From assembly GCA_951828385.1 (NCBI GenBank), contig OX639973.1:5571200-5635199 (forward strand): DNA of 64,000 nt, in the 5' to 3' direction. This document shows positions 1 to 64,000 of this stretch, piece after piece. The number at the start of each line of letters is the position of its first letter. Within the stretch, counting starts at the first letter, position 1. The position numbers were made by a program, and so were the translations under genes. The DNA comes from an uncultured Poribacteria bacterium (GTDB taxonomy: Bacteria > Poribacteria > WGA-4E > WGA-3G). The notes under the pieces were generated by a model, which was not told the origin of the DNA, did no database searches, and was given only the letters and a program-made list of their open reading frames with translations.

Positions 1-1059
1 GCCATTACTGGCACAAAAGGTAAATCAACGACGACACTCCTCACAGCGGCAATACTAAAGGCAGGAAATAAGTTCCCGAACATCTGTGTTGCTGGCAACA
101 TTGGGGTTCCACTATCAGCGGAGGTGCAAAAACTTACAAGCGCAGATATTGTTGTTGTTGAGGCAAGCAGTTTTCAGTTGGAAAGTACTGTCACTTTTCA
201 TCCGATGGTTAGCGTAGTGCTTAACCTATCGCGCGATCACCTGGACCGACATAGAACGATGTCCGCGTATCAAGCAGCAAAACAGAAGATTTCTGATAAT
301 CAGACGAGTGCTGACTGGATAATCCTCAACAGTTTGGAGGCATCTGTCAAGGATTTCGAGGCATCAACTGCAGCGAAAAAGGTCTATTTTACAGACAGAG
401 GTACGCCTGAAGATGCGTCGTTTTTAGGGGTATTTAGAGAGGGTTCAATGCTTTTGGCGCAATGGAACGGCACGCGTAAACGGATATGTACTATTACGGA
501 TATTCCACTTCGAGGCGCGCACAACGTACAAAACACCCTCGCCGCTATTGCTGTAGGGCTGATTTTTGGTGTGCCAGAAACACAAATTCGAGAAGCTCTT
601 CAACAGTTCGACCGATCGCATCCTGCTTTATCGCATGCGTTTGAACCCGTAAGAACTTTGACCGGTGTTGAATTCATAGATGATTCAAAGGCAACAAATG
701 TGGCGGCTGTTAAAGCCGCTCTTGAGTCAATAAAAGACTCTCAAATCGTCCTGATAATGGGGGGCTACGACAAGGGGAATGATTACACACCCCTACGTGA
801 AATTGTTCAGACCCGGGTCAAAGTCGCTGTGATGCTTGGTGAATATACCCAGCAGATTGAAAAAACGCTTGCCGATACAACAGAGATCATAAAAGCGAAA
901 ACAATGGCACAAGCGGTACAGGTTGCCTACAAACTCGCGTCACCAGGAGATGTCGTTCTATTGTCACCTGCAAATGCAAGTTTTGATATGTACACCGACT
1001 ATAAGGCACGCGGTGCTAACTTTAAAGCAGCGGTTGACGCGCTTCAACCGCTTCATTAA
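1..1059 (+). CDS. murD: UDP-N-acetylmuramoyl-L-alanine--D-glutamate ligase, 5' end missing
   Basis: Cytoplasmic Mur ligase that adds D-glutamate to UDP-MurNAc-L-Ala in peptidoglycan synthesis. The frame is open from base 1, so the N-terminal Rossmann domain lies outside the window. The first codons encode the ATP-binding loop GTKGKSTTT. Further in are the Mur-ligase core (SRDHLDRH), the DDSKATN segment and the C-terminal SPANASFD motif, where the family usually has SPACASFD. A GTG at 124 is internal and should not be taken as the start. It is the first visible gene of the dcw cluster and is followed 59 bases later by ftsW. The identification rests on family motifs and synteny. Confidence 0.95.
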   Translation, partial: AITGTKGKSTTTLLTAAILKAGNKFPNICVAGNIGVPLSAEVQKLTSADIVVVEASSFQLESTVTFHPMVSVVLNLSRDHLDRHRTMSAYQAAKQKISDNQTSADWIILNSLEASVKDFEASTAAKKVYFTDRGTPEDASFLGVFREGSMLLAQWNGTRKRICTITDIPLRGAHNVQNTLAAIAVGLIFGVPETQIREALQQFDRSHPALSHAFEPVRTLTGVEFIDDSKATNVAAVKAALESIKDSQIVLIMGGYDKGNDYTPLREIVQTRVKVAVMLGEYTQQIEKTLADTTEIIKAKTMAQAVQVAYKLASPGDVVLLSPANASFDMYTDYKARGANFKAAVDALQPLH

Positions 1060-1118
1060 AAAGTCAACAAATTAGGTTTTTAAGGATCGAAAGTAACGCA
1101 GGAAGGAAAAACACCACG

Positions 1119-2381
1119 ATGCTACGCCACTACCAAAACTCGCCCCGTAGCAAGCGAAATTTCAAGGCTAAACGAAAAAAATCTGGACCTTGGTGGACAA
1201 ACACGCGCATCTACTCTGTTGCTGAGGATCAACAGGAACAGATAACGGAAACACCATCTGGCGTAAACTCTGGGCGAATGGACAGAGGATTAATAGCTTT
1301 CACCCTCTGCCTCATTGCTATCGGCATTTTGATGGTATACAGTTCAAGCCATCTCCTTTCCTCAAGGCACTATGACGGCTATAGTTACCGTTACTTGCAA
1401 ATACACATCATCGCATGTACAATCGGTTTAGTTGGTATGTTCATGACTGCCTATGTACCCTATAGATTTTATGCGAAGTACGCGAACCTCCTTTTGATTC
1501 TCTCTTTTATCGGGTTATTATTGGTTTTCGTGCCAAGTTTAAGTGTGAGTGTGCAAGGTGCAGAAGGCGGCAGATTTAAACGCTGGATCAACATAGGGTT
1601 GCCTATCAATTTTCAACCTGTTGAATTCGCAAAAATAGCTTTGGTTATTCATGTGGCGAATTTCATAAGCCGCAACCCAGAACGTATTAGAAGTCTCTTT
1701 AATGGCGTGCTTCCGAATATTTTAATTGTAACCGCCGCTTTCGGCCTTGTGGTCAGTCAACCAGATTTTGGGTCGGCATTTTTATTAGCACTCACCGTCT
1801 GTATCGTACTGTTTCTCGGTGGCATGCGGATATGGCATGTATTGATGCTTGCTGGTGCCGGAGGCGGGCTTCTCAGTTTAATCGTCATTCGGGATTCTTA
1901 TAAGTTAAAGCGGATCATGGACTATCTCGCGATGTTGAAGTCGCCGGATGCAGCGAATTATCACTTAACGCGTTCGCTGGATGCTCTTGAAGGCGGTGGA
2001 CTCCTCGGAATGGGCATTGATAGTAGCCTTCAAAAAATATCACGTCTTCCGTATCCACACACCGATTTTATCTTCGCGGTATTGGGAGAAGAATTCGGGT
2101 TTATAGGTACTGTAACCGTAACACTTGTTTTCATGTTATTTATATGGCGAGGGTTCCACATCGCCCGACACGCCAGTGATTTGTTTGGATCTTTGCTTGC
2201 CACTGGCATCACAACGCTGATCGGTTTACAAGCGTTTATTAACATCGGTGTTGTGACAGGTTTGCTGCCGACGAAAGGCATTACATTGCCGTTTATTAGT
2301 TACGGCGGTTCATCAATTGTCCTCAGCCTGGTGAGCGTTGGTATCCTTCTTAATATTTCAAAAGGCAGCAATGACGGATAG
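1119..2381 (+). CDS. ftsW: FtsW/RodA/SpoVE-family division glycosyltransferase
   Basis: Integral membrane peptidoglycan polymerase (SEDS family) acting with a class B PBP at the septum. The 420-residue protein has a basic, soluble N-terminal stretch of about 60 residues, then about ten hydrophobic segments. The family signatures are the Q-P-V-E-F-A-K segment near residue 165 and the C-terminal GITLPFISYGGSS. The ATG has an upstream AGGAAGGA at a suitable distance. It lies between murD and murG as expected for ftsW rather than rodA. Its stop overlaps the proposed murG start by 11 bases, which suggests translational coupling. Confidence 0.93.
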   Translation: MLRHYQNSPRSKRNFKAKRKKSGPWWTNTRIYSVAEDQQEQITETPSGVNSGRMDRGLIAFTLCLIAIGILMVYSSSHLLSSRHYDGYSYRYLQIHIIACTIGLVGMFMTAYVPYRFYAKYANLLLILSFIGLLLVFVPSLSVSVQGAEGGRFKRWINIGLPINFQPVEFAKIALVIHVANFISRNPERIRSLFNGVLPNILIVTAAFGLVVSQPDFGSAFLLALTVCIVLFLGGMRIWHVLMLAGAGGGLLSLIVIRDSYKLKRIMDYLAMLKSPDAANYHLTRSLDALEGGGLLGMGIDSSLQKISRLPYPHTDFIFAVLGEEFGFIGTVTVTLVFMLFIWRGFHIARHASDLFGSLLATGITTLIGLQAFINIGVVTGLLPTKGITLPFISYGGSSIVLSLVSVGILLNISKGSNDG

Positions 2382-3636
2382 ACTAATACGCGATTATAAG
2401 ATGGTTTCTCAATGGGACCTTTTGGCGGGCTTAATCATGGCTATTTCTAAGCGTTACGATACAACTTTAGCAGAGACCGACAGTGCGGACGTAGCGTCCG
2501 ATCAACAGATAGAGACCCACAAAAAGGTGGTTGTTGCAGGCGGCGGGACAGGGGGGCATATCTATCCGGCGATCGGCATCGCGCAGGCATTGCAACGCAT
2601 GGATACCACCGTAGATATTGTGTTCATCGGGGGTGCAGACAAATTGGAAGCCACACTGGTGCCTCAGCACGGTTTTCGCTTTCTACCGATCTCAGTCGCA
2701 GGTTTTCCACGCCGTTTAACTTTACAATGGTTCACAGTTATCTGGAAGGTCTTGCGTGGGCTCACCCAATCGTGGCGGTATATGAAGGAACTGAAACCAG
2801 ATGTTGTCATAGGTACAGGCGGATATGTTTCAGGGCCGGTGCTTTTAGCGGCTCTCCTTCGTAAGATCCCAATCGCTATCCAAGAACAGAATGCTTCTGC
2901 TGGCTTAACGAATGGGATCTTGGCACGATGGGCAAAGGCTGTCTATCTCGCTATGGAGTCAACTCGCGAGGGCAAAGCGTTCCGACACGCTATGCACATA
3001 GAGGTGACCGGAAATCCGATCCGTCCCGCAATCGCAGCATTTCCGAGACATGAGGACACTTATCGGAAATTCGGATTGGTGCCAGATCGGAAAACAATCT
3101 TTGTGATGGGCGGGAGTCAGGGTGCTCGTGCTATTAATGAAGCCGTTGTTGCTGCACTGCCACACTTAGTCGGATTTGCCGATCAGATTCAGATTGTCCA
3201 TCAAACCGGCGGTGTTGAGGTGGAGGCGGTCCGAACCGAATATGAAAGCGTCCTTGAATCACATAAGGCGTTCCTACACTGTGTGCGCCCCTTCTTTGAT
3301 GCTGTTGAAGAAATCTACAGCATTACAGACATCATGGTGTGCAGAGCAGGCGGGATGACTGTTGCCGAAGTTACCGCCTGTGGTATCCCCGCAATTTTCA
3401 TACCTTTACCGTCACAGACCGGAAATGATCAGGTACGAAACGCCCACAGTGTCGCTGAAAAAGGTGCTGCCGTTGTGCTGGAACAAGGTAAATTCACAGT
3501 AGACATGCTTGTTGAGACCCTTACCAATATACTACTCGATCAGAACACACACGAACAAATGGTGGCCGCCAGTCGCGTACTCGGTAAGCCATACGCCAGT
3601 GATGACATTGCTAAATCTATTCTTTCGTACGCTTAG
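2371..3636 (+). CDS. murG: UDP-GlcNAc:undecaprenyl-PP-MurNAc-pentapeptide GlcNAc transferase
   Basis: Membrane-associated GT28 glycosyltransferase that converts lipid I to lipid II. Visible motifs are the N-terminal GGGTGGHIYPA loop, IGTGGYVSGP, QEQNA and the UDP-GlcNAc site GGSQGARAIN, followed by CRAGGMTVAEV. I chose the ATG at 2371 (421 residues), which overlaps the ftsW stop. A TTG at 2338 and ATGs at 2401 and 2437 are in frame, and MurG proteins usually begin near the GGGTGG loop, so a later start is possible. The extra roughly 50 N-terminal residues show no recognisable domain. Confidence 0.94.
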   Translation: MTDRLIRDYKMVSQWDLLAGLIMAISKRYDTTLAETDSADVASDQQIETHKKVVVAGGGTGGHIYPAIGIAQALQRMDTTVDIVFIGGADKLEATLVPQHGFRFLPISVAGFPRRLTLQWFTVIWKVLRGLTQSWRYMKELKPDVVIGTGGYVSGPVLLAALLRKIPIAIQEQNASAGLTNGILARWAKAVYLAMESTREGKAFRHAMHIEVTGNPIRPAIAAFPRHEDTYRKFGLVPDRKTIFVMGGSQGARAINEAVVAALPHLVGFADQIQIVHQTGGVEVEAVRTEYESVLESHKAFLHCVRPFFDAVEEIYSITDIMVCRAGGMTVAEVTACGIPAIFIPLPSQTGNDQVRNAHSVAEKGAAVVLEQGKFTVDMLVETLTNILLDQNTHEQMVAASRVLGKPYASDDIAKSILSYA

Positions 3637-3723
3637 TTCGGCGCGTCATAAGTTTTTTGCCATGTAATATATCAACTTCCAAAGTAGTATTTACAAATTT
3701 TGCGCTGGGACAAAAAAAATAAA

Positions 3724-5091
3724 ATGTTTGGAAAAACACGACATATCCATATTATCGGTATTGGAGGCGCAGGTCTAAGTGGTATCACTGAAATTCTGCT
3801 GGATCTTGGGTTTCATGTGACCGGCTCAGATATTCAGGAATCGTATACGACAGAGCATCTGCGCGCCCGGGGAGCTACTATCTATTATGGACATGCCGCA
3901 TCGCATATAAATGGTGCCGATGTTATCGTTATCTCTCCTGCTATTCCAACTGACAATCCGGAGCTCCTTGCTGCAGAGACGCAGAAGATCCCAATTGTCA
4001 GGGGTGCGGAGATGTTGAATGAAATCACTCGAATGCGCTATAGCGTTGCTGTCAGCGGAACACACGGAAAAACAACCACAACCGCTATGACGGCTACAGT
4101 CCTCAGTAGTCTGGATCCGACAGTAGTTGTAGGTGGGAAACTCACGGACGGCAGCCACGCTCGAAGCGGTGAAGGCGATGTTATGGTCATTGAAGCGGAC
4201 GAGGCGTACGGCTCTATTGAGATGTTTTATCCTACCGTTGCCGTTGTCACATCCGTTGATGCGGATCACTTGGATTATTACAACAGCGTTGATGAAATTG
4301 GGGAAACCTTTCTTAAATTCATTAATAAGGTGCCATTCTATGGTGCAGCGGTCCTCTGCTTGGATGCCGAGAATATCCAGAAGTTTATCCCACGAGTTAA
4401 GAAGCGTTATATTACCTACGGTCTTGAGACAAGCGCGGATTTGGTTGCTGAAGGTATTACGATAGAAGGGCCTACGTCGCGCTACCAAGTTCGCAAAAAC
4501 GGACACCTGTATGGTGAGGTCCACCTAAAAATGCCGGGACGCCATAATATTTCCAATTCCTTAGCAGCAATCGCGGTCGGACTTGAACTGGATATTCCGT
4601 TTGATCGCATTCGGGAGAGTCTGGAGTCGTTTCAAGGTGTGCATCGCCGGTTTGAAATCCTTGGAGAAGTTAATAATATCATTGTTGTTGACGATTATGC
4701 CCACAATCCAGCGAAGTTGAAAGCAGCACTGAGTGGCGCGCGCGACGGTTATAAACGTCGTATCGTCGCAGTTTTCCAACCACACCGCTACCAACGTGTC
4801 AGAGATTTAGCAGACGAATTCTCTCTATCTTTTTATCAAGCCGACGTACTTATCGTCACCTCAATTTATAGTGCGGGCGAGGCACCCATCGAAAATGTTA
4901 CCGCTGAAAAACTCGCACAATCAATACAAGCACACGGCCATCGAAACGTTCTTTATGTTCCAGACACAGATGAAGTTGCCGATGTTCTGATGAAGATAAC
5001 GCAACCGGAGGATATTGTAATTACATTAGGCGCTGGTGACATTAGTAAGGTAGGACGCGAATTCTTAAGTAGGCTTCAGGCAGCACATTAG
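3724..5091 (+). CDS. murC: UDP-N-acetylmuramate--L-alanine ligase
   Basis: Cytoplasmic Mur ligase adding L-alanine to UDP-MurNAc. The N-terminal Rossmann domain has IIGIGGAGLSG, the ATP loop is SGTHGKTTTT near residue 110, and the central EADEAYGS and DDYAHNP segments are typical of MurC. A TTG at 3700 would add eight residues (MRWDKKNK); the ATG at 3724 puts the nucleotide-binding strand at the usual distance from the start and gives 455 residues. The ribosome-binding site is weak. The 87-base gap after murG has no clear terminator, so co-transcription is likely. Confidence 0.94.
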   Translation: MFGKTRHIHIIGIGGAGLSGITEILLDLGFHVTGSDIQESYTTEHLRARGATIYYGHAASHINGADVIVISPAIPTDNPELLAAETQKIPIVRGAEMLNEITRMRYSVAVSGTHGKTTTTAMTATVLSSLDPTVVVGGKLTDGSHARSGEGDVMVIEADEAYGSIEMFYPTVAVVTSVDADHLDYYNSVDEIGETFLKFINKVPFYGAAVLCLDAENIQKFIPRVKKRYITYGLETSADLVAEGITIEGPTSRYQVRKNGHLYGEVHLKMPGRHNISNSLAAIAVGLELDIPFDRIRESLESFQGVHRRFEILGEVNNIIVVDDYAHNPAKLKAALSGARDGYKRRIVAVFQPHRYQRVRDLADEFSLSFYQADVLIVTSIYSAGEAPIENVTAEKLAQSIQAHGHRNVLYVPDTDEVADVLMKITQPEDIVITLGAGDISKVGREFLSRLQAAH

Positions 5092-5202
5092 TCAAATTTA
5101 TCTTTTGTTACACGCTGGATTTTCAACTTTCAAGATCCACCGACATTGAACACTACGCGGACAACACACGCTTACGATGGAAACTAAACGGAGGGTTCAT
5201 TC

Positions 5203-6099
5203 TTGCGCAGAAAGCGTGATGGATACATACGGCAGATTTCAAGGCCTGCACAGCGGCTCGGGAAAGGCACTCATGCCAAGGTTTACCTGTTCCGGCGCGT
5301 CGTTTTCGTCCTTGCCATTGTGCTGACTTTAGCGTTCATCGGCAAGATAGTACTCAGTTTTTTCGGTGCTGAATATGTTTCTCTTGAACTTTCTGGGAAC
5401 ATGCACTATACTGATGTACAAATTTATGATGCCCTCGGTGAACAACTGCAAAATATCGTCACAGACTCTGAAGAACAAACATCTATCTATCTCAAGAAAC
5501 ATCTGAGTTATATCAAAGACGCTCACGTTACCAAACACGTGATGAAGCGGATGTTAACCATCGAAATCACTGAGCGTGAACCTTTTGTACGCCTGAGAGT
5601 TGATTCTACTGCGAATGCCCCCGTTAATAGAGATAGTTCGTTTTTCTTGGTAGATAGTGAGGGACATGTGTTAAAACATATAGACAAGGAAGATACTAAT
5701 CCGCAGATATCTAAGCAATCTGGAAAGATGGCAGTCCTCAGGGCAGTCAGTGATGAGTTGCCGAAAGTTGGTGCTGCTGTCGGGATGCCCGAAGTTGCAT
5801 TAGGATTGGAAATCTTAAAGACTGTCTTGCTTCAGGAACGAAACCTTGCGACACAGATAGAAAGTATCGACGCAAGCGATCCCCAGAAGATAAAACTCCA
5901 ACTTGACGCTTTCCCTGTATCTGTTTGGCTTGCCGCGGATGCGCTTGAATTGGGCCTTCACCAGATCGCTCTGTTTTTAAAACAGCACAAAAGCCAAGTG
6001 CTTCAACGTATCAGGGAAACTTCAGTGGAAACACAGCCGTACTTGGACGCGAGATTTCAAGATACCGTCTACTTAGGGGGATTCGCAGAAAACAAATAG
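5203..6099 (+). CDS. ftsQ: FtsQ/DivIB-type division protein with POTRA domain
   Basis: Bitopic inner-membrane divisome protein. It has a basic cytoplasmic tail of about 30 residues, one membrane segment around residues 31-55, then a POTRA-like region (about 60-125) opening with SLELSGNMHYTD. A less conserved FtsQ C-terminal domain follows. The start is TTG, supported by the GGAGGG at 5190-5195. The position between murC and ftsA supports the call; overall sequence conservation in this family is low. murB and ddl, often found between murC and ftsQ, are absent here. Confidence 0.85.
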   Translation: MRRKRDGYIRQISRPAQRLGKGTHAKVYLFRRVVFVLAIVLTLAFIGKIVLSFFGAEYVSLELSGNMHYTDVQIYDALGEQLQNIVTDSEEQTSIYLKKHLSYIKDAHVTKHVMKRMLTIEITEREPFVRLRVDSTANAPVNRDSSFFLVDSEGHVLKHIDKEDTNPQISKQSGKMAVLRAVSDELPKVGAAVGMPEVALGLEILKTVLLQERNLATQIESIDASDPQKIKLQLDAFPVSVWLAADALELGLHQIALFLKQHKSQVLQRIRETSVETQPYLDARFQDTVYLGGFAENK

Positions 6100-6203
6100 T
6101 ACCTATTTCGTAGACACTGATAGGTAGAAAAATAAAGTACTATCCCTATTCATCGTTTTTGATGTCTAAGATGTTTATGGGAAAGGGAGGTGAAAACAAT
6201 TAA

Positions 6204-7430
6204 ATGCCAAAACAAAATATTATTGCAGGTCTTGATATCGGTTCAAGCAAAATCTCAGTAGTTGTTGGAAATACGTTGCAGGGTAGCACCGAAAAATTAG
6301 GGGTGATTGGTGTGGGTCATGCGCGGTCCGAAGGTCTTCGGGCAGGTGTTGTCGTTGATATTAACCAAACGGCGGAGGCCATCCGTAAAGCGATTGCGAA
6401 TGCGGAATTAATGGCGGGCGTGAAAATAGACGCTGTCTGTGTCGGCATTTCCGGCGAGCATATCATTGGACAAACGTCCCACGGGGTTGTTTCTGTCGCA
6501 AATAACGAAATTTCACATGACGATGTTGATAGAGCAATGATAGCGGCAAAAGCTATTTCTATTCCTGCTGACCGGGAGATATTGCATGTAATCCAGCAAA
6601 ATTTCGTCGTTGATGCTCAGGACCGTATCAGAGAACCGATCGGGATGTCTGGCGCGCGGCTCGAAGCTTACGCTTACATTATCACAGGGGGGACAACGGC
6701 TATTCAAAATTTGCTCAATAGTATTGAAAAGGCAGGCGTGCCTATCGTAGAAACGCTTGTCGCCGCCCCTCTGGCTGCAACACAGGCAATCGTTTCAAGG
6801 GATGAACGTGAAGTTGGCATCGCCTTGGTTGACATCGGTGATGGAACAACCGAAATCGTCATATATAAAGAGGATTCTATTCAACATACAGCAGTAGTCC
6901 CCGTCGGCGGGCAGCACGTTACCAACGACATTGCTCAATACTTAAAAGTTACCCTTCCAGAAGCGGAGGAACTCAAACTTCACCGCGGCTGCGCTTGGAC
7001 GGAATTAGTCGACCCAGATGAAGTCAGATCTATTCCTGTCACAAGTGAGTCTACCCCACCGCGCTTTATTGACCGAGTTGAGCTTGCACAAATCATTGAG
7101 TACCGTATGGCAGAAATCTTAGAAGTGATTGGTTATGAATTGGGCGATATTCCACTGCCAGGAGGGCTTGTTCTCACAGGCGGTACGGCACTTATGGATG
7201 GCCTTCAAGAACTGGCTGAAGCCGTGCTGCAGTTGCGTGTTCAGATAGGTTACCCGCGCGGGTTACAAGGCTTAACGGATCGAGTGAATCACCCGATGTA
7301 TGCAACCGGTATCGGACTTGCGCTTTATGGTGAATCTTTACGGCGGCAAGAGCAGGAACACGACGCACGCCATCGCGATAGTGGCGTTGGGAATTTTCTG
7401 CAACGCATCAAAGAATGGTTCGGATATTAG
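6204..7430 (+). CDS. ftsA: Cell division protein FtsA
   Basis: Actin-like ATPase that tethers FtsZ to the membrane. It opens with the phosphate-1 motif GLDIGSSKISVVVG and contains the second phosphate motif VDIGDGTTEIVIY and the adenosine motif GLVLTGGTALMDG. The C-terminal stretch after about residue 375 is charged and ends in a short helix (FLQRIKEWFGY) that fits the membrane-targeting amphipathic helix. The ATG follows a strong GGGAGGTG. The 408-residue length is normal. It is separated from ftsZ by about 200 bases that hold a separate promoter. Confidence 0.95.
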   Translation: MPKQNIIAGLDIGSSKISVVVGNTLQGSTEKLGVIGVGHARSEGLRAGVVVDINQTAEAIRKAIANAELMAGVKIDAVCVGISGEHIIGQTSHGVVSVANNEISHDDVDRAMIAAKAISIPADREILHVIQQNFVVDAQDRIREPIGMSGARLEAYAYIITGGTTAIQNLLNSIEKAGVPIVETLVAAPLAATQAIVSRDEREVGIALVDIGDGTTEIVIYKEDSIQHTAVVPVGGQHVTNDIAQYLKVTLPEAEELKLHRGCAWTELVDPDEVRSIPVTSESTPPRFIDRVELAQIIEYRMAEILEVIGYELGDIPLPGGLVLTGGTALMDGLQELAEAVLQLRVQIGYPRGLQGLTDRVNHPMYATGIGLALYGESLRRQEQEHDARHRDSGVGNFLQRIKEWFGY

Positions 7431-7482
7431 GTCGACTTCCTTAATAAAGTAAGTCTTATCCGAGTTAGACTTTCAGGAACAC

Positions 7483-7511
7483 TTGACTTAACTTTTCTTA
7501 TAGCGTATAAT
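7483..7511 (+). promoter_or_regulatory. Sigma70-type promoter upstream of ftsZ
   Basis: TTGACT at 7483-7488 and TATAAT at 7506-7511 are separated by 17 bases, close to consensus. The site lies 118 bases before the ftsZ start and could drive ftsZ independently of the upstream dcw genes. It is a sequence match only; no transcription start is known. Confidence 0.7.
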
Positions 7512-7573
7512 TTAATGTGAAAAAGCGAACCAACAAAAGTTATAAAGGAACCTCGGTCAGGGATTGAGGCTAC

Positions 7574-7642
7574 AATGATAGGAGGAATTAGGTTGCTGTG
7601 TCTTTAGTTATAGTAACTGAAAGCCAACATGATAGAATTTGA
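7574..7642 (+). promoter_or_regulatory. ftsZ leader with strong SD and short overlapping ORFs
   Basis: The only strong Shine-Dalgarno (AGGAGG at 7580-7585) lies 43 bases before the ftsZ ATG, and an in-frame TAA at 7614-7616 blocks any upstream ftsZ start. Seven bases after the SD is TTG CTG TGT CTT TAG, a four-residue ORF. A GTG at 7598 opens a 14-codon ORF that ends at TGA 7640-7642, just past the ftsZ start. Either could couple leader translation to ftsZ. This is inferred from layout only. Confidence 0.4.
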
Positions 7643-8936
7643 ACAAGAGGAATTTGAAAACTTACGCGCCAAAATTAAAGTTATAGGTGTCGGTGGCGCT
7701 GGTGGCAATGCTGTGAAACGTATGATTGAAGCCGGGATCACTGGCATAGAATTTTATGCTGTCAACACCGACCAGCAAGCACTGTTGACCTGCCGCGGTG
7801 CCACGCAAATCCCGATCGGCCTTAATACGACCGAAGGTTTAGGGTCCGGTGCGGACCCCGAGATCGGTCAAAGAGCTGCTGAGGAGGATAGGGAACATCT
7901 GCAGACTATCGTCGAAAATGCAAACATGGTCTTCATTACTGCCGGTATGGGTGGCGGTACCGGTACGGGCGCTGCACCACTCATTGCTTCACAAGCAAAA
8001 GAACGCGGCGCACTTACAATCGCAGTCGTGACACGCCCGTTTGACTTTGAAGGGCAACGTCGCTCCACAGTCGCTGAGGCAGGACTTGAAGAACTCCGTC
8101 AAAAGGCTGATTCCGTAATTGTTGTTCCAAACCAGCGACTTATTGACACCATGGATAGGAAATTGCCAATTCGAGAGGCGTTCCGCATTGGAGACGAGAT
8201 CCTCCTCCATGGCGTAAAAAGCATCTCTGACATCGTTACTGAGTCAGGCGAAATTAACGTTGACTTTGCCGACGTTGAATCCATTATGCGAGGCGCAGGA
8301 AGCGCATTGATGGGGATGGGGCATGGGAACGGCGATAATCGCGCACCTTTCGCAGCCGAGCAGGCTATCAGTTCTCCGCTCCTTGAACAGACGAACATCG
8401 CTGGGGCTGTCGGTATGATTGTCAACATCACCGCGCCTCCTGATTTCATGATGCACGAACTCGATGAAGCTATGCAGGTTATTAAGGACACCGCGCCCGA
8501 AGCGCAAATTATCTTCGGTCTCGTTTACAAAGATGAATTGGAACTCGACGATGAAGTCCTTGTGACTGTCATCGCAACAGGGTTTGATTCTGATGCAGAA
8601 TACGCACTCGGTACCGAGACATCAGGCACCAGAAACCCATCCGCACGATATGATGACGCCGATGTCTATCACAGACAGCCATCAGCTTTATCGGAACAGC
8701 GTACGGCAAGGGCAGGCAGGAACCGACCGGGCGGTCGAGTGTCACCTGGTAGAGATACTACGCCAACCCGCAGACGGAGACCAGAACCAGAACAACCTGT
8801 CGAGCAAGAGCAACCTCCCCAAGACAGCGGACGGAAACCTGTCCGAAGAAAGGATCAAGGCGCACAACCACGCGATACGGACTGGGAAATCCCAGCTTTT
8901 CTACGCGTTCAAAAAAGAAACCGGAACGACAAATAG
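7629..8936 (+). CDS. ftsZ: Cell division GTPase FtsZ
   Basis: Tubulin-like GTPase forming the division ring. It shows the N-terminal [24 protein letters not shown], and the GTP tubulin signature [10 protein letters not shown] near residue 105. The polymerisation domain ends around residue 320 and is followed by a charged, Pro/Arg-rich linker of about 90 residues. The C-terminal peptide [11 protein letters not shown] matches the conserved FtsA/ZipA-binding tail, so the gene is complete. The local ribosome-binding site at the ATG is weak. Length 435 residues, within the normal range given the long linker. Confidence 0.97.
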
Positions 8937-8952
8937 GCATGAGGGCTATATA

Positions 8953-10677
8953 GTGAACCTACGCCAGCACTACCAACATCTGCGCAGCGAAGAACACAGT
9001 GCGCATCATAATTTTAGAAAACCTAACAGATTTGCCCTTGTCTATCCAAGCACTTATGAACTTGGAATGTCAAGTCTCGGTGTTCAGGTTATCTATGCGA
9101 CTCTCAACGCTCGAAAGGACACCGCTTGTGAGCGTGTTTTTGTGCCAGAGGCGAGTTACATTCAGAAACTTGTCACGCAGAAAAAGCCGCTTTTCTCCTT
9201 TGAGACACAAACAGCACTCAACCAGTTTGATGTTATCGGGTTTTCTGTCTCCTTTGAATCGGATTATGTAAATATTCCGCGCACTTTACAACTTGCAAAT
9301 ATACCCCCCCTTGCTGAAGCACGTACAGAATGGGACCCGCTCGTTGTCGCTGGCGGTATCAATATCTCCTATAATCCAGAACCCATTGCTGATTTCGTTG
9401 ATGTCTTCGTTGTTGGCGAAGCCGAACTCGTCGTTCATCAACTCATGGCGCATTTTAATGCATGGAAACAGTCTGGGGCCCCGAAGCGTGAGTTACTCGA
9501 AACGTTAGCGACTGTTCCGGGACTTTATGTGCCGAGTTTTTACGACGTAACCTATCACGACGATGGAACTATTAAGGCGGTCTCCCCAAAACCCAGTGTC
9601 CCGCCCCAAATTCAAGCTGCGGCTGTTCCACAACTTGACGATGTCGAAACTTGCACGCACATTCACACGCCGAACACTGAATTCTCGAATGCCCATCTCA
9701 TTGAAATCGTGCGCGGGTGTGGTAGACAGTGTCGTTTTTGTGTTGCCGATTATGCGCGCCGATGGCCGAGACGACGCTCCGTGGAAAGCACGCTTGCTCT
9801 CGCGGAACGGGCACGCGGTATTACGGATAGGATCGGACTGGTCGGTGCTTCTATTTCTGACCACCCGCAAATTGACGAGATCGCTACAGGGCTCGTTGAA
9901 CGTGGGTTCCGTATCTCTTGTGCTTCACTCCGCGCTGAAACTGTCCGCGCGCCCTTGCTCGATGCACTCGCAGACAGTGAACAAGGCACTATCACGATAG
10001 CCCCAGAAGTCGCCACTGAAGAACTTCAAAAGGTCGTCAATAAAGCGATTCCGCGCGAGCAACTCTATCACGTTTTTGAAGAAGCATTGAAGCGTGATAT
10101 TCTTAACCTTCGCCTTTATTTCCTCATCGGTGTCCCCCATGAAACGCCTGCAGATGTTGAGGCTATCGTAGATATGGCAAAAGAGATGCGTACGATCCTG
10201 CTCCCGCACGCGAAGCGGACTGGGAGGATTGCCCGTATCAGTTTTACCATCTCACCCATGGTACCGAAGCCACATACACCTTTCCAGTGGGTAGCAATGG
10301 AACCCCCGAAAACCATCTCACGAAAACTCGATTTCCTGAAACGTGAAATTAACCAACTTGGGAGTATAAAAGTCGGGTCCGCAAGTGCAAGACTCGCGCA
10401 CCAAGAAGCCGCCTTCGCACGCGGCGACCGGCGACTCGGAAAGGTTATCCTTGAGCTCGCAAATGGTGTGTCATGGAACCAAGCCTTCCGCACACACGGG
10501 TTAATGCCAGATTTTTACGCGACGCGCCAACGTCCATTGCATGAAGTCAATCCGTGGGACCATCTCGACCTGAACGTTAAACCCCAATTCTTACAACTTG
10601 AGCATAACAAGTACGAAAAAGGTTTTATGACCAGCGAATGTGATACGACCGTCTGTAAGAAATGTGGTGCCTGTTAG
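8953..10677 (+). CDS. B12-binding-type radical SAM protein (TIGR03960-like)
   Basis: Predicted radical S-adenosylmethionine enzyme of 574 residues. The N-terminal half resembles the B12-binding-like domain of this family (FALVYPSTYELGMSSLG). The [4Fe-4S] cluster motif CGRQCRFC gives the CxxxCxxC spacing near residue 250, followed by a TIM-barrel-like region. The protein ends in a cysteine cluster, CKKCGAC. I place the start at GTG 8953, preceded by GAGGG at 8941-8945. The frame stays open back to 8584 inside ftsZ, but that stretch is antithetical to ftsZ coding and has no family similarity. The substrate is not known; members are often near tRNA or rRNA modification genes. Confidence 0.85.
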   Translation: MNLRQHYQHLRSEEHSAHHNFRKPNRFALVYPSTYELGMSSLGVQVIYATLNARKDTACERVFVPEASYIQKLVTQKKPLFSFETQTALNQFDVIGFSVSFESDYVNIPRTLQLANIPPLAEARTEWDPLVVAGGINISYNPEPIADFVDVFVVGEAELVVHQLMAHFNAWKQSGAPKRELLETLATVPGLYVPSFYDVTYHDDGTIKAVSPKPSVPPQIQAAAVPQLDDVETCTHIHTPNTEFSNAHLIEIVRGCGRQCRFCVADYARRWPRRRSVESTLALAERARGITDRIGLVGASISDHPQIDEIATGLVERGFRISCASLRAETVRAPLLDALADSEQGTITIAPEVATEELQKVVNKAIPREQLYHVFEEALKRDILNLRLYFLIGVPHETPADVEAIVDMAKEMRTILLPHAKRTGRIARISFTISPMVPKPHTPFQWVAMEPPKTISRKLDFLKREINQLGSIKVGSASARLAHQEAAFARGDRRLGKVILELANGVSWNQAFRTHGLMPDFYATRQRPLHEVNPWDHLDLNVKPQFLQLEHNKYEKGFMTSECDTTVCKKCGAC

Positions 10678-10726
10678 ATTTTCCTGCCTTGCACCAACCG
10701 AATAACTGCACGGTCGTCCAAATTTA

Positions 10727-10906
10727 TAGTGAATCCTAAAAATAAGTAGACATCTTTGTAGCATAAACTTCCAGTTTGTGCCAGTCTGAATGCCTGAAAA
10801 TAAGTAGACATCTTTGTAGCATAAACTTCCAGTTTGTGCCAGTCTGAATGCCTGTCATAGGCATTCAGACTGTTTGGAAGTGCCCAATTAATTATAGGTT
10901 TTACTA
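10727..10906. mobile_element. TA-flanked MITE, copy A (with internal 58-bp duplication)
   Basis: Begins TAGTGAATCCTAAA and ends GGTTTTACTA, flanked by TA on both sides. It holds two hairpins: CACAAACT-like (degenerate here, CATAAACT) opposite AGTTTGTG, and CAGTCTGAATGCCT opposite AGGCATTCAGACTG. Unlike the other copies it carries a 58-bp tandem duplication (10739-10796 and 10797-10854). Related copies are at 22103, 26187 and 48297. No coding capacity. The TA target and TAGT ends suggest mobilisation by an IS630/Tc1-mariner type transposase, which is an inference. Confidence 0.8.
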
Positions 10907-10970
10907 TAATATCCGATTTGTTGTTTTGGAAAGTCTTACCATATTTGTATGATTGAAGGAGGAATACACT

Positions 10971-11744
10971 GTGCTGAAATTCGGACAATTTATAGGGGTG
11001 CTTGTTGCAATATTTGTATTATTCACCCTTACGACATCTTTACATGCAGGATTAGATGATAAATCCCTCGTTTTATACCTCTCCTTTGATGAAGGAAAGG
11101 GCGGTGATGCCGCTGATAGTTCCGTGCATGGTCATGATGGCGAACTTATCAAAGATCCAAAATGGGTGGACGGGCAATTCGGCAAAGCATTGGAGTTTGA
11201 CGGAACGAAGGGGCAACATGTAAAAGTACCTATCAACGATACTTTGCAGTTAAGAGAACAGTTTTCTATCGCTTTTTGGGTTAAGCGTGGCGATGACCAA
11301 ATTCGCGACTGGAATTACATGGTGACCGCTGGGAGCTTGAAGTGGGCATCAATTTTTAGAAAAGGTGACAGCAAAACCTATTTCTGGTCGAGTGCCCCCG
11401 GTTGGGCACAAAAAGCAGTTAGCGATGACATTCAACCTGAAGACTGGGTCCACCTCGCAGTGACCCACGACACCAAATCAGAGGTTGTCATCTACAACGA
11501 CGCTAAGAAAGCAGGCGGCGGTCCTAAACCCCCAGCCGTTGCTGAGATTGATGGCTCCATTATGGTCGGTGCACGCCACCCCGGCGAGGAATTTTTCACC
11601 GGTATCATTGACGAGGTGTTTATCTTCAATAGAATTCTCACCGCGGCAGAAATCGAAGAAATTATGAGTGGCGATTTTCTACCGGTGGAACCCGCAGAGA
11701 AACTCGCGACAACCTGGGCGAGTATTAAAACGGATCGCGACTAA
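10971..11744 (+). CDS. Secreted LamG/concanavalin A-like domain protein
   Basis: 257-residue exported protein. Residues 1-26 form a signal peptide ending at a likely AHA/G cleavage region (TTSLHA-G). The rest is a LamG jelly-roll: LVLYLSFDEGKG, the ADSSVHGHDG segment, GKALEFDG and the closing GIIDEVFIFNRILTAAEI are typical. The start is GTG 10971, six bases after AAGGAGGAA; a TTG at 10953 is in frame but lies before the SD. The protein ends with VEPAEKLATTWASIKTD, a tail shared with two other secreted products in this window. The ligand is unknown; such domains often bind carbohydrates. Confidence 0.85.
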   Translation: MLKFGQFIGVLVAIFVLFTLTTSLHAGLDDKSLVLYLSFDEGKGGDAADSSVHGHDGELIKDPKWVDGQFGKALEFDGTKGQHVKVPINDTLQLREQFSIAFWVKRGDDQIRDWNYMVTAGSLKWASIFRKGDSKTYFWSSAPGWAQKAVSDDIQPEDWVHLAVTHDTKSEVVIYNDAKKAGGGPKPPAVAEIDGSIMVGARHPGEEFFTGIIDEVFIFNRILTAAEIEEIMSGDFLPVEPAEKLATTWASIKTDRD

Positions 11745-11757
11745 AAATACGCTTGAT

Positions 11758-11781
11758 AAGGGCGGTTCAAACGCCGCCCTT
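11758..11781 (+). terminator. Inverted repeat after the LamG gene
   Basis: AAGGGCGG (11758-11765) pairs with CCGCCCTT (11774-11781) across an 8-base loop, 13 bases after the stop of the LamG gene. There is no U-tract, so it may attenuate or stabilise the transcript rather than terminate it. Confidence 0.4.
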
Positions 11782-11801
11782 ACACCAGAGAGGTGAAGCG
11801 T

Positions 11802-12947
11802 ATGCTCAAATATCTCACCCTATTTATCCTCTTTACTGCTTTTAGCAACACCGTTTTATCCAATCCTTCAACCGCTAAACAGCATTATAAGAATGCTGCT
11901 GCCTACCATACTATTGGAGAGTTTGAGCAAGCCATCTCCGAATACAAAAAAGCCATCGCGCTTGCGCCAAATTCCGCTATTATCTACAACAGACTCGGTG
12001 TTGCTTATGCCGAACTCAAGCAATACGATGCCGCACTTGATGCTTATCAGAAGGCACTTGAACTGTCTCCCATGACAGCAGAACCGCATTATAACATTGG
12101 GATCGTTTACCTCAAGAAAGGGACACTCTCACGCGCCGCTGAAGCGTTTCAACGTGCGATTGCTATTGACGCAGAATGGGCGGATCCCTATACCGGACTC
12201 GGTGAAGTCCACTTAAAACAGGGCGATCTTGAAGGGGCCGCACGCGCCTATAAAAAAGCCACACGCCTCAATCCAAAAAGTGCCAGCGCGATGCTTGGAT
12301 TAGGTAAAGTCTATACAAAACAGGGACATTTAGATGCAGCGATCACCGCTGTTAAGAAAACAATTGAAATTCAGGTGGATCATACGGAGGCACATTATCA
12401 ACTCGCTCAAATTTACGTCAAACGCGGCGAAACGGAAAAGGCTGCCACAGCAATGGCGTTTTTTAAACTGCTCCGTCAAACAGATCCGCTCCTTGAAAAA
12501 GCCGAAATGTGGGTGAAAAGACACCCCGATGACGCAAGAGGCTATAACAATCTCGGTATCGTTTACCTCGCGCGTCGCCGATTTCAGGATGCAGTGGCAA
12601 CCTATAAACAGGCTATCTCGCTCGACCCCGATTTAGCGACTGCACATTACAACTTGGGACACGCTTACCATAAACACGGAAAAGTTGATCTCGCGATTGC
12701 GGCGTATCAGCAAGCACTCGCGACCGATACGGACCTCGCGATTGCACATAACAATATCGCAGTTTGTTATACCGAATTGAAGACCGACTTGGACAAGGCA
12801 CTCTCCCACGCGCGAACTGCCGTCCGTCTCGCACCCACTGAGGCGAACTATTGGGATACACTCGCTCAAATTTGCAACACGCTTGGGTTCTCAGATGAAG
12901 CACAACATGCACGTGAAAAACAGGAAGAATATTCGGACAAACCATGA
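11802..12947 (+). CDS. Exported tetratricopeptide repeat protein
   Basis: 381 residues with an N-terminal signal peptide (about 1-21, ending near NTVLSNPS). About nine TPR units follow, with the usual pattern of A-x-x-Y-x-x-A and P at the end of each unit, for example AISEYKKAIALAPNSAIIYN. The helices between residues 230 and 250 are longer and irregular. The ATG at 11802 is eight bases after GAGAGG; a GTG at 11793 would overlap the SD. Its TGA overlaps the next ATG (ATGA), so the two are probably translated together. TPRs bind protein partners; the partner may be the CRTAC1-like product next door. Confidence 0.87.
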   Translation: MLKYLTLFILFTAFSNTVLSNPSTAKQHYKNAAAYHTIGEFEQAISEYKKAIALAPNSAIIYNRLGVAYAELKQYDAALDAYQKALELSPMTAEPHYNIGIVYLKKGTLSRAAEAFQRAIAIDAEWADPYTGLGEVHLKQGDLEGAARAYKKATRLNPKSASAMLGLGKVYTKQGHLDAAITAVKKTIEIQVDHTEAHYQLAQIYVKRGETEKAATAMAFFKLLRQTDPLLEKAEMWVKRHPDDARGYNNLGIVYLARRRFQDAVATYKQAISLDPDLATAHYNLGHAYHKHGKVDLAIAAYQQALATDTDLAIAHNNIAVCYTELKTDLDKALSHARTAVRLAPTEANYWDTLAQICNTLGFSDEAQHAREKQEEYSDKP

Positions 12948-14641
12948 GATGTCTCTATTATGTCGTTATCTTTTTCATTCTGCACGCCGCCGCTTTCGCG
13001 GAAGTCCAATTCGTTGACGCGACTGCTGCTGCGGGCATTTCATTTCAGCATGTTGACGGTAGAACCGGCGAAAAATATCTCATCGAAACGCTCGGATCCG
13101 GGGCACTCTTTTTTGACTTTGACGTTGATGGGGCTCTCGACCTTTACATAGTGAATGCGACGCATATCCCACCAATAGTTGATGAAAAACATTCTCACGG
13201 ACATCTCCCAGAAAACAAACTCTATCAAAATAACGGCGATGGCACTTTCACTGACATCACGCAGAAGGCGGGTGTCGGAGATACCGGTTATGGTGTCGGA
13301 TGCGCCTCTGCAGATATTGATAACGATGGTTATCCCGAAATCTACATAACGAACTATGGGCATAATCTTCTGTATCATAACAACGGTGACGGCACTTTTA
13401 CCGATATTACACAAAAAGCGGGGGTTGGCGATGAACGCTGGGGAACAAGTTGCGCCTTTCTCGACTACGATAATGATGGTGATGTTGACCTCTATGTCGT
13501 CAACTATATGAAATTTTCGGTTGAAGAAAATCAATGGTGGGAAACACGGGGTATCAGAACGTATTGTAGCCCGACGGATCAGATTGCTGGCAGCCACTTT
13601 GTCAGCGAACCCGACATCCTCTATCGCAATAACGGCGATGGCACCTTCACAGATGTCACTGAAGCTGCGGGGATCTCACATCGCGCGCTCGGTCTCGCGG
13701 TTGCAGTCGGGGATTACGATAATGATGGGTATCCAGACCTTCATATCGCCAACGATATGGAAGCAGATCTTCTCTACCGTAACAACGGCGATGGCACCTT
13801 TACTGAGACCGCTGACCTTACCGGTACAGGCTATGATGGGAACGGTTTTCCCGGAAGCGGCATGGGCAGTGCCTTCGGCGATTACGATAACAACGGCTAC
13901 TTTGATCTCGTTGTCAGCAATGCCTCTTCGCTGCCAGTGATTCTTTATCAAAATGAGAGTGCTATTTTTTTTACTGATGTCTCTTTTACTGCAGGGATTG
14001 GCGCAGTGACGCTCCCGTATTTTAAGTGGGCAGTCGAATTCTTTGATTACAACAACGACGGTCTATTGGACATCTTTGTTGCAAATGGACATCTTCAGGA
14101 AAATATAGCACTTTTCTCAGACGGCACTTATCCGCAGTCCGATCTGCTGTTCCGTAACGCGCGCCGCCAAGATGGCACCTACCACTTTACCGATGCTTCT
14201 GTTGAAGTCGGGGTCGCACAACTACCTAAGAGAGTGAGTCGCGGTGCGACGTTCGGCGACTGCGATAACGACGGGGATATTGATATTTTCCTCAACAACG
14301 CCAATCAACCCGCAACGCTCCTCCGAAACGACGGTGGCAACAGCAACCATTGGCTAACAATCCAACCCATTGGCACGCAAAGCAACGTGTCAGGTATCGG
14401 TACAAAGATAGTTGTGAAAGCGGGAGATCTGTCTCTATTCAAAGAGGTGCGTAGCGGTGCGAGTTACCTATCGCAAAGCGATGTGCGCGTTCACTTTGGA
14501 CTTGGAGAAAATACAAAGGTTGACACCCTTGAAATCCACTGGCAAAGCGGACGCATAGAACGGTTTTCTAATCTGAAATCAAACCAAATTCTCCGCATCA
14601 AAGAGGGACATGGAATTGTAGACACTCAAAGCACAAGATAA
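12944..14641 (+). CDS. Secreted CRTAC1-like FG-GAP/VCBS propeller with ASPIC/UnbV domain
   Basis: 565 residues with a signal peptide (1-19, ending AAAFA). Residues 20-460 contain at least six FG-GAP/VCBS units, seen as repeated GDYDNDGYPDL and YRNNGDGTFT blocks whose aspartates fit calcium binding. Residues 470-560 match the ASPIC/UnbV domain (SGIGTKIVVKAG, SGASYLSQSDVRVHFGLG, LEIHWQSG). The gene overlaps the TPR gene by four bases. Such proteins are common in Planctomycetes, Poribacteria and Acidobacteria, where TPR and CRTAC1 genes often pair. Function is extracellular binding or adhesion by analogy only. Confidence 0.9.
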   Translation: MRCLYYVVIFFILHAAAFAEVQFVDATAAAGISFQHVDGRTGEKYLIETLGSGALFFDFDVDGALDLYIVNATHIPPIVDEKHSHGHLPENKLYQNNGDGTFTDITQKAGVGDTGYGVGCASADIDNDGYPEIYITNYGHNLLYHNNGDGTFTDITQKAGVGDERWGTSCAFLDYDNDGDVDLYVVNYMKFSVEENQWWETRGIRTYCSPTDQIAGSHFVSEPDILYRNNGDGTFTDVTEAAGISHRALGLAVAVGDYDNDGYPDLHIANDMEADLLYRNNGDGTFTETADLTGTGYDGNGFPGSGMGSAFGDYDNNGYFDLVVSNASSLPVILYQNESAIFFTDVSFTAGIGAVTLPYFKWAVEFFDYNNDGLLDIFVANGHLQENIALFSDGTYPQSDLLFRNARRQDGTYHFTDASVEVGVAQLPKRVSRGATFGDCDNDGDIDIFLNNANQPATLLRNDGGNSNHWLTIQPIGTQSNVSGIGTKIVVKAGDLSLFKEVRSGASYLSQSDVRVHFGLGENTKVDTLEIHWQSGRIERFSNLKSNQILRIKEGHGIVDTQSTR

Positions 14642-14730
14642 ACTGAGATAGTGAACTCTGGTTTTCCTTGCAATTGAGCGCAGGTGTGCATATAATTGAT
14701 TCAAAGCCATCACTAATAGGAGAAGAAACA

Positions 14731-16173
14731 GTGGACATCTACATTAACGTAAAAAACTTCGGTCCGATAGAAAAAGCAGAGATAGACCTGCGTCCGCTGA
14801 CTGTGTTCGTCGGTGAGAGTAACACCGGCAAGACGTATCTCGCCGCGCTTATTTACGCATTTCACAAACATTTTGAGGGGATCCCACAATTGCCTTGGGC
14901 AAGCTCTACTGCTTCTTATTTCAGTCTTGATTACCGTTCGCGAGACCGTTATCCACAAAGGCAGCGGGAGGCATTAGAGCAAGAAATGTTAGAGATACTC
15001 GAAAAGTTAAACACGCCTGGATGCCCGTTCAAATTTTCCGATTTACCTCAGAAGATGTGCGACATGTTGGAGTATAGACTCACAGATCAGGAAAACTTTC
15101 CAGACGAGCTCAAGCGGTGTTTCGACTTTGAAGCTGTTTCTAAATTAATTCGGTTCACTGGGAGCCGAAGCAACGAAATGAAAGTTTCCCTGTCAGTACG
15201 GAACAGAGATCAAACATGTTGGAATTTTGAGGTGCGGGACGCTGGATCCGGCGATCCCACGATAACCGGGCATATCAATCCGGACACGATTCTTCTTGAG
15301 GCAAAGCGTAAAACTGAGTTCCAGGAAATATCCGATGTTGAACGTCTACTTCGGACTTTAGGCACTGAGCAGTGGCAAAAGGCGGATTCATACTACTTAC
15401 CTGCTGCTCGGAGCGGTATCATGCAAAGCCACGGTGTAATCGCAACCGCCCTCATCAAGCGGGCAACGCGCATCGGTTTAGATCGTTTTGAAGTATCTAC
15501 ATTTTCGGGAATGATAGCCGATTTTATGGAGCAGATTGTTAACTACAGGGAAAGCACCACATCGCCAAAGAGTATACGTCGTGTCGCTGAACAACTGGAG
15601 GCGGAGCTGCTGGAGGGCAGAATAGAGGTTAAACGCCCCACGTCAGAAGGGTATCCTGAATTTCTGTACCGTCCAGATCAGTCGGAGGAGACACTGCGGA
15701 TGAGCCACGCCTCAGCGATGGTATCCGAACTCGCGCCTTTAGTCTTCCTTCTGCAAAGTACCGTCGGACGGGGTGACTTGCTCATTATTGAAGAACCTGA
15801 ATCTCACCTACATCCGGGTGCACAAACCAAAATTGCCCAAACCCTTGCCCGTTTGGTCAGAGCGGGTGTTCGCGTCGTGATTACAACACATAGCAACTAT
15901 CTCCTCCAACAAATCGGCAACCTAATCCGCGAAGGTGAATTGCGGAAACAGGGGGAATCCACAAATGAATCAACAGATTACCTGAAAAAAGAAGAGGTCG
16001 GCGCGTGGCAATTCTATAAGAACGAACCGGTTACAGAACTCCCATTTGACCTTGTTGAAGGTATAGAACCGGAAGATCACTTGGATATAGCGGAGGATCT
16101 CTATAACCGTTCAGCAGGACTCCAAAATAGAATTGAACAAACGAAAGAAGGGAATGCCGTTGAATCTGAGTAA
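14731..16173 (+). CDS. AAA ATPase (ABC/SMC-like, AAA15/AAA21 type)
   Basis: 480-residue P-loop ATPase. The start is GTG 14731, preceded by TAGGAG; the frame is open back to 14668. Walker A is GESNTGKT near residue 29. The Walker B region LLIIEEPESHLHP has the doubled glutamate of ABC-type ATPases, and a switch histidine occurs in ITTHSNYLLQQ. There is no TOPRIM domain, so it is not an OLD nuclease. Its 3' end overlaps the next gene. ATPases of this type are frequent in phage-defence modules (Septu, PARIS, Gabija-like), but this protein is not clearly a member of any of them. Confidence 0.85.
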   Translation: MDIYINVKNFGPIEKAEIDLRPLTVFVGESNTGKTYLAALIYAFHKHFEGIPQLPWASSTASYFSLDYRSRDRYPQRQREALEQEMLEILEKLNTPGCPFKFSDLPQKMCDMLEYRLTDQENFPDELKRCFDFEAVSKLIRFTGSRSNEMKVSLSVRNRDQTCWNFEVRDAGSGDPTITGHINPDTILLEAKRKTEFQEISDVERLLRTLGTEQWQKADSYYLPAARSGIMQSHGVIATALIKRATRIGLDRFEVSTFSGMIADFMEQIVNYRESTTSPKSIRRVAEQLEAELLEGRIEVKRPTSEGYPEFLYRPDQSEETLRMSHASAMVSELAPLVFLLQSTVGRGDLLIIEEPESHLHPGAQTKIAQTLARLVRAGVRVVITTHSNYLLQQIGNLIREGELRKQGESTNESTDYLKKEEVGAWQFYKNEPVTELPFDLVEGIEPEDHLDIAEDLYNRSAGLQNRIEQTKEGNAVESE

Positions 16174-16666
16174 AGGACTTACACACGTTCAAGAGCAGGT
16201 GTCTCCAAACAGTATCACTAACTCATGCAGCGGAGAAGGATGTACGGTTCACCTTGATGATATACCCACGGAGCGGGTGATAATAAATGTAGAGAAAGAG
16301 TTTGACGCCCGCGGAGAGAGCGGAAAACGGTGTGACCGGATGCTGTTTTACGACAATGATGCTAAAAAGACCTTCATCGCGGTTCCAATTGAACTCAAAA
16401 GTGGTAAAGCCGAGGAATCGGATGTCCGGGAAAAATTAGAAAACAGCTTGAAATTTGCCGCTACCATCGCTCCGGATCGAAAGGAGAGTGGGGAAACCAT
16501 CTACATTCCAGTGCTGTTCCATGGACGCGGCATTAACTGGACGAATCCAAGACATCGACAACAATTTACAGTGCGCTTCCAAGGTAAACCTCTGCATATT
16601 TTGATAGGACATTGTGGCAGAAAAAGGAACCTCGCGAACCTACTGTCCGAGGCAGGTTATCTCTAA
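16154..16666 (+). CDS. PD-(D/E)xK nuclease-like protein, partner of the ATPase
   Basis: 170-residue soluble protein overlapping the ATPase gene by 20 bases. A candidate nuclease core is visible: a Glu in INVEKEF, an Asp in KRCDRMLFY and the E-x-K triad end in PIELKSGK around residues 77-82, each on a predicted beta strand. That spacing fits PD-(D/E)xK enzymes but also some substrate-binding folds. The start could be TTG 16133 or TTG 16160; ATG 16154 sits close to AAGAAGGG. I do not recognise the family by name. The tight overlap points to a two-component system with the ATPase. Confidence 0.6.
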   Translation: MPLNLSKGLTHVQEQVSPNSITNSCSGEGCTVHLDDIPTERVIINVEKEFDARGESGKRCDRMLFYDNDAKKTFIAVPIELKSGKAEESDVREKLENSLKFAATIAPDRKESGETIYIPVLFHGRGINWTNPRHRQQFTVRFQGKPLHILIGHCGRKRNLANLLSEAGYL

Positions 16667-16702
16667 TCTTAACAGGACTCACGCAAACACCAGTGTAGGG
16701 AA

Positions 16703-17101
16703 TTACCTTGACTTTTCTGTTCTATGCGGGGAACAAATCCCACAAGGGTCATAATCCTTTTCGGCTTCATCCAAATAAATCGCAAATCGGCATTTACATT
16801 CCCTCCATTACGCCTCAAACAAAATCTTCTGCTGCATATGCTTCCCGGTCCACGGATTTGCCAGCGAAGGGAGTGTCAATATCCGATCCCATCGCGCGTT
16901 GTTTCGGTAGTATTCCTCAATAGAGAAACACTGTATAGGGGCATAAGTGGTTTCGCCCATCCTTATAGGGTCCAAGGTATGTTTCCAATTGCGTTGTGCA
17001 GTTTGCGCATCGAGAGTGATTAGGATGCCCATCGCGGCGTTCTCGTTTCGGATATTCGCGTGAAGTCTATCAAACTTCGCCTTCTGTGAGCAAGGATTTC
17101 A
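16703..17101 (-). pseudogene. Remnant of a DNA-methylase-like gene (C-terminal part)
   Basis: A minus-strand reading frame from 17098 contains RLHANIRNENAAMGILITLD and later SIEEYYRNNARWDRILTLP and NPWTGKHM, which resemble the C-terminal part of DNA methylases carried on mobile or restriction-modification units. It is closed upstream by TGA at 17099-17101 with no start in good context. A TAA at 16808-16810 is followed in the same frame by 34 more sense-like codons with a C-x-C...C-x-x-C pattern (CKCRF, DPCGICS) up to 16703. The similarity is from memory of the family and only moderately certain. Confidence 0.45.
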
Positions 17102-17216
17102 CAGAGCGGCTCAATAACGAGTAGGCACCTGAATCGTGTTAGCACACATCCTTAACGCACCGAAAACCTGTTGAGGTATAGTCCCTTCTATGGAATTAGC
17201 GGGAAGCAAAGAGAAG

Positions 17217-18380
17217 TTACCGCTTGAGTTTCGCCCATAAGAGAATAAATTTGCGGTGCGCTTTGATGTGACGTGGCGTTTGTTTCTCAGGTTCGGGTTC
17301 GGATTTTTCGTCTGTCTCTGCTTTTTCGTCATTCGGATCAGGTTGGGTCGGTTCCGGTTTCGCAGGTTTCAAAGGTTCAGGTTTTAGCGGTGTTGTAGGC
17401 TCAGGTTCTGGTTCAAAGAACGCGACGGGCGGAATGTCAAGGTCTATCTGTTGTATCCAGAAGTTTCCGTGCGTATCTAATGCGCGGACCGCTGCCCGTG
17501 TCGCGCCTCTAAGGAAATTCACATTGAATTGAAAGACGGCGGTTTCGATGCGGTTGGCATGCAGGAAATGTGTGTCCAATATACTGCCATCCCCGTAGCG
17601 TGCGATTTCCGCTTGGTGGATGCCGTTGATACTCTGAGCATCCACTTTGATTTCGATGATGTGTTCTTCGATGTCAATGACGCGGATCGGGTGTGTTCTG
17701 AGTACCCTCGGCACGAAGTTGATGTTCGGGTGATCATCATTGAAGTAGTGGTTTTTGTCCAACCAGCGCGCCTCGTATTCCGCAAACCCCGCATGCCCCG
17801 TGTCGATCCCCATCAGAAAATCCGTAAAAGGATCAAGGTTGTGTTGTAATCCAAAAGTGTGTGCGACTTCATGGACGACAACCCGGAAGATGAGATTATT
17901 CGCAGGTATGACGGCATAACCTCCGATCTGATTGCCAAATATCGATATGCCGACCCCTAAGGCACTGGTTCCGTGGTGATTGATGCGCTGCATTCCGCCG
18001 ATAAAGATGATATGGATATTGTTAGGCACTTTGAATCGGTTTGGAAGTTCCGGATCAATAGCGTCGTAGGTGGTATCGGCGGTGTAGTTGGCTGTGGGAT
18101 GTTTGCCTTTGACGGTATGGACGACGATCTGGGCGTTTGTGTCCTTCTCGATATGAAAAGTTTTAAAGCCGAAGCCGTTGCGTTGCATCTCTCTACCAAA
18201 GAAGTCGTGGACATCCGCCATCATCTTTCGGATTTCGGCGGTCTTGTCGGGCGTGCCTTGCGGTTGAAAATAGATTGTCCGGACGACGAACTGGGCATCA
18301 GCAGCAAGGACGAACCCCAGTAGTGTTAGTAAGGCGGTGAGTGTGATAAAAAATAAAGCGTGTTGACGTATGTGATTCAT
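17217..18380 (-). CDS. Secreted zinc metalloprotease (matrixin-like), Pro/Glu-rich tail
   Basis: 387 residues with a signal peptide (1-30, ending ADA-Q). The zinc motif HEVAHTFGLQH (HExxHxxGxxH) lies near residue 170, followed by the Met-turn candidate FLMGID. The conserved block EYEARWLDKNHYF is shared with the neighbouring paralogue. A beta-rich region follows and then a low-complexity P/E/K tail of about 80 residues, ending FILLWAKLKR, similar to the TTWxxIK ends of other secreted proteins here. The start has a strong GAAGGAGA. Known relatives are metzincin peptidases; the substrate is unknown. Confidence 0.87.
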   Translation of the reverse strand: MNHIRQHALFFITLTALLTLLGFVLAADAQFVVRTIYFQPQGTPDKTAEIRKMMADVHDFFGREMQRNGFGFKTFHIEKDTNAQIVVHTVKGKHPTANYTADTTYDAIDPELPNRFKVPNNIHIIFIGGMQRINHHGTSALGVGISIFGNQIGGYAVIPANNLIFRVVVHEVAHTFGLQHNLDPFTDFLMGIDTGHAGFAEYEARWLDKNHYFNDDHPNINFVPRVLRTHPIRVIDIEEHIIEIKVDAQSINGIHQAEIARYGDGSILDTHFLHANRIETAVFQFNVNFLRGATRAAVRALDTHGNFWIQQIDLDIPPVAFFEPEPEPTTPLKPEPLKPAKPEPTQPDPNDEKAETDEKSEPEPEKQTPRHIKAHRKFILLWAKLKR

Positions 18381-18460
18381 GTAGTATCTCCTTCAAAATA
18401 GTATATCACACAGTAAAACATGACTAATAGTGCTTCAATATTGAGTTTATAGGTAATCCT

Positions 18461-18521
18461 GTTCGTAGTAGGGCAATTCATTGCCCGTTCCTGACGTGCG
18501 ATAAATCGCACTACTACGAAC
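18461..18521. repeat. Cloverleaf-like palindromic repeat between the two proteases
   Basis: GTTCGTAGTAG at 18461 pairs with CTACTACGAAC ending at 18521, enclosing two hairpins: GGGCAAT/ATTGCCC (18471-18486) and GTGCGAT/ATCGCAC (18496-18511). The outer stem shares bases with the inner ones, so the folds compete or form a three-way junction. It resembles a REP-type extragenic element. Confidence 0.65.
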
Positions 18522-18555
18522 CTACTCTCAAAGTCAAAGTTGAAAGACTACTAAC

Positions 18556-19677
18556 TTAAAAGGCGTTCGTAACTAATACAAGGTCAAGGATATTGACAAT
18601 CCCGTCGTTGTTGACATCCTCTTTACCGTCCCATGTTTCACCGAGCCGTGCGGCGACGAGTACCAAGTCTTGGATATTCACAACGCCGTCAGTGTTGATG
18701 TCAACAATAACAGGTTTCGGTAACGTGATGTTACTTAACGTTTTGGATGCTGTATTGCCGTGTATGTCCATGATTTGGATGTCTACACTATCACCGTCTA
18801 TGAGGTCTGATCTATCAACATCCACTTGAATTGTCGTTGATGTTCCTTCAATCTCGGCAGTGCCAAGCACAAGATCCAAGCGGTTCGGTGATTTTCCGCG
18901 AGTCAATTGTGCTTGGTGAAGTCCGTTTTCCGAATTTACATTAATCTTGAATCGGAGTTTATCTTCACTTATAGCTATAATCTCTTGGTTTTCAAGGAAT
19001 TGTGGTGCCCCGCTTCGGATGTGTGTGTCAGAAAAAAAATGGTGACGGTCTAACCAGCGTGCCTCATAATCCAAAAGTATATCCGAACCCGTGTACATGA
19101 TAGCCCCTGCATGGGTTGTGTGTTTTAATCCGAAAGTGTGTCCGATTTCGTGGTTTAAGACCCTCAAATCCAGTGCCTCGTTTGCGATCAACGCGAACCC
19201 GCCAGTGTTGTCGCCTAAGTAATACCCACCGTAGGCTCGCTTGCAGTCAGTACCACAGACGATACTCACACCTGAAACAATGATGACAAGCACGTTATCC
19301 TTTGCTAATGCTGGAAGCGTAAAAGCGCGTGGTAGTTCACTTTTGATGCGGTTATAGGTGTCGGTCACATAATAATCGGCGTTGTGTTTGCCTCTGATAG
19401 GATAGAAACCGACGTTGCCTGCCCCGTCAGTTTCAAGTTTGAAGGTTTTCGGACCGTAACCGTGCCGTTCCATTTCAGCGCGATAGAAGTCTTGGGATTG
19501 GATTAAGAGTTCTATAATTTTTCGGGTGGGTCCCGGTGCACCAGTGGGTTGGAAATAGACCGTCCTCACGGTATACGTTGGGTTGGCATCGGCAGTAAAG
19601 ACGAACCCAAGCAGTGTGAACAGGATTGTGAGGGTGATAAGAAATAAGCGTGTTGACGTATGTGTTATGTGTTTCAT
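18556..19677 (-). CDS. Secreted zinc metalloprotease with C-terminal dockerin
   Basis: 373 residues, signal peptide about 1-31. Zinc-binding HEIGHTFGLKH lies near residue 177, followed by an AIMYTG Met-turn. The region after it, with YEARWLDRHHFF, matches the upstream paralogue at 17217. The C-terminal 55 residues form a type I dockerin: two Ca-binding loops, DINTDGVVNIQDLVLVAARLG and DVNNDGIVNILDLVLVTN. No cohesin is visible in the window. The start follows AAAGGGA. The pair seems to come from a tandem duplication in which the C-terminal modules then diverged. Confidence 0.87.
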   Translation of the reverse strand: MKHITHTSTRLFLITLTILFTLLGFVFTADANPTYTVRTVYFQPTGAPGPTRKIIELLIQSQDFYRAEMERHGYGPKTFKLETDGAGNVGFYPIRGKHNADYYVTDTYNRIKSELPRAFTLPALAKDNVLVIIVSGVSIVCGTDCKRAYGGYYLGDNTGGFALIANEALDLRVLNHEIGHTFGLKHTTHAGAIMYTGSDILLDYEARWLDRHHFFSDTHIRSGAPQFLENQEIIAISEDKLRFKINVNSENGLHQAQLTRGKSPNRLDLVLGTAEIEGTSTTIQVDVDRSDLIDGDSVDIQIMDIHGNTASKTLSNITLPKPVIVDINTDGVVNIQDLVLVAARLGETWDGKEDVNNDGIVNILDLVLVTNAF

Positions 19678-19707
19678 ACAATTCCCTTTCGTTTTGCAGA
19701 TGACGGA

Positions 19708-19908
19708 CTAGCCACTTCCTTTTCTCCATTTTAAGAACGCCTTATATTCTGGATAGGTTTTCATAAAAGCATGATCCGGTTCCTCTGCATGACACGCAAT
19801 ACAAAGCACTTTTAGATGTTGAGGGCTATTGAAACCTCTACCCAAAACATGATGAACATGTAAATCGTAACGCGCTGTGCCAGTTAATTTTGTCTTTATA
19901 GAGTTTGC
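19708..19908 (-). pseudogene. HNH endonuclease C-terminal remnant
   Basis: An open stretch of 66 codons on the minus strand, closed upstream by TAA at 19909-19911, with no start codon. It contains an HNH-type core, YDLHVHHVLGRGFN then LKVLCIACHAEEPDHAF, with the HH pair and the later C-x-x-CH. The stop is TAG at 19708-19710, 31 bases before the protease start. Only the C-terminal nuclease motif remains, so this is a decayed gene. The identity of the full parent is not clear. Confidence 0.55.
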
Positions 19909-19936
19909 TTATGCGCGAACGACATCTTTGAGTTTT

Positions 19937-20302
19937 ATCAGGGAACGAGCTAACCCTTGATTCACAAAGGATCGAGAAAACAACTAGCACAAGTCGTATG
20001 AGCGTAAAGGGATACCCTTTGCTCTGGGTCTCATAAAAATGACAGGACTATAGGGGTGGGTGCGCTGATAGGCGCGCCCGACGGAATAGAAAGGTATTCG
20101 GCAACCTTCCCTATAGGGTGCTGGTCTCTATTAATCTCACACACAAACTGTCCATTGTGATACAATAGAAACCAGCGCTGTCATACTCCGATTATGGCAG
20201 TGCTGAAGCGTCGCGGGTATTCCTAGTACCTGCGGCGCACCTAAGAAATTAGGAAGCTGCCCTGACGTAACCCACGCGAGGCCGTGAATTTTTTAACGTC
20301 AG
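19937..20302 (+). ncRNA. Candidate structured RNA of unknown class
   Basis: Dense nested pairing without an ORF. Stems: 19937-19943/19954-19961; GAGC..AAAGGG 20000-20011 with CCCTTTGCTC 20015-20024; CTATAGGG 20048-20055 with CCCTATAG 20109-20116, which encloses hairpins 20058-20079 and 20091-20108; a 13-bp stem 20120-20132/20164-20176; GGCAG 20196-20200 with CTGCC 20257-20261, enclosing a 12-bp stem-loop 20208-20238; and 20262-20268/20296-20302. Three pairs in two stems are G-U only when read as plus-strand RNA, one is G-U only on minus, so plus is favoured. Class unknown; HEARO/omega-RNA-like or intron RNA were considered. Confidence 0.45.
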
Positions 20303-20732
20303 ATATACTTTAACATCTATACAAAATATGTGCAACAAAAAATGAATTAATGTCCGAATATGCATGTTTTGCATGACGGAACGCCAAAAAACGCATCAAT
20401 CAATAGCACAACCCCGCTAAGAATGGCATAAAAACTTTCCATAATATGTAAAATCTCAAAACTGTTCTGATACCTGTTTGGGGTTGGTGTGTCTCTATAC
20501 ACGGAGTGCTTGGGCAAGAGAAACAAAACTTGTCTTAACTTTGCGAATTTGTGGTCCAAATAAACGTTGGCACTTCAGGTCTAAATTTCCGATGGCAGTA
20601 CATCTATCCGATTTTGACGATTTCTGTGGTTGTGGGGTTCTGATAGCGTTAGAAATTCTACGGCAGCCGTTTTGTGTTTTTTGAGCAGGCACGCTCGCAA
20701 TGAAACGTGCCTTATCCCTTTTAATCAAGTCA
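20303..20732. other. Gene-free stretch
   Basis: No supported gene on either strand. It includes a hairpin GGCACG (20689-20694) with CGTGCC (20707-20712) just past the 3' end of the Pro-rich gene, without a clear U-tract. The rest shows nothing recognisable. Confidence 0.5.
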
Positions 20733-20963
20733 CTACTTTTTTTTCGTGCTTGATTGAGGATCGGGAGTCGGCTGTGCCGGTGGTTGTGCCGGCTGTGCCG
20801 GTGGCTGTGTGGGCTGTGCCGGTGGTTGTGCCGGTGTCTCTGGGGGAACACTACCAGCAGGTGTTGGAGTTATAGGACGAGAGGGTGTATCCCATGATCG
20901 TTTCTCTTCTTGTCCAGCAACTTTTCTACTGGTTTGTTGGGTTGGCTGTTGCTTTTTAGCCAT
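20733..20963 (-). CDS. Small Pro/Gln-rich low-complexity protein
   Basis: 76 residues with a basic N-terminus (MAKKQQPTQQTSRK), a central segment SWDTPSRPITPTPAGS and repeated PAQP/TQPP units, ending SSTKKK. The start is ATG 20963 with an excellent AAAGGAGGTG seven bases upstream; the frame is open further upstream but has no such signal. There is no signal peptide or membrane segment. I do not recognise a family. The strong SD and lysine-capped ends suggest a real intrinsically disordered protein. Confidence 0.6.
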   Translation of the reverse strand: MAKKQQPTQQTSRKVAGQEEKRSWDTPSRPITPTPAGSVPPETPAQPPAQPTQPPAQPAQPPAQPTPDPQSSTKKK

Positions 20964-21150
20964 TTGTGTCACCTCCTTTGGTTCAAGAGTTTTTTCAGCA
21001 ATATAAGAAATACTATAGTTTGGACAGTTTCTATCTGTTTCGTGTCGTGTTTTCAAAGGTGTTTCTATTTTTCTACGAGTTTTAGGGGCAGCATAACTCG
21101 CCGAAAAGCACATTTATGTCCAAGGCGGGAAGCTTTACATAGCACTCCTA

Positions 21151-21565
21151 ATGAAGATTAAGAATTTAATCGGATAATTTTTACCGATGCTCGGTGCGGT
21201 TAGGAAACCGCACCATAAGTGTCAATTTTAGAAAAAATAACCGTTGTGCTCCCCAGGCCCGGTAGGTTCGGTTTCCTAACCGAACCGGATACGACGCGGA
21301 AACCTTGATGACTTCAAAGACCTCTTGAGTCCTGTAAGGTTTATTTGCTTGGGTATTTCTTCACAATGTTTATAGAAATGCACTTCCGCAGTTTCCTAAG
21401 CCCTGTAAGGTTTATTTGCTTGGGTGTTTCTTCAGCATGTTTATCTTTATAGTTGCTAAAACTTCGCCAAAAGTCCCTAAATTGACACCTATGGTGCGGT
21501 TAGGAAACCGCACCTACCGCCCCTGGGAGAACACAGAATTACCCAAATATTTTATTAAACTTCAT
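21151..21565. repeat. Nested palindromic MITE-like elements
   Basis: The outer ends ATGAAGATTAAG (21151) and TTAAACTTCAT (to 21565) match the ends of the intact element at 31516-31629 in inverse orientation. Inside, two copies of the GGTGCGGTT/AACCGCACC palindrome (21193-21214 and 21493-21514) bracket an inner segment 21215-21492. That segment has its own inverted ends, ATAAGTGTCAATTT and AAATTGACACCTAT. A third palindrome (21265-21286) reads GGTTCGGTT/AACCGAACC. Confidence 0.6.
21331..21444. repeat. 43-bp direct repeat pair
   Basis: A 43-bp unit starting CCTGTAAGGTTTATTTGCTT at 21331-21373 recurs at 21402-21444 with three differences, 71 bases apart. It lies within the inner segment of the nested repeat. 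No coding role is seen. Confidence 0.6.
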
Positions 21566-21777
21566 ACAGAGTGCGGGACTCTCTGCCCGTCATTTCTATT
21601 TTCACTGCGAAGCAATATCACCCCTCTGGCGTGAGGAGACATCTGAGTGTCGGTGTCGTTAGTTCCTTATGGATTGCGTCTGGTACCCGGATAGGTTGCG
21701 TATCTTTGCTCCAGCGGAGCAATATGTCTATAGAGACTTTGGTTTAGAGGTTCTTGCACTCCAGCGGAGTGCTATGT

Positions 21778-22522
21778 CTAAAAATTGTCCAAACTATAGG
21801 AATCAATATCAAGATAGAAATGAATGCCTTGGTCAAAGTCAGGTATAGCCAAATGTTCGCAAACGAATGACCGAAATTTCTCAATATCAACACCGGCTAA
21901 CATATTGGCATAATAATCTCCAAGATAGTGATCTAAAACAACAATGGAACCCTTTAACATACGCGGTTTGACTTCCTTGTAAAAATGAGCCGTCAACCAA
22001 GCGAGCGTTGGAATTCCGTAAACTTCCACCTGATACAGCGGCTTACAAGTGCTATTCTCATCTAAGTACTTGATACACGTATTCATACTCCCCAGTTCTT
22101 TATAGTGAATCCTAAAAATGAATAGACACATTCGTAGCACAAACTTCCAGTTTGTGCCAGTCTGAATGCCTGTTATAGGTATTCAGACTGTTTGAGAGTG
22201 CCCAATTAATTCTAAACTTTACTATATAAAAATGTTTTTTGAAGTTACTCCGAAGTTCATAACTATGAATGCGTTTATACCTCCCATCATCTGATTCGAC
22301 AAGCAGTTTTGATTGTGTTGTTTTCCCGAACACCCTTGTCCGTTGAAAGTAATTGTAGGCAGGTTTATCTTTATTTCCCTGAAAACTGACAATCTTTCGC
22401 GACAAAAAGGGGGATACAGAAAATTGAGATTTGAAATCTTCGGTGAGTTCGGCATCAAGCGCAGCGATTTTTTCATGCAATTCGGCAGTTTCTGATTTGG
22501 GTTTATCGTTTTCAGATGTCAT
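21778..22522 (-). pseudogene. Uncharacterised gene interrupted by a MITE
   Basis: The N-terminal part starts at ATG 22522 (MTSENDKPKSETAELHEK), eight bases after the SDR stop. The C-terminal part runs to 21778 and ends YSLDNF. Between them sits the MITE at 22103-22224. Removing it with one TA copy joins KKHFY to KELGSMNTC in frame, giving a continuous protein of about 207 residues. Residues 35-60 (VSPFLSRKIVSFQGNK) recall the N-terminal part of some DNA methylases, but the rest does not, so the function is unknown. The second half could still be translated from ATG 22086 after GGGGAG. Confidence 0.7.
22103..22224. mobile_element. TA-flanked MITE, copy B (inside a gene)
   Basis: 122 bp from TAGTGAATCC to CTTTACTA with a TA duplication on each side (22101-22102 and 22225-22226). 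It contains the CACAAACT/AGTTTGTG hairpin and the long CAGTCTGAAT hairpin. It is close to identical to copy C at 26187. It splits the minus-strand gene 21778-22522. Confidence 0.85.
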
Positions 22523-22530
22523 AATTGCCT

Positions 22531-23298
22531 TTAGGCATCGTCGCCGGGAATTTCTGGCCAATTGTGTTCTGGTGAATACCCTAAATCGTCTTTTGCCTGC
22601 TGCCATGCAAAACGGGAATCCGTACGTCCAGCGACGGCGTTATACGCCCCATATTTTACCGTCTCTGTCTCAATCGCGCGGGCGACACATTGCGCAACAT
22701 CTCTCGGATCCACATAAACGAACCAAGGGTCCGTTACAACATCAGGGGCTGCCGGACCGGGATTTTGTCCATCGCCAGCGATAACGCCTGGACGGACATG
22801 AATTACATCTAATCCGTGTGCTTGATGGTATGCCGCACCGATCTGCTCTCCCAGGTACTTCGCGAGTGCATAGTAAAGGTCTCCCGCGCCGAACTGGAAA
22901 TCATCACCTACCTCATACGGCAATTTTACGCCGGGCGCAGGAGGACACGTCGATATACTTGATATGTTCACAAGTTTCCGTACGCCTTGTCGAACGCAGG
23001 CTTCAGCAACATTCCATGTGCCTTTCACCATCACATCTGCAAATAACGAAGCTGGTTTATCCGACCGTCCTCGTACCAAGGCAACAAGATGCACAACAGC
23101 GTCCTGCGCCGCACACGCTGCTTCGATTTCGGCGGCGTTTGTCACATCTGCCTTGATAAAGGTCGTATTTTCAGGCACTTGATCCGGTTCAACGATGTCA
23201 GTCAGCATCAGTTCATACGTGTCGTGCAACCGGTCAATAATAAATTGCGCTAAATATCCGCTCGCACCGGTAATCAAAATCTTTTCAATAGTTGCCAT
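22531..23298 (-). CDS. NAD(P)-dependent epimerase/dehydratase (extended SDR)
   Basis: 255-residue Rossmann-fold enzyme. The N-terminal GASGYLAQ gives the GxxGxxG dinucleotide loop, and the catalytic YxxxK is YALAK near residue 144, with the upstream Ser in NISSIS. Residues 168-180 (VIHVRPGVIAG) are typical of nucleotide-sugar epimerase relatives. It follows the selenoprotein gene by 21 bases and precedes the interrupted gene by eight, so a minus-strand operon is likely. Substrate unknown; a sugar or small carbonyl compound is most likely. Confidence 0.85.
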   Translation of the reverse strand: MATIEKILITGASGYLAQFIIDRLHDTYELMLTDIVEPDQVPENTTFIKADVTNAAEIEAACAAQDAVVHLVALVRGRSDKPASLFADVMVKGTWNVAEACVRQGVRKLVNISSISTCPPAPGVKLPYEVGDDFQFGAGDLYYALAKYLGEQIGAAYHQAHGLDVIHVRPGVIAGDGQNPGPAAPDVVTDPWFVYVDPRDVAQCVARAIETETVKYGAYNAVAGRTDSRFAWQQAKDDLGYSPEHNWPEIPGDDA

Positions 23299-23319
23299 CA
23301 GTTTCCGTCCTCGTAGGAT

Positions 23320-23658
23320 TTAGACAAAGGGTGGATTCTCATAGAGTGCTACATTGTAGCCAACAAAAAAGACATCGCCACTCTGGACTGTCGGTGCGCG
23401 TAGACTACCGCTACGACCCAGGACCGCTTTCAAAATCGGTGCTTGTGTGTCTTCAGACGGCACGAAGGTTTCAACGCGCTTCCCTTTCGCAACAACGATC
23501 TGCTTCGCACTGCCCATTAAATCCCATACCGCTGCGGCATCCATTCGTTCTTTTCGAGCGTCTGTCCGGTTTTCTGCTTGTAAGTTATGTGTGTCAAGAA
23601 ACTCTTGCACTTTTTTGCATGAGTTTCAGCTATTCCGAAAATAGATCCAATCTATCAT
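23320..23658 (-). CDS. ArsC-family selenoprotein (in-frame TGA as selenocysteine)
   Basis: A short ORF starting at GTG 23610 would lack the N-terminal strand of the fold. Reading through TGA at 23628-23626 extends the frame to ATG 23658, giving MIDWIYFRNS-U-NSCKKVQEF, a U-x-x-C redox motif in place of CxxC, and a 112-residue thioredoxin-fold protein. The remainder (TDARKERMDA, QIVVAKGKRV, RSGSLRAPTV) fits the ArsC/Spx-like group annotated as ArsC family (seleno)protein. AAGGA lies before the ATG. A hairpin directly follows the TGA. Likely a thiol/selenol oxidoreductase; its substrate is unknown and arsenate is not implied. Confidence 0.85.
23598..23627 (-). promoter_or_regulatory. Candidate bacterial SECIS hairpin
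   Basis: On the minus strand GAAACTC (beginning inside the TGA) pairs with GAGTTTC, with an inner TGCA/TGCA stem and the apical loop AAAAAG. The apical loop starts about ten bases after the TGA, somewhat nearer than in the well-studied examples. The position directly at the TGA supports a selenocysteine signal. Confidence 0.55.
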
Positions 23659-23755
23659 TTTTTTAATTTTCCTTGCGGTTCGGTGAAGTGGATTTGGGAT
23701 TTCAGGTGTCTTTCCATCTATCCGCTTTCCACTGCGTTCCAAGCTTCGCGCTTTT

Positions 23756-24766
23756 CTAACCCAATTCTTCCACATTAATAAATCTGCCAGTGTCGCGGCT
23801 CTGGACCGCGGCATCAATTAAGGCGAGTGTCTGCACGCCATCAGCAAAAGGCGAGCGGATGAGTGTCCTATCGCCTGTTTCAATCGCACGTAGCCACGCA
23901 CCAGTTTTGTTTAAACCCAGACTGTTTTCACCGACTACCGGTTCGTTGACAGTCTCACCGTTAAGGTAGCCGCGAATAGCATTTTCTGTCATATTTGCAT
24001 ATAGCCGTAAATGCGGTCCGACGACTTCAACCTCAAAACTAAATTTTTCCGTCCCGCAGTGGTTCATGTGCGTTCCGAAAACGCCGTTATCCAATTGATA
24101 GGTCATCTGTATGGCGTTTTCTGCATCGAATTCCGTCCGTTCCAACGCCATATTTTTGATAGCCAATGCATGCGCCTGCACAGGTTTCGGATTTCCCATA
24201 ACAAACCGCGCGCAATCCAACACATGCACCGCCTGTTCAGGTAACGGACCCCCACTTATCTCAGACTGCAGAAACCACGGCGACATTCTGAAACTGAGGT
24301 AATAATCAACGGTGCATACCGTCCGGACGAGATGTACCGTCTCCGAAGCGATTAACGCTTTCAGACGTTCATAGAGTGGATGATAACGGAGTTGGAATCC
24401 GACCGCAGCGATGACATCCGCTTTCTCAATACATGCAAGACACTTTCTACCTTCAACCATATTCAGCGCAGGTGGTTTTTCGATCATCATCGGAATACCA
24501 CGATCACATGCCATCTGAATGGGTTCAAGACGAATGGGCGGTGGTGTCGTAATCACTACGCCGTCCATTTCTACATCGAAAAAGGTGTCCAAATCAGTAG
24601 TCGCAAGTGCTTTGTCAGCATGTGTTGCGAGTTCGCGCGCAGCCTCAAGTCGCACGTCATGGACAGCGACAACGCTCGCGCCATAATCGGTTATCGCTCC
24701 CTGATGATGTCTACCCATACCACCAGCACCGATGATGCCGATTGCTAAGAATCTTTTAGAGTTCAT
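23756..24766 (-). CDS. Gfo/Idh/MocA-family oxidoreductase
   Basis: 336-residue NAD(P)-dependent dehydrogenase. The N-terminal GIIGAGGMGRHH is the dinucleotide loop, and EKPPAL near residue 97 is the conserved EKP motif of the family. The C-terminal half is the substrate-binding alpha/beta domain. The start is ATG 24766, overlapping the stop of the upstream decayed gene as TAATG; a GTG at 24787 is less likely. These enzymes act on sugars, inositols or their derivatives; the substrate cannot be read from the sequence. Confidence 0.88.
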   Translation of the reverse strand: MNSKRFLAIGIIGAGGMGRHHQGAITDYGASVVAVHDVRLEAARELATHADKALATTDLDTFFDVEMDGVVITTPPPIRLEPIQMACDRGIPMMIEKPPALNMVEGRKCLACIEKADVIAAVGFQLRYHPLYERLKALIASETVHLVRTVCTVDYYLSFRMSPWFLQSEISGGPLPEQAVHVLDCARFVMGNPKPVQAHALAIKNMALERTEFDAENAIQMTYQLDNGVFGTHMNHCGTEKFSFEVEVVGPHLRLYANMTENAIRGYLNGETVNEPVVGENSLGLNKTGAWLRAIETGDRTLIRSPFADGVQTLALIDAAVQSRDTGRFINVEELG

Positions 24767-25199
24767 TATATTTTGAGGTTTCCCCACGTTACAGCGAGTT
24801 TCGCTTTCGGTTCGACGGAAAAGATATTAAATCCCAGGGTCGTAACGAAAATGTTATCGAATTGCGCGTAGTGAGCAGCAGCACCCCGATTGCCGCCGCG
24901 TGTGTAGAAACCGATATTCCCCTTTTTGTATCTTTCCTCACTATCGCTCCATTCACTCACAAAAACGAGACGATTCCAGTTCGCACCAACCCTACCGAGG
25001 TACGCCTTAAATTTGTAGTGCTTGCGCACCTCAAACTTGACGCGGTACCAAACATTCTGCCTATCGCTTGCGGTGCCTATTTAGCGAAGTCGATTTCTTG
25101 ACGCTCAAAGTCATCCTGAAACAGAATTTCAGCATAACCGATGCTGACACACAACGTCAGTCCAACAATGAAAGTTATCTGCCATACAGAGGTTTTCAT
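24766..25199 (-). pseudogene. Decayed secreted protein (3-keto-glucosidase/LamG-like fold)
   Basis: ATG 25199 begins a clear signal peptide (MKTSVWQITFIVGLTLCV, then SIGYAEI) leading into LFQDDFERQEIDF. A TAG follows at about 25085. In a second frame the sequence resumes from about 25080 with NVWYRVKFEVRKHYKFKAY, then SEWSDSEERYKKGNIGFYT and AAAHYAQFDNIFV, which resemble the closing strands of DUF1080/LamG-like jelly-rolls. The middle of the domain is missing and the frame is shifted. It ends VEPKAKLAVTWGNLKI, the shared tail motif. Confidence 0.65.
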
Positions 25200-25251
25200 G
25201 CGGACATACTGCATCTTTTCTTGTCTACCCTGTTTGTTGTAGACGAGGTTT

Positions 25252-25360
25252 TATAGTAAGATCAGGAAATATGTTTACACTTCGCCCTTTCGTAGGGGAA
25301 ACCGGGTTACCCAGCCCCTACGAGTTAGCGTATGTGAAAATAATTATGGAATCTACTATA
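25252..25360. mobile_element. Short TA-ended palindromic element
   Basis: Begins TATAGTAAGAT and ends ATCTACTATA. The flanks GACGAGGTTT and AAACCTCG extend the inverted repeat. A central hairpin is formed by CGTAGGGG (25300-25307) and CCCCTACG (25334-25341). Its right end resembles the sequence at 37364-37386. It is probably a second, related MITE type. Confidence 0.55.
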
Positions 25361-25383
25361 AACCTCGCCTATAGATAGTAATC

Positions 25384-26100
25384 TTACTCTGTTTTTATCT
25401 CTGCCCACGTTGTGGTAAGTTTCGCGTCCGGCTCAACAGCCATCGGATCACGTCCACCATAAATCTCGATTTCATCAACACGCGCGCCACCGTCGGCGCG
25501 AATATGGAGACGCAACCACCGTGCTTCGACATCTTTGAAGGTGAACTCGGTTGTCTCGCTAATAGGGTCTCCTTTGTGCGTGTAAATCTTTGTCCATGTG
25601 TTCGCTTCAGAATCTGGATCCGCTTTGGTAGTCGCGACGAGAATATCAAAGTCAACCGCTTTCCGGTCCTGGAAATTTTGGGCATGATCACTCGCAAAAT
25701 AGATACGGTTCACATTCGCGACATCACCCATATCAATTTGTGCCCAACCCGGTATAGGACCGATAATCCAGCTGCGGCAGTTGTTATAAAAACCGTCGTT
25801 GAGGTATTCTACGCAGTGTCTACGCGGACACCACCCTTCCAACTGCGAGGAAGCTTCTGGTTTCGCATCCTTGAGGAGTGCCAAATTCGGTTCATTGTCT
25901 CGGACTGTCGGCACGAATTCAGGGCCCGCCGCGCCACCAGCATCACATTCATCCGTTGCTGCTGCAATGTCTTGTTCCTTAAATTCGTAACGTCCAAATT
26001 TTTCGGGTCCCTTATCTTCTTCATGGGCTGCGAAGACAGCAGGCGTGCTTATTAGCACTGCTATCATTATTACAATCCACCAATACTGTATCCATTTCAT
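25384..26100 (-). CDS. Secreted discoidin (F5/8 type C) domain protein
   Basis: 238 residues with a signal peptide (1-24, ending VFAA). Residues 70-220 form a galactose-binding/discoidin-like beta-sandwich: NLALLKDAKPEASSQ, the AQIDMGDVANVNRIYF strand, WTKIYTHKG, and EARWLRLHIRADGGARVDEIEIYG near the end. Two cysteine pairs (CPRRHC, NNC) may form disulphides. The tail AVEPDAKLTTTWAEIKTE matches the C-termini of two other secreted products here. GGAGGA precedes the ATG. Such domains bind glycans or surfaces; the ligand is unknown. Confidence 0.85.
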   Translation of the reverse strand: MKWIQYWWIVIMIAVLISTPAVFAAHEEDKGPEKFGRYEFKEQDIAAATDECDAGGAAGPEFVPTVRDNEPNLALLKDAKPEASSQLEGWCPRRHCVEYLNDGFYNNCRSWIIGPIPGWAQIDMGDVANVNRIYFASDHAQNFQDRKAVDFDILVATTKADPDSEANTWTKIYTHKGDPISETTEFTFKDVEARWLRLHIRADGGARVDEIEIYGGRDPMAVEPDAKLTTTWAEIKTE

Positions 26101-26186
26101 TGCAAAATCCTCCGTTTGTTTGTGAGGTAGTACGTGCCGTACATATTAACGCAAGTCCAGAATTATTTCAAGAAAACCGTTAGTTA

Positions 26187-26308
26187 TAGTGAATCCTAAA
26201 GATAAATAGACACATTCGTAGCACAAACTTCCAGTTTGTGCCAGTCTGAATGCCTATTATAGGTATTCAGACTGTTTGAGAGTGCCCAATTAATTCTAAA
26301 CTTTACTA
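26187..26308. mobile_element. TA-flanked MITE, copy C
   Basis: 122 bp, TAGTGAATCC to CTTTACTA, flanked by TA (26185-26186, 26309-26310). Nearly identical to copy B, including CACATTCGTAGCAC and TTCTAAACTTTACTA, so B and C form one recent subfamily. It lies in the intergenic region between two divergent genes. Confidence 0.85.
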
Positions 26309-26448
26309 TAATTGGTAAGGTCCATTGATGATAAAATAAAAATGTGTAAACATCTACTGGTAGGTGCACTTTCCAAGCACATCAATCGACAGCGTAGTGT
26401 TGGCTGTAAAGTCTACTACAAATAGTCCTAACTTCTGCTGAAATTAAT

Positions 26449-26477
26449 TTGCACTCTTAACAGATTTATAGTATAAT
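26449..26477 (+). promoter_or_regulatory. Sigma70-type promoter of the nucleotidyltransferase gene
   Basis: TTGCAC at 26449-26454 and TATAAT at 26472-26477 with a 17-base spacer, 69 bases before the gene at 26547. Confidence 0.65.
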
Positions 26478-26546
26478 TCTTAATAGAAAATTCCCTATTT
26501 TAACAGCAAAATTCGGCTTCAAATTCCATCAAAATAGGAGGCTCCA

Positions 26547-28469
26547 ATGCAACCCCAAGACGTTATCGAACAGCAGTACCGCGAAGCGGTAGATGCACTT
26601 GTTGAGAAGGTTCAGAAGGATCCCTATGTCCTCGCAGCGATTGTTGCGGGTAGCTTTTCTTATGCACAGGTATGGGAGAAATCGGACCTTGATGTTGAAC
26701 TTATCGGCAGAGATGCAATTCGTCCGACGCAATCTTTCTTCTCACTCATTGAAAACGGCGTAAACATCCACGCCAATATAACGCCCCGGAACGCTTTTAA
26801 GCAGAATATTGAAAGCGCGCAACAGGGGTCTTTCATGCACTCCTATTTCTCGCACAGCACGCTGCTTTTTTCGCGGGATGACTCCATCCAAGAGTGGTAT
26901 GATAAAAACGCAAACCGCGATAACATCGGCGAACGCGATAAACAATTCCAACTGCTCAATGTCATCACCAGTACTTTGCCAAGCCTCATCTATGCCGAAA
27001 AACAGTTTTACGTCAATAAAGATATTTTGACCGCTTTTCTCTCGCTCCTGAACGTCGTACAAGGGTTAGCACGGATAGAAGTGCTTCTGAACAATGAAAT
27101 CCCCGCACGCGAGGTGATTCAGCCCGCGCTCCGCTACAATCCGGATTTCTTTAACCGCGTCTATACAGACCTGATCAACTGCGAAAAGAACGAGGTCGTC
27201 ATTCAAGACGCGCTTGATGCAGTTAACACCTACCTCAATGAACGCCAATTTATTTTTCAACCTGTTCTCGACTACCTCGCTGAGCAAAAAGCACCGCGCG
27301 CAATCACCGAGTTGAACGCAGACTTAGGCCGCGGATTAGATGAAGATGGCGAAGAATCGCTCAATCTGGTGTGCCAATGGTTGGTATGGAAAGGCATTAT
27401 CAGGCAAGTTTCAATGCCACTGAAACTCACGGCAAAAAGCCAAATCGCCGTCGAAGAACCCGCCTACTATTACGATGGCACTGTAGGCGCTCGCGATGCT
27501 TCTCAAACGCAATTGAAAGGGGATATCCACGCCCAAATCCACCGCGCGGTGGCGCGTATATCGGACACACTCGAGCAGGACATGTACATCCTCGCGGCGA
27601 TCCTCACCAACAACCTCGCTGAAGACAACGTCTGGGAAAAGACGGCTGTTCATATCACTTTGATTCTCCGTGACGGCACGAAGTTCAAACAGGAACAGTA
27701 TCAATTAATTGAAGAAGGGGTACCCATCCTTGTCCAACTCCATACCCGCAGTGCTTATAGAAAAATGTTGGACAGCACGTTACAGGGCAGCACGCTCCAT
27801 TCGATCCTCGCTGATAGTCGTCCTCTCTTTTCCAAGGATAGTCTGTTTGCTGTAGACGGGGATGCAAATTTCCCGGTAGGGGATCCTTCCTATCTGCAGG
27901 TCAGTGAACGGGATATGCACTCCCAACTCCTCAACACTGCTGCCGAAGCGACTGCCGCACTCGCAAAAACTGAAAAGTGGTTCCACCTTAAGCGCGATAT
28001 GGATTACACGTTTCTCTACATAACATACCTTGTCAGAGAATTGGCACGTATTGAAGTCCTCATGCACGGTGAAACGCCGAGACGGAAGGCTATCTATCAA
28101 GCACTCAAGCACAATCCCGACTTTTTCAAAGCCGCTTTCACGGACCTAATAGACAAACCGAAAGATGAGACGATGCTTGGCGAGGCACTCGAACAGATCA
28201 ACCAGTATTTAGAGGATAACTTACAGACCCTGTTCAAACCGCTGCTTGATTTCTTTGAGGAATCCGGTGACGAGCGAACAATAAGCGACATCTATACGCA
28301 TTTCGGTAAGCGTCAACTCGGCTTTGGATTAGCATGCGAATGGCTTGCGCAAAAAGGAGTCATTGAACAATACTCCGCACCTGTCCGTTTGACGAGGGAT
28401 AGCAAAGTCTCCGTAGAGGAACCCGCATATTATTATGATGCGAACAATCCATTCCTATTCGACCTATAA
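26547..28469 (+). CDS. Tandem-duplicated nucleotidyltransferase-fold protein
   Basis: 640 residues made of two related halves (about 1-310 and 325-640). Each half has an N-terminal NTase-like fold, a helical middle and a winged-helix-like end finishing in EEPAYYYD. The first half keeps the motif GSFSYAQVWEKSDLDVEL, with GS and the D-x-D pair that bind metal. In the second half the same segment is TNNLAEDNVWEKTAVHITL and lacks the aspartates, so it is probably inactive and may be regulatory. The ATG follows AGGAGG. Substrate unknown; stand-alone NTases of this kind often modify small molecules, RNA or proteins. Confidence 0.75.
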   Translation: MQPQDVIEQQYREAVDALVEKVQKDPYVLAAIVAGSFSYAQVWEKSDLDVELIGRDAIRPTQSFFSLIENGVNIHANITPRNAFKQNIESAQQGSFMHSYFSHSTLLFSRDDSIQEWYDKNANRDNIGERDKQFQLLNVITSTLPSLIYAEKQFYVNKDILTAFLSLLNVVQGLARIEVLLNNEIPAREVIQPALRYNPDFFNRVYTDLINCEKNEVVIQDALDAVNTYLNERQFIFQPVLDYLAEQKAPRAITELNADLGRGLDEDGEESLNLVCQWLVWKGIIRQVSMPLKLTAKSQIAVEEPAYYYDGTVGARDASQTQLKGDIHAQIHRAVARISDTLEQDMYILAAILTNNLAEDNVWEKTAVHITLILRDGTKFKQEQYQLIEEGVPILVQLHTRSAYRKMLDSTLQGSTLHSILADSRPLFSKDSLFAVDGDANFPVGDPSYLQVSERDMHSQLLNTAAEATAALAKTEKWFHLKRDMDYTFLYITYLVRELARIEVLMHGETPRRKAIYQALKHNPDFFKAAFTDLIDKPKDETMLGEALEQINQYLEDNLQTLFKPLLDFFEESGDERTISDIYTHFGKRQLGFGLACEWLAQKGVIEQYSAPVRLTRDSKVSVEEPAYYYDANNPFLFDL

Positions 28470-28477
28470 ATCAGGAG

Positions 28478-29255
28478 ATGAACAAAATCGTGCGGACCAT
28501 CAAACCGACACACAAACCGATAAAAACCTTTTACGCCGAACTCAAACAATACGAAAAACTCGGCGCAACAAACGAAACCGAGGTCAGACTCGCCTTTGCA
28601 ACACTCCTTCAACATTACGCCCGGCAAAACAATCTAACGCTTATCTGTGAAAAACCGCTCCGAACGCTGCAAGGGACAACAATTTATGTTGACGGTATGC
28701 TCACGGATAACAACTTCGGTCTGCCGCGCGGCTACTGGGAAGCGAAAGACCTCCACGACAATCTCGCAACAGCGGTTAGACAGAAATTTGACGTAGGCTA
28801 TCCACAAGATAATATCCTCTTCACGACCCAAGAACGCGCGATCCTCTACCAAGATAGGCAAGGGGTTTTGGATGTAGACATCACCGAACCGGACGCGCTG
28901 ATACGTGCCCTTCACACCTTTTTCGGTTATGAACAGCCGGACATTGCCGACTGGGAACGCGCAGTCGTTGAATTCAAAGACAAAGTGCCAGCACTCGGCA
29001 AACGCGCCGCAGCGTTGATCAAAAACGAAGAGGACACCAACGCACGGTTTCAGGAAGCATTTACCGACTTCCACCGCCACTGTCAGGAGGCGATTAACCC
29101 CAATCTCGCTAAAGCTGCCGTCGAGGAGATGCTCATCCAACACCTCTTGACAGAGGAAATTTTCTCCACCGTCTTTGACAATCGCGATTTTACACGCCGA
29201 AATATCATCGCACGCGAAATTGAAAATGTGATTGACGCACTGACAGAACACGCCT
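28478..29255 (+). pseudogene. 5' fragment of a type ISP-like restriction-modification gene (Mrr-like nuclease domain)
   Basis: About 260 codons remain. The sequence fits the N-terminal nuclease domain of large single-chain type ISP enzymes (nuclease-helicase-methylase-target recognition), with YVDGML then GYWEAKD as D...E-x-K catalytic residues, and a helical end (NIIAREIENVIDALTE). The frame then runs into the tnpB element. ATG 28478 has AGGAG only two bases away; GTG 28490 is an alternative start. The fragment alone might still make a nuclease-domain protein, but helicase and methylase parts are gone. The 3' part of the same gene is at 30732-31078. Confidence 0.75.
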
Positions 29256-29295
29256 GTGATAGACCCCCGACTGAAGTCGGGGGCTTCCGCAAAAG

Positions 29296-30519
29296 TTATG
29301 CGAAAGCATTTGTGGATTTCAGAAGCGGACTGGTCGCTTCAACGGAGCAGCCGACAATCTTGCCAAGCAAGATGATAGGTCTTACAACTCCTAAGCCAAA
29401 GGAAGCTACCCCTTCCTTAAGAATGTTCAGTGCAGCGTTCTGGTCGCGGTCAAGATGTGTATGACATCTCGGACACGTCCAGTGACGATCTGCTAACGTT
29501 AAGGTCTTATTTTTATGTCCACAAACACAACAGCACTTTGTGGTGGGGGTCCACCGCCCAATCTTCAGCACAGAACGACTCCGTTTCTTGGATTGATGCT
29601 TGAGTTTCTGTAAGAACTCACCGAAGGCGAGGTCAGAAACTTGTTTACCAAAGAGTGCTTTCATGCCACGAAGGTTCAGGTCTTCAAAGAACAGAATATC
29701 AAACTGACGACAAAGGTCTATCGCAAATTTCCAATGATGGTCTGTGCGTTGATTTGTCGTCTTCTTATGGATACGTGCAACTTGCTTTCGGCAACGTTCT
29801 TGATTCTTAGAACCTTTTACCTTGCGTGAATACACTTTTTGTGCCTTCGCTAAATCGTCAGCGTTCTGTTTGTAAAACATAGGAGAAGTATATCGGTGTC
29901 CGTCACTGCCAGTCAGGAAGTTTTTACCTGCATCTTTGATACCAAAGTCGAACCCTTCAGCTTGACCCGTCTTGGGTTCGTATTTGACTTCCAAAAAATC
30001 TTCAGTGAGCGTGATATACACGTCTCCGAGGGCATCTCTTGTAACGTGAACTTGTGTGATTTTACCTTGTATTTTTCTATGCAAGGCGAAACGATACCAA
30101 CGTCTGTTGAGCCGAATACGATACGTTGGGTGATTTCTTTCGTTTTTCTGTTTATCTAATACTTTTTCTATAAGGGCTTGTCCCCCGTCAAAGGTCATAC
30201 CTTTATGTTTCTTACAGGACTTGAATTTTGGGTGTCCTCTGCCGAGAGTCTTCATTTCTCCAAAGGAGTGTGCTAACCGTTTCACAACATTCTGCAAGGA
30301 CCACGCATACGGGATATTCCAGTGCTTATACTTCTCAAGTTTCTTGAGTTTCGTCAAATGAGCAGACATCTTGGTATACGAAAGTCCCTTACCATAACGG
30401 CGTTTATATCGCATACACAACCCAAGGAAATGGTTACGCACAATACCACAAATATCAAAATCACTGTGGAGGCACTTCAGCGATTTATCGTGAAAAAGTT
30501 TATGTTTTGTGTTTCGCAT
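29296..30519 (-). CDS. tnpB: TnpB, RNA-guided RuvC-like nuclease
   Basis: 407 residues, apparently intact. RuvC motifs: I, GFDFGIKD (catalytic Asp near 194); II, FFEDLNLRGM (Glu near 286); III, HLDRDQNAALNI (Asp near 363). Between II and III is the zinc finger CCVCGHKNKT...CPRCH. The N-terminal region has the OrfB helix-turn-helix-like part. In this family the guide RNA is made from the 3' end of tnpB and the right end, with the guide taken from flanking DNA; here that flank would begin at about 29255 going down. The ATG at 30519 has a weak SD. Confidence 0.9.
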   Translation of the reverse strand: MRNTKHKLFHDKSLKCLHSDFDICGIVRNHFLGLCMRYKRRYGKGLSYTKMSAHLTKLKKLEKYKHWNIPYAWSLQNVVKRLAHSFGEMKTLGRGHPKFKSCKKHKGMTFDGGQALIEKVLDKQKNERNHPTYRIRLNRRWYRFALHRKIQGKITQVHVTRDALGDVYITLTEDFLEVKYEPKTGQAEGFDFGIKDAGKNFLTGSDGHRYTSPMFYKQNADDLAKAQKVYSRKVKGSKNQERCRKQVARIHKKTTNQRTDHHWKFAIDLCRQFDILFFEDLNLRGMKALFGKQVSDLAFGEFLQKLKHQSKKRSRSVLKIGRWTPTTKCCCVCGHKNKTLTLADRHWTCPRCHTHLDRDQNAALNILKEGVASFGLGVVRPIILLGKIVGCSVEATSPLLKSTNAFA

Positions 30520-30617
30520 GGCATATCAAGTATCAAGTCTTTAACCTTCTGTCAAGTAGGTAGGCAGACACGTTACCGTGCGGTAACGCTTGACATGTCT
30601 GCCAACTTGATACTATC

Positions 30618-30646
30618 ATTATACAACATTTTCAACCGAATGTCAA
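30618..30646 (-). promoter_or_regulatory. Consensus promoter of tnpB
   Basis: On the minus strand TTGACA (30646-30641) and TATAAT (30623-30618) have a 17-base spacer, a perfect sigma70 match 99 bases before the tnpB start. The same promoter is conserved in the remnant (51051-51023). Confidence 0.75.
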
Positions 30647-30731
30647 ACTTATTTTCAAAGGTTTGGTCTAATTCACTCAAGCGGTGTCTACATCCCCCGA
30701 ATGAATTCAGGGGTTTTGACACCGAAATCCG

Positions 30732-31078
30732 ATAAGTTAGACCTGATTGAAACACCGGATATGCCATTGGATTGGTGTGTAAAGCAGATGAAATTCTCCA
30801 AAGACAAAACACAGATAAAATACAACGATTTCTTGACAGTGGCGGATATCCCTGCCGAAGCGTTTCAGTATCGGTTAGGGAACCGCGCAGCGTTGGAATG
30901 GGTGGTAGATCAGTATCGTGTCAAAATAGACAACCGGAGCGGCATCGTAAACAACCCAAACCGCACAGATAATGAGACATATATTGTGGATTTGATTCGG
31001 CAAGTTATTAGCGTGAGTTTAGAGACGGTGCGGATTGTTGAGAGGTTGTCGGCGTTGGATATCGGTAGAGAGACGTAA
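30732..31078 (+). pseudogene. 3' fragment of the type ISP-like restriction-modification gene
   Basis: About 115 codons with the conserved C-terminal end of this enzyme family: MKFSKDKTQIKYNDFLTV, AFQYRLGNRAALEWVVDQY and IVNNPNRTD, then LIRQVISVSLETVRIV. In full-length enzymes these follow the target-recognition domain. The ATG at 30701 is inside the transposon end. Together with 28478-29255 it shows that the central helicase and methylase (on the order of 1,000 codons) have been lost. Confidence 0.75.
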
Positions 31079-31081
31079 TAT

Positions 31082-31426
31082 ATGGCAATGGTTCGTGTAT
31101 TTTTGAGTTTTGAGTTCGATAAAGATCAGAAACTTCGTGGCGATTTCTACGGGCAGGCGAATAGAGGAGACTCCCATCATTACGTTCTGGATTCTTCACT
31201 TAGAGAAAACTATCCAGATGACGAATGGTTGGACAAAGCCAGAAATCTCATTCGCCAATGTAACATAGTGATTGTGCTTGTAGGGGAAGATACCCATAGC
31301 GCGCCTGGTGTTGAAAAAGAGATTACGGTAACGCACCAAGAAAAAAAGCCTATATTTCAGGTTAGAAACCAAGGAAAAACCTGGAGTCCAGTACGTGGTG
31401 CAGGGAAATTGATACCGTGGGAATAG
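31082..31426 (+). CDS. TIR-like (DUF1863) domain protein, possibly shortened by a stop
   Basis: 114 residues matching the MTH538/ThsB TIR-like fold: VFLSFEFDKDQKLRGDF, the DSSLRENYPDDEWLDKARNLI block, then CNIVIVLVGEDTH and a GVEKEI helix. The family acts in NAD-derived signalling in anti-phage systems such as Thoeris; no ThsA partner is visible. The TAG at 31424-31426 follows IPWE, and the same frame continues with KKIDKKIDELLNLT to 31471, which looks like the natural end if the TAG was once TGG. The gene starts three bases after the upstream fragment; ATG 31088 is an alternative start. Confidence 0.7.
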   Translation: MAMVRVFLSFEFDKDQKLRGDFYGQANRGDSHHYVLDSSLRENYPDDEWLDKARNLIRQCNIVIVLVGEDTHSAPGVEKEITVTHQEKKPIFQVRNQGKTWSPVRGAGKLIPWE

Positions 31427-31515
31427 AAAAAAATAGATAAGAAAATAGATGAACTACTGAACCTGACATAGTGAGAGTATAACAGCGGAAACCTTTATAT
31501 TTTCTACCGCTCCAG

Positions 31516-31629
31516 ATGAAGTTTAATAAAATATTTGGGTAATTCTATGTTTCTCCAAACCCGGTAGGTGCGGTTTCCTAACCGCACCGGACATCGGAAA
31601 AATTACCCGATTAAATTCTTAATCTTCAT
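31516..31629. mobile_element. 114-bp palindromic MITE-like element
   Basis: Ends ATGAAGTTTAAT and ATTAATC-like (ATGAAGATTAAG on the other strand) form imperfect inverted repeats of about 29 bp, both leading into GGGTAATT. The centre is the palindrome GGTGCGGTT-tcct-AACCGCACC (31567-31588). Both halves recur around 21151-21565. Confidence 0.65.
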
Positions 31630-31719
31630 GCGGAGTGCTATGTTTGAAGCCTTAGAAAACAACATGTCCCATTTAGTAACAAAAGCTTTACACACCCAAC
31701 AATAACTCTGTAGTTTGAC

Positions 31720-31996
31720 CAGGGGCATTTAGTTTTCTTTTTTGTAGCGTATCCTGTTAGGTTGCGCTTCATACACGCCCAGGAAACCAACGGTCTCCTA
31801 TGCTACAAGGGCCCTGCGTATCGGTAGCAGAAATTGGTATTGAAAATGAGTTCCAACCGGAAAACTAAACAGCAAGGGCGATTTAGTTTTCGTTTTTTTT
31901 CAAGCATTTTGCTCGGAAGATCGCGAGCGCAGCTCGCTCCTACAGGGACATATTGCAATTTGACGTTCGCTCTTATCGGAGAACTAAATGATCCTG
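31720..31996. repeat. Two adjacent CAGGG...TTTAGTT repeats
   Basis: CAGGGGCATTTAGTT (31720) to GAAAACTAAACAGC (to about 31873), then CAAGGGCGATTTAGTT (31873) to AACTAAATGATCCTG (31996). The ends match those of the MITE at 50313-50454. The second holds the hairpin GCGAGC-GCA-GCTCGC. No gene is seen here. Confidence 0.5.
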
Positions 31997-32021
31997 CTAA
32001 ACAACCCACAACCCTGGTAGT

Positions 32022-32050
32022 TTGACAGTCTATCTTTTCCATGCTATAAT
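32022..32050 (+). promoter_or_regulatory. Consensus promoter of the higB operon
   Basis: TTGACA (32022-32027) and TATAAT (32045-32050), 17-base spacer, a perfect sigma70 match 58 bases before higB. Confidence 0.75.
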
Positions 32051-32107
32051 ATCTATGAATAATCTGGCGCAATTACCTAAAGATCCAATACTTTCTACAA
32101 ATACCTA

Positions 32108-32440
32108 ATGCGAATCACTGGACGGAATGTACTAAACAAATTTGCCCAAAAACACCCGAATGACAGATCTGCACTTAACCGTTGGTATAACCTGATGCAT
32201 CAAGGAACTTTCAATTCATTTGCTGATCTGTGTAAAATTTTTCCGTACGCGAATCAGGTAAAAGTACGTAAACGCAGATTCAACCAGCCGCCTAAAGATG
32301 AAATATGGACAGTTTTTAACATTGGTGGTAACAATGTCCGCCTTATGGCCTCTATACAATATGCCGCAAACGAACAGAAAGTCACAATCAATGAGATTCT
32401 AACACATGCAGAATACGATAAAGGGAGATGGAAGGAGTAA
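32108..32440 (+). CDS. higB: HigB-family mRNA interferase toxin
   Basis: 110 residues of the HigB (RelE-superfamily) toxin type: basic N-terminal helix with FAQKHPNDRSALNRWY, FADLCKIFPYANQV, the strand VFNIGGNNVRLMASIQY and the conserved end ILTHAEYDKGRW. The histidine in LTHAEYDK is part of the expected active site. In cells these toxins cleave mRNA on the ribosome and are held in check by the downstream antitoxin. The gene has its own strong promoter, and the stop lies three bases before the partner gene. Confidence 0.88.
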   Translation: MRITGRNVLNKFAQKHPNDRSALNRWYNLMHQGTFNSFADLCKIFPYANQVKVRKRRFNQPPKDEIWTVFNIGGNNVRLMASIQYAANEQKVTINEILTHAEYDKGRWKE

Positions 32441-32443
32441 AAG

Positions 32444-33649
32444 ATGTTGACAGGTATACAAACTTTGCCTAAAGTGGCGTTACCCCCTATGGCTTTAGAA
32501 ATACCGAGTATGCCCCAATTCTTGGCCAACTCTAAACTGTTACAGACGCAAATATCACAATCTGCCGTGCTCCCGCTCTACGCTGAAAGCGATTATCACT
32601 GGCTTGTTGGGGTGTTAGATAGGTTAATCGAGTTTATGCGTCGTGACAAAAATCACAGTGTCCCTGAATTGACTGAAGACGATTATGACTGGGCTCATGC
32701 GTCGCTTGTAGAGTTAGTCGGTGCAGTAAGTGAAAATGAGACGCATCCTTTGCGCCCCTTAATGGAATTTGTTTGTCGGCTGATTGATAACTATGAGGAT
32801 AAATACGTACCAGAACTGAGTGAACTATTTCCAGAACTGGCAGAGGAAACACCTATAGAAACAACTAACAAAAGCAAGCAGCCCGTTTCAAACATTCCTA
32901 AACAGAGTGAGAGTGAACTCGCTGCACATGCCTTTTTTTCTATCGGTTATCTCCTTCATCACGGAAATCGGACAGAAAAAGCCATTTCCGCTTATGACAT
33001 GGCAATTGCGTTGAAACCCGATTTTTGGGAAGCGTCCTACAACCTGGGAATTGCACGGTACGATTTCAGACAATATGCCGAGGCAATGACCGACTTTAAC
33101 AAAGCAATAGAATTGAACCACAACTTTGCGAGTGCCTATTACAACCGAGGAATTCTAAAATCTGAATTAAAAGACTATGAAGGAGCAATCACTGATTTTG
33201 ATAAAGCAATTATGTTGGGATTTAATTCTGCTGAGGTTTACTACCATCGTGCCTCAGCGAAAGCCCTTCTGGGTGAACATGATACCGCAGTATCCGACTA
33301 TGACAAGGCAATTGAGTTAAAACCAGATTTCGTTGAGGCATATAATATTCGCGGTATCTTACGGAGTGAACTAGGTCAGCACGATGAGGCTCGCGCCGAT
33401 TATACCGAAGCAATTCGCATAAAACCTGATTATGCAGAAGCTTATGCTTATAGGGGTGTACTGGAAGCTCACTTAGGCAAGATCAATAAAGCAAGATCAG
33501 ATTTCCAGAAAGCATTAGAATTAGCAAAACGTCCCGGCAATAATAGCTTCAAAGCCTTTGTTGAGAACCAACTGCAGCAACTCAATCAGGAACCTCAATG
33601 CAAAGTAACAAGAAACCGCGACGCGGTGGGCAGTGGAAGGGGAAAGTGA
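32444..33649 (+). CDS. HigA-like N-terminal domain fused to TPR repeats
   Basis: 401 residues. Residues 40-130 (LPLYAESDYHWLVGVLDRL, HPLRPLMEFVCRLIDNYEDKY) resemble the N-terminal part of HigA-type antitoxins that pair with HigB. No helix-turn-helix follows. Instead residues 170-385 hold six TPR units, for example ISAYDMAIALKPDFWEASYN. Toxin-first order, the three-base gap and GGAAGGAG overlapping the higB stop support an antitoxin role. The TPRs may replace DNA binding or add a partner; this is inference. Confidence 0.65.
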   Translation: MLTGIQTLPKVALPPMALEIPSMPQFLANSKLLQTQISQSAVLPLYAESDYHWLVGVLDRLIEFMRRDKNHSVPELTEDDYDWAHASLVELVGAVSENETHPLRPLMEFVCRLIDNYEDKYVPELSELFPELAEETPIETTNKSKQPVSNIPKQSESELAAHAFFSIGYLLHHGNRTEKAISAYDMAIALKPDFWEASYNLGIARYDFRQYAEAMTDFNKAIELNHNFASAYYNRGILKSELKDYEGAITDFDKAIMLGFNSAEVYYHRASAKALLGEHDTAVSDYDKAIELKPDFVEAYNIRGILRSELGQHDEARADYTEAIRIKPDYAEAYAYRGVLEAHLGKINKARSDFQKALELAKRPGNNSFKAFVENQLQQLNQEPQCKVTRNRDAVGSGRGK

Positions 33650-33717
33650 AGATAACTGAAAACTTCGACGAACTCCCAGAATCTTTTATGTCGGCCTTTC
33701 AAGGAGAGGATAAATAA
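33598..33717 (+). CDS. 39-residue small antitoxin-like protein
   Basis: Starts inside the end of the TPR gene in another frame (52-base overlap), with AGGA six bases before the ATG. The sequence has RRGGQWKGKVKI then ENFDELPESFMSAFQGED. This GGQWKGKV...DFDELPE pattern is typical of short antitoxins usually encoded just before a PIN-domain (VapC) toxin. No toxin follows; the next 545 bases have no gene. It may be an orphan or a third member of the higB operon. Confidence 0.65.
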   Translation: MQSNKKPRRGGQWKGKVKITENFDELPESFMSAFQGEDK

Positions 33718-34262
33718 ATTTGAATTCTCATATTATATATGTTATCATATATATACAAACTCAAATTAGTTGAAATATATAATGTATAAAAGAAGCATAG
33801 CGCGTAGATTCCGATGAGCCCCCTCAAAACCAGATAGGAAAATAAATCGTTGCCGACGACCTACTGACAACGAAACTAAATGTTACACTTTTCGCCAATT
33901 TATTTTTTTCGCAACCAAAATCAAATTGCCTCTAAACCCTTACAGTGACTAAGTTTATACCGATAATCAATTGACATCAAATGTTACACTGGTGTAACAT
34001 TTTTAGGACTTACAGCAGGGGCATTCAATTGTATTTCTCGTAGGTGTTAATACTTAATATATGTTATGTTTTAAAACAATTCGCAGAATTTTTCGCAGCA
34101 TTTCGCTAGATTTCGCAGCATTTCGCTAGCTGGAAAAAGACGTCCAACCCAACAATTTCTTAAAATTGAATGGCACTGGGACTTACGCAATAATCAATTC
34201 CTATCTTTTTGCAGATGTGATATACTAAAGAAAACACTCTATTTGCAAGGTTAAAACGATTT
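33718..34262. other. Gene-free AT-rich stretch with short repeats
   Basis: No gene is supported. It has an AT-rich run (33727-33760), a palindrome AATGTTACAC/GTGTAACATT (about 33980-34001) followed by T's that could act as a terminator, a fragment CAGGGGCATTCAATT (34015) like the 31720 repeat end, and a tandem 20-bp repeat TTTCGCAGCATTTCGCTAG(A/C) at 34091-34130. Confidence 0.5.
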
Positions 34263-35186
34263 ATGAATTTTCCAACGCTGTCAGCGTCAAAACGCTTGGA
34301 GATGCTCCAACCGCCAACAGGCCAAGTGCGGATGGTACTTGACACTGACACTTACAACGAAATCGACGATCAATTTGCAGTCGTTCACGCGCTGCTTTCA
34401 CCGGAACACCTCAACGTTGAGGCACTCTACGCCGCTCCATTTCACAACAACCGCTCAGCGAACGCCGAAGACGGCATGGAGAAAAGTTACGACGAAATAC
34501 TAAGGCTATTGGACTTCCTCAATGTCCCTGCTGACGGTTTCGTCTATCGCGGCTCCAGGGCGTTTCTCTCTGATAAAGAGACCCCCGTGCCGAGTGATGC
34601 CGCCACCGATATGATTGAACGGGCATTAACAGCAAGTCCTGAAGAGCCGCTCTATGTCGTTGCCGTGGGAGCGATAACCAACGTTGCCTCCGCGATCCTC
34701 ATAGCACCCGAAATTATCGAACGCATTGTCATTGTCTGGCTTGGTGGGAATCCGTTGTACTGGCCCCACACCCGAGAGTTCAACCTTATGCAGGACCTTC
34801 AGAGCGCGCAAGTCGTTTTGGACTGCGGCGTGCCGTTCGTTTGGCTACCCGCACGCGGGGTCGTCTCACATCTGCACACGACGGTTGCCGAAATGGAACG
34901 CTATGTGCAAGGTAGAGGCAAAGTCGGAGATTACCTCGTCCAAATCTTCAAAGACTACTCCAGCGACCATTTCGCTTGGTCAAAGGTGATATGGGATATA
35001 TCCGCGACAGCATACCTCATCAACCCGACGTGGGTACCGACGGAAATTGTCCACAGTCCGATCTTGACGGAAGCAGTGACGTGGAGTTTTGACAACAACC
35101 GCCATCTCATGCGTGTTGCATCGAGTGTAAATCGGGACGCTATTTTCAGGGATCTATTTGAGAAATTGCAGCGCCACACCGCCTAA
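34263..35186 (+). CDS. Inosine-uridine preferring nucleoside hydrolase family protein
   Basis: 307 residues. The N-terminal calcium-binding cluster is DTDTYNEIDDQFAV, equivalent to the DxDxxxDD of nucleoside hydrolases. VVAVGAITNVASAI and the conserved WLGGNPLYWPHTREFNLMQD region with its Asn and Asp are also present. It would hydrolyse N-glycosidic bonds of ribonucleosides; the exact base preference is not visible. The phytanoyl-CoA dioxygenase-like gene follows four bases after, so they are likely co-expressed. The start has only a weak AAGG upstream. Confidence 0.85.
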   Translation: MNFPTLSASKRLEMLQPPTGQVRMVLDTDTYNEIDDQFAVVHALLSPEHLNVEALYAAPFHNNRSANAEDGMEKSYDEILRLLDFLNVPADGFVYRGSRAFLSDKETPVPSDAATDMIERALTASPEEPLYVVAVGAITNVASAILIAPEIIERIVIVWLGGNPLYWPHTREFNLMQDLQSAQVVLDCGVPFVWLPARGVVSHLHTTVAEMERYVQGRGKVGDYLVQIFKDYSSDHFAWSKVIWDISATAYLINPTWVPTEIVHSPILTEAVTWSFDNNRHLMRVASSVNRDAIFRDLFEKLQRHTA

Positions 35187-35190
35187 AGAT

Positions 35191-36126
35191 ATGACGACAT
35201 TGAACAAACCGGGAAAGATCGCAGCGGGAACACCCTTTGAATTCGGTGAGCATCGCTTTCATTTTGGTAAGGAGATCGTCGAATTAGCAGATTCCGCCCC
35301 CCTTCTCAACAACTTCGGTGCATTGCACAGAAAAATGCATGAGGATGGCTATCTCTTTATTCGAGGTTTCCATCCGCCGGAGCATGCGGAGAAAGCTGCG
35401 CATTGGACATTGCAAGCCATTGCGCAAAACGGCGGGTTAAAACCGGATACTCCGGTTGAAGAGGGTATCATCGGCGAAACAAACCAGACATTCAGCTTCT
35501 TTCGGCAAACCGAAGTGGCGCATGCCAAACCGATCCTTGATGTTGTGGATAGCCAGCGAACGATGCGGTTCTACGAAGAATTCCTCGGTGGTCCCGTCAT
35601 TACGTTTGACAAACGATGGCTGCGCTGCATGGCGAAGGGTGGACACAACCATTTTCACTACGATAGCGTTTATGTTGGGCGCGGCACACAGAACCGGTAC
35701 ACGATGTGGAGTGCATTGACAGACATCGGCTTGAAAAATGGCCCCCTCGTTATCTGCCTCGGCTCCCATCGGCACGATCGATTAAAGTCCACCTACGGCG
35801 CGACCGATATGGACCGCGATTTGACGGAAGCCGTGTTCAGCACAGATCCACGCGAGATGGTTGCGAAATTCGGGTTCACGTTAGCAACAGCACATTTCCA
35901 GCCGGGGGATGTTATTATTTTCGGGCTTTACATGATGCACAGCAGTGCCCCCAATCGCTCTGACCGCTATCGCATCAGCATTGATACACGATACCAACTC
36001 GCTCGCGGAGAGAAGGACGACCGCTTCTTTTTCCGTGAGGACGGCAGTTGGCTCGGTAACTTTTACAACAAAGGCGCGAGTTATAAACCGATAACGGAAC
36101 TCCGCCGGGAGTGGCGATTGGAATAA
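35191..36126 (+). CDS. Phytanoyl-CoA dioxygenase (PhyH) family protein
   Basis: 311-residue Fe(II)/2-oxoglutarate oxygenase. The iron ligands fit HFHYDSVYV (H-x-D) near residue 155 and the distal His in YMMHSSAPNRSDRYR, with the following Arg binding 2-oxoglutarate. I chose ATG 35191 over 35158, which would overlap the hydrolase. Members hydroxylate small organic molecules; the substrate is unknown. It converges on a second, divergent PhyH gene with 19 bases between the stops. Confidence 0.85.
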   Translation: MTTLNKPGKIAAGTPFEFGEHRFHFGKEIVELADSAPLLNNFGALHRKMHEDGYLFIRGFHPPEHAEKAAHWTLQAIAQNGGLKPDTPVEEGIIGETNQTFSFFRQTEVAHAKPILDVVDSQRTMRFYEEFLGGPVITFDKRWLRCMAKGGHNHFHYDSVYVGRGTQNRYTMWSALTDIGLKNGPLVICLGSHRHDRLKSTYGATDMDRDLTEAVFSTDPREMVAKFGFTLATAHFQPGDVIIFGLYMMHSSAPNRSDRYRISIDTRYQLARGEKDDRFFFREDGSWLGNFYNKGASYKPITELRREWRLE

Positions 36127-36145
36127 TTGACCGATTACGATGCTC

Positions 36146-36982
36146 TCATGGAAGTGGGACATTCCATTCATCAGCACAAATAACTTCAAGTTGATCGTGC
36201 GGTTTGAAGTAATCGGTCGGATGATGGTTGTCACCCATGTCGCCGAACAACCGACGGCGGCGCGGGGTCATCCGTGCAAGCACCTCTGCCGGAAGTTTAT
36301 CGTAATCGTAAGGGCGCGACCACATCTGCCCGTAACGGAAGGTGACGCTTTTGCGGATACGATCCGTCCGATTTGGACCGACACCGTGCCATAACGCCCA
36401 CGGGAAGATAACAGCGTCTCCCGCTTCAGCAATGACCTGAATCGCACCTTCGGGATACTCGCCTTTTTTAAACCCGTTCTCGGGAAAATCTATCTTGTGG
36501 CTCCCCGGCACACACATAAAATTCCCCTGATCCGGTTCAGTCAGATCCGTCAAGAAAAATTGGATTTTAAATTGCAGGGGCAAACTATCCGGATGTGGAT
36601 GAATCCGTTGAAGCGAGGGACCAGCATCCGTATGAAATCCCATTAACGCGTCAACATCCGGGTGCCGAACATAGATTTGCGTTCCCATAATTTGGAGATA
36701 AGGTCCCATCAGCGAAAGGATTGTACCGAAGGTGCGCGGATGATCGGTGAGCGGATCCAAGGCATTCGTCCGTTCAATCGCGCGGATAATCGTATAGGCA
36801 CCTTTCCCGAACCGATTGTTGCCCTGTAGACTGGGTGTCTCTTGTACGTATGTTTCAATCGCTGAATCCACAGCCGCCAAAAGCGTCTCAATTTCAGCAG
36901 GTGAAAGCACATTCTTGATGAGCAGATACCCCTCTGTCTGCCACACTTTTCGTTCGACATCCGTCAAGTATGGAGATAGCAT
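36146..36982 (-). CDS. Phytanoyl-CoA dioxygenase (PhyH) family protein
   Basis: 278 residues, with the N-terminal FxxxGYLLIKNVLSPAEI typical of PhyH. Iron and co-substrate residues: GFHTDAGPS (H-x-D), the distal His in ALWHGVGPNRTDRIRKSVTFRYG and the Arg that follows. CVPGSHK is the usual turn before. GGGAG precedes the ATG. It is not closely similar to the neighbour at 35191 outside the motifs. Substrate unknown; PhyH genes are numerous in Poribacteria. Confidence 0.87.
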   Translation of the reverse strand: MLSPYLTDVERKVWQTEGYLLIKNVLSPAEIETLLAAVDSAIETYVQETPSLQGNNRFGKGAYTIIRAIERTNALDPLTDHPRTFGTILSLMGPYLQIMGTQIYVRHPDVDALMGFHTDAGPSLQRIHPHPDSLPLQFKIQFFLTDLTEPDQGNFMCVPGSHKIDFPENGFKKGEYPEGAIQVIAEAGDAVIFPWALWHGVGPNRTDRIRKSVTFRYGQMWSRPYDYDKLPAEVLARMTPRRRRLFGDMGDNHHPTDYFKPHDQLEVICADEWNVPLP

Positions 36983-37154
36983 TATGTTACTCCCTATATT
37001 GCGAGTCTGTTAACTTTAAGCGGATTATAGACAATCTTGGAAACTGTGTCAAGCCTGTTTTATCAGTAGAACTCAACGTTTTCGGCGAATTTGCGTCTAA
37101 TTTGTTACAACAAACGTCTATCCATCGTATATTAAATAGGACTTACGCATGCTG

Positions 37155-37314
37155 CTCTTTTGTAGCACAAACTTCCCAGTTTGTGTCTCTTTTGTAGCAC
37201 AAACTTCCCAGTTTGTGTCTCTTTTGTAGCACAAACTTCTCAGTTTGTGTCTCTTTTGTAGCACAAACTTTCCAGTTTGTGTCTCTTTTGTAGCACAAAC
37301 TTTCCAGTTTGTGT
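37155..37314. repeat. Five tandem 32-bp repeats
   Basis: Units begin at 37155, 37187, 37219, 37251 and 37283, each CTCTTTTGTAGCACAAACTT followed by (C/T)(C/T)CAGTTTGTGT. Each unit carries the CACAAACT/AGTTTGTG hairpin that is also inside the TA-flanked MITE. GGACTTACGCAT precedes the array. No spacers, so it is not a CRISPR array. Confidence 0.85.
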
Positions 37315-37402
37315 CTATTAAATTAAGTTAAGTGGGAAGGGTTGTAACCCCAACGAAATGTCTCATTAATTATGAGATCTACTATAATCGAAAAATAAAA
37401 GT

Positions 37403-40150
37403 ATGAGCAATTTCGCAAAAATTCTTACCACCATCCGCCGTCCCTTTCAACAAGAACTCCGAAAGGGCTGCAAAGACGATGTCGTTGTCAACGGATTGGG
37501 AAGCTATGTCCAGTTATGGACCAAAAATGGCGATGCCTTTACACTGGATGCGACTGAAAAAGAGGTGCTAAACAGCTTAGCAAGTCTCTTTGAAAATTAC
37601 GCAGGTGCATCGCCAACCGACCGACAACGCACGCTCGAAGAAGCAACAAAACGAATTGATACCGCACTTGGAGGTAGACAGCGAAACCTCGCGGATGTAA
37701 GTAACACAAGCGCAGCCCTCTCCCAGAAACGTCAGCAGCCAACGACAAAACGTCCCAGTGCGAAAAAGAAAACACAAACAGAGATGTTGCCGCTTTTCGG
37801 GGAAACAGAAAACCCTTCAGAAAGCATTCCCATAAAACCGGAACCCGTAGCAGTACCGACAACTTATGCGCGGCAAACAGAAAATTTATCTCTCTTCGGA
37901 GATGCAGAGGTTACCTCACAGCAAGCAGAAGATACGCCGACGGAAGAAGTCGCAGCATCCGTGCCGATCTCTGATATACCCGTTTCAACAGACCTCACCT
38001 CCCTCGATTTTCTATCTGAACCGCTCCAATATCTCAAAGGCATTGGGCCCCGCCGTGCAGCGATGCTTCTCGCAGAACTCAATATCGAAACAGTTGGTGA
38101 ATTACTGGCGTACTATCCGCGCGATTATATCGACCGCTCCAAAATGGTAGAAATTTATAAGGTCGGCAGAGCAGAAGATGATGAACCGGAGACGATCCAA
38201 GGCAAAGTCGTTAACCATACCTCATCGCCGACTGCGAAAGGGAAACGCATCGGTAAAATCTCGATTTACGACGGCACCGGCGTTGCAATGTTAGTTAATT
38301 TCGGAAGACGTATCGGTATCATGAAGTCGCTGCTCCCCGTTGATACGGAAGTCGTCGTCAGCGGCAAGTTCTCACGCCGTTACAATGAAATCCAAGCAAC
38401 CGACTATGAGTTTGAACTGTTCGAGGAAGACAACCTCATCCACACCAAGCGGATTGTTCCGAAATATCCACTTACAGCAAAACTCACAGCGAAGATGCTC
38501 CGTGCTTGGATACGGACTGCACTCGACGCTTATGGAGAACAGATCCCAGAAATTCTACCGCTTGCACTCCGGCAACGGCAAGGCTTGATTGACAGACAGT
38601 CGGCTACCAACGAGATCCATTTCCCGACCTCCGAGGCACATCGAAAAGCAGCACAAAAACGACTCGCTTTTGAAGAGTTTTTTCTCCTCAGTGTTGGCAT
38701 GGAACTGAAAAAAGACCGCAAAATCTCACAAGAGGGGATAGCATTCCGAATTGATACCCAAACACAAGGCAACTCACCCGCCCTGCTACAAGATTTCATC
38801 GCTTCGCTACCATACAAACTGACCGGTGCACAAAAACGGGTTTTCGGTGAAATCCAAAACGATATGCGCCAGAAAAATGTCATGAATCGGCTTATTCAAG
38901 GCGATGTCGGTTCAGGGAAAACGGTCGTCGCCGCGATGGCACTGCTCCGCGCCATCGAAAATGGGTACCAAGGCGCGCTGATGGTACCGACTGAAATTCT
39001 CGCCGAACAGCACTATTACAACCTCTCTGAGATGTTCGAGTCTTTGCGCAAAGACACGTCTCATGCGGATAATCAGAAAATAAACGTCGTGCTTCTCAAA
39101 AGCGACCTACCAAAAGCGGAGCGTGAAGAAGCGTTAGCCGCAATTGCCGATGGCACCGCAGACCTCATCGTCGGCACACAAGCATTGATACAAGAGGGTG
39201 TCGATTTTCACAGACTTGGACTTGTTATCATCGACGAACAACATCGGTTCGGTGTGATGCAACGCGCAACACTTCGTAATAAGGTGGGCAACAAGGCACT
39301 GCCACCAGATGTTCTCGTCATGACAGCAACCCCGATTCCGAGAACACTTGCCTTGACACTCTATGGAGATCTGAACGTCTCCGTCATTGATGAAATGCCA
39401 CCCGGTAGACAGACGATTAAGACCTATTGGATAAAGGAAAAGGACAGGGAAAAATTATACGGTAACCTACGGAAGGAGATTCAACGCGGTAGACAGGCAT
39501 ACGTTGTCTATCCGCTCGTTGAAGAGTCCGAAAAACTCGAAGAACTTAAAGCCGCCACAGAGATGGCAGAACACCTTCAAAATTCGGTGTTTCCAGACCT
39601 ACGCGTCGGGTTATTACATGGACAGATGAAATCCATTGAAAAACAGGAAGTCATGGCAAAGTTCAACGATAAGCATATTGACATCCTCGTTTCAACAACT
39701 GTGATTGAGGTAGGCATTGATGTCCCGAACGCAACGCTGATGGTGATTGAGAACGCAGAACGCTTTGGGTTGTCCCAGCTGCACCAATTGCGTGGACGTG
39801 TCGGACGTGGCGAGCACCAATCGGCGTGCTACCTCGTCGCCATTCCGAAAGGCGACGATTCCTATCAGCGGATTCAAGCGATGATTCGGACAAACAACGG
39901 CTTTCAGATTGCTGAAGCAGACCTGAACATCCGTGGACCAGGAGAATTTTTCGGTACACGCCAATCGGGGGTCCCGAATTTCAAGATCGCAAACATCATC
40001 CACGATGCCACGCTTCTGGAAACGGCGAAACAAGAGGCGGAGTTATTAGTCAAAGCCGATCGTGAGCTGAACGCACCGGCACATCAATTGCTGAAACAGA
40101 TGTTACAGAAACATTGGCGCGACAATTTGGAAATCGCATCGGTTGGATAG
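37403..40150 (+). CDS. recG: ATP-dependent DNA helicase RecG with long N-terminal extension
   Basis: Superfamily 2 helicase that remodels stalled forks and Holliday junctions. Residues 210-400 contain the wedge domain, opening with LKGIGPRRAAMLLAELNI. Walker A is GDVGSGKTVVAAMA near residue 510, the DExH box is IIDEQHRFGV, then MTATPIPRTLALT and the QLRGRVGRG motif VI. At 915 residues it is about 200 longer than usual. The extension has a folded first part (1-90) and a charged linker that repeats an LxLFG motif (TEMLPLFGE, TENLSLFGD). The SD is weak. Confidence 0.93.
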   Translation: MSNFAKILTTIRRPFQQELRKGCKDDVVVNGLGSYVQLWTKNGDAFTLDATEKEVLNSLASLFENYAGASPTDRQRTLEEATKRIDTALGGRQRNLADVSNTSAALSQKRQQPTTKRPSAKKKTQTEMLPLFGETENPSESIPIKPEPVAVPTTYARQTENLSLFGDAEVTSQQAEDTPTEEVAASVPISDIPVSTDLTSLDFLSEPLQYLKGIGPRRAAMLLAELNIETVGELLAYYPRDYIDRSKMVEIYKVGRAEDDEPETIQGKVVNHTSSPTAKGKRIGKISIYDGTGVAMLVNFGRRIGIMKSLLPVDTEVVVSGKFSRRYNEIQATDYEFELFEEDNLIHTKRIVPKYPLTAKLTAKMLRAWIRTALDAYGEQIPEILPLALRQRQGLIDRQSATNEIHFPTSEAHRKAAQKRLAFEEFFLLSVGMELKKDRKISQEGIAFRIDTQTQGNSPALLQDFIASLPYKLTGAQKRVFGEIQNDMRQKNVMNRLIQGDVGSGKTVVAAMALLRAIENGYQGALMVPTEILAEQHYYNLSEMFESLRKDTSHADNQKINVVLLKSDLPKAEREEALAAIADGTADLIVGTQALIQEGVDFHRLGLVIIDEQHRFGVMQRATLRNKVGNKALPPDVLVMTATPIPRTLALTLYGDLNVSVIDEMPPGRQTIKTYWIKEKDREKLYGNLRKEIQRGRQAYVVYPLVEESEKLEELKAATEMAEHLQNSVFPDLRVGLLHGQMKSIEKQEVMAKFNDKHIDILVSTTVIEVGIDVPNATLMVIENAERFGLSQLHQLRGRVGRGEHQSACYLVAIPKGDDSYQRIQAMIRTNNGFQIAEADLNIRGPGEFFGTRQSGVPNFKIANIIHDATLLETAKQEAELLVKADRELNAPAHQLLKQMLQKHWRDNLEIASVG

Positions 40151-40194
40151 GAGAAACAGTCATCAGTTAGTAGATGCGGTTTTCGGTTAGGTTT

Positions 40195-41169
40195 TTATGT
40201 GATGAGTTTTGTGTTCACGAGACGGTATAACTGCGGGACAGTAACAGAAAAATCACCAGAGATATGATACCCCTCACCGCCATCCTTCACCGTGCGGATG
40301 AGGATCGTCTTTTTAGGACGATGGTAGTAATGGGCATCGGTAGGTGCACCCTCATCTTGAAAATCGGGGAAGTCGATGATGTCAAAGTTCGCGGTCGTGA
40401 AATGCCGAATCTCCTCTCCGCGCTGGGTTGCGATGTTGCGTGCCATTGAGAGGCTTTTGAGGTAGACCTCGGGTCCCATCACAGCGGAACCTAAATTAAG
40501 AAAAACACCGCCTTCCAATTGCGAAACACTGTGCGCAAAACAGAGAAAATCCTCGCCTGTCGTCCACCCCATTGCAGCGTAATCGGCAGCAGGATGTTGA
40601 TCAATGATGTCAAACCCGATCCCCTTGTGAACTGTGAACGGCACGCCTAAGCGATACGCGGCGGCGAACATACTCACATCGCGATGCGGAAAAGAGATCC
40701 CCTGTTCACCCTCTTGGATTAATCTACCGACCGCTTCCCCAAAGCCGATTTTATCTCGGTAACCCCGAACAATCGCTTCATTCAGGTAACGTCCTGTCTC
40801 CTCCCAATGACCGAACTTACCGTCCCAGATATAGTCTTCCACATCTTCAAGCGTTGCCCCGATGTGTGCAAGTTCAAAGTCGTGGATGGCACATGCGCCG
40901 TTAGTGGCGAGATGCGTGAGGACACCGCGTTCCATCAAATCGATGATGAAGCGAGAATTACCACGCCGCATAACATGCGCGCCCATCATCCAGATGACCT
41001 GTTTTCCTGTGCGACGCGCCGCAACAATCCGATCCGCAACGGTTTGGAGGCGCGGGTTTTCGTAGGGTGGGGCATCAGCATCCAACGGATAGACATCTGC
41101 CACCGTCATCTTGTGCCGGCGTTCAGTGAGTGGGAGGATTGTGAGTTGCTCACGATTCAGTTTATCCAT
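40195..41169 (-). CDS. Deoxyhypusine-synthase-like protein
   Basis: 324 residues with the Rossmann-type features of deoxyhypusine synthase relatives: MMGAHVMRRGNSRFIIDLM, LATNGACAIHDFELAHIG and FLNLGSAVMGPEVYLKSL. The end, RPKKTILIRTVKDGG, is typical of this bacterial group. Bacteria lack the eIF5A substrate, so the function is probably different (homospermidine-type or NAD-dependent chemistry) and unknown. It starts six bases after the smc stop and is likely in the same operon. The classification is from family memory and moderately sure. Confidence 0.65.
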   Translation of the reverse strand: MDKLNREQLTILPLTERRHKMTVADVYPLDADAPPYENPRLQTVADRIVAARRTGKQVIWMMGAHVMRRGNSRFIIDLMERGVLTHLATNGACAIHDFELAHIGATLEDVEDYIWDGKFGHWEETGRYLNEAIVRGYRDKIGFGEAVGRLIQEGEQGISFPHRDVSMFAAAYRLGVPFTVHKGIGFDIIDQHPAADYAAMGWTTGEDFLCFAHSVSQLEGGVFLNLGSAVMGPEVYLKSLSMARNIATQRGEEIRHFTTANFDIIDFPDFQDEGAPTDAHYYHRPKKTILIRTVKDGGEGYHISGDFSVTVPQLYRLVNTKLIT

Positions 41170-41175
41170 ATTCCA

Positions 41176-44100
41176 CTACTCGGCAAACTTGGCAGAGACA
41201 ATCTTTGAGATACCCGCCTGTTCCATCGTCACACCGTACATCGCGTCAGCGATTTCCATGGTGCGGCGGTTGTGCGTGATGATAATAAACTGTGTATTCT
41301 CGGCGTGGGCACGGATGAGATTGGCGAAACGAAGCACATTCGCCTCGTCAAGTGCCGCATCAACTTCATCAAGCACACAGAACGGACTCGGCTTGATTTT
41401 GAAGACAGCAAACAAGAGTCCAATCGCCACCAGCGAACGTTCGCCACCGGAAAGCTGCGTGATGCTCTGCGGACGTTTACCCGGCGGACGGGCAATAATG
41501 TCAATGCCCGAATCAAGCACATCCGACGGATCCGTCAATAACAACTCCGTTTCACCGCCACCGAAGAGTTGTGTAAACACCTCTTGGAAGTTGGTTTGGA
41601 CCTGCTCAAACGTCTCAAGAAATACTTCTCTTGAGGTCTGATTGATCTTCTGGATCACTTGAATGGTGGCTTGCATCGACTGCTGGACATCGTCGCGCTG
41701 GGCAATAAGGAAATCATGACGTTTCTTATGTTCCTCGTAAGCCTCAATCGCTTTGAGGTTCACTGCCCCCATGCCCGAAAGTTCCGCTTTTAACTTCTCG
41801 ATACTATCAAGCAGATCAATCTCGTCCATCGCCTGCTCATTATTCATCAGCGGCGGCAGCGCATCAATCGAAACTTGATATTTATCGTGGATACGCGTTG
41901 AAACTGATTTGATCCGCATCTCAAGCTGCGTTGTTGCGACTTCGAGTTGATGGCGCGCTTTATTCTGTTTCTCAAAGTTCCGCCGAGTTGCGCGCATCTC
42001 TTTTTGTAGGACCGCTACCTCTTGAAGGAGCGTCTCCCGTTCTTGCGTGAGTTCATCAACGGATGATTCAGCTTCAGCGCGATCGCCTTCTAAACGGAGG
42101 AATTCGCGTTGTGCGGTGGCGACCTGTTCGCCGAGGTCAATCTTCGTCTGTTCATCAGAGTCAATAATTGCCTGCTGTTCAGCAATATCCTTTGTTGCCC
42201 GTTGATACGTTTCCTCAATCGTTTCTAACTCCGACATCAACCCGTGCAATTTCTGATGCTGTCCCGCCAAAAAGACTTCCATCTCTTGACAACTGCCGGC
42301 AACCTCAACATGTTTCCTGTTTTCGCTCTCAATCTGTTCGGACACGCGCTCAATCCACCGCTGGGTGCGAGTACGCTTTTGCGTCAATTCCGAGATTTCA
42401 GCCTCAAGTGCCTCCTGTTCCTCGCGGGATGCATCGACGACTTTGCTTAACTGTCGGTTTTCTGTCCGAACCTCGGCGAGTTGCTGTTCAAGTCGGGTAA
42501 CCTGGAGGTTCGCCTGCTCCATGTCTTTCGTCAGCGACGCTTTCTCCACCCGCTTATCTTGCCATTGTGCGGTGAGGGTCTGCCGCGTTTTTTGGAAATC
42601 CGCTATTTTCGCGGCGTACGCCTTACGCTTCTCAACCTTCCGATTTGAATTCCGCGTCAATTTACCGATCTCATTTTCAAGCGTTTCGAGCTCGCGGGCG
42701 CGACCGAGTAACCCACGCTGTCTCTGATTCGTTTGACCGCCAGTGATCGCCCCAGACGTATCAATGATATCTCCATCTAAAGTAACGAGACGTGCCCTCG
42801 GACGGAATTGGCGGGTAAGTGCGACAGCAGCATCCAAATCCTCAATGACAAGTGTATTCCCCAGCAGATGTTGCATCGCAGGCTCATATTCACGGTCATA
42901 ATCAATCAAGTCCTGAGCGACACCAATGACACCGGGTTTGTTGAGCAGTGCATCATCATAGAATCTGCGTTCCCGTATAAAATCAAGCGGGAGAAACTTC
43001 ACTCTACCCGCGCGATGCTTTTTAAGGAAAGCGACACTGTTTTGCGCATCCTCAGCCGTCTCAGTAATAACACTCTGGATATCGCTACCGAGTGCGACCT
43101 CTATCGCTACCTCAAACTCAGCGTCCGTCGTGAGCAGCTCGGCAACAACACCACAGACACCTTGAAACTGATCCGGATAGTGGACTCTCGCCTGCATTAC
43201 CGCCCGAACACCGGCGTAGTAGCCTTCATAAGCGGATTGTAATTCCTGTAGCGATTTAAGCCGTGAGACGTTACTGCCCAAGGTATTCTGTAAACCTTGA
43301 ATTTCGGCTTCAATCTTGCGAAGCGCATCCTGATTTTCCTGTAGGTTCGTCTCTACGTGATTTCTTTCGGCTTCAATATGAACCAACTCCGCCTTTAATT
43401 GTGTTTCGGCGCGTTGAACCGCAGCGTGCGTATCAGTAGCAGTCTTGTGCTCGGTTTCCAGTGCGTCTGTACGCGCTTTGAGGCGATTGAGATTTCCCTC
43501 GGTACTGCTCAAATTGTGCTCAATTGTGAGACGTTTGCGCTCGCGGTCTTCCAATTCGGTCGCGGCCTCCTGTAAAACCGTCTGTGCCTCTTGTACAGAT
43601 GCCTTAGCGGCAGTGATGCGTTCAGCAAGTTGTGTGAGCAGCTGCTGACGCGCTGTCAGACGGCTCTCCTCTATTTTGTAGGATGCCTCAAGTCTTTGGT
43701 GTTCTTGGGTCCGCTCTCGCTTCTGCGCAGTCAGTGCTGTTTGTTGTGCCTTCAAGGATTCAAGCGTCTGGAGGGCGCGCTCGCGTTGCTTCTGGATGTT
43801 GAGCTGCCGTTCCTTGTGAAGGACTATCTGGCGTTCAATTTGCTCAATTTGTGTTTCAATATCGCGCAGGGCTGCCTGTCCAGTACGTATCGCTTCGTCC
43901 AACTCGGACTGCCGGTTTGTGGATCCCTCAATACGTTCTTCGGCAGCTTTAAGCGTTTCAGAAGCCGTTGCGACGGTGGTTAAAATCTCATCTAAATCGG
44001 CTTGTGCTTGGCTATAATCGGTATGGAGTTTATTGTATTCCCTATGTGCGAGCTCCAACTCAAACTGCTTGAGTTGTGCTTGTTGCGCGTTATAGTGCCG

Positions 44101-44778
44101 CGCCTGATCCGCCTGTTCTTTGAGTGCTTCTGTCTCACGCTGCAATTCCTGAATGACATCGTTGATACGGACGAGGTTCTGCTCAGTCTGTTCAAGTTTA
44201 CGGAGTGCCGTCTTCTTGCGGTGCTTATATTTTGTAATACCTGCAACCTCATCGAACAGAAAGCGGCGTTCTTCAGGGCGCACGTTCAGAATCAGGTCAA
44301 TTTTGCTCTGTTCCATGACAGAATAAGCATCAACACCGATACCCGTATCCATAAAGAGTTCGCTGATATCGCGGAGCCGACACGGGCTCTGATTGATCAG
44401 GTAGCGGCTTTCGCCAGCGCGGCTGAGGTGACGACACACCTCAACTTCAGGGGATCCGAGCGCAATGTTGGAAGCATCTTCTGCGGATGCATTCGGATCG
44501 CCATTAACATTTGAAACGCCATTTGAAAAACGCAGTGCCACCTCTGTTTTCTGCGCGGGCGCGAAATTGGCACCGCCATTGAACAGCAGGTCACGCATAG
44601 AGGTGCACCGAAGTGAACGGGCACTCTGTTCGCCAAGCACCCACCGGATTGCATCGGAGACATTGCTTTTTCCGCAACCGTTGGGTCCGACAATGGTAGT
44701 GATGCCGGGTTCAAGTATCAGTTCAACTTCTTCGGCAAAACTCTTGAACCCTCGAATTTTTATGCTGTTTAAGTGCAA
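41176..44778 (-). CDS. smc: Chromosome segregation/condensin protein SMC
   Basis: 1,200 residues, full-length SMC. Walker A GPNGCGKSN (about 32-40), N-terminal coiled coil about 170-500, hinge about 515-680 (YYAGVRAVMQA, ITGGQTNQRQRG), second coiled coil to about 1020, then signature LSGGERSL and Walker B CVLDEVDAALDEAN near the C-terminus. TTG start with GGGAGGGG seven bases upstream. It forms the condensin ring with ScpA and ScpB, which are not in this window. Arg/Gln/Glu-rich composition is normal for the coils. Confidence 0.95.
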   Translation of the reverse strand: MHLNSIKIRGFKSFAEEVELILEPGITTIVGPNGCGKSNVSDAIRWVLGEQSARSLRCTSMRDLLFNGGANFAPAQKTEVALRFSNGVSNVNGDPNASAEDASNIALGSPEVEVCRHLSRAGESRYLINQSPCRLRDISELFMDTGIGVDAYSVMEQSKIDLILNVRPEERRFLFDEVAGITKYKHRKKTALRKLEQTEQNLVRINDVIQELQRETEALKEQADQARHYNAQQAQLKQFELELAHREYNKLHTDYSQAQADLDEILTTVATASETLKAAEERIEGSTNRQSELDEAIRTGQAALRDIETQIEQIERQIVLHKERQLNIQKQRERALQTLESLKAQQTALTAQKRERTQEHQRLEASYKIEESRLTARQQLLTQLAERITAAKASVQEAQTVLQEAATELEDRERKRLTIEHNLSSTEGNLNRLKARTDALETEHKTATDTHAAVQRAETQLKAELVHIEAERNHVETNLQENQDALRKIEAEIQGLQNTLGSNVSRLKSLQELQSAYEGYYAGVRAVMQARVHYPDQFQGVCGVVAELLTTDAEFEVAIEVALGSDIQSVITETAEDAQNSVAFLKKHRAGRVKFLPLDFIRERRFYDDALLNKPGVIGVAQDLIDYDREYEPAMQHLLGNTLVIEDLDAAVALTRQFRPRARLVTLDGDIIDTSGAITGGQTNQRQRGLLGRARELETLENEIGKLTRNSNRKVEKRKAYAAKIADFQKTRQTLTAQWQDKRVEKASLTKDMEQANLQVTRLEQQLAEVRTENRQLSKVVDASREEQEALEAEISELTQKRTRTQRWIERVSEQIESENRKHVEVAGSCQEMEVFLAGQHQKLHGLMSELETIEETYQRATKDIAEQQAIIDSDEQTKIDLGEQVATAQREFLRLEGDRAEAESSVDELTQERETLLQEVAVLQKEMRATRRNFEKQNKARHQLEVATTQLEMRIKSVSTRIHDKYQVSIDALPPLMNNEQAMDEIDLLDSIEKLKAELSGMGAVNLKAIEAYEEHKKRHDFLIAQRDDVQQSMQATIQVIQKINQTSREVFLETFEQVQTNFQEVFTQLFGGGETELLLTDPSDVLDSGIDIIARPPGKRPQSITQLSGGERSLVAIGLLFAVFKIKPSPFCVLDEVDAALDEANVLRFANLIRAHAENTQFIIITHNRRTMEIADAMYGVTMEQAGISKIVSAKFAE

Positions 44779-44891
44779 AGGTTTACCCCTCCCACCACAA
44801 GTTTAGGTAATTAGCACAATAATAAGTAGTTTTAGTCCTACCATGAACATTGATATAATACGCAATATAAATGGAAAAAGTTTCAGGATTT

Positions 44892-45644
44892 TCAGGTGTC
44901 CGAAGTCCTCGCCAGCGTCAAAACGTCGATTTCAGCGGGATCGGCAGTCCATAACTCGCTGACGGCTTCACGAATCGTAGCACCGGTCGTGAAAACATCG
45001 TCAATGACTAAAAGCCGTTTTCCAGAAATAATATCCGGGTTTCGGACCTCAAAAGCACCAACGATATTCTGTTGCCGGGCTGCGCTGTCTAAGCTGCTTT
45101 GGGCAACTGTGTGTCGTTTCCGAACCAGCGTATCTGTGAGCACCGGTACGTCTGCAACCTTCGCAATCCCATCGGCAAGTAGCGTAGCCTGATTGAAACC
45201 CCGTTCCCGCAACCGTTTTTTATGTATCGGAATAGGCAAAACAAAGTCGTATGCCTCAATGCTACAGTCTGACGGGATATGTGCGTTTATCAATTGAATC
45301 AGGTGATCCGCAAATACCTTTTTCTTCTCAAATTTAAAGAGATGTATTGCCTGTTGGAGTGTTGTGTGATAGAATGCGGTAGAACGCAATTTTCCGTAGC
45401 GAGGCGGGGAGATGGCACACGCATCACAAAGTCCATCCACACCCGGCGTGCCACATATATCACACCAAGGCGGTTCAAGGAATTGCATGTCTCGCCAGCA
45501 GTTCGCACAGATATAAGGCATAGATGCAACGCCAAGAAATTCTTCACAGACGCGGCATTTTGCCGGGTAGAGAAAGACGATTGCGGTTTCAAATATATCC
45601 CGCAATTGGGCTGATAATTGCAAGCCTATTGACTTTGATCCCAT
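44892..45644 (-). CDS. comF: ComF-family phosphoribosyltransferase-like protein
   Basis: 250 residues. The N-terminal part has paired zinc-ribbon cysteines (CRVCEEF, CANC, CDIC, CDAC). The C-terminal PRTase domain has the PRPP-binding loop VIDDVFTTGAT, preceded by LPIPIHKKRLRERGFNQA. ComF proteins support DNA uptake in naturally competent bacteria and also occur widely without proven competence. It lies 113 bases upstream of smc, same strand. AGGAC precedes the ATG. Confidence 0.85.
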   Translation of the reverse strand: MGSKSIGLQLSAQLRDIFETAIVFLYPAKCRVCEEFLGVASMPYICANCWRDMQFLEPPWCDICGTPGVDGLCDACAISPPRYGKLRSTAFYHTTLQQAIHLFKFEKKKVFADHLIQLINAHIPSDCSIEAYDFVLPIPIHKKRLRERGFNQATLLADGIAKVADVPVLTDTLVRKRHTVAQSSLDSAARQQNIVGAFEVRNPDIISGKRLLVIDDVFTTGATIREAVSELWTADPAEIDVLTLARTSDT

Positions 45645-45731
45645 GAGGTCCTACTTCACTGAAATGAAAGTTGTTATATAATAAGTTTATCACAAACAAG
45701 TTTTAATGTCAAGAAAAAGGAGTAGAAAAAT

Positions 45732-46511
45732 ATGATAGAAAGACCCATCGTATTTTACAACAAAGGGCAGCAACTGAACGGAATACTGCATTCACCGGTG
45801 GCTTGCGATACACCGGGCCCAGCAGTCGTTTTCTTTCACGGATTCACCGGAACAAAAGTTGAACCGCATAGAATCTTCGTTAAAACAGCGCGCGAACTCG
45901 CCGCTATAGGATTTTATGCACTGCGCTTCGATTTCCGTGGTTCCGGGGACAGCGAGGGTGATTTCTCGGAGATGACCATCGGCGGCGAGGTTTCGGATGC
46001 TATCAAGTCCATCGATGTTCTCAGTGCCATGCGTGGTGTAGACCCTGAACGCATCGGTATTTTGGGTTTGAGCATGGGAGGTTGTGTTGCGGCATGTGTC
46101 TCAGGGCAAGACGCTCGTGTGAAATCAACAGTAATGTGGGCACCGCTCTCGGACGATCCGCCAGATCGAAGAGAGGAAATTTTGGAGCGCTCCAAGCACA
46201 CGCCGACACCGGAGGAAATCGCGCAATCGAATGCAAACGTTGTCGGAAAGGCGTTCTATGAAGAACTCCCTAACATATCGCCTTCCACGCTTATCCAGCA
46301 GTTTACAGGCGCGCTCCTCGTGATTCACGGGAGTGGTGATGAGACTGTCCCGGTCTCTCACGGCAAACGTTACTACGAACTGATGTCCGAACGCGACGCT
46401 TTGACAGCACTTGAAATCATCGATAAAGGGGACCATACCTTTAACACCATTGCATCGGAGCAAGCTGTCATTACCAGATCAGTCAAGTGGTTTCAAAGGA
46501 CACTAGCATAA
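45732..46511 (+). CDS. Alpha/beta hydrolase (serine esterase/acyl transferase-like)
   Basis: 259 residues. Nucleophile elbow GLSMGG (Ser near 116), HGFTGTK as oxyanion loop, acid in HGSGDETVP, and the catalytic His in DKGDHTF. A complete triad, so probably active. Relatives include feruloyl esterase-like and bacterial BAAT-like hydrolases. AAAAGGAG precedes the ATG. Divergent from comF. Substrate not evident. Confidence 0.87.
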   Translation: MIERPIVFYNKGQQLNGILHSPVACDTPGPAVVFFHGFTGTKVEPHRIFVKTARELAAIGFYALRFDFRGSGDSEGDFSEMTIGGEVSDAIKSIDVLSAMRGVDPERIGILGLSMGGCVAACVSGQDARVKSTVMWAPLSDDPPDRREEILERSKHTPTPEEIAQSNANVVGKAFYEELPNISPSTLIQQFTGALLVIHGSGDETVPVSHGKRYYELMSERDALTALEIIDKGDHTFNTIASEQAVITRSVKWFQRTLA

Positions 46512-46558
46512 ATTTATCATAAGCAGTTTTTAACCTCAAGTTATAGGAAAAAAAGAAT

Positions 46559-46588
46559 TTGTCAAAAATAGCGAATATATGTTAAAAT
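46559..46588 (+). promoter_or_regulatory. Likely promoter of the RelE/HigA-type operon
   Basis: TTGTCA (46559-46564) and TAAAAT (46583-46588) with an 18-base spacer, 79 bases before the toxin gene. Confidence 0.5.
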
Positions 46589-46667
46589 GGTTTATTCTTA
46601 ACAGGCTTAAAATCTATCTGATAACACAACTTTCCGTAACAAAGACATAAATAGTTAAGATTTAACC

Positions 46668-47015
46668 ATGCGTGAGGCATATCCACGGGAAATACGACGC
46701 TACCGCACTACAAGCGGCAGGGAACCTTTCACCGAGTGGGTTGAATCCATACGAGATCAACGGACACAAGACCGAATTCTTGCACGAATTGAATCCATTG
46801 AAAGCGGAGGCAATTTTGGCGATTGTCAATCTATTCGCGGTAGCGGTGGTGTCTTTGAACTACGTTTCCACTTCGGTCCAGGTTACCGTATCTATTTTGG
46901 TGAGGTGGACAACACAATAGTTCTTCTACTCTGTGGCGGTGCCAAGTCGTCACAATCACAAGATATTGCACGCGCAAAAAACTATTGGCGAGAATATAAG
47001 GAGACATACCGATGA
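46668..47015 (+). CDS. RelE/ParE-superfamily toxin (phage Gp49-like)
   Basis: 115 residues. The pattern PFTEWVESIRDQRTQDRILARI, then GGVFELRFHFGPGYRIYFG and IVLLLCGGAKSSQSQDIARA, is characteristic of HigB-like killer proteins of the Gp49 family. Basic and aromatic residues of the RelE-type fold are present. It overlaps its partner by four bases (ATGA). It is a second toxin-antitoxin module in the window, unrelated in family to the HigB at 32108. Confidence 0.87.
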   Translation: MREAYPREIRRYRTTSGREPFTEWVESIRDQRTQDRILARIESIESGGNFGDCQSIRGSGGVFELRFHFGPGYRIYFGEVDNTIVLLLCGGAKSSQSQDIARAKNYWREYKETYR

Positions 47016-47416
47016 AAAATTCGGGAACATGGCGAGAATATATGGTTCAACGCCTCGCTTCCGATCCGGGACGGGTAAAGGGGTATCTCCAAGCAATTAT
47101 GGAGGAATACCAAACTTTTGGAGATCCGCGAGTAATCCTACTGGCACTCCGAACCGTTGCTGAGGCAGAAGGGGGCATATCAGTCCTTGCCAAGAAAATT
47201 GACATTGAACCAGAGGTGCTCTCGCAAGAACTATCAAGCGACAAGGCTTTGACAATTGACATGCTCAAAACCATTCTTAACGCATTCGGATGCAGACTTT
47301 CAATTGAGCCTCTGGAGACAGAAAATCCTCACCAGACCACTGCTTATTCTCCAGACGCAAGGCTGATACGGACTGCCTCCAGCGCAACCGCTGCGTCCTC
47401 TAAACATAGCGGTTGA
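47012..47416 (+). CDS. Antitoxin of the Gp49-like toxin
   Basis: 134 residues. The region EYQTFGDPRVILLALRTVAEAEGGISVLAKKI with a helix-turn-helix to LSSDKALTIDMLKTILNAFGCRLSIEPL matches the antitoxins that accompany Gp49-like toxins. The family usually ends about there; here the frame continues another 30 residues of low-complexity sequence into the opposite-strand Gfo/Idh gene, overlapping it by 73 bases. The extension is probably a result of a lost stop. Confidence 0.85.
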   Translation: MKNSGTWREYMVQRLASDPGRVKGYLQAIMEEYQTFGDPRVILLALRTVAEAEGGISVLAKKIDIEPEVLSQELSSDKALTIDMLKTILNAFGCRLSIEPLETENPHQTTAYSPDARLIRTASSATAASSKHSG

Positions 47417-48288
47417 TTAACAGCATCTCGGATTTCAGAGAACCACAATTCCTGAAGCGTCAGTTGCGGTGAATCCGGGATCATGATCGGTGTTATGCCA
47501 GTGGGTGCAGTGCAGTGCCATTCACCACCCGCATCGCTTATCATGCCTTCAGTGAGGACGTATCGCTCATGCTCCTCGGCAGCGTTAATAGCGATGCCTC
47601 CTGCCCATGTCCACTGTCCAATACCACCACGTTCAAACTCGACAGTGAGTGTGTTAACAAACCGATCATACTGCCCGTTTTCTCTCAATCCTTCGTAGAC
47701 CGCGTTCCTTTTAACAGACACAGCTCCACCGAAGAAATCGACAATCGGATAGATGTGGTAGATGAAGAAATGCGCAGGCGTGCCTGATACCGGCAAATTG
47801 AAAAGAATCTCAGGGCGGGCACCACGCCCCGGTGTGAGACGCACAAAAGAAGTAAGTAGCAAGTCGCCGAGTTCGCCTATTTTCTGCTTGAGTGCCTTGT
47901 GGGTGTTAGAGACGACCTCTGGATGTGAGACCCGCAGCACACGACCCCGCGCCTCAGCAAGCCGAAGTGCCGCTTCTCCTTCACCGACATCACTGGCGAG
48001 TGGATATTCCACAAAGACATGTTTATCCGCCTGTAACGCTGCAAGGATAATCTCACCGTGGCTGTCGTTGTGCGTACAGATAACAACGCCGTCTATATCC
48101 TCTCGCCCGACAAGGGAATGCCAATCAGGAACAAAAATTGATTTATGTTCCGCGGCAAGTTGGTTTCCTGTCTGCACATTTCTGGAGGCGATCGCCACGA
48201 CTTCAGTGGTCTCCATTGCCGCAAATCGGGAGAGATGGTGCCGCGCCATCCCGCCCGAACCGATAATTCCAATTTTAATCTTCGTCAT
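47344..48288 (-). CDS. Gfo/Idh/MocA-family oxidoreductase
   Basis: 314 residues with the Rossmann loop GIIGSGGMARHH and the family motif region VEYPLASDVGEGE, where the second-domain entry is EYP rather than EKP. The C-terminal domain is an eight-strand sheet typical of sugar dehydrogenases. ATG 48288 is used; ATG 48309 is possible. MITE copy D ends only a few bases upstream, so the native 5' leader has been replaced. Substrate unknown. Confidence 0.85.
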   Translation of the reverse strand: MTKIKIGIIGSGGMARHHLSRFAAMETTEVVAIASRNVQTGNQLAAEHKSIFVPDWHSLVGREDIDGVVICTHNDSHGEIILAALQADKHVFVEYPLASDVGEGEAALRLAEARGRVLRVSHPEVVSNTHKALKQKIGELGDLLLTSFVRLTPGRGARPEILFNLPVSGTPAHFFIYHIYPIVDFFGGAVSVKRNAVYEGLRENGQYDRFVNTLTVEFERGGIGQWTWAGGIAINAAEEHERYVLTEGMISDAGGEWHCTAPTGITPIMIPDSPQLTLQELWFSEIRDAVNQPLCLEDAAVALEAVRISLASGE

Positions 48289-48296
48289 TTTTTTTA

Positions 48297-48418
48297 TTGT
48301 GAAGCCCATAAATAAGTGAACATCTTTGTAGCATAAACTTTTAGTTTGTGCCAGTCTGAATGCCTGTTATAGGTATTCAGACTGTTTGAGAGTGCCCAAT
48401 TAACTATAGGTTTTACTA
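48297..48418. mobile_element. TA-flanked MITE, copy D
   Basis: 122 bp, from TTGTGAAGCCCA to GGTTTTACTA, next to TA at 48295 and 48419. It groups with copy A (CATCTTTGTAGCATAAAC, TATAGGTTTTACTA) and is more diverged at its left end. It lies directly before the minus-strand Gfo/Idh start. Confidence 0.8.
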
Positions 48419-48457
48419 TAAGAGGTTCCGTAAGAAAGGCGCGCTTAGAAAGTGCGC

Positions 48458-49672
48458 CTATGCCCAGCCTTGGCTTTCACCACCGACGCGCGCAGCACTA
48501 ATCTTTTCATAATAACCGCTTTTCCGATAGGCTGCCAACGGATGCGGATCGCGTCCCATCTCCAAGCGGACCTGTTCTAAAAGTGGATTCACATCCGTCT
48601 CGTAAGCACGTTGGAGAATACTTTCCGCTTCGACCAAATCAGCGGCATCCTGCGCGGCTGCGAGTGCCTCGCGATCAACGAGCAGTGCCTTTGTGTATGC
48701 CTTTTGCAGATTGCAAACAGATTGAATGCTCGCCTCTACCTTCGGTTTCAGGTTATGACTCTGATCAATCATATAAGCGATGTCGGTTTCTGTATCGGGA
48801 TCGAGTTCGGCAGCAACCAACTCGGTGTAAATCAGGAAGAGCTCCTGCGGATTGATGGAACCTACCGTGAGATCGTCGTCTGCATATTTCCGGCAGTTGA
48901 AGTGGAATCCGCCGAGTTTCCCTTCGTCAATCAGGTAAGCGACGATGAACTCAATATTCGTGCCTTGCGGATGGTGTCCTAAGTCGATGAGGACTTGTGC
49001 TTTCTCACCGAGTTTTGTCGCCATGAGGTAGGCAGTGCCCCAATCGGGGAGATCGGTATGGTAAAACGCTGGCTCAAAGAACTTATATTCGATAAGCATC
49101 CGAGTGGCATCTGGGAGGGCATCATAGACCTCCGCTAACGCTTCCTCCATCCACTGCTTCCGCTTCCTGAAGTTTGCCTGCCCCGGGAAGTTAGTGCCGT
49201 CTGCGAACCACAAACTGAGCAGATCGGAACCTGTTTTCTCCATAATGCCAGCGCACTCAAGCATGTGATCAATGGCAAGTCGGCGGATATCCGCGTCCGG
49301 GTTACAGACGCTTCCGAGTTTATACGCCTGATCTTGGAAGACATTCGGGTTAATCGCACCGATGCCGATACCAACATCTGCAGCGTATTGCTTCAAGGCA
49401 CTCCAATCGTCGGTTTTATCCCACGGAATGTGGAGCGCGACAGTAGGGGCAATACCGGTGAAGCGGTGAACAGCGGCTGCGTCTTCTAAACGCTCTGCTG
49501 CATTCCGCGCCGCGCCGGGCTGCTCAAAGACCCCAAATCGGGTGCCGGAATTACCGTAACCCCATGAGGGTGTCTCAACGTGTTGCGTTTTGAGATGCGA
49601 TTTGAGTGTTTCTACCTGAATTCCCTGTGTTTCTAAGTTTTCGGCTAAAAGATCGTAAGCGAGATTACTCAT
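48458..49672 (-). CDS. L-rhamnose isomerase-like TIM-barrel sugar isomerase
   Basis: 404 residues related to the Rhizobium/Pseudomonas type of L-rhamnose isomerase. Metal and substrate residues fit the barrel: the Glu in [39 protein letters not shown] and [13 protein letters not shown]. The enzyme would interconvert L-rhamnose and L-rhamnulose or similar aldoses and ketoses. Its ATG overlaps the TGA of the HIT gene (ATGA), indicating coupling. The family assignment is likely; the exact sugar is uncertain. Confidence 0.78.
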
Positions 49673-50187
49673 GCTGTTTCATTCCTTTCTTGAAGAGTTG
49701 TCAGTTCCTGAAAGATTTGTACGAGTTTTTCTTGCGTGGCGTTCGGGTCTTCAATGATGATGCGTGCGCCGCCGATAACGTCCATAAACCCCAATTCACG
49801 CGGGTATCGCGGGACAACGTGCAAATGATAATGCGGGATGCTCGCACCGGAAGCATCACCCATGTTATAACCGACGTTGAAGCCGCGTGGCTGATAGGCA
49901 AGCGTCAACGCCTCAAAACAGAGACATTGAAGCTCGTGAAGTTCTTGAACCTCTTCCTGATTCAACTCCCGTACATCAACAATATGCCGATTTGGAAAGA
50001 CTAAGAGGTGCCCTGGACTGTAAGGATAGAGATTAAGGGATATGGTAAAGCGTTCGGTTCGATGGACTTCAAGTCGTTCGACTTTATCATTTTTTTCGAC
50101 AATTGCACACAGAATACACGGCACATCTGGGCGGTTTTTTCCTTTGGCATAAGGCATTTTGTTCGGTACGAAGAGGTTGTGTCGCAT
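49669..50187 (-). CDS. HIT-family hydrolase/phosphorylase
   Basis: 172 residues. The catalytic HIT motif is HYHLHVVPR near residue 125. The [19 protein letters not shown] segment and a CILC pair near residue 24, a possible zinc site, place it with Ap4A hydrolase or Ap4A phosphorylase-like proteins. ATG 50187 has TAGGAAAC eight bases upstream; a start at 50229 adds 14 unconserved residues. Overlaps the rhamnose-isomerase-like gene by four bases. Confidence 0.87.
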
Positions 50188-50312
50188 AGAAGGTTTCCTA
50201 TCTACAATAGCACATAAATATACAGACAAATTATCAGTTTTCTTGAAAAAGATTAAATTTTTTTGATATATCTATGATATACTATTTCGGCAAAGCATGC
50301 AAGCAGATAATT

Positions 50313-50454
50313 CAGGGCGATTTAGTTCTCGGTTTTTTCGTCCAATTCTGGTCCCCAGGCCCGGTAGGTGCGGTTTCCTAACCGCACCGGGCTTGAAAAA
50401 GAAAATTCAAAAATTTAGAAAATCCGACAATTTATCTAAAACTAAATAGCCCTG
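50313..50454. mobile_element. 142-bp MITE with 15-bp TIRs and 9-bp target duplication
   Basis: Left end CAGGGCGATTTAGTT (50313-50327) and right end AACTAAATAGCCCTG (50440-50454) are inverted repeats with one mismatch. The 9-bp sequence CAGATAATT flanks both sides (50304-50312 and 50455-50463). It contains the palindrome GGTGCGGTT-tcct-AACCGCACC (50367-50388). No ORF. A clean recent insertion. Confidence 0.88.
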
Positions 50455-50562
50455 CAGATAATTATTAGCAGTCAGTTATCAGCAGCCGGCATTTAGCAAA
50501 GTTGTCGGCACACTTAGCTAAATTTCAGATTTTTTGAAGAAAAAGAGATGGAACGGGTTACA

Positions 50563-51138
50563 TTGACCGCTCCCCCAGCTGAAGCAAGGGGGATTCTTTT
50601 CAAGGAACTCCCTCGTGAGTTTCTCAACCTTTACCGTCACTTCCACATGAGGTCTAACGGTATGGGGCCATCTGCCTACCTCGTGGATAGGTTGTTCGGG
50701 TTTAATCCGAACCGACATGCATACGAATGCAAGGCGCGGGTCATGCGGTCAACACCCTTGAATGGAAGTCTGACCATTTAGCACACTACGGAAACTTCCT
50801 GAAACCATTGGAAGCGACCGATACTTCTGGTAGGTATCTCCTACGTCAGAACTGAACACTATTCGTAGACGATATACGATCGCAATGCCGCATAGTGAAT
50901 GCTACTTTATGTTCGTTTTGGCAGTTTCTTGGTTTTCTGCATCTGCTCACCCTATTACGAAGGGTGGTAGAGAACAATGGCATGGTTGCCAAAGTCGTAA
51001 TTCTCTACCAGCAGATACTCATATTATACAACATTTTAGACCGAATGTCAAATTTATTTTTCACAGGTTTGGTCTAATTAATCAAGGCGGTGTCTAAATC
51101 CCCTTGCTAAAGCATAGGGGTTTTGACACCGAAATTTG
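50563..51138 (-). mobile_element. Decayed IS200/IS605 tnpB-type element
   Basis: The left end (about 51020-51138) matches that of the tnpB element at 30600-30731: the promoter TTGACA-17-TATAAT (51051-51023, minus), GTTTGGTCTAATT, and the long hairpin with GGTGTC/GACACC and CCCC/GGGG. The right end has the hairpin CCCCCTTGCTTCAGCTGGGGG (minus), then AGCGGTCAA. Between them only about 450 bp remain, with a minus-strand tail reading VEKLTREFLEKNPPCFS up to the hairpin, probably the last codons of a tnpB. No nuclease domain survives. Confidence 0.65.
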
Positions 51139-51192
51139 ATAAACAACTTTGCTCGCGAACCATGAGTTGCGAACATCTCATAGGAGATTTTT

Positions 51193-53214
51193 ATGAAAAA
51201 CAACAATTCTGCTGCCGCCGCGCTGCGCAGTATAAACGGCGAAGATGTGGCAACTTGGGCACTTCCTGAAGGTGCGATTGCTCGATTGGGGCGCGGTAAA
51301 GTTATTGATATGGCATTCTCACCGAACGGACAGTGTTTAGCAGTCAGCACAAATATTGGACTCTGGTTATACGAACTCCCAACCCTAACCCCGATCGCAC
51401 TCTGGGATAGCGAACGCGGAATGACTGGTGGTGTCAATTTTTCACCCGATGGCAGCCAGATTGTCACGTCCACCATTGATGGGAATATAAAGATATGGGA
51501 TACTGAACGTGGCGTTTGTACAATAGAGATAGACGACCATCGCAGCAAGAACGCTATTTCTTCCAAGCCTGTCTTCTCCAAAGACGGGCAACACCTCGCT
51601 ACTGTCAATTTCCGTATGACAAGTGGGAAGATTTACATTTGGTGTCCGCACACCGGCGCGAAAATCCGAGAAACGGAAGTCCACTCCACTTACAATGCCT
51701 ACCCCTTCTGCTTCTCTCCAGATTTAAGTCTACTGGCAGGTAAGAACAATCCCCAAAAAAGAACAGGTAGTAATATCGCTGACGGTGATTCAATTACGGT
51801 CTGGCACGTAGAAACTGGGGAACAAATTGCCGACATCACCGGACATCCCGAACCAGTGCGAAAGTTCTGCTTTTCGCCATGCGGACGGTTCCTTGCCGCC
51901 GGTGATTGGCGCGGCACAATACATGTATGGAATGTGGAAAGCGGACAACTGGAGACAACCTATACCGATTATGGAGAATCCCAGATATATCCACATTTCC
52001 TGCCAGAGGGTGAACTGATTACCGCTGCTGTTTCTGAACGTAAAGTTGAGATTTGGCATGTAGAAAAAGGTGAGAAATTGGACGAATTTGAACACCGCGG
52101 TAACGTTCGTAGTATGCCTCGCTTTTCGGATAGCGGAACACAATTGGCACTTGCAAGCTACAGTGATATCCAAATCTGGACGAAAGGTAATGATTCCGAC
52201 TCCTATACGCTTTCAACTCTTCATGGACATATCTCTACAATGGATACGTTAGTCTTTTCCACCGACGAAAAGACGCTTGCCACTGGGTGCTGGAGGGACA
52301 ACGTTCTCTTATGGGACATCACAAGTAAACACTCGTACCATCCACAAGGTGAGAAATTACCTGCAAACTCACACAATGTCTACCGATCTCCGAGTGGAAA
52401 AATCATTTCCATCAACGTATATGGAGATAACTTAAACATGTCGGAGGTTGGAAAGAGTGAACCTATTGCCAAACTCATCGGACCGGAAGGAGGTTTAGGC
52501 CGCGCCAAAGCGTTCTCACCCACGGGACATCGGATCGCAAGCGCGGATCAAGACAACAACATACACATTTGGGAACGGACGAGACCCTTAAATAGGGTGC
52601 TGGAAAGTGAAAGCTGGAAAAAACACACCACGATCATCAACAATGAGGAATTTACTTACGGGTTAGGGCACAGTCCAACCGGACTGGCATTTAGTCCAGA
52701 TGGAAAACGACTCGCAAGTATATCACGGTCACGGGATTGGAAAGCCTGTTTGTGGGATGTTGATTCAGCCAAACAGATCTCTGAACTTCCGTTAACACCG
52801 CGGCCAAGTCGTGATGGAAGATATACATATACATATCGTGGCTACGATACCGGGATAGCGTTTTCACCGCGTGGCGACATAATCGCTGGTGGTAAATGGG
52901 GTGAGATTGTGTTGTGGGACGCAACAGATGGTAAAACACTTACGACCCTCCCACAGCCCGAAGAAAGTCGAAGAGCGATTACGTTATGCTTTTCACCGTG
53001 TGGCGAGTATTTGGCTTCCGGCGCATGGTGGCAGCCGGATTTGCAAAAGGTGCCTATCCGCTTATGGGAAGTAGCAACTGGTAAAAATATAGTGACTTTT
53101 TGGGGACATACCACTGATGTTCAGTGCTTCGCATTCTCGCAGGATAACACCCTATTAGTCAGTGGTGGACATGACGGTGCGATCTATCTCTGGGATATGG
53201 AACCTTACCTATAG
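51193..53214 (+). CDS. WD40 repeat protein 1 of 6
   Basis: 673 residues, no signal peptide. After a variable start, the module DVATWALPEGAIARLGRG leads into WD40 blades, about 12-14 by eye, enough for two propellers, ending AIYLWDMEPYL. AGGAGA precedes the ATG. First gene of a six-gene array, with remains of a tnpB-type element just before it. The first half is closest to gene 2, the second half (KIISINVYGDNLN, HRIASADQDNNIHIWE) closest to gene 3. A scaffold or recognition role is likely; no partner domain is fused. Confidence 0.85.
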   Translation: MKNNNSAAAALRSINGEDVATWALPEGAIARLGRGKVIDMAFSPNGQCLAVSTNIGLWLYELPTLTPIALWDSERGMTGGVNFSPDGSQIVTSTIDGNIKIWDTERGVCTIEIDDHRSKNAISSKPVFSKDGQHLATVNFRMTSGKIYIWCPHTGAKIRETEVHSTYNAYPFCFSPDLSLLAGKNNPQKRTGSNIADGDSITVWHVETGEQIADITGHPEPVRKFCFSPCGRFLAAGDWRGTIHVWNVESGQLETTYTDYGESQIYPHFLPEGELITAAVSERKVEIWHVEKGEKLDEFEHRGNVRSMPRFSDSGTQLALASYSDIQIWTKGNDSDSYTLSTLHGHISTMDTLVFSTDEKTLATGCWRDNVLLWDITSKHSYHPQGEKLPANSHNVYRSPSGKIISINVYGDNLNMSEVGKSEPIAKLIGPEGGLGRAKAFSPTGHRIASADQDNNIHIWERTRPLNRVLESESWKKHTTIINNEEFTYGLGHSPTGLAFSPDGKRLASISRSRDWKACLWDVDSAKQISELPLTPRPSRDGRYTYTYRGYDTGIAFSPRGDIIAGGKWGEIVLWDATDGKTLTTLPQPEESRRAITLCFSPCGEYLASGAWWQPDLQKVPIRLWEVATGKNIVTFWGHTTDVQCFAFSQDNTLLVSGGHDGAIYLWDMEPYL

Positions 53215-53233
53215 AATATAAGGAGACGTTTTG

Positions 53234-55276
53234 ATGGAAAAGAAAAAATTAGCAAGCCTTGTAGTTGGTGCTAACAGAGATGATGTGGCAACTTGGGCAC
53301 TCCCTGAAGGTGCGATCGCTCGATTGGGACGCGGTCGTGCTGGCGATGTGGCATTCTCACCCGATGGACAGTATTTCGCAGTTGGCACATCAATTGGACT
53401 CTGGTTATACGAACTCCCGACGCTAACGCCGATCGCGCTATGGGATACTGAACGCGGAATGACCGGCGGTGTCAGTTTTTCACCCGATGGCAGCCAGATT
53501 GTCACGTCCACTTTTGGCGGGAACGTGAAGATATGGGATATTGAACGGGGTATCTGTACAACCGAGATGGACGACCATCGCGGCAAGAGCGGTATTTCTT
53601 CCAAGCCTGTCTTCTCCAAAGACGGGCGACACCTCGCTGCTGCCAGTTGCCGCATGACAAATGGGAAGATTTACATTTGGTGTCCGCACACCGGCGCGAA
53701 AATCCGAGAAACGGAAGTCCACTCCCCTTACGATGCCTACCCCCTCTGCTTCTCTCCAGATTTAAGTCTACTGGCAGGTAAAAACAATCCCCAAAAACGT
53801 ACAGGTATGAATATCGCTGACGGCGATTCGATTACGGTCTGGCACGTAGAAACTGGGGAACAAATTGCCGACATCACCGGACACCCCGAACCGGTGCGAA
53901 AGTTCTGCTTCTCTCCATGCGGACGGTTCCTTGCCGCCGGTAACTGGTACGGCACAATCCCTGCTGCCGGTAACTGGCACGGCACAATACATGTATGGAA
54001 TGTGGAAAGCGGACAACTGGAGACAACCTATACCGATTATGGGGAATCCCAAATGTATCCATATTTCCTGCCAGAGGGTGAACTGATTACCGCCGCTGTT
54101 TCTGAGCGTAAGGTTGAGATTTGGCATGTAGAAAAAGGCGAGAAACTGGACGAATTTGAACATCGTGGGAACAGTGAATTCGCGCGATTTTCGGACTGTG
54201 GAACGCAATTAGCAGTTGCAAGTGAGAGTGAAATCCAAATCTGGACAAAAGACAGTAATTCTGACGCTCACACGCTTTCAACCCTTCACGGACATATCCC
54301 TACAATGGACACGTTAGTCTTTTCGTCAGATGAAAAGACACTTGCCGCCGGACTCTGGAGTGATAACGTCCTCTTATGGGATGTCGCAAGTAAACGTTCA
54401 TACCGTCCCGAAGGTGAAAAACTGCCCGGGACTTCGCATCATGTTTATCTATCTACCAGCGGAAAATTGCTTTCTACTTGTAGAGAGGGGAACCGGAACC
54501 TTCTCAAGGTCTGGGAAGTCGGAAAGCATGAACCGATTGTCGAATTCACTGCAGTTGAGGCGAAGTTGATGCGTGCCGAGGCGTTCGCACCCACGCAGCA
54601 CCGACTGGCACGTGCAGACACAGAACACAATATCCATATCTGGGAGTGGACACCCACAGCAGAAAGCGGAAGTGAAGACGGCGCGTGGAAAAAACGCACT
54701 ACGCTTGTAGGACATACAATGTATATTAGAGGCTTGGCATTTAGCCCGGATGGGAAACGACTCGCGAGCATAGCCGCGGGCAGACTGGAAACAGCAAAAT
54801 TACTGGTGCGAGATGCTCGGTTGTGGGATGTTGATACCGGGGAAGAGATTACAAAGTTAGCAACAAAATTCTCAGATTCAAAACTGTATGGTAGTTCAAC
54901 TGGTCACATTGCAGGCATCGCTTTCTCACCACGTGGCGACATAATTGCCGGTGGACAGTTTGGCGAGATTATCTTCTGGGATGCGACAGATGGGAAAACG
55001 CTTATGAGGATTCCACAACCGAAAGAAAGCCGCCGCCCCATTACACTATGCTTTTCACCGTGTGGACAGTATTTGGCTTCCGGTGCGTGGTGGCAAACTC
55101 GTTTGCAAAAGGTGCCTATCCGTCTGTGGGAGGTAGCAACAGGCAAAAACATCGCCACGTTTTGGGGACATACGACCGATGTGCAGTGCTTCGCATTTTC
55201 ACAGGACGGCACTCTATTAGTCAGCGGCGGACACGATGGCGCGATCTACCTCTGGGATCTAAGTCCACACCTATAG
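53234..55276 (+). CDS. WD40 repeat protein 2 of 6
   Basis: 680 residues, same architecture as gene 1. The start is ATG 53234 after AAGGAGA, 19 bases past the gene 1 stop. The first half is nearly the same as gene 1. It has a 10-residue tandem duplication (AAGNWYGTIP, AAGNWHGTIH) made by a 30-bp repeat at 53933-53992. The second half (HRLARADTEHNIHIWE, TLVGH) matches gene 4 better than gene 1. It ends AIYLWDLSPHL. Confidence 0.85.
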   Translation: MEKKKLASLVVGANRDDVATWALPEGAIARLGRGRAGDVAFSPDGQYFAVGTSIGLWLYELPTLTPIALWDTERGMTGGVSFSPDGSQIVTSTFGGNVKIWDIERGICTTEMDDHRGKSGISSKPVFSKDGRHLAAASCRMTNGKIYIWCPHTGAKIRETEVHSPYDAYPLCFSPDLSLLAGKNNPQKRTGMNIADGDSITVWHVETGEQIADITGHPEPVRKFCFSPCGRFLAAGNWYGTIPAAGNWHGTIHVWNVESGQLETTYTDYGESQMYPYFLPEGELITAAVSERKVEIWHVEKGEKLDEFEHRGNSEFARFSDCGTQLAVASESEIQIWTKDSNSDAHTLSTLHGHIPTMDTLVFSSDEKTLAAGLWSDNVLLWDVASKRSYRPEGEKLPGTSHHVYLSTSGKLLSTCREGNRNLLKVWEVGKHEPIVEFTAVEAKLMRAEAFAPTQHRLARADTEHNIHIWEWTPTAESGSEDGAWKKRTTLVGHTMYIRGLAFSPDGKRLASIAAGRLETAKLLVRDARLWDVDTGEEITKLATKFSDSKLYGSSTGHIAGIAFSPRGDIIAGGQFGEIIFWDATDGKTLMRIPQPKESRRPITLCFSPCGQYLASGAWWQTRLQKVPIRLWEVATGKNIATFWGHTTDVQCFAFSQDGTLLVSGGHDGAIYLWDLSPHL

Positions 55277-55295
55277 AACACAAGGAGATATTTTG

Positions 55296-57257
55296 ATGAA
55301 AAAGAAAAAATTGGTAACCCCCGCGCCGATAGGTGCAGCCGGAGATGATGTGACGACTTGGGCACTTCCGGAAGGTGCTATCGCTCGGTTGGGACGGGGT
55401 AGTATCCGCGATATGGCATTCTCACCCGACGAGCAGTACCTCGCAGTGGCATCAGCCATCGGACTCTGGTTATACGAACTCCCTACGCTATTTCCTATTG
55501 CACTCTCGGATACTGAACGCGGGATGACTAACTCTGTCACATTTTCACCTGATAATCGTCGGATTGTCACACACACTTGTGCCGGAGATCTAAAGATATG
55601 GGATTTTGAACGCGGTGTTTGCATAGCCGAAGTAGATGACCACGGCAGCAGTGATATTTTAAAACCTGTCTTCTCCCAAAACGGGCAGCGCATCGCAACG
55701 ATTAGTTTCGGGAGCCATGGGAAATTTTACATCTGGTGCTCACACACTGGAACACAACTCAGCGAAACGGAAATCCGAAATTCCTACGACATTTATCCTG
55801 CTCAATTTTCCCCCGATACAAGGCTGTTGGTAGGAAAAAAAAGCGAGAGGGATTCTGATCCCGAATCCGTTATTATATGGAATGTCGAGACGGGGGAACG
55901 AATCGGTTGTTTCACGGAATACCCCGACGAGATGGAGAACCTCCGCTTTTCACCGGATGGAAGGCAGCTTGCTGCTGGTAGTTCGGATGGTACAATTTGG
56001 GTTTGGGATTTAGAAAAAGGACGACTGGAAACGATTCATACTGATTATGGAGATGCCCGGGTGTTTCCACACTACTCATCAGAGGGTGGGTTGGTTGCCG
56101 CTGCGATTTCTGAGCGCAAGGTTGAGGTCTGGAATATAGAACAGAACGAAAAATTTGACGAGTTTGAACATCGAGGGAATAACTGGATTACCTGTTTTTC
56201 GAGCAGCGGAAAACAATTAGCAGTCGAAACCCGTAGTGAAATCAAAATTTGGGCGAAAGCGGAAGATCCTTCACACGCACTTTCAACCCTGCATGGACAT
56301 ATTCCTACGATGGATACGTTAGTCTTTTCATCAGATGAAAAGACACTTGCCACCGGATTTTGGCGTGACAATATCCACCTGTGGGACCTCGCAAGTAGAC
56401 GTTCATACCGACCACATAACGAAAAACTGCCCGGGACTTCACATAACGTTTATCGTTCTCCCAACGGGAAAATCATTTCTATCAATCAATATGGAGATAA
56501 CTTAAACGTGCGGGAGGTCGGTAAGAATGAACCTCTTATTGAACTTACCGGACCCGAAGAGGGCTTGGGGCGCGCCAAAGCGTACGCCCCCACGGGGCAT
56601 CGGATTGCAAGCGCGGATCAAGACGACAACATACATATCTGGGAGTGTACGTCCTCCTTAAATGACATCACCGAAAGCAAAAGTTGGAAAAAGCACAGCA
56701 CGGTCATCAACGATGCGGAATTTATTGATAGGTTGAGATTTAGCCTGAACGGGTTGGCATTTAGTCCAGATGGAAAACGACTCGCAAGTATATCAAAGTC
56801 CCGAGACTGCAAAGCCGGTTTGTGGGATGTTGATTCAGGCAAACAGATTGCTGAACTCCCTTTAACATCTTCGACAAACTATGAGAAAGACGCTGGAATA
56901 GCGTTTTCGCCGAACGGAGACATTATTGCTGGTGGCAAGTCGGGTGAGATTACATTATGGGATGCGGCAGATGGTAAAGTGCTCATGACCCTCCAACAAC
57001 CCGAAGGCAACCAGCGACCGATTACGTTGTGTTTTTCACCTTGTGGGCAGTATTTACTCTCCGGTTCATGGTGGCAGCGAGGTTTGCAGAAGGTACCTAT
57101 CCGCTTGTGGGAGGTAGCAACAGGTGAAAATATCGCCACGTTCTGCGGACATACGACCGATGTTCAGTGCTTCGCATTCTCGCAGGACGGCACCCTATTG
57201 GTAAGCGGTGGACACGATGGCGCAATTTACCTTTGGGACTTGACACCTTATCTGTAA
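55296..57257 (+). CDS. WD40 repeat protein 3 of 6
   Basis: 653 residues. ATG 55296 follows ACACAAGGAGATATTTTG. Contains DVTTWALPEGAIARLGRG, then WD40 blades. The first half goes with gene 4 (SDPESVIIWNVETGE, HTDYGDARVFPHYSSEGG). The second half goes with gene 1 (NGKIISINQYGDNLN). The C-terminal 80 residues (VPIRLWEVATGENIATFCGH) are almost constant across the array. No catalytic domain. Confidence 0.85.
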   Translation: MKKKKLVTPAPIGAAGDDVTTWALPEGAIARLGRGSIRDMAFSPDEQYLAVASAIGLWLYELPTLFPIALSDTERGMTNSVTFSPDNRRIVTHTCAGDLKIWDFERGVCIAEVDDHGSSDILKPVFSQNGQRIATISFGSHGKFYIWCSHTGTQLSETEIRNSYDIYPAQFSPDTRLLVGKKSERDSDPESVIIWNVETGERIGCFTEYPDEMENLRFSPDGRQLAAGSSDGTIWVWDLEKGRLETIHTDYGDARVFPHYSSEGGLVAAAISERKVEVWNIEQNEKFDEFEHRGNNWITCFSSSGKQLAVETRSEIKIWAKAEDPSHALSTLHGHIPTMDTLVFSSDEKTLATGFWRDNIHLWDLASRRSYRPHNEKLPGTSHNVYRSPNGKIISINQYGDNLNVREVGKNEPLIELTGPEEGLGRAKAYAPTGHRIASADQDDNIHIWECTSSLNDITESKSWKKHSTVINDAEFIDRLRFSLNGLAFSPDGKRLASISKSRDCKAGLWDVDSGKQIAELPLTSSTNYEKDAGIAFSPNGDIIAGGKSGEITLWDAADGKVLMTLQQPEGNQRPITLCFSPCGQYLLSGSWWQRGLQKVPIRLWEVATGENIATFCGHTTDVQCFAFSQDGTLLVSGGHDGAIYLWDLTPYL

Positions 57258-57276
57258 AACACGAGGAGATACTTTA

Positions 57277-59256
57277 ATGGAAAATAAAGATATACAAACA
57301 GACACTCCGTTGAATTTTGACGACAATGACGTAGCCACATGGGCACTTCCTGAAGGTGCTGTTGCGCGATTGGGACGAGGCAGGAATAACGATGTGGCAT
57401 TTTCGCCGGACGGACAGTACTTCGCCGTTGGAACATCAATTGGATTCTGGTTATATGAACTTCCTACGCTCTCCCCAATTGCCCTTTTGGATACAGCGCG
57501 CGGGACGATCAGTGCTATTGCCTTTTCAGCCGACAGTCGTTGGATTGTCACCTACACTTTTGTCGAACACCTAAAGGTATGGGACATTCAAAGCGGTACT
57601 TGCGTCACCCAGATAGATATCCCGAATAAAGAGCAATGCCCTCACCCTGTTTTCTCTCAAGACGGACAGCACATCATTGCACCGAGTTGCGAGAGAAACG
57701 GCAAAATTTACACTTGGTGTGCGCGCACAGGCGCGCAACTCAACGCAACTGAAATCGGTGAAACCTACGGTATCTATCCTTTCCTATTTTCTCAGGATAG
57801 AAATCTACTAACAGGTAGAAAACGCAGCACAGATTCTGATCCTGAATCTATTTTAGTGTGGCATGTGGAGACCGGAGAACAGATCGCCTGTTTTACCGGG
57901 TATCCTGAAAGCATGAGTAACCTCTGTTTCTCACCCGATGGAAAGTATCTCACTGCTGGCAGTGCGGAGGGAACGATTCGGATTTGGGATATCGAAAGTG
58001 GGCAACTGACGACAACTCATAACGACTACGGAGATGCCCAGATGTTTCCATACTATTCACCAGAGGACGGACTGATTGCTGCCGCAATTTCTAAACGCGA
58101 GGTTAAGGTTTGGCATATAGATCGAGACGAAAAAATAGACACATTTGAACATCGAGGAGATAATTGGCATGTGTGTTTTTCGGGAGATGGGGCGCAATTG
58201 GCAGTTGCAAGCCCAAGTGAGATCCAAATCTGGACGAGAAGTAATAACGCCGATGCCCATACGCTTTCAACCCTTCATGGACATATCCCTACAATGGACA
58301 CATTGGTTTTTTCTTCCGACGAGAAAACGCTTGCTGCTGGGTTTTGGAGTGATAATGTCCTCTTATGGGATGTAGCGAGTAGACGTTCATATCGACCAGC
58401 CAATGAGAAACTTCCCAGAACTTCTCATAACGTTTATCTATCTGATAGCGGGAAAATTGTTTCTACAAGTGTAGATGAGACCACATTGAAAATATGGGAA
58501 GTCGGAAGCAGTGAACCTATCGCTGAACTCGCTAAACCAGAGGCGGGACTATCACGTGCTGAAGCGTTCGCACCTAACGGCTATCGCCTTGCGCGTGCTG
58601 ATAGGAAAAGCAACATTCATGTCTGGGAGCGTACATCTTCATCGGGTGATACGTGTAAGGACGAAAATTGGAAAAAACACACCACACTCGTAGGGCATGC
58701 AGCACCTACTAATCAGACCGGATTTTCAATGCAACATATTGTAGCGATGACATTTAGCCCAGATGGAGAACGGCTGGCGAGTATATCACGAGATCGCACC
58801 GCTTATTTGTGGGATGTTAATGCCGGACAACAGGTCACTCAACTTCTGCTAACACCTCCATCGACAAGAGGATGGTATCGTGAGTACGACACCGGTATCG
58901 CATTTTCACCACGTGGCGACAGAATCGCTGGCGGTCAATGGAGTGAGATCGTGTTGTGGGACGCAGCAGACGGCAACACATTTATGACGTTATCGCAGCC
59001 AGAAGAAAGTCAAAGACCGATTACACTATGTTTCTCACCATGCGGACAATATTTAGCCTCTGGTGCGTGGTGGCAGCCAGATTTGCAGAAAGTACCTATC
59101 CGTTTATGGAAAGTAGATACTGGTGAAAATATTGCCACGTTCTGGGGACACACCACTGATGTTCAATGTTTCGCCTTTTCGTCGGATAACACCGTATTAG
59201 TCAGCGGCGGACACGATGGAGCGATTTATCTATGGGACCTCACACCCTATCTGTAA
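57277..59256 (+). CDS. WD40 repeat protein 4 of 6
   Basis: 659 residues. Preceded by ACACGAGGAGATACTTTA. N-terminal DVATWALPEGAVARLGRG, then WD40 blades, for example TAYLWDVNAGQQVTQL and AIYLWDLTPYL. Its first half resembles gene 3 and its second half (YRLARADRKSNIHVWE, HTTLVGHA) resembles gene 2. Cytoplasmic by lack of a signal peptide. Confidence 0.85.
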   Translation: MENKDIQTDTPLNFDDNDVATWALPEGAVARLGRGRNNDVAFSPDGQYFAVGTSIGFWLYELPTLSPIALLDTARGTISAIAFSADSRWIVTYTFVEHLKVWDIQSGTCVTQIDIPNKEQCPHPVFSQDGQHIIAPSCERNGKIYTWCARTGAQLNATEIGETYGIYPFLFSQDRNLLTGRKRSTDSDPESILVWHVETGEQIACFTGYPESMSNLCFSPDGKYLTAGSAEGTIRIWDIESGQLTTTHNDYGDAQMFPYYSPEDGLIAAAISKREVKVWHIDRDEKIDTFEHRGDNWHVCFSGDGAQLAVASPSEIQIWTRSNNADAHTLSTLHGHIPTMDTLVFSSDEKTLAAGFWSDNVLLWDVASRRSYRPANEKLPRTSHNVYLSDSGKIVSTSVDETTLKIWEVGSSEPIAELAKPEAGLSRAEAFAPNGYRLARADRKSNIHVWERTSSSGDTCKDENWKKHTTLVGHAAPTNQTGFSMQHIVAMTFSPDGERLASISRDRTAYLWDVNAGQQVTQLLLTPPSTRGWYREYDTGIAFSPRGDRIAGGQWSEIVLWDAADGNTFMTLSQPEESQRPITLCFSPCGQYLASGAWWQPDLQKVPIRLWKVDTGENIATFWGHTTDVQCFAFSSDNTVLVSGGHDGAIYLWDLTPYL

Positions 59257-59275
59257 AACACAAGGAAATACTTTA

Positions 59276-61258
59276 ATGGAAAATAGAAAAACACAAGCAG
59301 CCACTTCCTTGAGTTCTGACGACAGTGACATAGCTAAGTGGGCACTTCCTGAAGGTGCTATTACTCGATTGGGGCGAGGTTGTCTCAGTGATATGGCATT
59401 CTCACCGGATGGACAGCACTTCGCTGTAGGAACAAACATAGGGCTATGGCTCTACCAACTCTCCACGTTATCCCCAATCGCGCTGTGGGAAACGGATAGG
59501 GGGTATATTGACAGTGTTACATTTTCACCTGATAGTCAATGGATTGCCTTACATAGATACCACGAAGCAATCAGAGTGTGGGACATTCGGAACAAGGTCT
59601 GTATTGCTGAGATGGAACTTACTAAGGTACAGGACCGTTGGGGACTTTCCAAGCCTATTTTTTCTCCAGATGAAGAACGCCTCGTTGTGTTTAATGGACG
59701 CGAGTATAACAGAAAAGTTCAGTCTTGGTCCCCACAAACCGGTGCACTACTCAACGAAACTGAGATATCATCGACCACCTATGGTGTCTATCCTACCTGC
59801 TTTTCTCCAGATTTAAGCCTGTTAGCAGGGACGTGTTACATCAGAGATAGCCGGACCGCTGAATTCATCGCTGTGTGGGACGTGGAGACAGGTGAACAAG
59901 TTGCTCAACTTGACTGGTCCGAGGAGAGATGGGGGCGGCTCTGCTTTTCGCCGTGTGGACGGTTCCTGGCTGCGGGGGGTTCAGAGGGTAGAATTCAGGT
60001 ATGGAACGTGGAAAGCGGGGCCCTTGAAGAAACCTATACCAAATATGAGGATGCTCAGATGCATCCGTATTATCCACCGGACGGTGGGTTGATCGCCGCG
60101 GCGGCTTCTCCATCTCAATCCAAGATTGATATCTGGCATTTAGAAAAAGGCGAAAAAATTGATACATTTGGACATCAAAGCGAAGGTAAGTTTGTTCGTT
60201 TTTCGGAGAGCGGCACACAATTGGCTTATACCGATAGCGGCGAAATCAAAATATGGACGAAAGGTAGACCTACCGATCAAGCGTCCCCGACCATTCAAGG
60301 ACCCACAAGGCCTGTTACTGTCGGTTCATTAGTCCTCACGCCGGACGAAAAAACAATAGTGGCTACGTACTGGAGTCGGAAAGCATTCTTATGGGACGTT
60401 TCAAATCAGTGCGTGCGACACCCAACCGAAGAAGAACTGCCAGATAAAACATATAAGGTTTATCTATCTGCTAACGGTAAAATCTTTGCTACAGGTAGAG
60501 ATGAAGACACTCCAAAAGTGCGGACGTTTGGCAGCAGCGAACCTATTGCTGTAATCCCTTTCCCTGAATCGGAACTGATATCGACAGAAACACTCGCGCC
60601 GACCGGACACCGATTCGCCGCTGTTGATAGAGATCGCAATATCCATGTATGGGAACGTCCTTCTCCATCAAATGGTCGGAATCGGAGACGGAATTGGGAA
60701 AAGTGTGCAGTACTTATAGGACATCTAAAAGCTATTGGGGCGTTAGCGTTTAGTCCTGACGGGGAACGGCTCGCGAGTATCTCAATAGATCGAACTGCCC
60801 TACTGTGGGATGTTGATGCAGGTGAACAGATTACCGAGATGGATTTACCCCGACCACCATCACAAGGAAAAAGGCAGGGGCGTTACACCGCCGTGGGCGT
60901 AGCGTTTTCGCCACTCGGTGAGATAATCGCTGGTGGACATCGAGGCGATATTCTGTTGTGGGATGCAACAGATGGAAAAACACTTACGACGCTCCCACAG
61001 CCCGAAGAAAGTCAAAGAGCGATAGCGTTATGCTTCTCGCCGTGCGGAACGTATTTGGCTTCCGGGGCTTGGTGGCAAGGCGGTCTGCAGAAAGTGCCTA
61101 TCCGTTTATGGAAGGTAGCAACGGGTAAGAACATCGCCACGTTTTGGGGACACACGACCGATGTTCAGTGTTTAGCGTTCTCACAGGACGGCACCCTTCT
61201 CGTAAGCGGTGGATATGATGGCGCGATTTATCTCTGGGATCTAAAACCTTATCTATAA
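59276..61258 (+). CDS. WD40 repeat protein 5 of 6
   Basis: 660 residues. I use ATG 59276, which has the array-typical AAGGAAATACTTTA, rather than the in-frame start at 59216 inside gene 4. It begins DIAKWALPEGAITRLGRG. It is more diverged than genes 1-4 in the middle (RPTDQASPTIQGPTRP), but the last blades (GGLQKVPIRLWKVATGKNI) are nearly the same. Ends YLWDLKPYL. Confidence 0.85.
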   Translation: MENRKTQAATSLSSDDSDIAKWALPEGAITRLGRGCLSDMAFSPDGQHFAVGTNIGLWLYQLSTLSPIALWETDRGYIDSVTFSPDSQWIALHRYHEAIRVWDIRNKVCIAEMELTKVQDRWGLSKPIFSPDEERLVVFNGREYNRKVQSWSPQTGALLNETEISSTTYGVYPTCFSPDLSLLAGTCYIRDSRTAEFIAVWDVETGEQVAQLDWSEERWGRLCFSPCGRFLAAGGSEGRIQVWNVESGALEETYTKYEDAQMHPYYPPDGGLIAAAASPSQSKIDIWHLEKGEKIDTFGHQSEGKFVRFSESGTQLAYTDSGEIKIWTKGRPTDQASPTIQGPTRPVTVGSLVLTPDEKTIVATYWSRKAFLWDVSNQCVRHPTEEELPDKTYKVYLSANGKIFATGRDEDTPKVRTFGSSEPIAVIPFPESELISTETLAPTGHRFAAVDRDRNIHVWERPSPSNGRNRRRNWEKCAVLIGHLKAIGALAFSPDGERLASISIDRTALLWDVDAGEQITEMDLPRPPSQGKRQGRYTAVGVAFSPLGEIIAGGHRGDILLWDATDGKTLTTLPQPEESQRAIALCFSPCGTYLASGAWWQGGLQKVPIRLWKVATGKNIATFWGHTTDVQCLAFSQDGTLLVSGGYDGAIYLWDLKPYL

Positions 61259-61277
61259 AGCACAAGGAGAGATTTTA

Positions 61278-63338
61278 ATGGAAAAAAAATTAGGAGTCCC
61301 TGCACCAGTCAGTGCCGGCGGAGATGATGTGACAACGTGGGCACTCCCTGAAGGCGCAATCGCACGATTGGGTCAAGGGCTTGTAGAGACGCTGGCATTT
61401 TCCCCGGATGGACATTATCTTGCTGTGGGAACAAGGGTAGGACTCTGGTGGTATGAAGTAGAGACAATGTCGCCTGTCGCATTATGGAGTGCGGAACGAG
61501 GCGTATTTGGAGCCACTTTTTCGCCTAATGGAAAATGGATCGCTACCATCAACTGGGAGAATCTCATAGAGGTGTGGGACATCCAACAAGGTCTACGCGT
61601 GACGCAGATAAAAACAGAATTGAGTCATCTCACCTTTTCGCCTAACAGTCAACGGGTCGCTACAAGCGATAGTGCTACTGGTACTGTCACCCTCTGGGAC
61701 CCTGAAACGGGGGAACCTCTTGAAAAATTTAGTTGTAAATCTGAAAAAGGCGGTCGCTTTATGCCGATCGCCTTTTCACCCAATACTCATCTGCTTGCCT
61801 CTACAGGTCGTGACGAGGCAGGTAGCGATGCTGAATTGATAATAGTATGGGACGTGGAAAGCGGTGAACAAGTTGCTTGCCTCACAGAACACCCGGGTTC
61901 TATCTATCGCCTCTGCTTTTCGCAGTGTGGACAATTTCTTGCCTCTGGTGGCGAAAACGATGGCACAGTCCGCGTCTGGGACATGGTTAACTGGCAACAG
62001 ATTCAGATATACACTGATTTTGGTGAGGCGGACATGAATCCATCTTACTCACCGGAAGGTGTTCTGCGTGCAACGGCAATCTCCTATATTGAAAGGTTTG
62101 GTGAAAGTATCATTACTGTATGGGATTTGGAAAGTGATGAAAAACTTTATTCTACTATAGAGGATATTGGCGGAATATGGGGGACAGTCCGTTTTTCAAA
62201 CGGATCACGATTGGCACATGAATCCAGAGATGGCGGCATCAAGGTGTGGTTCTCTGGAAACTCACACACGCAAGAATCTGACTATCTGCCTACTTATTAC
62301 CCAAATTCAATAGTATTTTCGGGCGATAGCAAAACGTTAGCGGCGGAATCAAAGGTATATAGCGAGACGTTCTTATGGGATATTGAAAGCAAGCGTCCAC
62401 GACGAACCCGAGAAAGAGAACATCTATTCACATTTTCTAATGGTGATAGTTATATTGTTAGCATTAACGAAGGGACCGTCACACTTCTGGACATTGAAAA
62501 CATTGAGTCGCCAATTGTTGAATTGACGGGGCACGGCAAAGCATGGGTTCAGCAGGCATTTACAGCAGCAGCAAATCTTCTCGCATGTGCTGATGAGGAG
62601 GGTACAATCGTAATATGGAATGCACAAAGTGGGCATGAACAATGTAAACTTAAACACCAACTCAAAGACCTACCTCATGACCAATCCCGAATTACACTAT
62701 TGGAATTTAGTCCAGACGGTAGATTTCTTCTAAGTCAAGAATTTTGTGGTAAGTCTGCGCGACTATGGGATATCGAACAGGCCGAAGAGATCCATGAATT
62801 TCCAAGGGATAAGGTTGGGAATGTCGGAGGGTTTTCTCCCTGCGGTTTGTATGTGGCTTGTGGCGGAGAGGAAGCACCAGATTACATGTTATGGGATGTT
62901 AGCCGCCGTGAAGTTTCTACAGTAATACAAGATGATGAAACAGCACCAATGTATGGGATATATTTTAAATTCGCCTTTTCTCCCTGCGGTTCATATTTAG
63001 CATGTGGCGGAGAATTAAAACAACCAGAAATCCTGTTATGGGACATAAAACAAGGTCAAATCCACAAGCGAATACCTCTACCAAAGCATTATGAAAATAT
63101 GATGGCGTTAGCATTTTCACAATGTGGAAAGTACTTGGCTGGTGGTATATGGTGGCAGCAAGGTTTTAAGAAGGTACCTATCCATTTGTGGGAGGCTGAA
63201 ACAGGCAAGCAGATCGCCACATTTTTGGGACATCCAACGGATATCCAAGGGCTCGCTTTTTCGCCAAACAATGAACTTTTGGCAAGCGCGAGTTTTGATG
63301 GATCCATCCTCCTCTGGGATATGAAACCTTACATGTAG
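61278..63338 (+). CDS. WD40 repeat protein 6 of 6
   Basis: 686 residues, the most diverged copy. The opening DVTTWALPEGAIARLGQG is kept, but most blades are distinct (LIIVWDVESGEQVACLTEH, MLWDVSRREVSTVIQ). The closing blade reads VPIHLWEAETGKQIATFLGH. ATG follows ACAAGGAGAGATTTTA. It ends ILLWDMKPYM and is followed by an orphan array-type ribosome-binding site. Confidence 0.85.
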   Translation: MEKKLGVPAPVSAGGDDVTTWALPEGAIARLGQGLVETLAFSPDGHYLAVGTRVGLWWYEVETMSPVALWSAERGVFGATFSPNGKWIATINWENLIEVWDIQQGLRVTQIKTELSHLTFSPNSQRVATSDSATGTVTLWDPETGEPLEKFSCKSEKGGRFMPIAFSPNTHLLASTGRDEAGSDAELIIVWDVESGEQVACLTEHPGSIYRLCFSQCGQFLASGGENDGTVRVWDMVNWQQIQIYTDFGEADMNPSYSPEGVLRATAISYIERFGESIITVWDLESDEKLYSTIEDIGGIWGTVRFSNGSRLAHESRDGGIKVWFSGNSHTQESDYLPTYYPNSIVFSGDSKTLAAESKVYSETFLWDIESKRPRRTREREHLFTFSNGDSYIVSINEGTVTLLDIENIESPIVELTGHGKAWVQQAFTAAANLLACADEEGTIVIWNAQSGHEQCKLKHQLKDLPHDQSRITLLEFSPDGRFLLSQEFCGKSARLWDIEQAEEIHEFPRDKVGNVGGFSPCGLYVACGGEEAPDYMLWDVSRREVSTVIQDDETAPMYGIYFKFAFSPCGSYLACGGELKQPEILLWDIKQGQIHKRIPLPKHYENMMALAFSQCGKYLAGGIWWQQGFKKVPIHLWEAETGKQIATFLGHPTDIQGLAFSPNNELLASASFDGSILLWDMKPYM

Positions 63339-63339
63339 C

Positions 63340-63357
63340 ACACAAGGAGATATTTTG
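63340..63357 (+). other. Orphan array-type ribosome-binding site
   Basis: ACACAAGGAGATATTTTG is the same leader that precedes WD40 gene 3, but the next bases are TCTTACCC instead of ATG. No WD40 coding follows. It marks where a further array unit would begin. Confidence 0.7.
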
Positions 63358-63426
63358 TCTTACCCATTTCACTTTTCCATCGTTGAAAAGTGGAATCCTT
63401 TGCTCAAATTCAGAGCGTTGCTTTTC

Positions 63427-63999
63427 TCAATTTTCACGACGACCTTGTTCCAATAATCGGGTTTTAAGGAGTGTCATTAAAGTTGACACGATAATCTTAA
63501 TATCAACCCACAGAGACTGCTCTTTTATATATTTTAATTGAAGTCTTACTTTCTCTTCCTTTATTGTCTGAAAATAAATCTCATCAGGGTCTTCAGTTCC
63601 TGTCAAAAGTTTGTCTTCGTCGTGAAATCGGAGCGAACCATAATCTGTCATTCCTGGACGGACTGAGAGAACCGCTTTTTTTTCTTCTTCAGTGTATTTC
63701 TCAAAGGAATTAGCGACATCGGGTCTGGGTCCCACTAAACTCATCTCGCCCTTTAAAACATTAATCAGCTGTGGAAACTCATCTAATTTGTATTTTCTTA
63801 TGTATTTCCCGACTTTTGTAACTCTCGAATCGCCCTCAGGAACAGCAAGAGGTCCTATTGTTTCAGCATTAGCCACCATGGTTCTGAGCTTACAAATCTT
63901 AAAAGGCTTCCCAAATCTTCCAAGTCTAACTCCCTTATAGAACACTGGTCCTTTAGAATCCAACTTGATTAAAATAGCAATAGGAATAAATAAAGGAAA
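63427..63999 (-). CDS. Bacterial sugar transferase (undecaprenyl-phosphate sugar-1-phosphate transferase), 5' end missing
   Basis: The frame continues past the right edge of the window, with a hydrophobic stretch (LFIPIAILIK) upstream of the TTG at 63963, so the membrane segment and start lie outside. The family motifs GRFGKPFKICKLRTM, KLDEFPQLINVLKGEMSLVGPRP and SVRPGMT are present. It transfers a sugar-1-phosphate to undecaprenyl phosphate to begin exopolysaccharide or O-antigen synthesis. The C-terminal helix (IKIIVSTLMTLLK) follows the usual layout. Confidence 0.9.
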   Translation of the reverse strand, partial: FPLFIPIAILIKLDSKGPVFYKGVRLGRFGKPFKICKLRTMVANAETIGPLAVPEGDSRVTKVGKYIRKYKLDEFPQLINVLKGEMSLVGPRPDVANSFEKYTEEEKKAVLSVRPGMTDYGSLRFHDEDKLLTGTEDPDEIYFQTIKEEKVRLQLKYIKEQSLWVDIKIIVSTLMTLLKTRLLEQGRREN

Positions 64000-64000
64000 C

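Follow-up and report, generated by a model that had tools for sequence, protein, structure and literature searches.

The locus raises the question of whether an in-frame TGA is read as selenocysteine (Sec), and what the protein that contains it would do. It lies on the minus strand of the window (the whole stretch of 64,000 nt that was analysed), in the 6.66 Mb genome of a sponge-associated Poribacterium. The in-frame TGA almost certainly encodes Sec in a small redox protein. The gene is a real member of a selenoprotein family that is already catalogued, NF041106, and the reading of its product as a selenoprotein of that family, with an ArsC/Spx-like fold, UGA codon 11 decoded as Sec and a redox role, is held with high confidence.

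The frame is open on both sides of the TGA, as the initial annotation, made from the letters alone, had stated (Table 1). With the TGA, its single in-frame stop, read through, it translates to MIDWIYFRNS-U-NSCKKVQEF... and ends after 112 residues. The ATG is preceded by a likely ribosome-binding site, and AAGGA or GGAGGA stretches are also present 5' of the ATG in the genes of relatives.

Table 1. Features of the selenoprotein locus (positions in the window)
Feature	Position	Strand	Basis
Selenoprotein CDS, ArsC/Spx-like, 112 residues	23320..23658	minus	ATG 23658, stop TAA 23322-23320; NF041106 match
TGA codon 11, read as Sec, first residue of U-N-S-C	23626..23628	minus	TGA in 71/71 phylum homologues; TGC in one member from another phylum
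TGC codon 14, putative resolving Cys of U-x-x-C	23617..23619	minus	invariant in both alignments
Purine-rich stretch AAGGAAAA 5' of ATG, likely ribosome-binding site	23667..23674	minus	sequence; similar in relatives
Conserved SECIS candidate GUGCAAGA-GUU-UCUUG(A)CAC, tip A-GUU-U	23591..23610	minus	RNAalifold; synonymous-codon controls; bSECIS model
TGA-adjacent hairpin GAAACUC...GAGUUUC	23598..23627	minus	strongest fold of own sequence, poorly conserved
GFO/IDH/MocA-type NAD-binding oxidoreductase, upstream gene	23756..24787	minus	Pfam PF01408, PF02894; same position in 35/38 related loci
NAD-dependent epimerase/dehydratase, downstream gene	22531..23298	minus	Pfam PF01370; downstream on the same strand in 35/38 related loci

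Family, fold and active site

The protein scored 120.8 bits against NF041106 ('ArsC family (seleno)protein'; curated cut-off 85), and the active-site criterion of that family, Sec/Cys-xxC, corresponds here to U11-N-S-C14. When a profile of diverse members was compared with the PDB, Spx was retrieved at 8.7e-9, with CTSC lying over UNSC and LRRP over LRAP. An AlphaFold model (built with Cys in place of Sec; mean pLDDT 92.4) places a strand at residues 2-7, followed by residue 11 and a helix at residues 12-23. Its best structural matches were the ArsC-related 3gkx (Z 8.8, rmsd 2.6, 88 aligned) and Spx 3ihq (Z 8.7, rmsd 2.5, 87 aligned), glutaredoxins scoring lower. Model and profile together support a fold of the ArsC/Spx type in which helix 1 begins at Sec11, which agrees with the motif and fold that the initial annotation had proposed. 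Across phyla there is no variation at W4, R8, U/C11, C14, L21, G81, G84, L86, R87, P89 and G100; P89 stands at what we take to be the position of the cis-proline of the thioredoxin fold.

In the proposed mechanism, UGA codon 11 would be read by SelB with tRNA-Sec, directed by a stem-loop just 3' of it within the coding sequence. Sec11, at the N-terminus of helix 1, would occupy the site of the catalytic Cys in Spx and glutaredoxins, and its selenolate would attack an oxidised substrate (a disulfide, a peroxide or similar). Cys14 would then resolve the intermediate as an Se-S bond with Sec11, to be reduced by the cellular thiol system. This chemistry is probable, judging by what is known of proteins that share this fold and the UxxC.

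A transcription regulator of the Spx kind that senses redox state, binds the alpha subunit of RNA polymerase and uses Sec11-Cys14 as a faster form of the Cys10-Cys13 switch of Spx is an unlikely alternative. By profile no solved structure is closer than Spx, which by fold also ranks among the best matches, and its CxxC aligns to the UxxC; B. subtilis Spx (1z3e, 3gfk) shares the fold, a CxxC where helix 1 begins and the 'LRxP...vGyN' segment. Spx and enzymes have a common fold, however, so that the fold does not decide between regulator and enzyme. The first Cys of Spx is replaced by Sec here, and the scores against the Spx model PRK13344 (18.7 bits, cut-off 152) and the Spx/MgsR model TIGR01617 (18.3 bits, cut-off 75.05) are both far below the cut-offs. 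Glutaredoxin and NrdH have the same strand-CxxC-helix active site, whereas the present protein has an additional ArsC-type middle segment and scores 15.2 bits against Pfam glutaredoxin, under the cut-off of 22.9.

The function suggested by the name ArsC, arsenate reduction, is very improbable, even though the protein belongs to the same fold class and Arg8 and Arg87 are invariant. Pfam ArsC (PF03960) gave no match up to E 10 with Cys substituted for Sec, and the motif is UxxC, not the UxxS listed for selenoprotein arsenate reductase (PMC13188914). Of the neighbouring genes that could be identified in the main family of the phylum, one codes for a MocA-type dehydrogenase and the other for an epimerase, and no arsenic genes were recognised; an arsenate reductase was rejected on motif, Pfam and neighbours.

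Conservation of codon 11 and the selenocysteine machinery

Homologues of the selenoprotein were found in 71 of the 85 genomes of the phylum (47-99% identity), each with exactly one in-frame stop, a TGA, and with the 10-residue N-terminus ahead of it conserved. Regarding the 387 genomes searched with NF041106, 80 yielded hits above the cut-off (70 within the phylum, 10 outside), and 79 of these carry the TGA; the exception, G219, shows TGC at this column and therefore the motif CNTC, so that outside the phylum nine of ten have TGA and one has TGC (Cys). The TGA column is identical in all 61 distinct Sec-encoding sequences that were read. The initial annotation had proposed comparing homologues at this column; since all of those read have TGA or TGC at the site, every one has Sec or Cys there. 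A search of viral contigs and plasmids for selenoprotein homologues found none.

As judged from these alignments, the in-frame TGA is not a chance event, since all 71 phylum homologues share a single one, and Sec decoding at codon 11 is strongly supported. That the TGA instead marks a genuine end of translation, or is a sequencing error or decayed codon, the real protein being the 96-residue ORF that a standard gene caller chooses from GTG 23610 (a possible start under table 11), can be set aside with near certainty, since the TGA is kept in 71 of 71 genomes behind a conserved N-terminus and the GTG codes for Val17, inside helix 1 of the AlphaFold model. As had been anticipated, standard annotation starting at this GTG cuts off the active site.

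The machinery for Sec, which the initial annotation had named as a check, is complete in the same genome: a tRNA-Sec (76.4 bits; anticodon TCA, ARAGORN), selB (355.2 bits, 39 nt from the tRNA-Sec), selA (523.8 bits) and selD (362.6 bits). The SelD of this genome (G000:C1, about 1330118-1331041; L090 1483-2526) is itself a predicted selenoprotein, an in-frame TGA of its gene falling in VKCAGUASK. At E <= 1e-60, selA was found in 72 of the 85 phylum genomes, and at that threshold nine genomes with the TGA form, mostly draft assemblies, gave no match (G030, G004, G034, G012, G062, G065, G068, G070 and G049; G030 is 96% complete). The missing matches are likely due to assembly gaps. In two relatives, G037 and G040 (one family of the order), selA lies directly 5' of the selenoprotein gene, so that the Sec-synthesis enzyme and the selenoprotein appear to share an operon. 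One study of a sponge microbiome reported SelA and SelB from the majority of its symbiont bins, which belong to various phyla, and their absence from most related references (PMC5649159).

RNA structure downstream of the TGA

A hairpin starting right at the TGA had been proposed initially. It does exist as the minimum-energy structure of positions 23640-23580 (-13.4 kcal/mol, z -2.56), but it is not the RNA element that evolution has kept: the conserved SECIS candidate begins 18 nt downstream of the first TGA base, and not at the TGA itself. In an RNAalifold consensus of 50 distinct poribacterial sequences this stem occupies nt 19-38 (the U of the UGA being nt 1), and nearly the same stem (nt 20-36) was obtained when 11 Sec sequences of other phyla were folded separately. 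It is kept despite changes in sequence (GUGCAAG/CUUG-A-CAC, GCUCAAG/CUUGAG, GCCUCC/GGAGGC). The group mean energy of the segment was -6.8 in the phylum against -2.7 for synonymous-codon shuffles (best -3.5), and -9.8 outside the phylum against -4.5 (best -7.0), values that are not independent tests because the sequences are related.

The bacterial SECIS pattern has been described as a tip N-G-[G/U]-N-N with a G within the first two positions of the loop and a loop 16-37 nt from the UGA, the energy threshold of the bSECIS model being -7.5 kcal/mol or below (PMC13188914). The tip A-GUU-U of the conserved stem fits this pattern, and its loop, 22-23 nt after the UGA, lies within the spacing rule. 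In the sequence of the present gene the stem, at -7.0 kcal/mol, is slightly weaker than the threshold of -7.5, and the TGA-adjacent hairpin of -13.4 kcal/mol is a competing fold; a ribosome halted at the UGA should melt the base of that hairpin.

The TGA hairpin was also considered as the conserved SECIS and rejected. Its base pairing is lost in several poribacterial sequences, and also in other phyla, where 63% of cells are paired, and its loop AAAAAG, without an early G and about 10 nt from the UGA, fails both the loop and the spacing rules. It is more stable than synonymous controls only within the phylum, where it may have a secondary role. At nt 19-38 the Cys form in G219 lacks a stem-loop of the SECIS type, which is what loss of Sec would lead one to expect; next to that Cys-form gene, a small thiol-oxidoreductase-like protein with the motif GDCPLC is encoded.

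Known relatives, gene neighbourhood and possible role

A seleno form of this fold was already known in some bacteria, as the initial annotation had supposed. A 2026 review lists NF041106 as 'Arsenate reductase-like protein' with UxxC (PMC13188914), so that the gene belongs to a known family, and the same family was listed in 2022 as COG1393 UxxC (PMC9312934). With a score above the cut-off and the UxxC, length and Sec column alike, the present protein shows no difference of substance from these entries. The 'Arsenate reductase 2' (cd03032, UxxC) of the Global Ocean Sampling selenoproteome of 2008 (PMC2398784) is probably the same family; it too has an Spx/ArsC-type domain with UxxC, that set being marine and having known Cys homologues. 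In the literature searched on the NF041106 family, no description of phylum-wide TGA conservation, the SECIS position or the operon was found, and the literature search returned no paper containing both Poribacteria and selenoproteins.

The order MocA-type oxidoreductase, selenoprotein, epimerase, all on one strand, was found in 35 of 38 poribacterial loci; in the present one the epimerase gene begins about 21 nt 3' of the selenoprotein stop. The gene order was not found in the other families sampled, and therefore the operon does not define the role of the whole family; outside the phylum, the ORF lists contained no clear conserved neighbours pointing to a substrate. Elsewhere in the window, positions 26547-28466 (plus strand) encode a 640-residue protein that looks like a tandem-duplicated nucleotidyltransferase-like domain, its weak Pfam matches lying below the cut-off.

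A dedicated partnership in Poribacteria with the flanking MocA-type dehydrogenase and epimerase, or else a selenium-based redox switch resembling Spx, is an unlikely proposal; if true, it would be the first defined biological role for the family. What the locus adds to a catalogued, uncharacterised family is its presence, always in the Sec form, in almost all genomes sampled from a single order of sponge-associated and related bacteria, together with an operon and a SECIS whose position is conserved, which can serve as handles on the function of the family.
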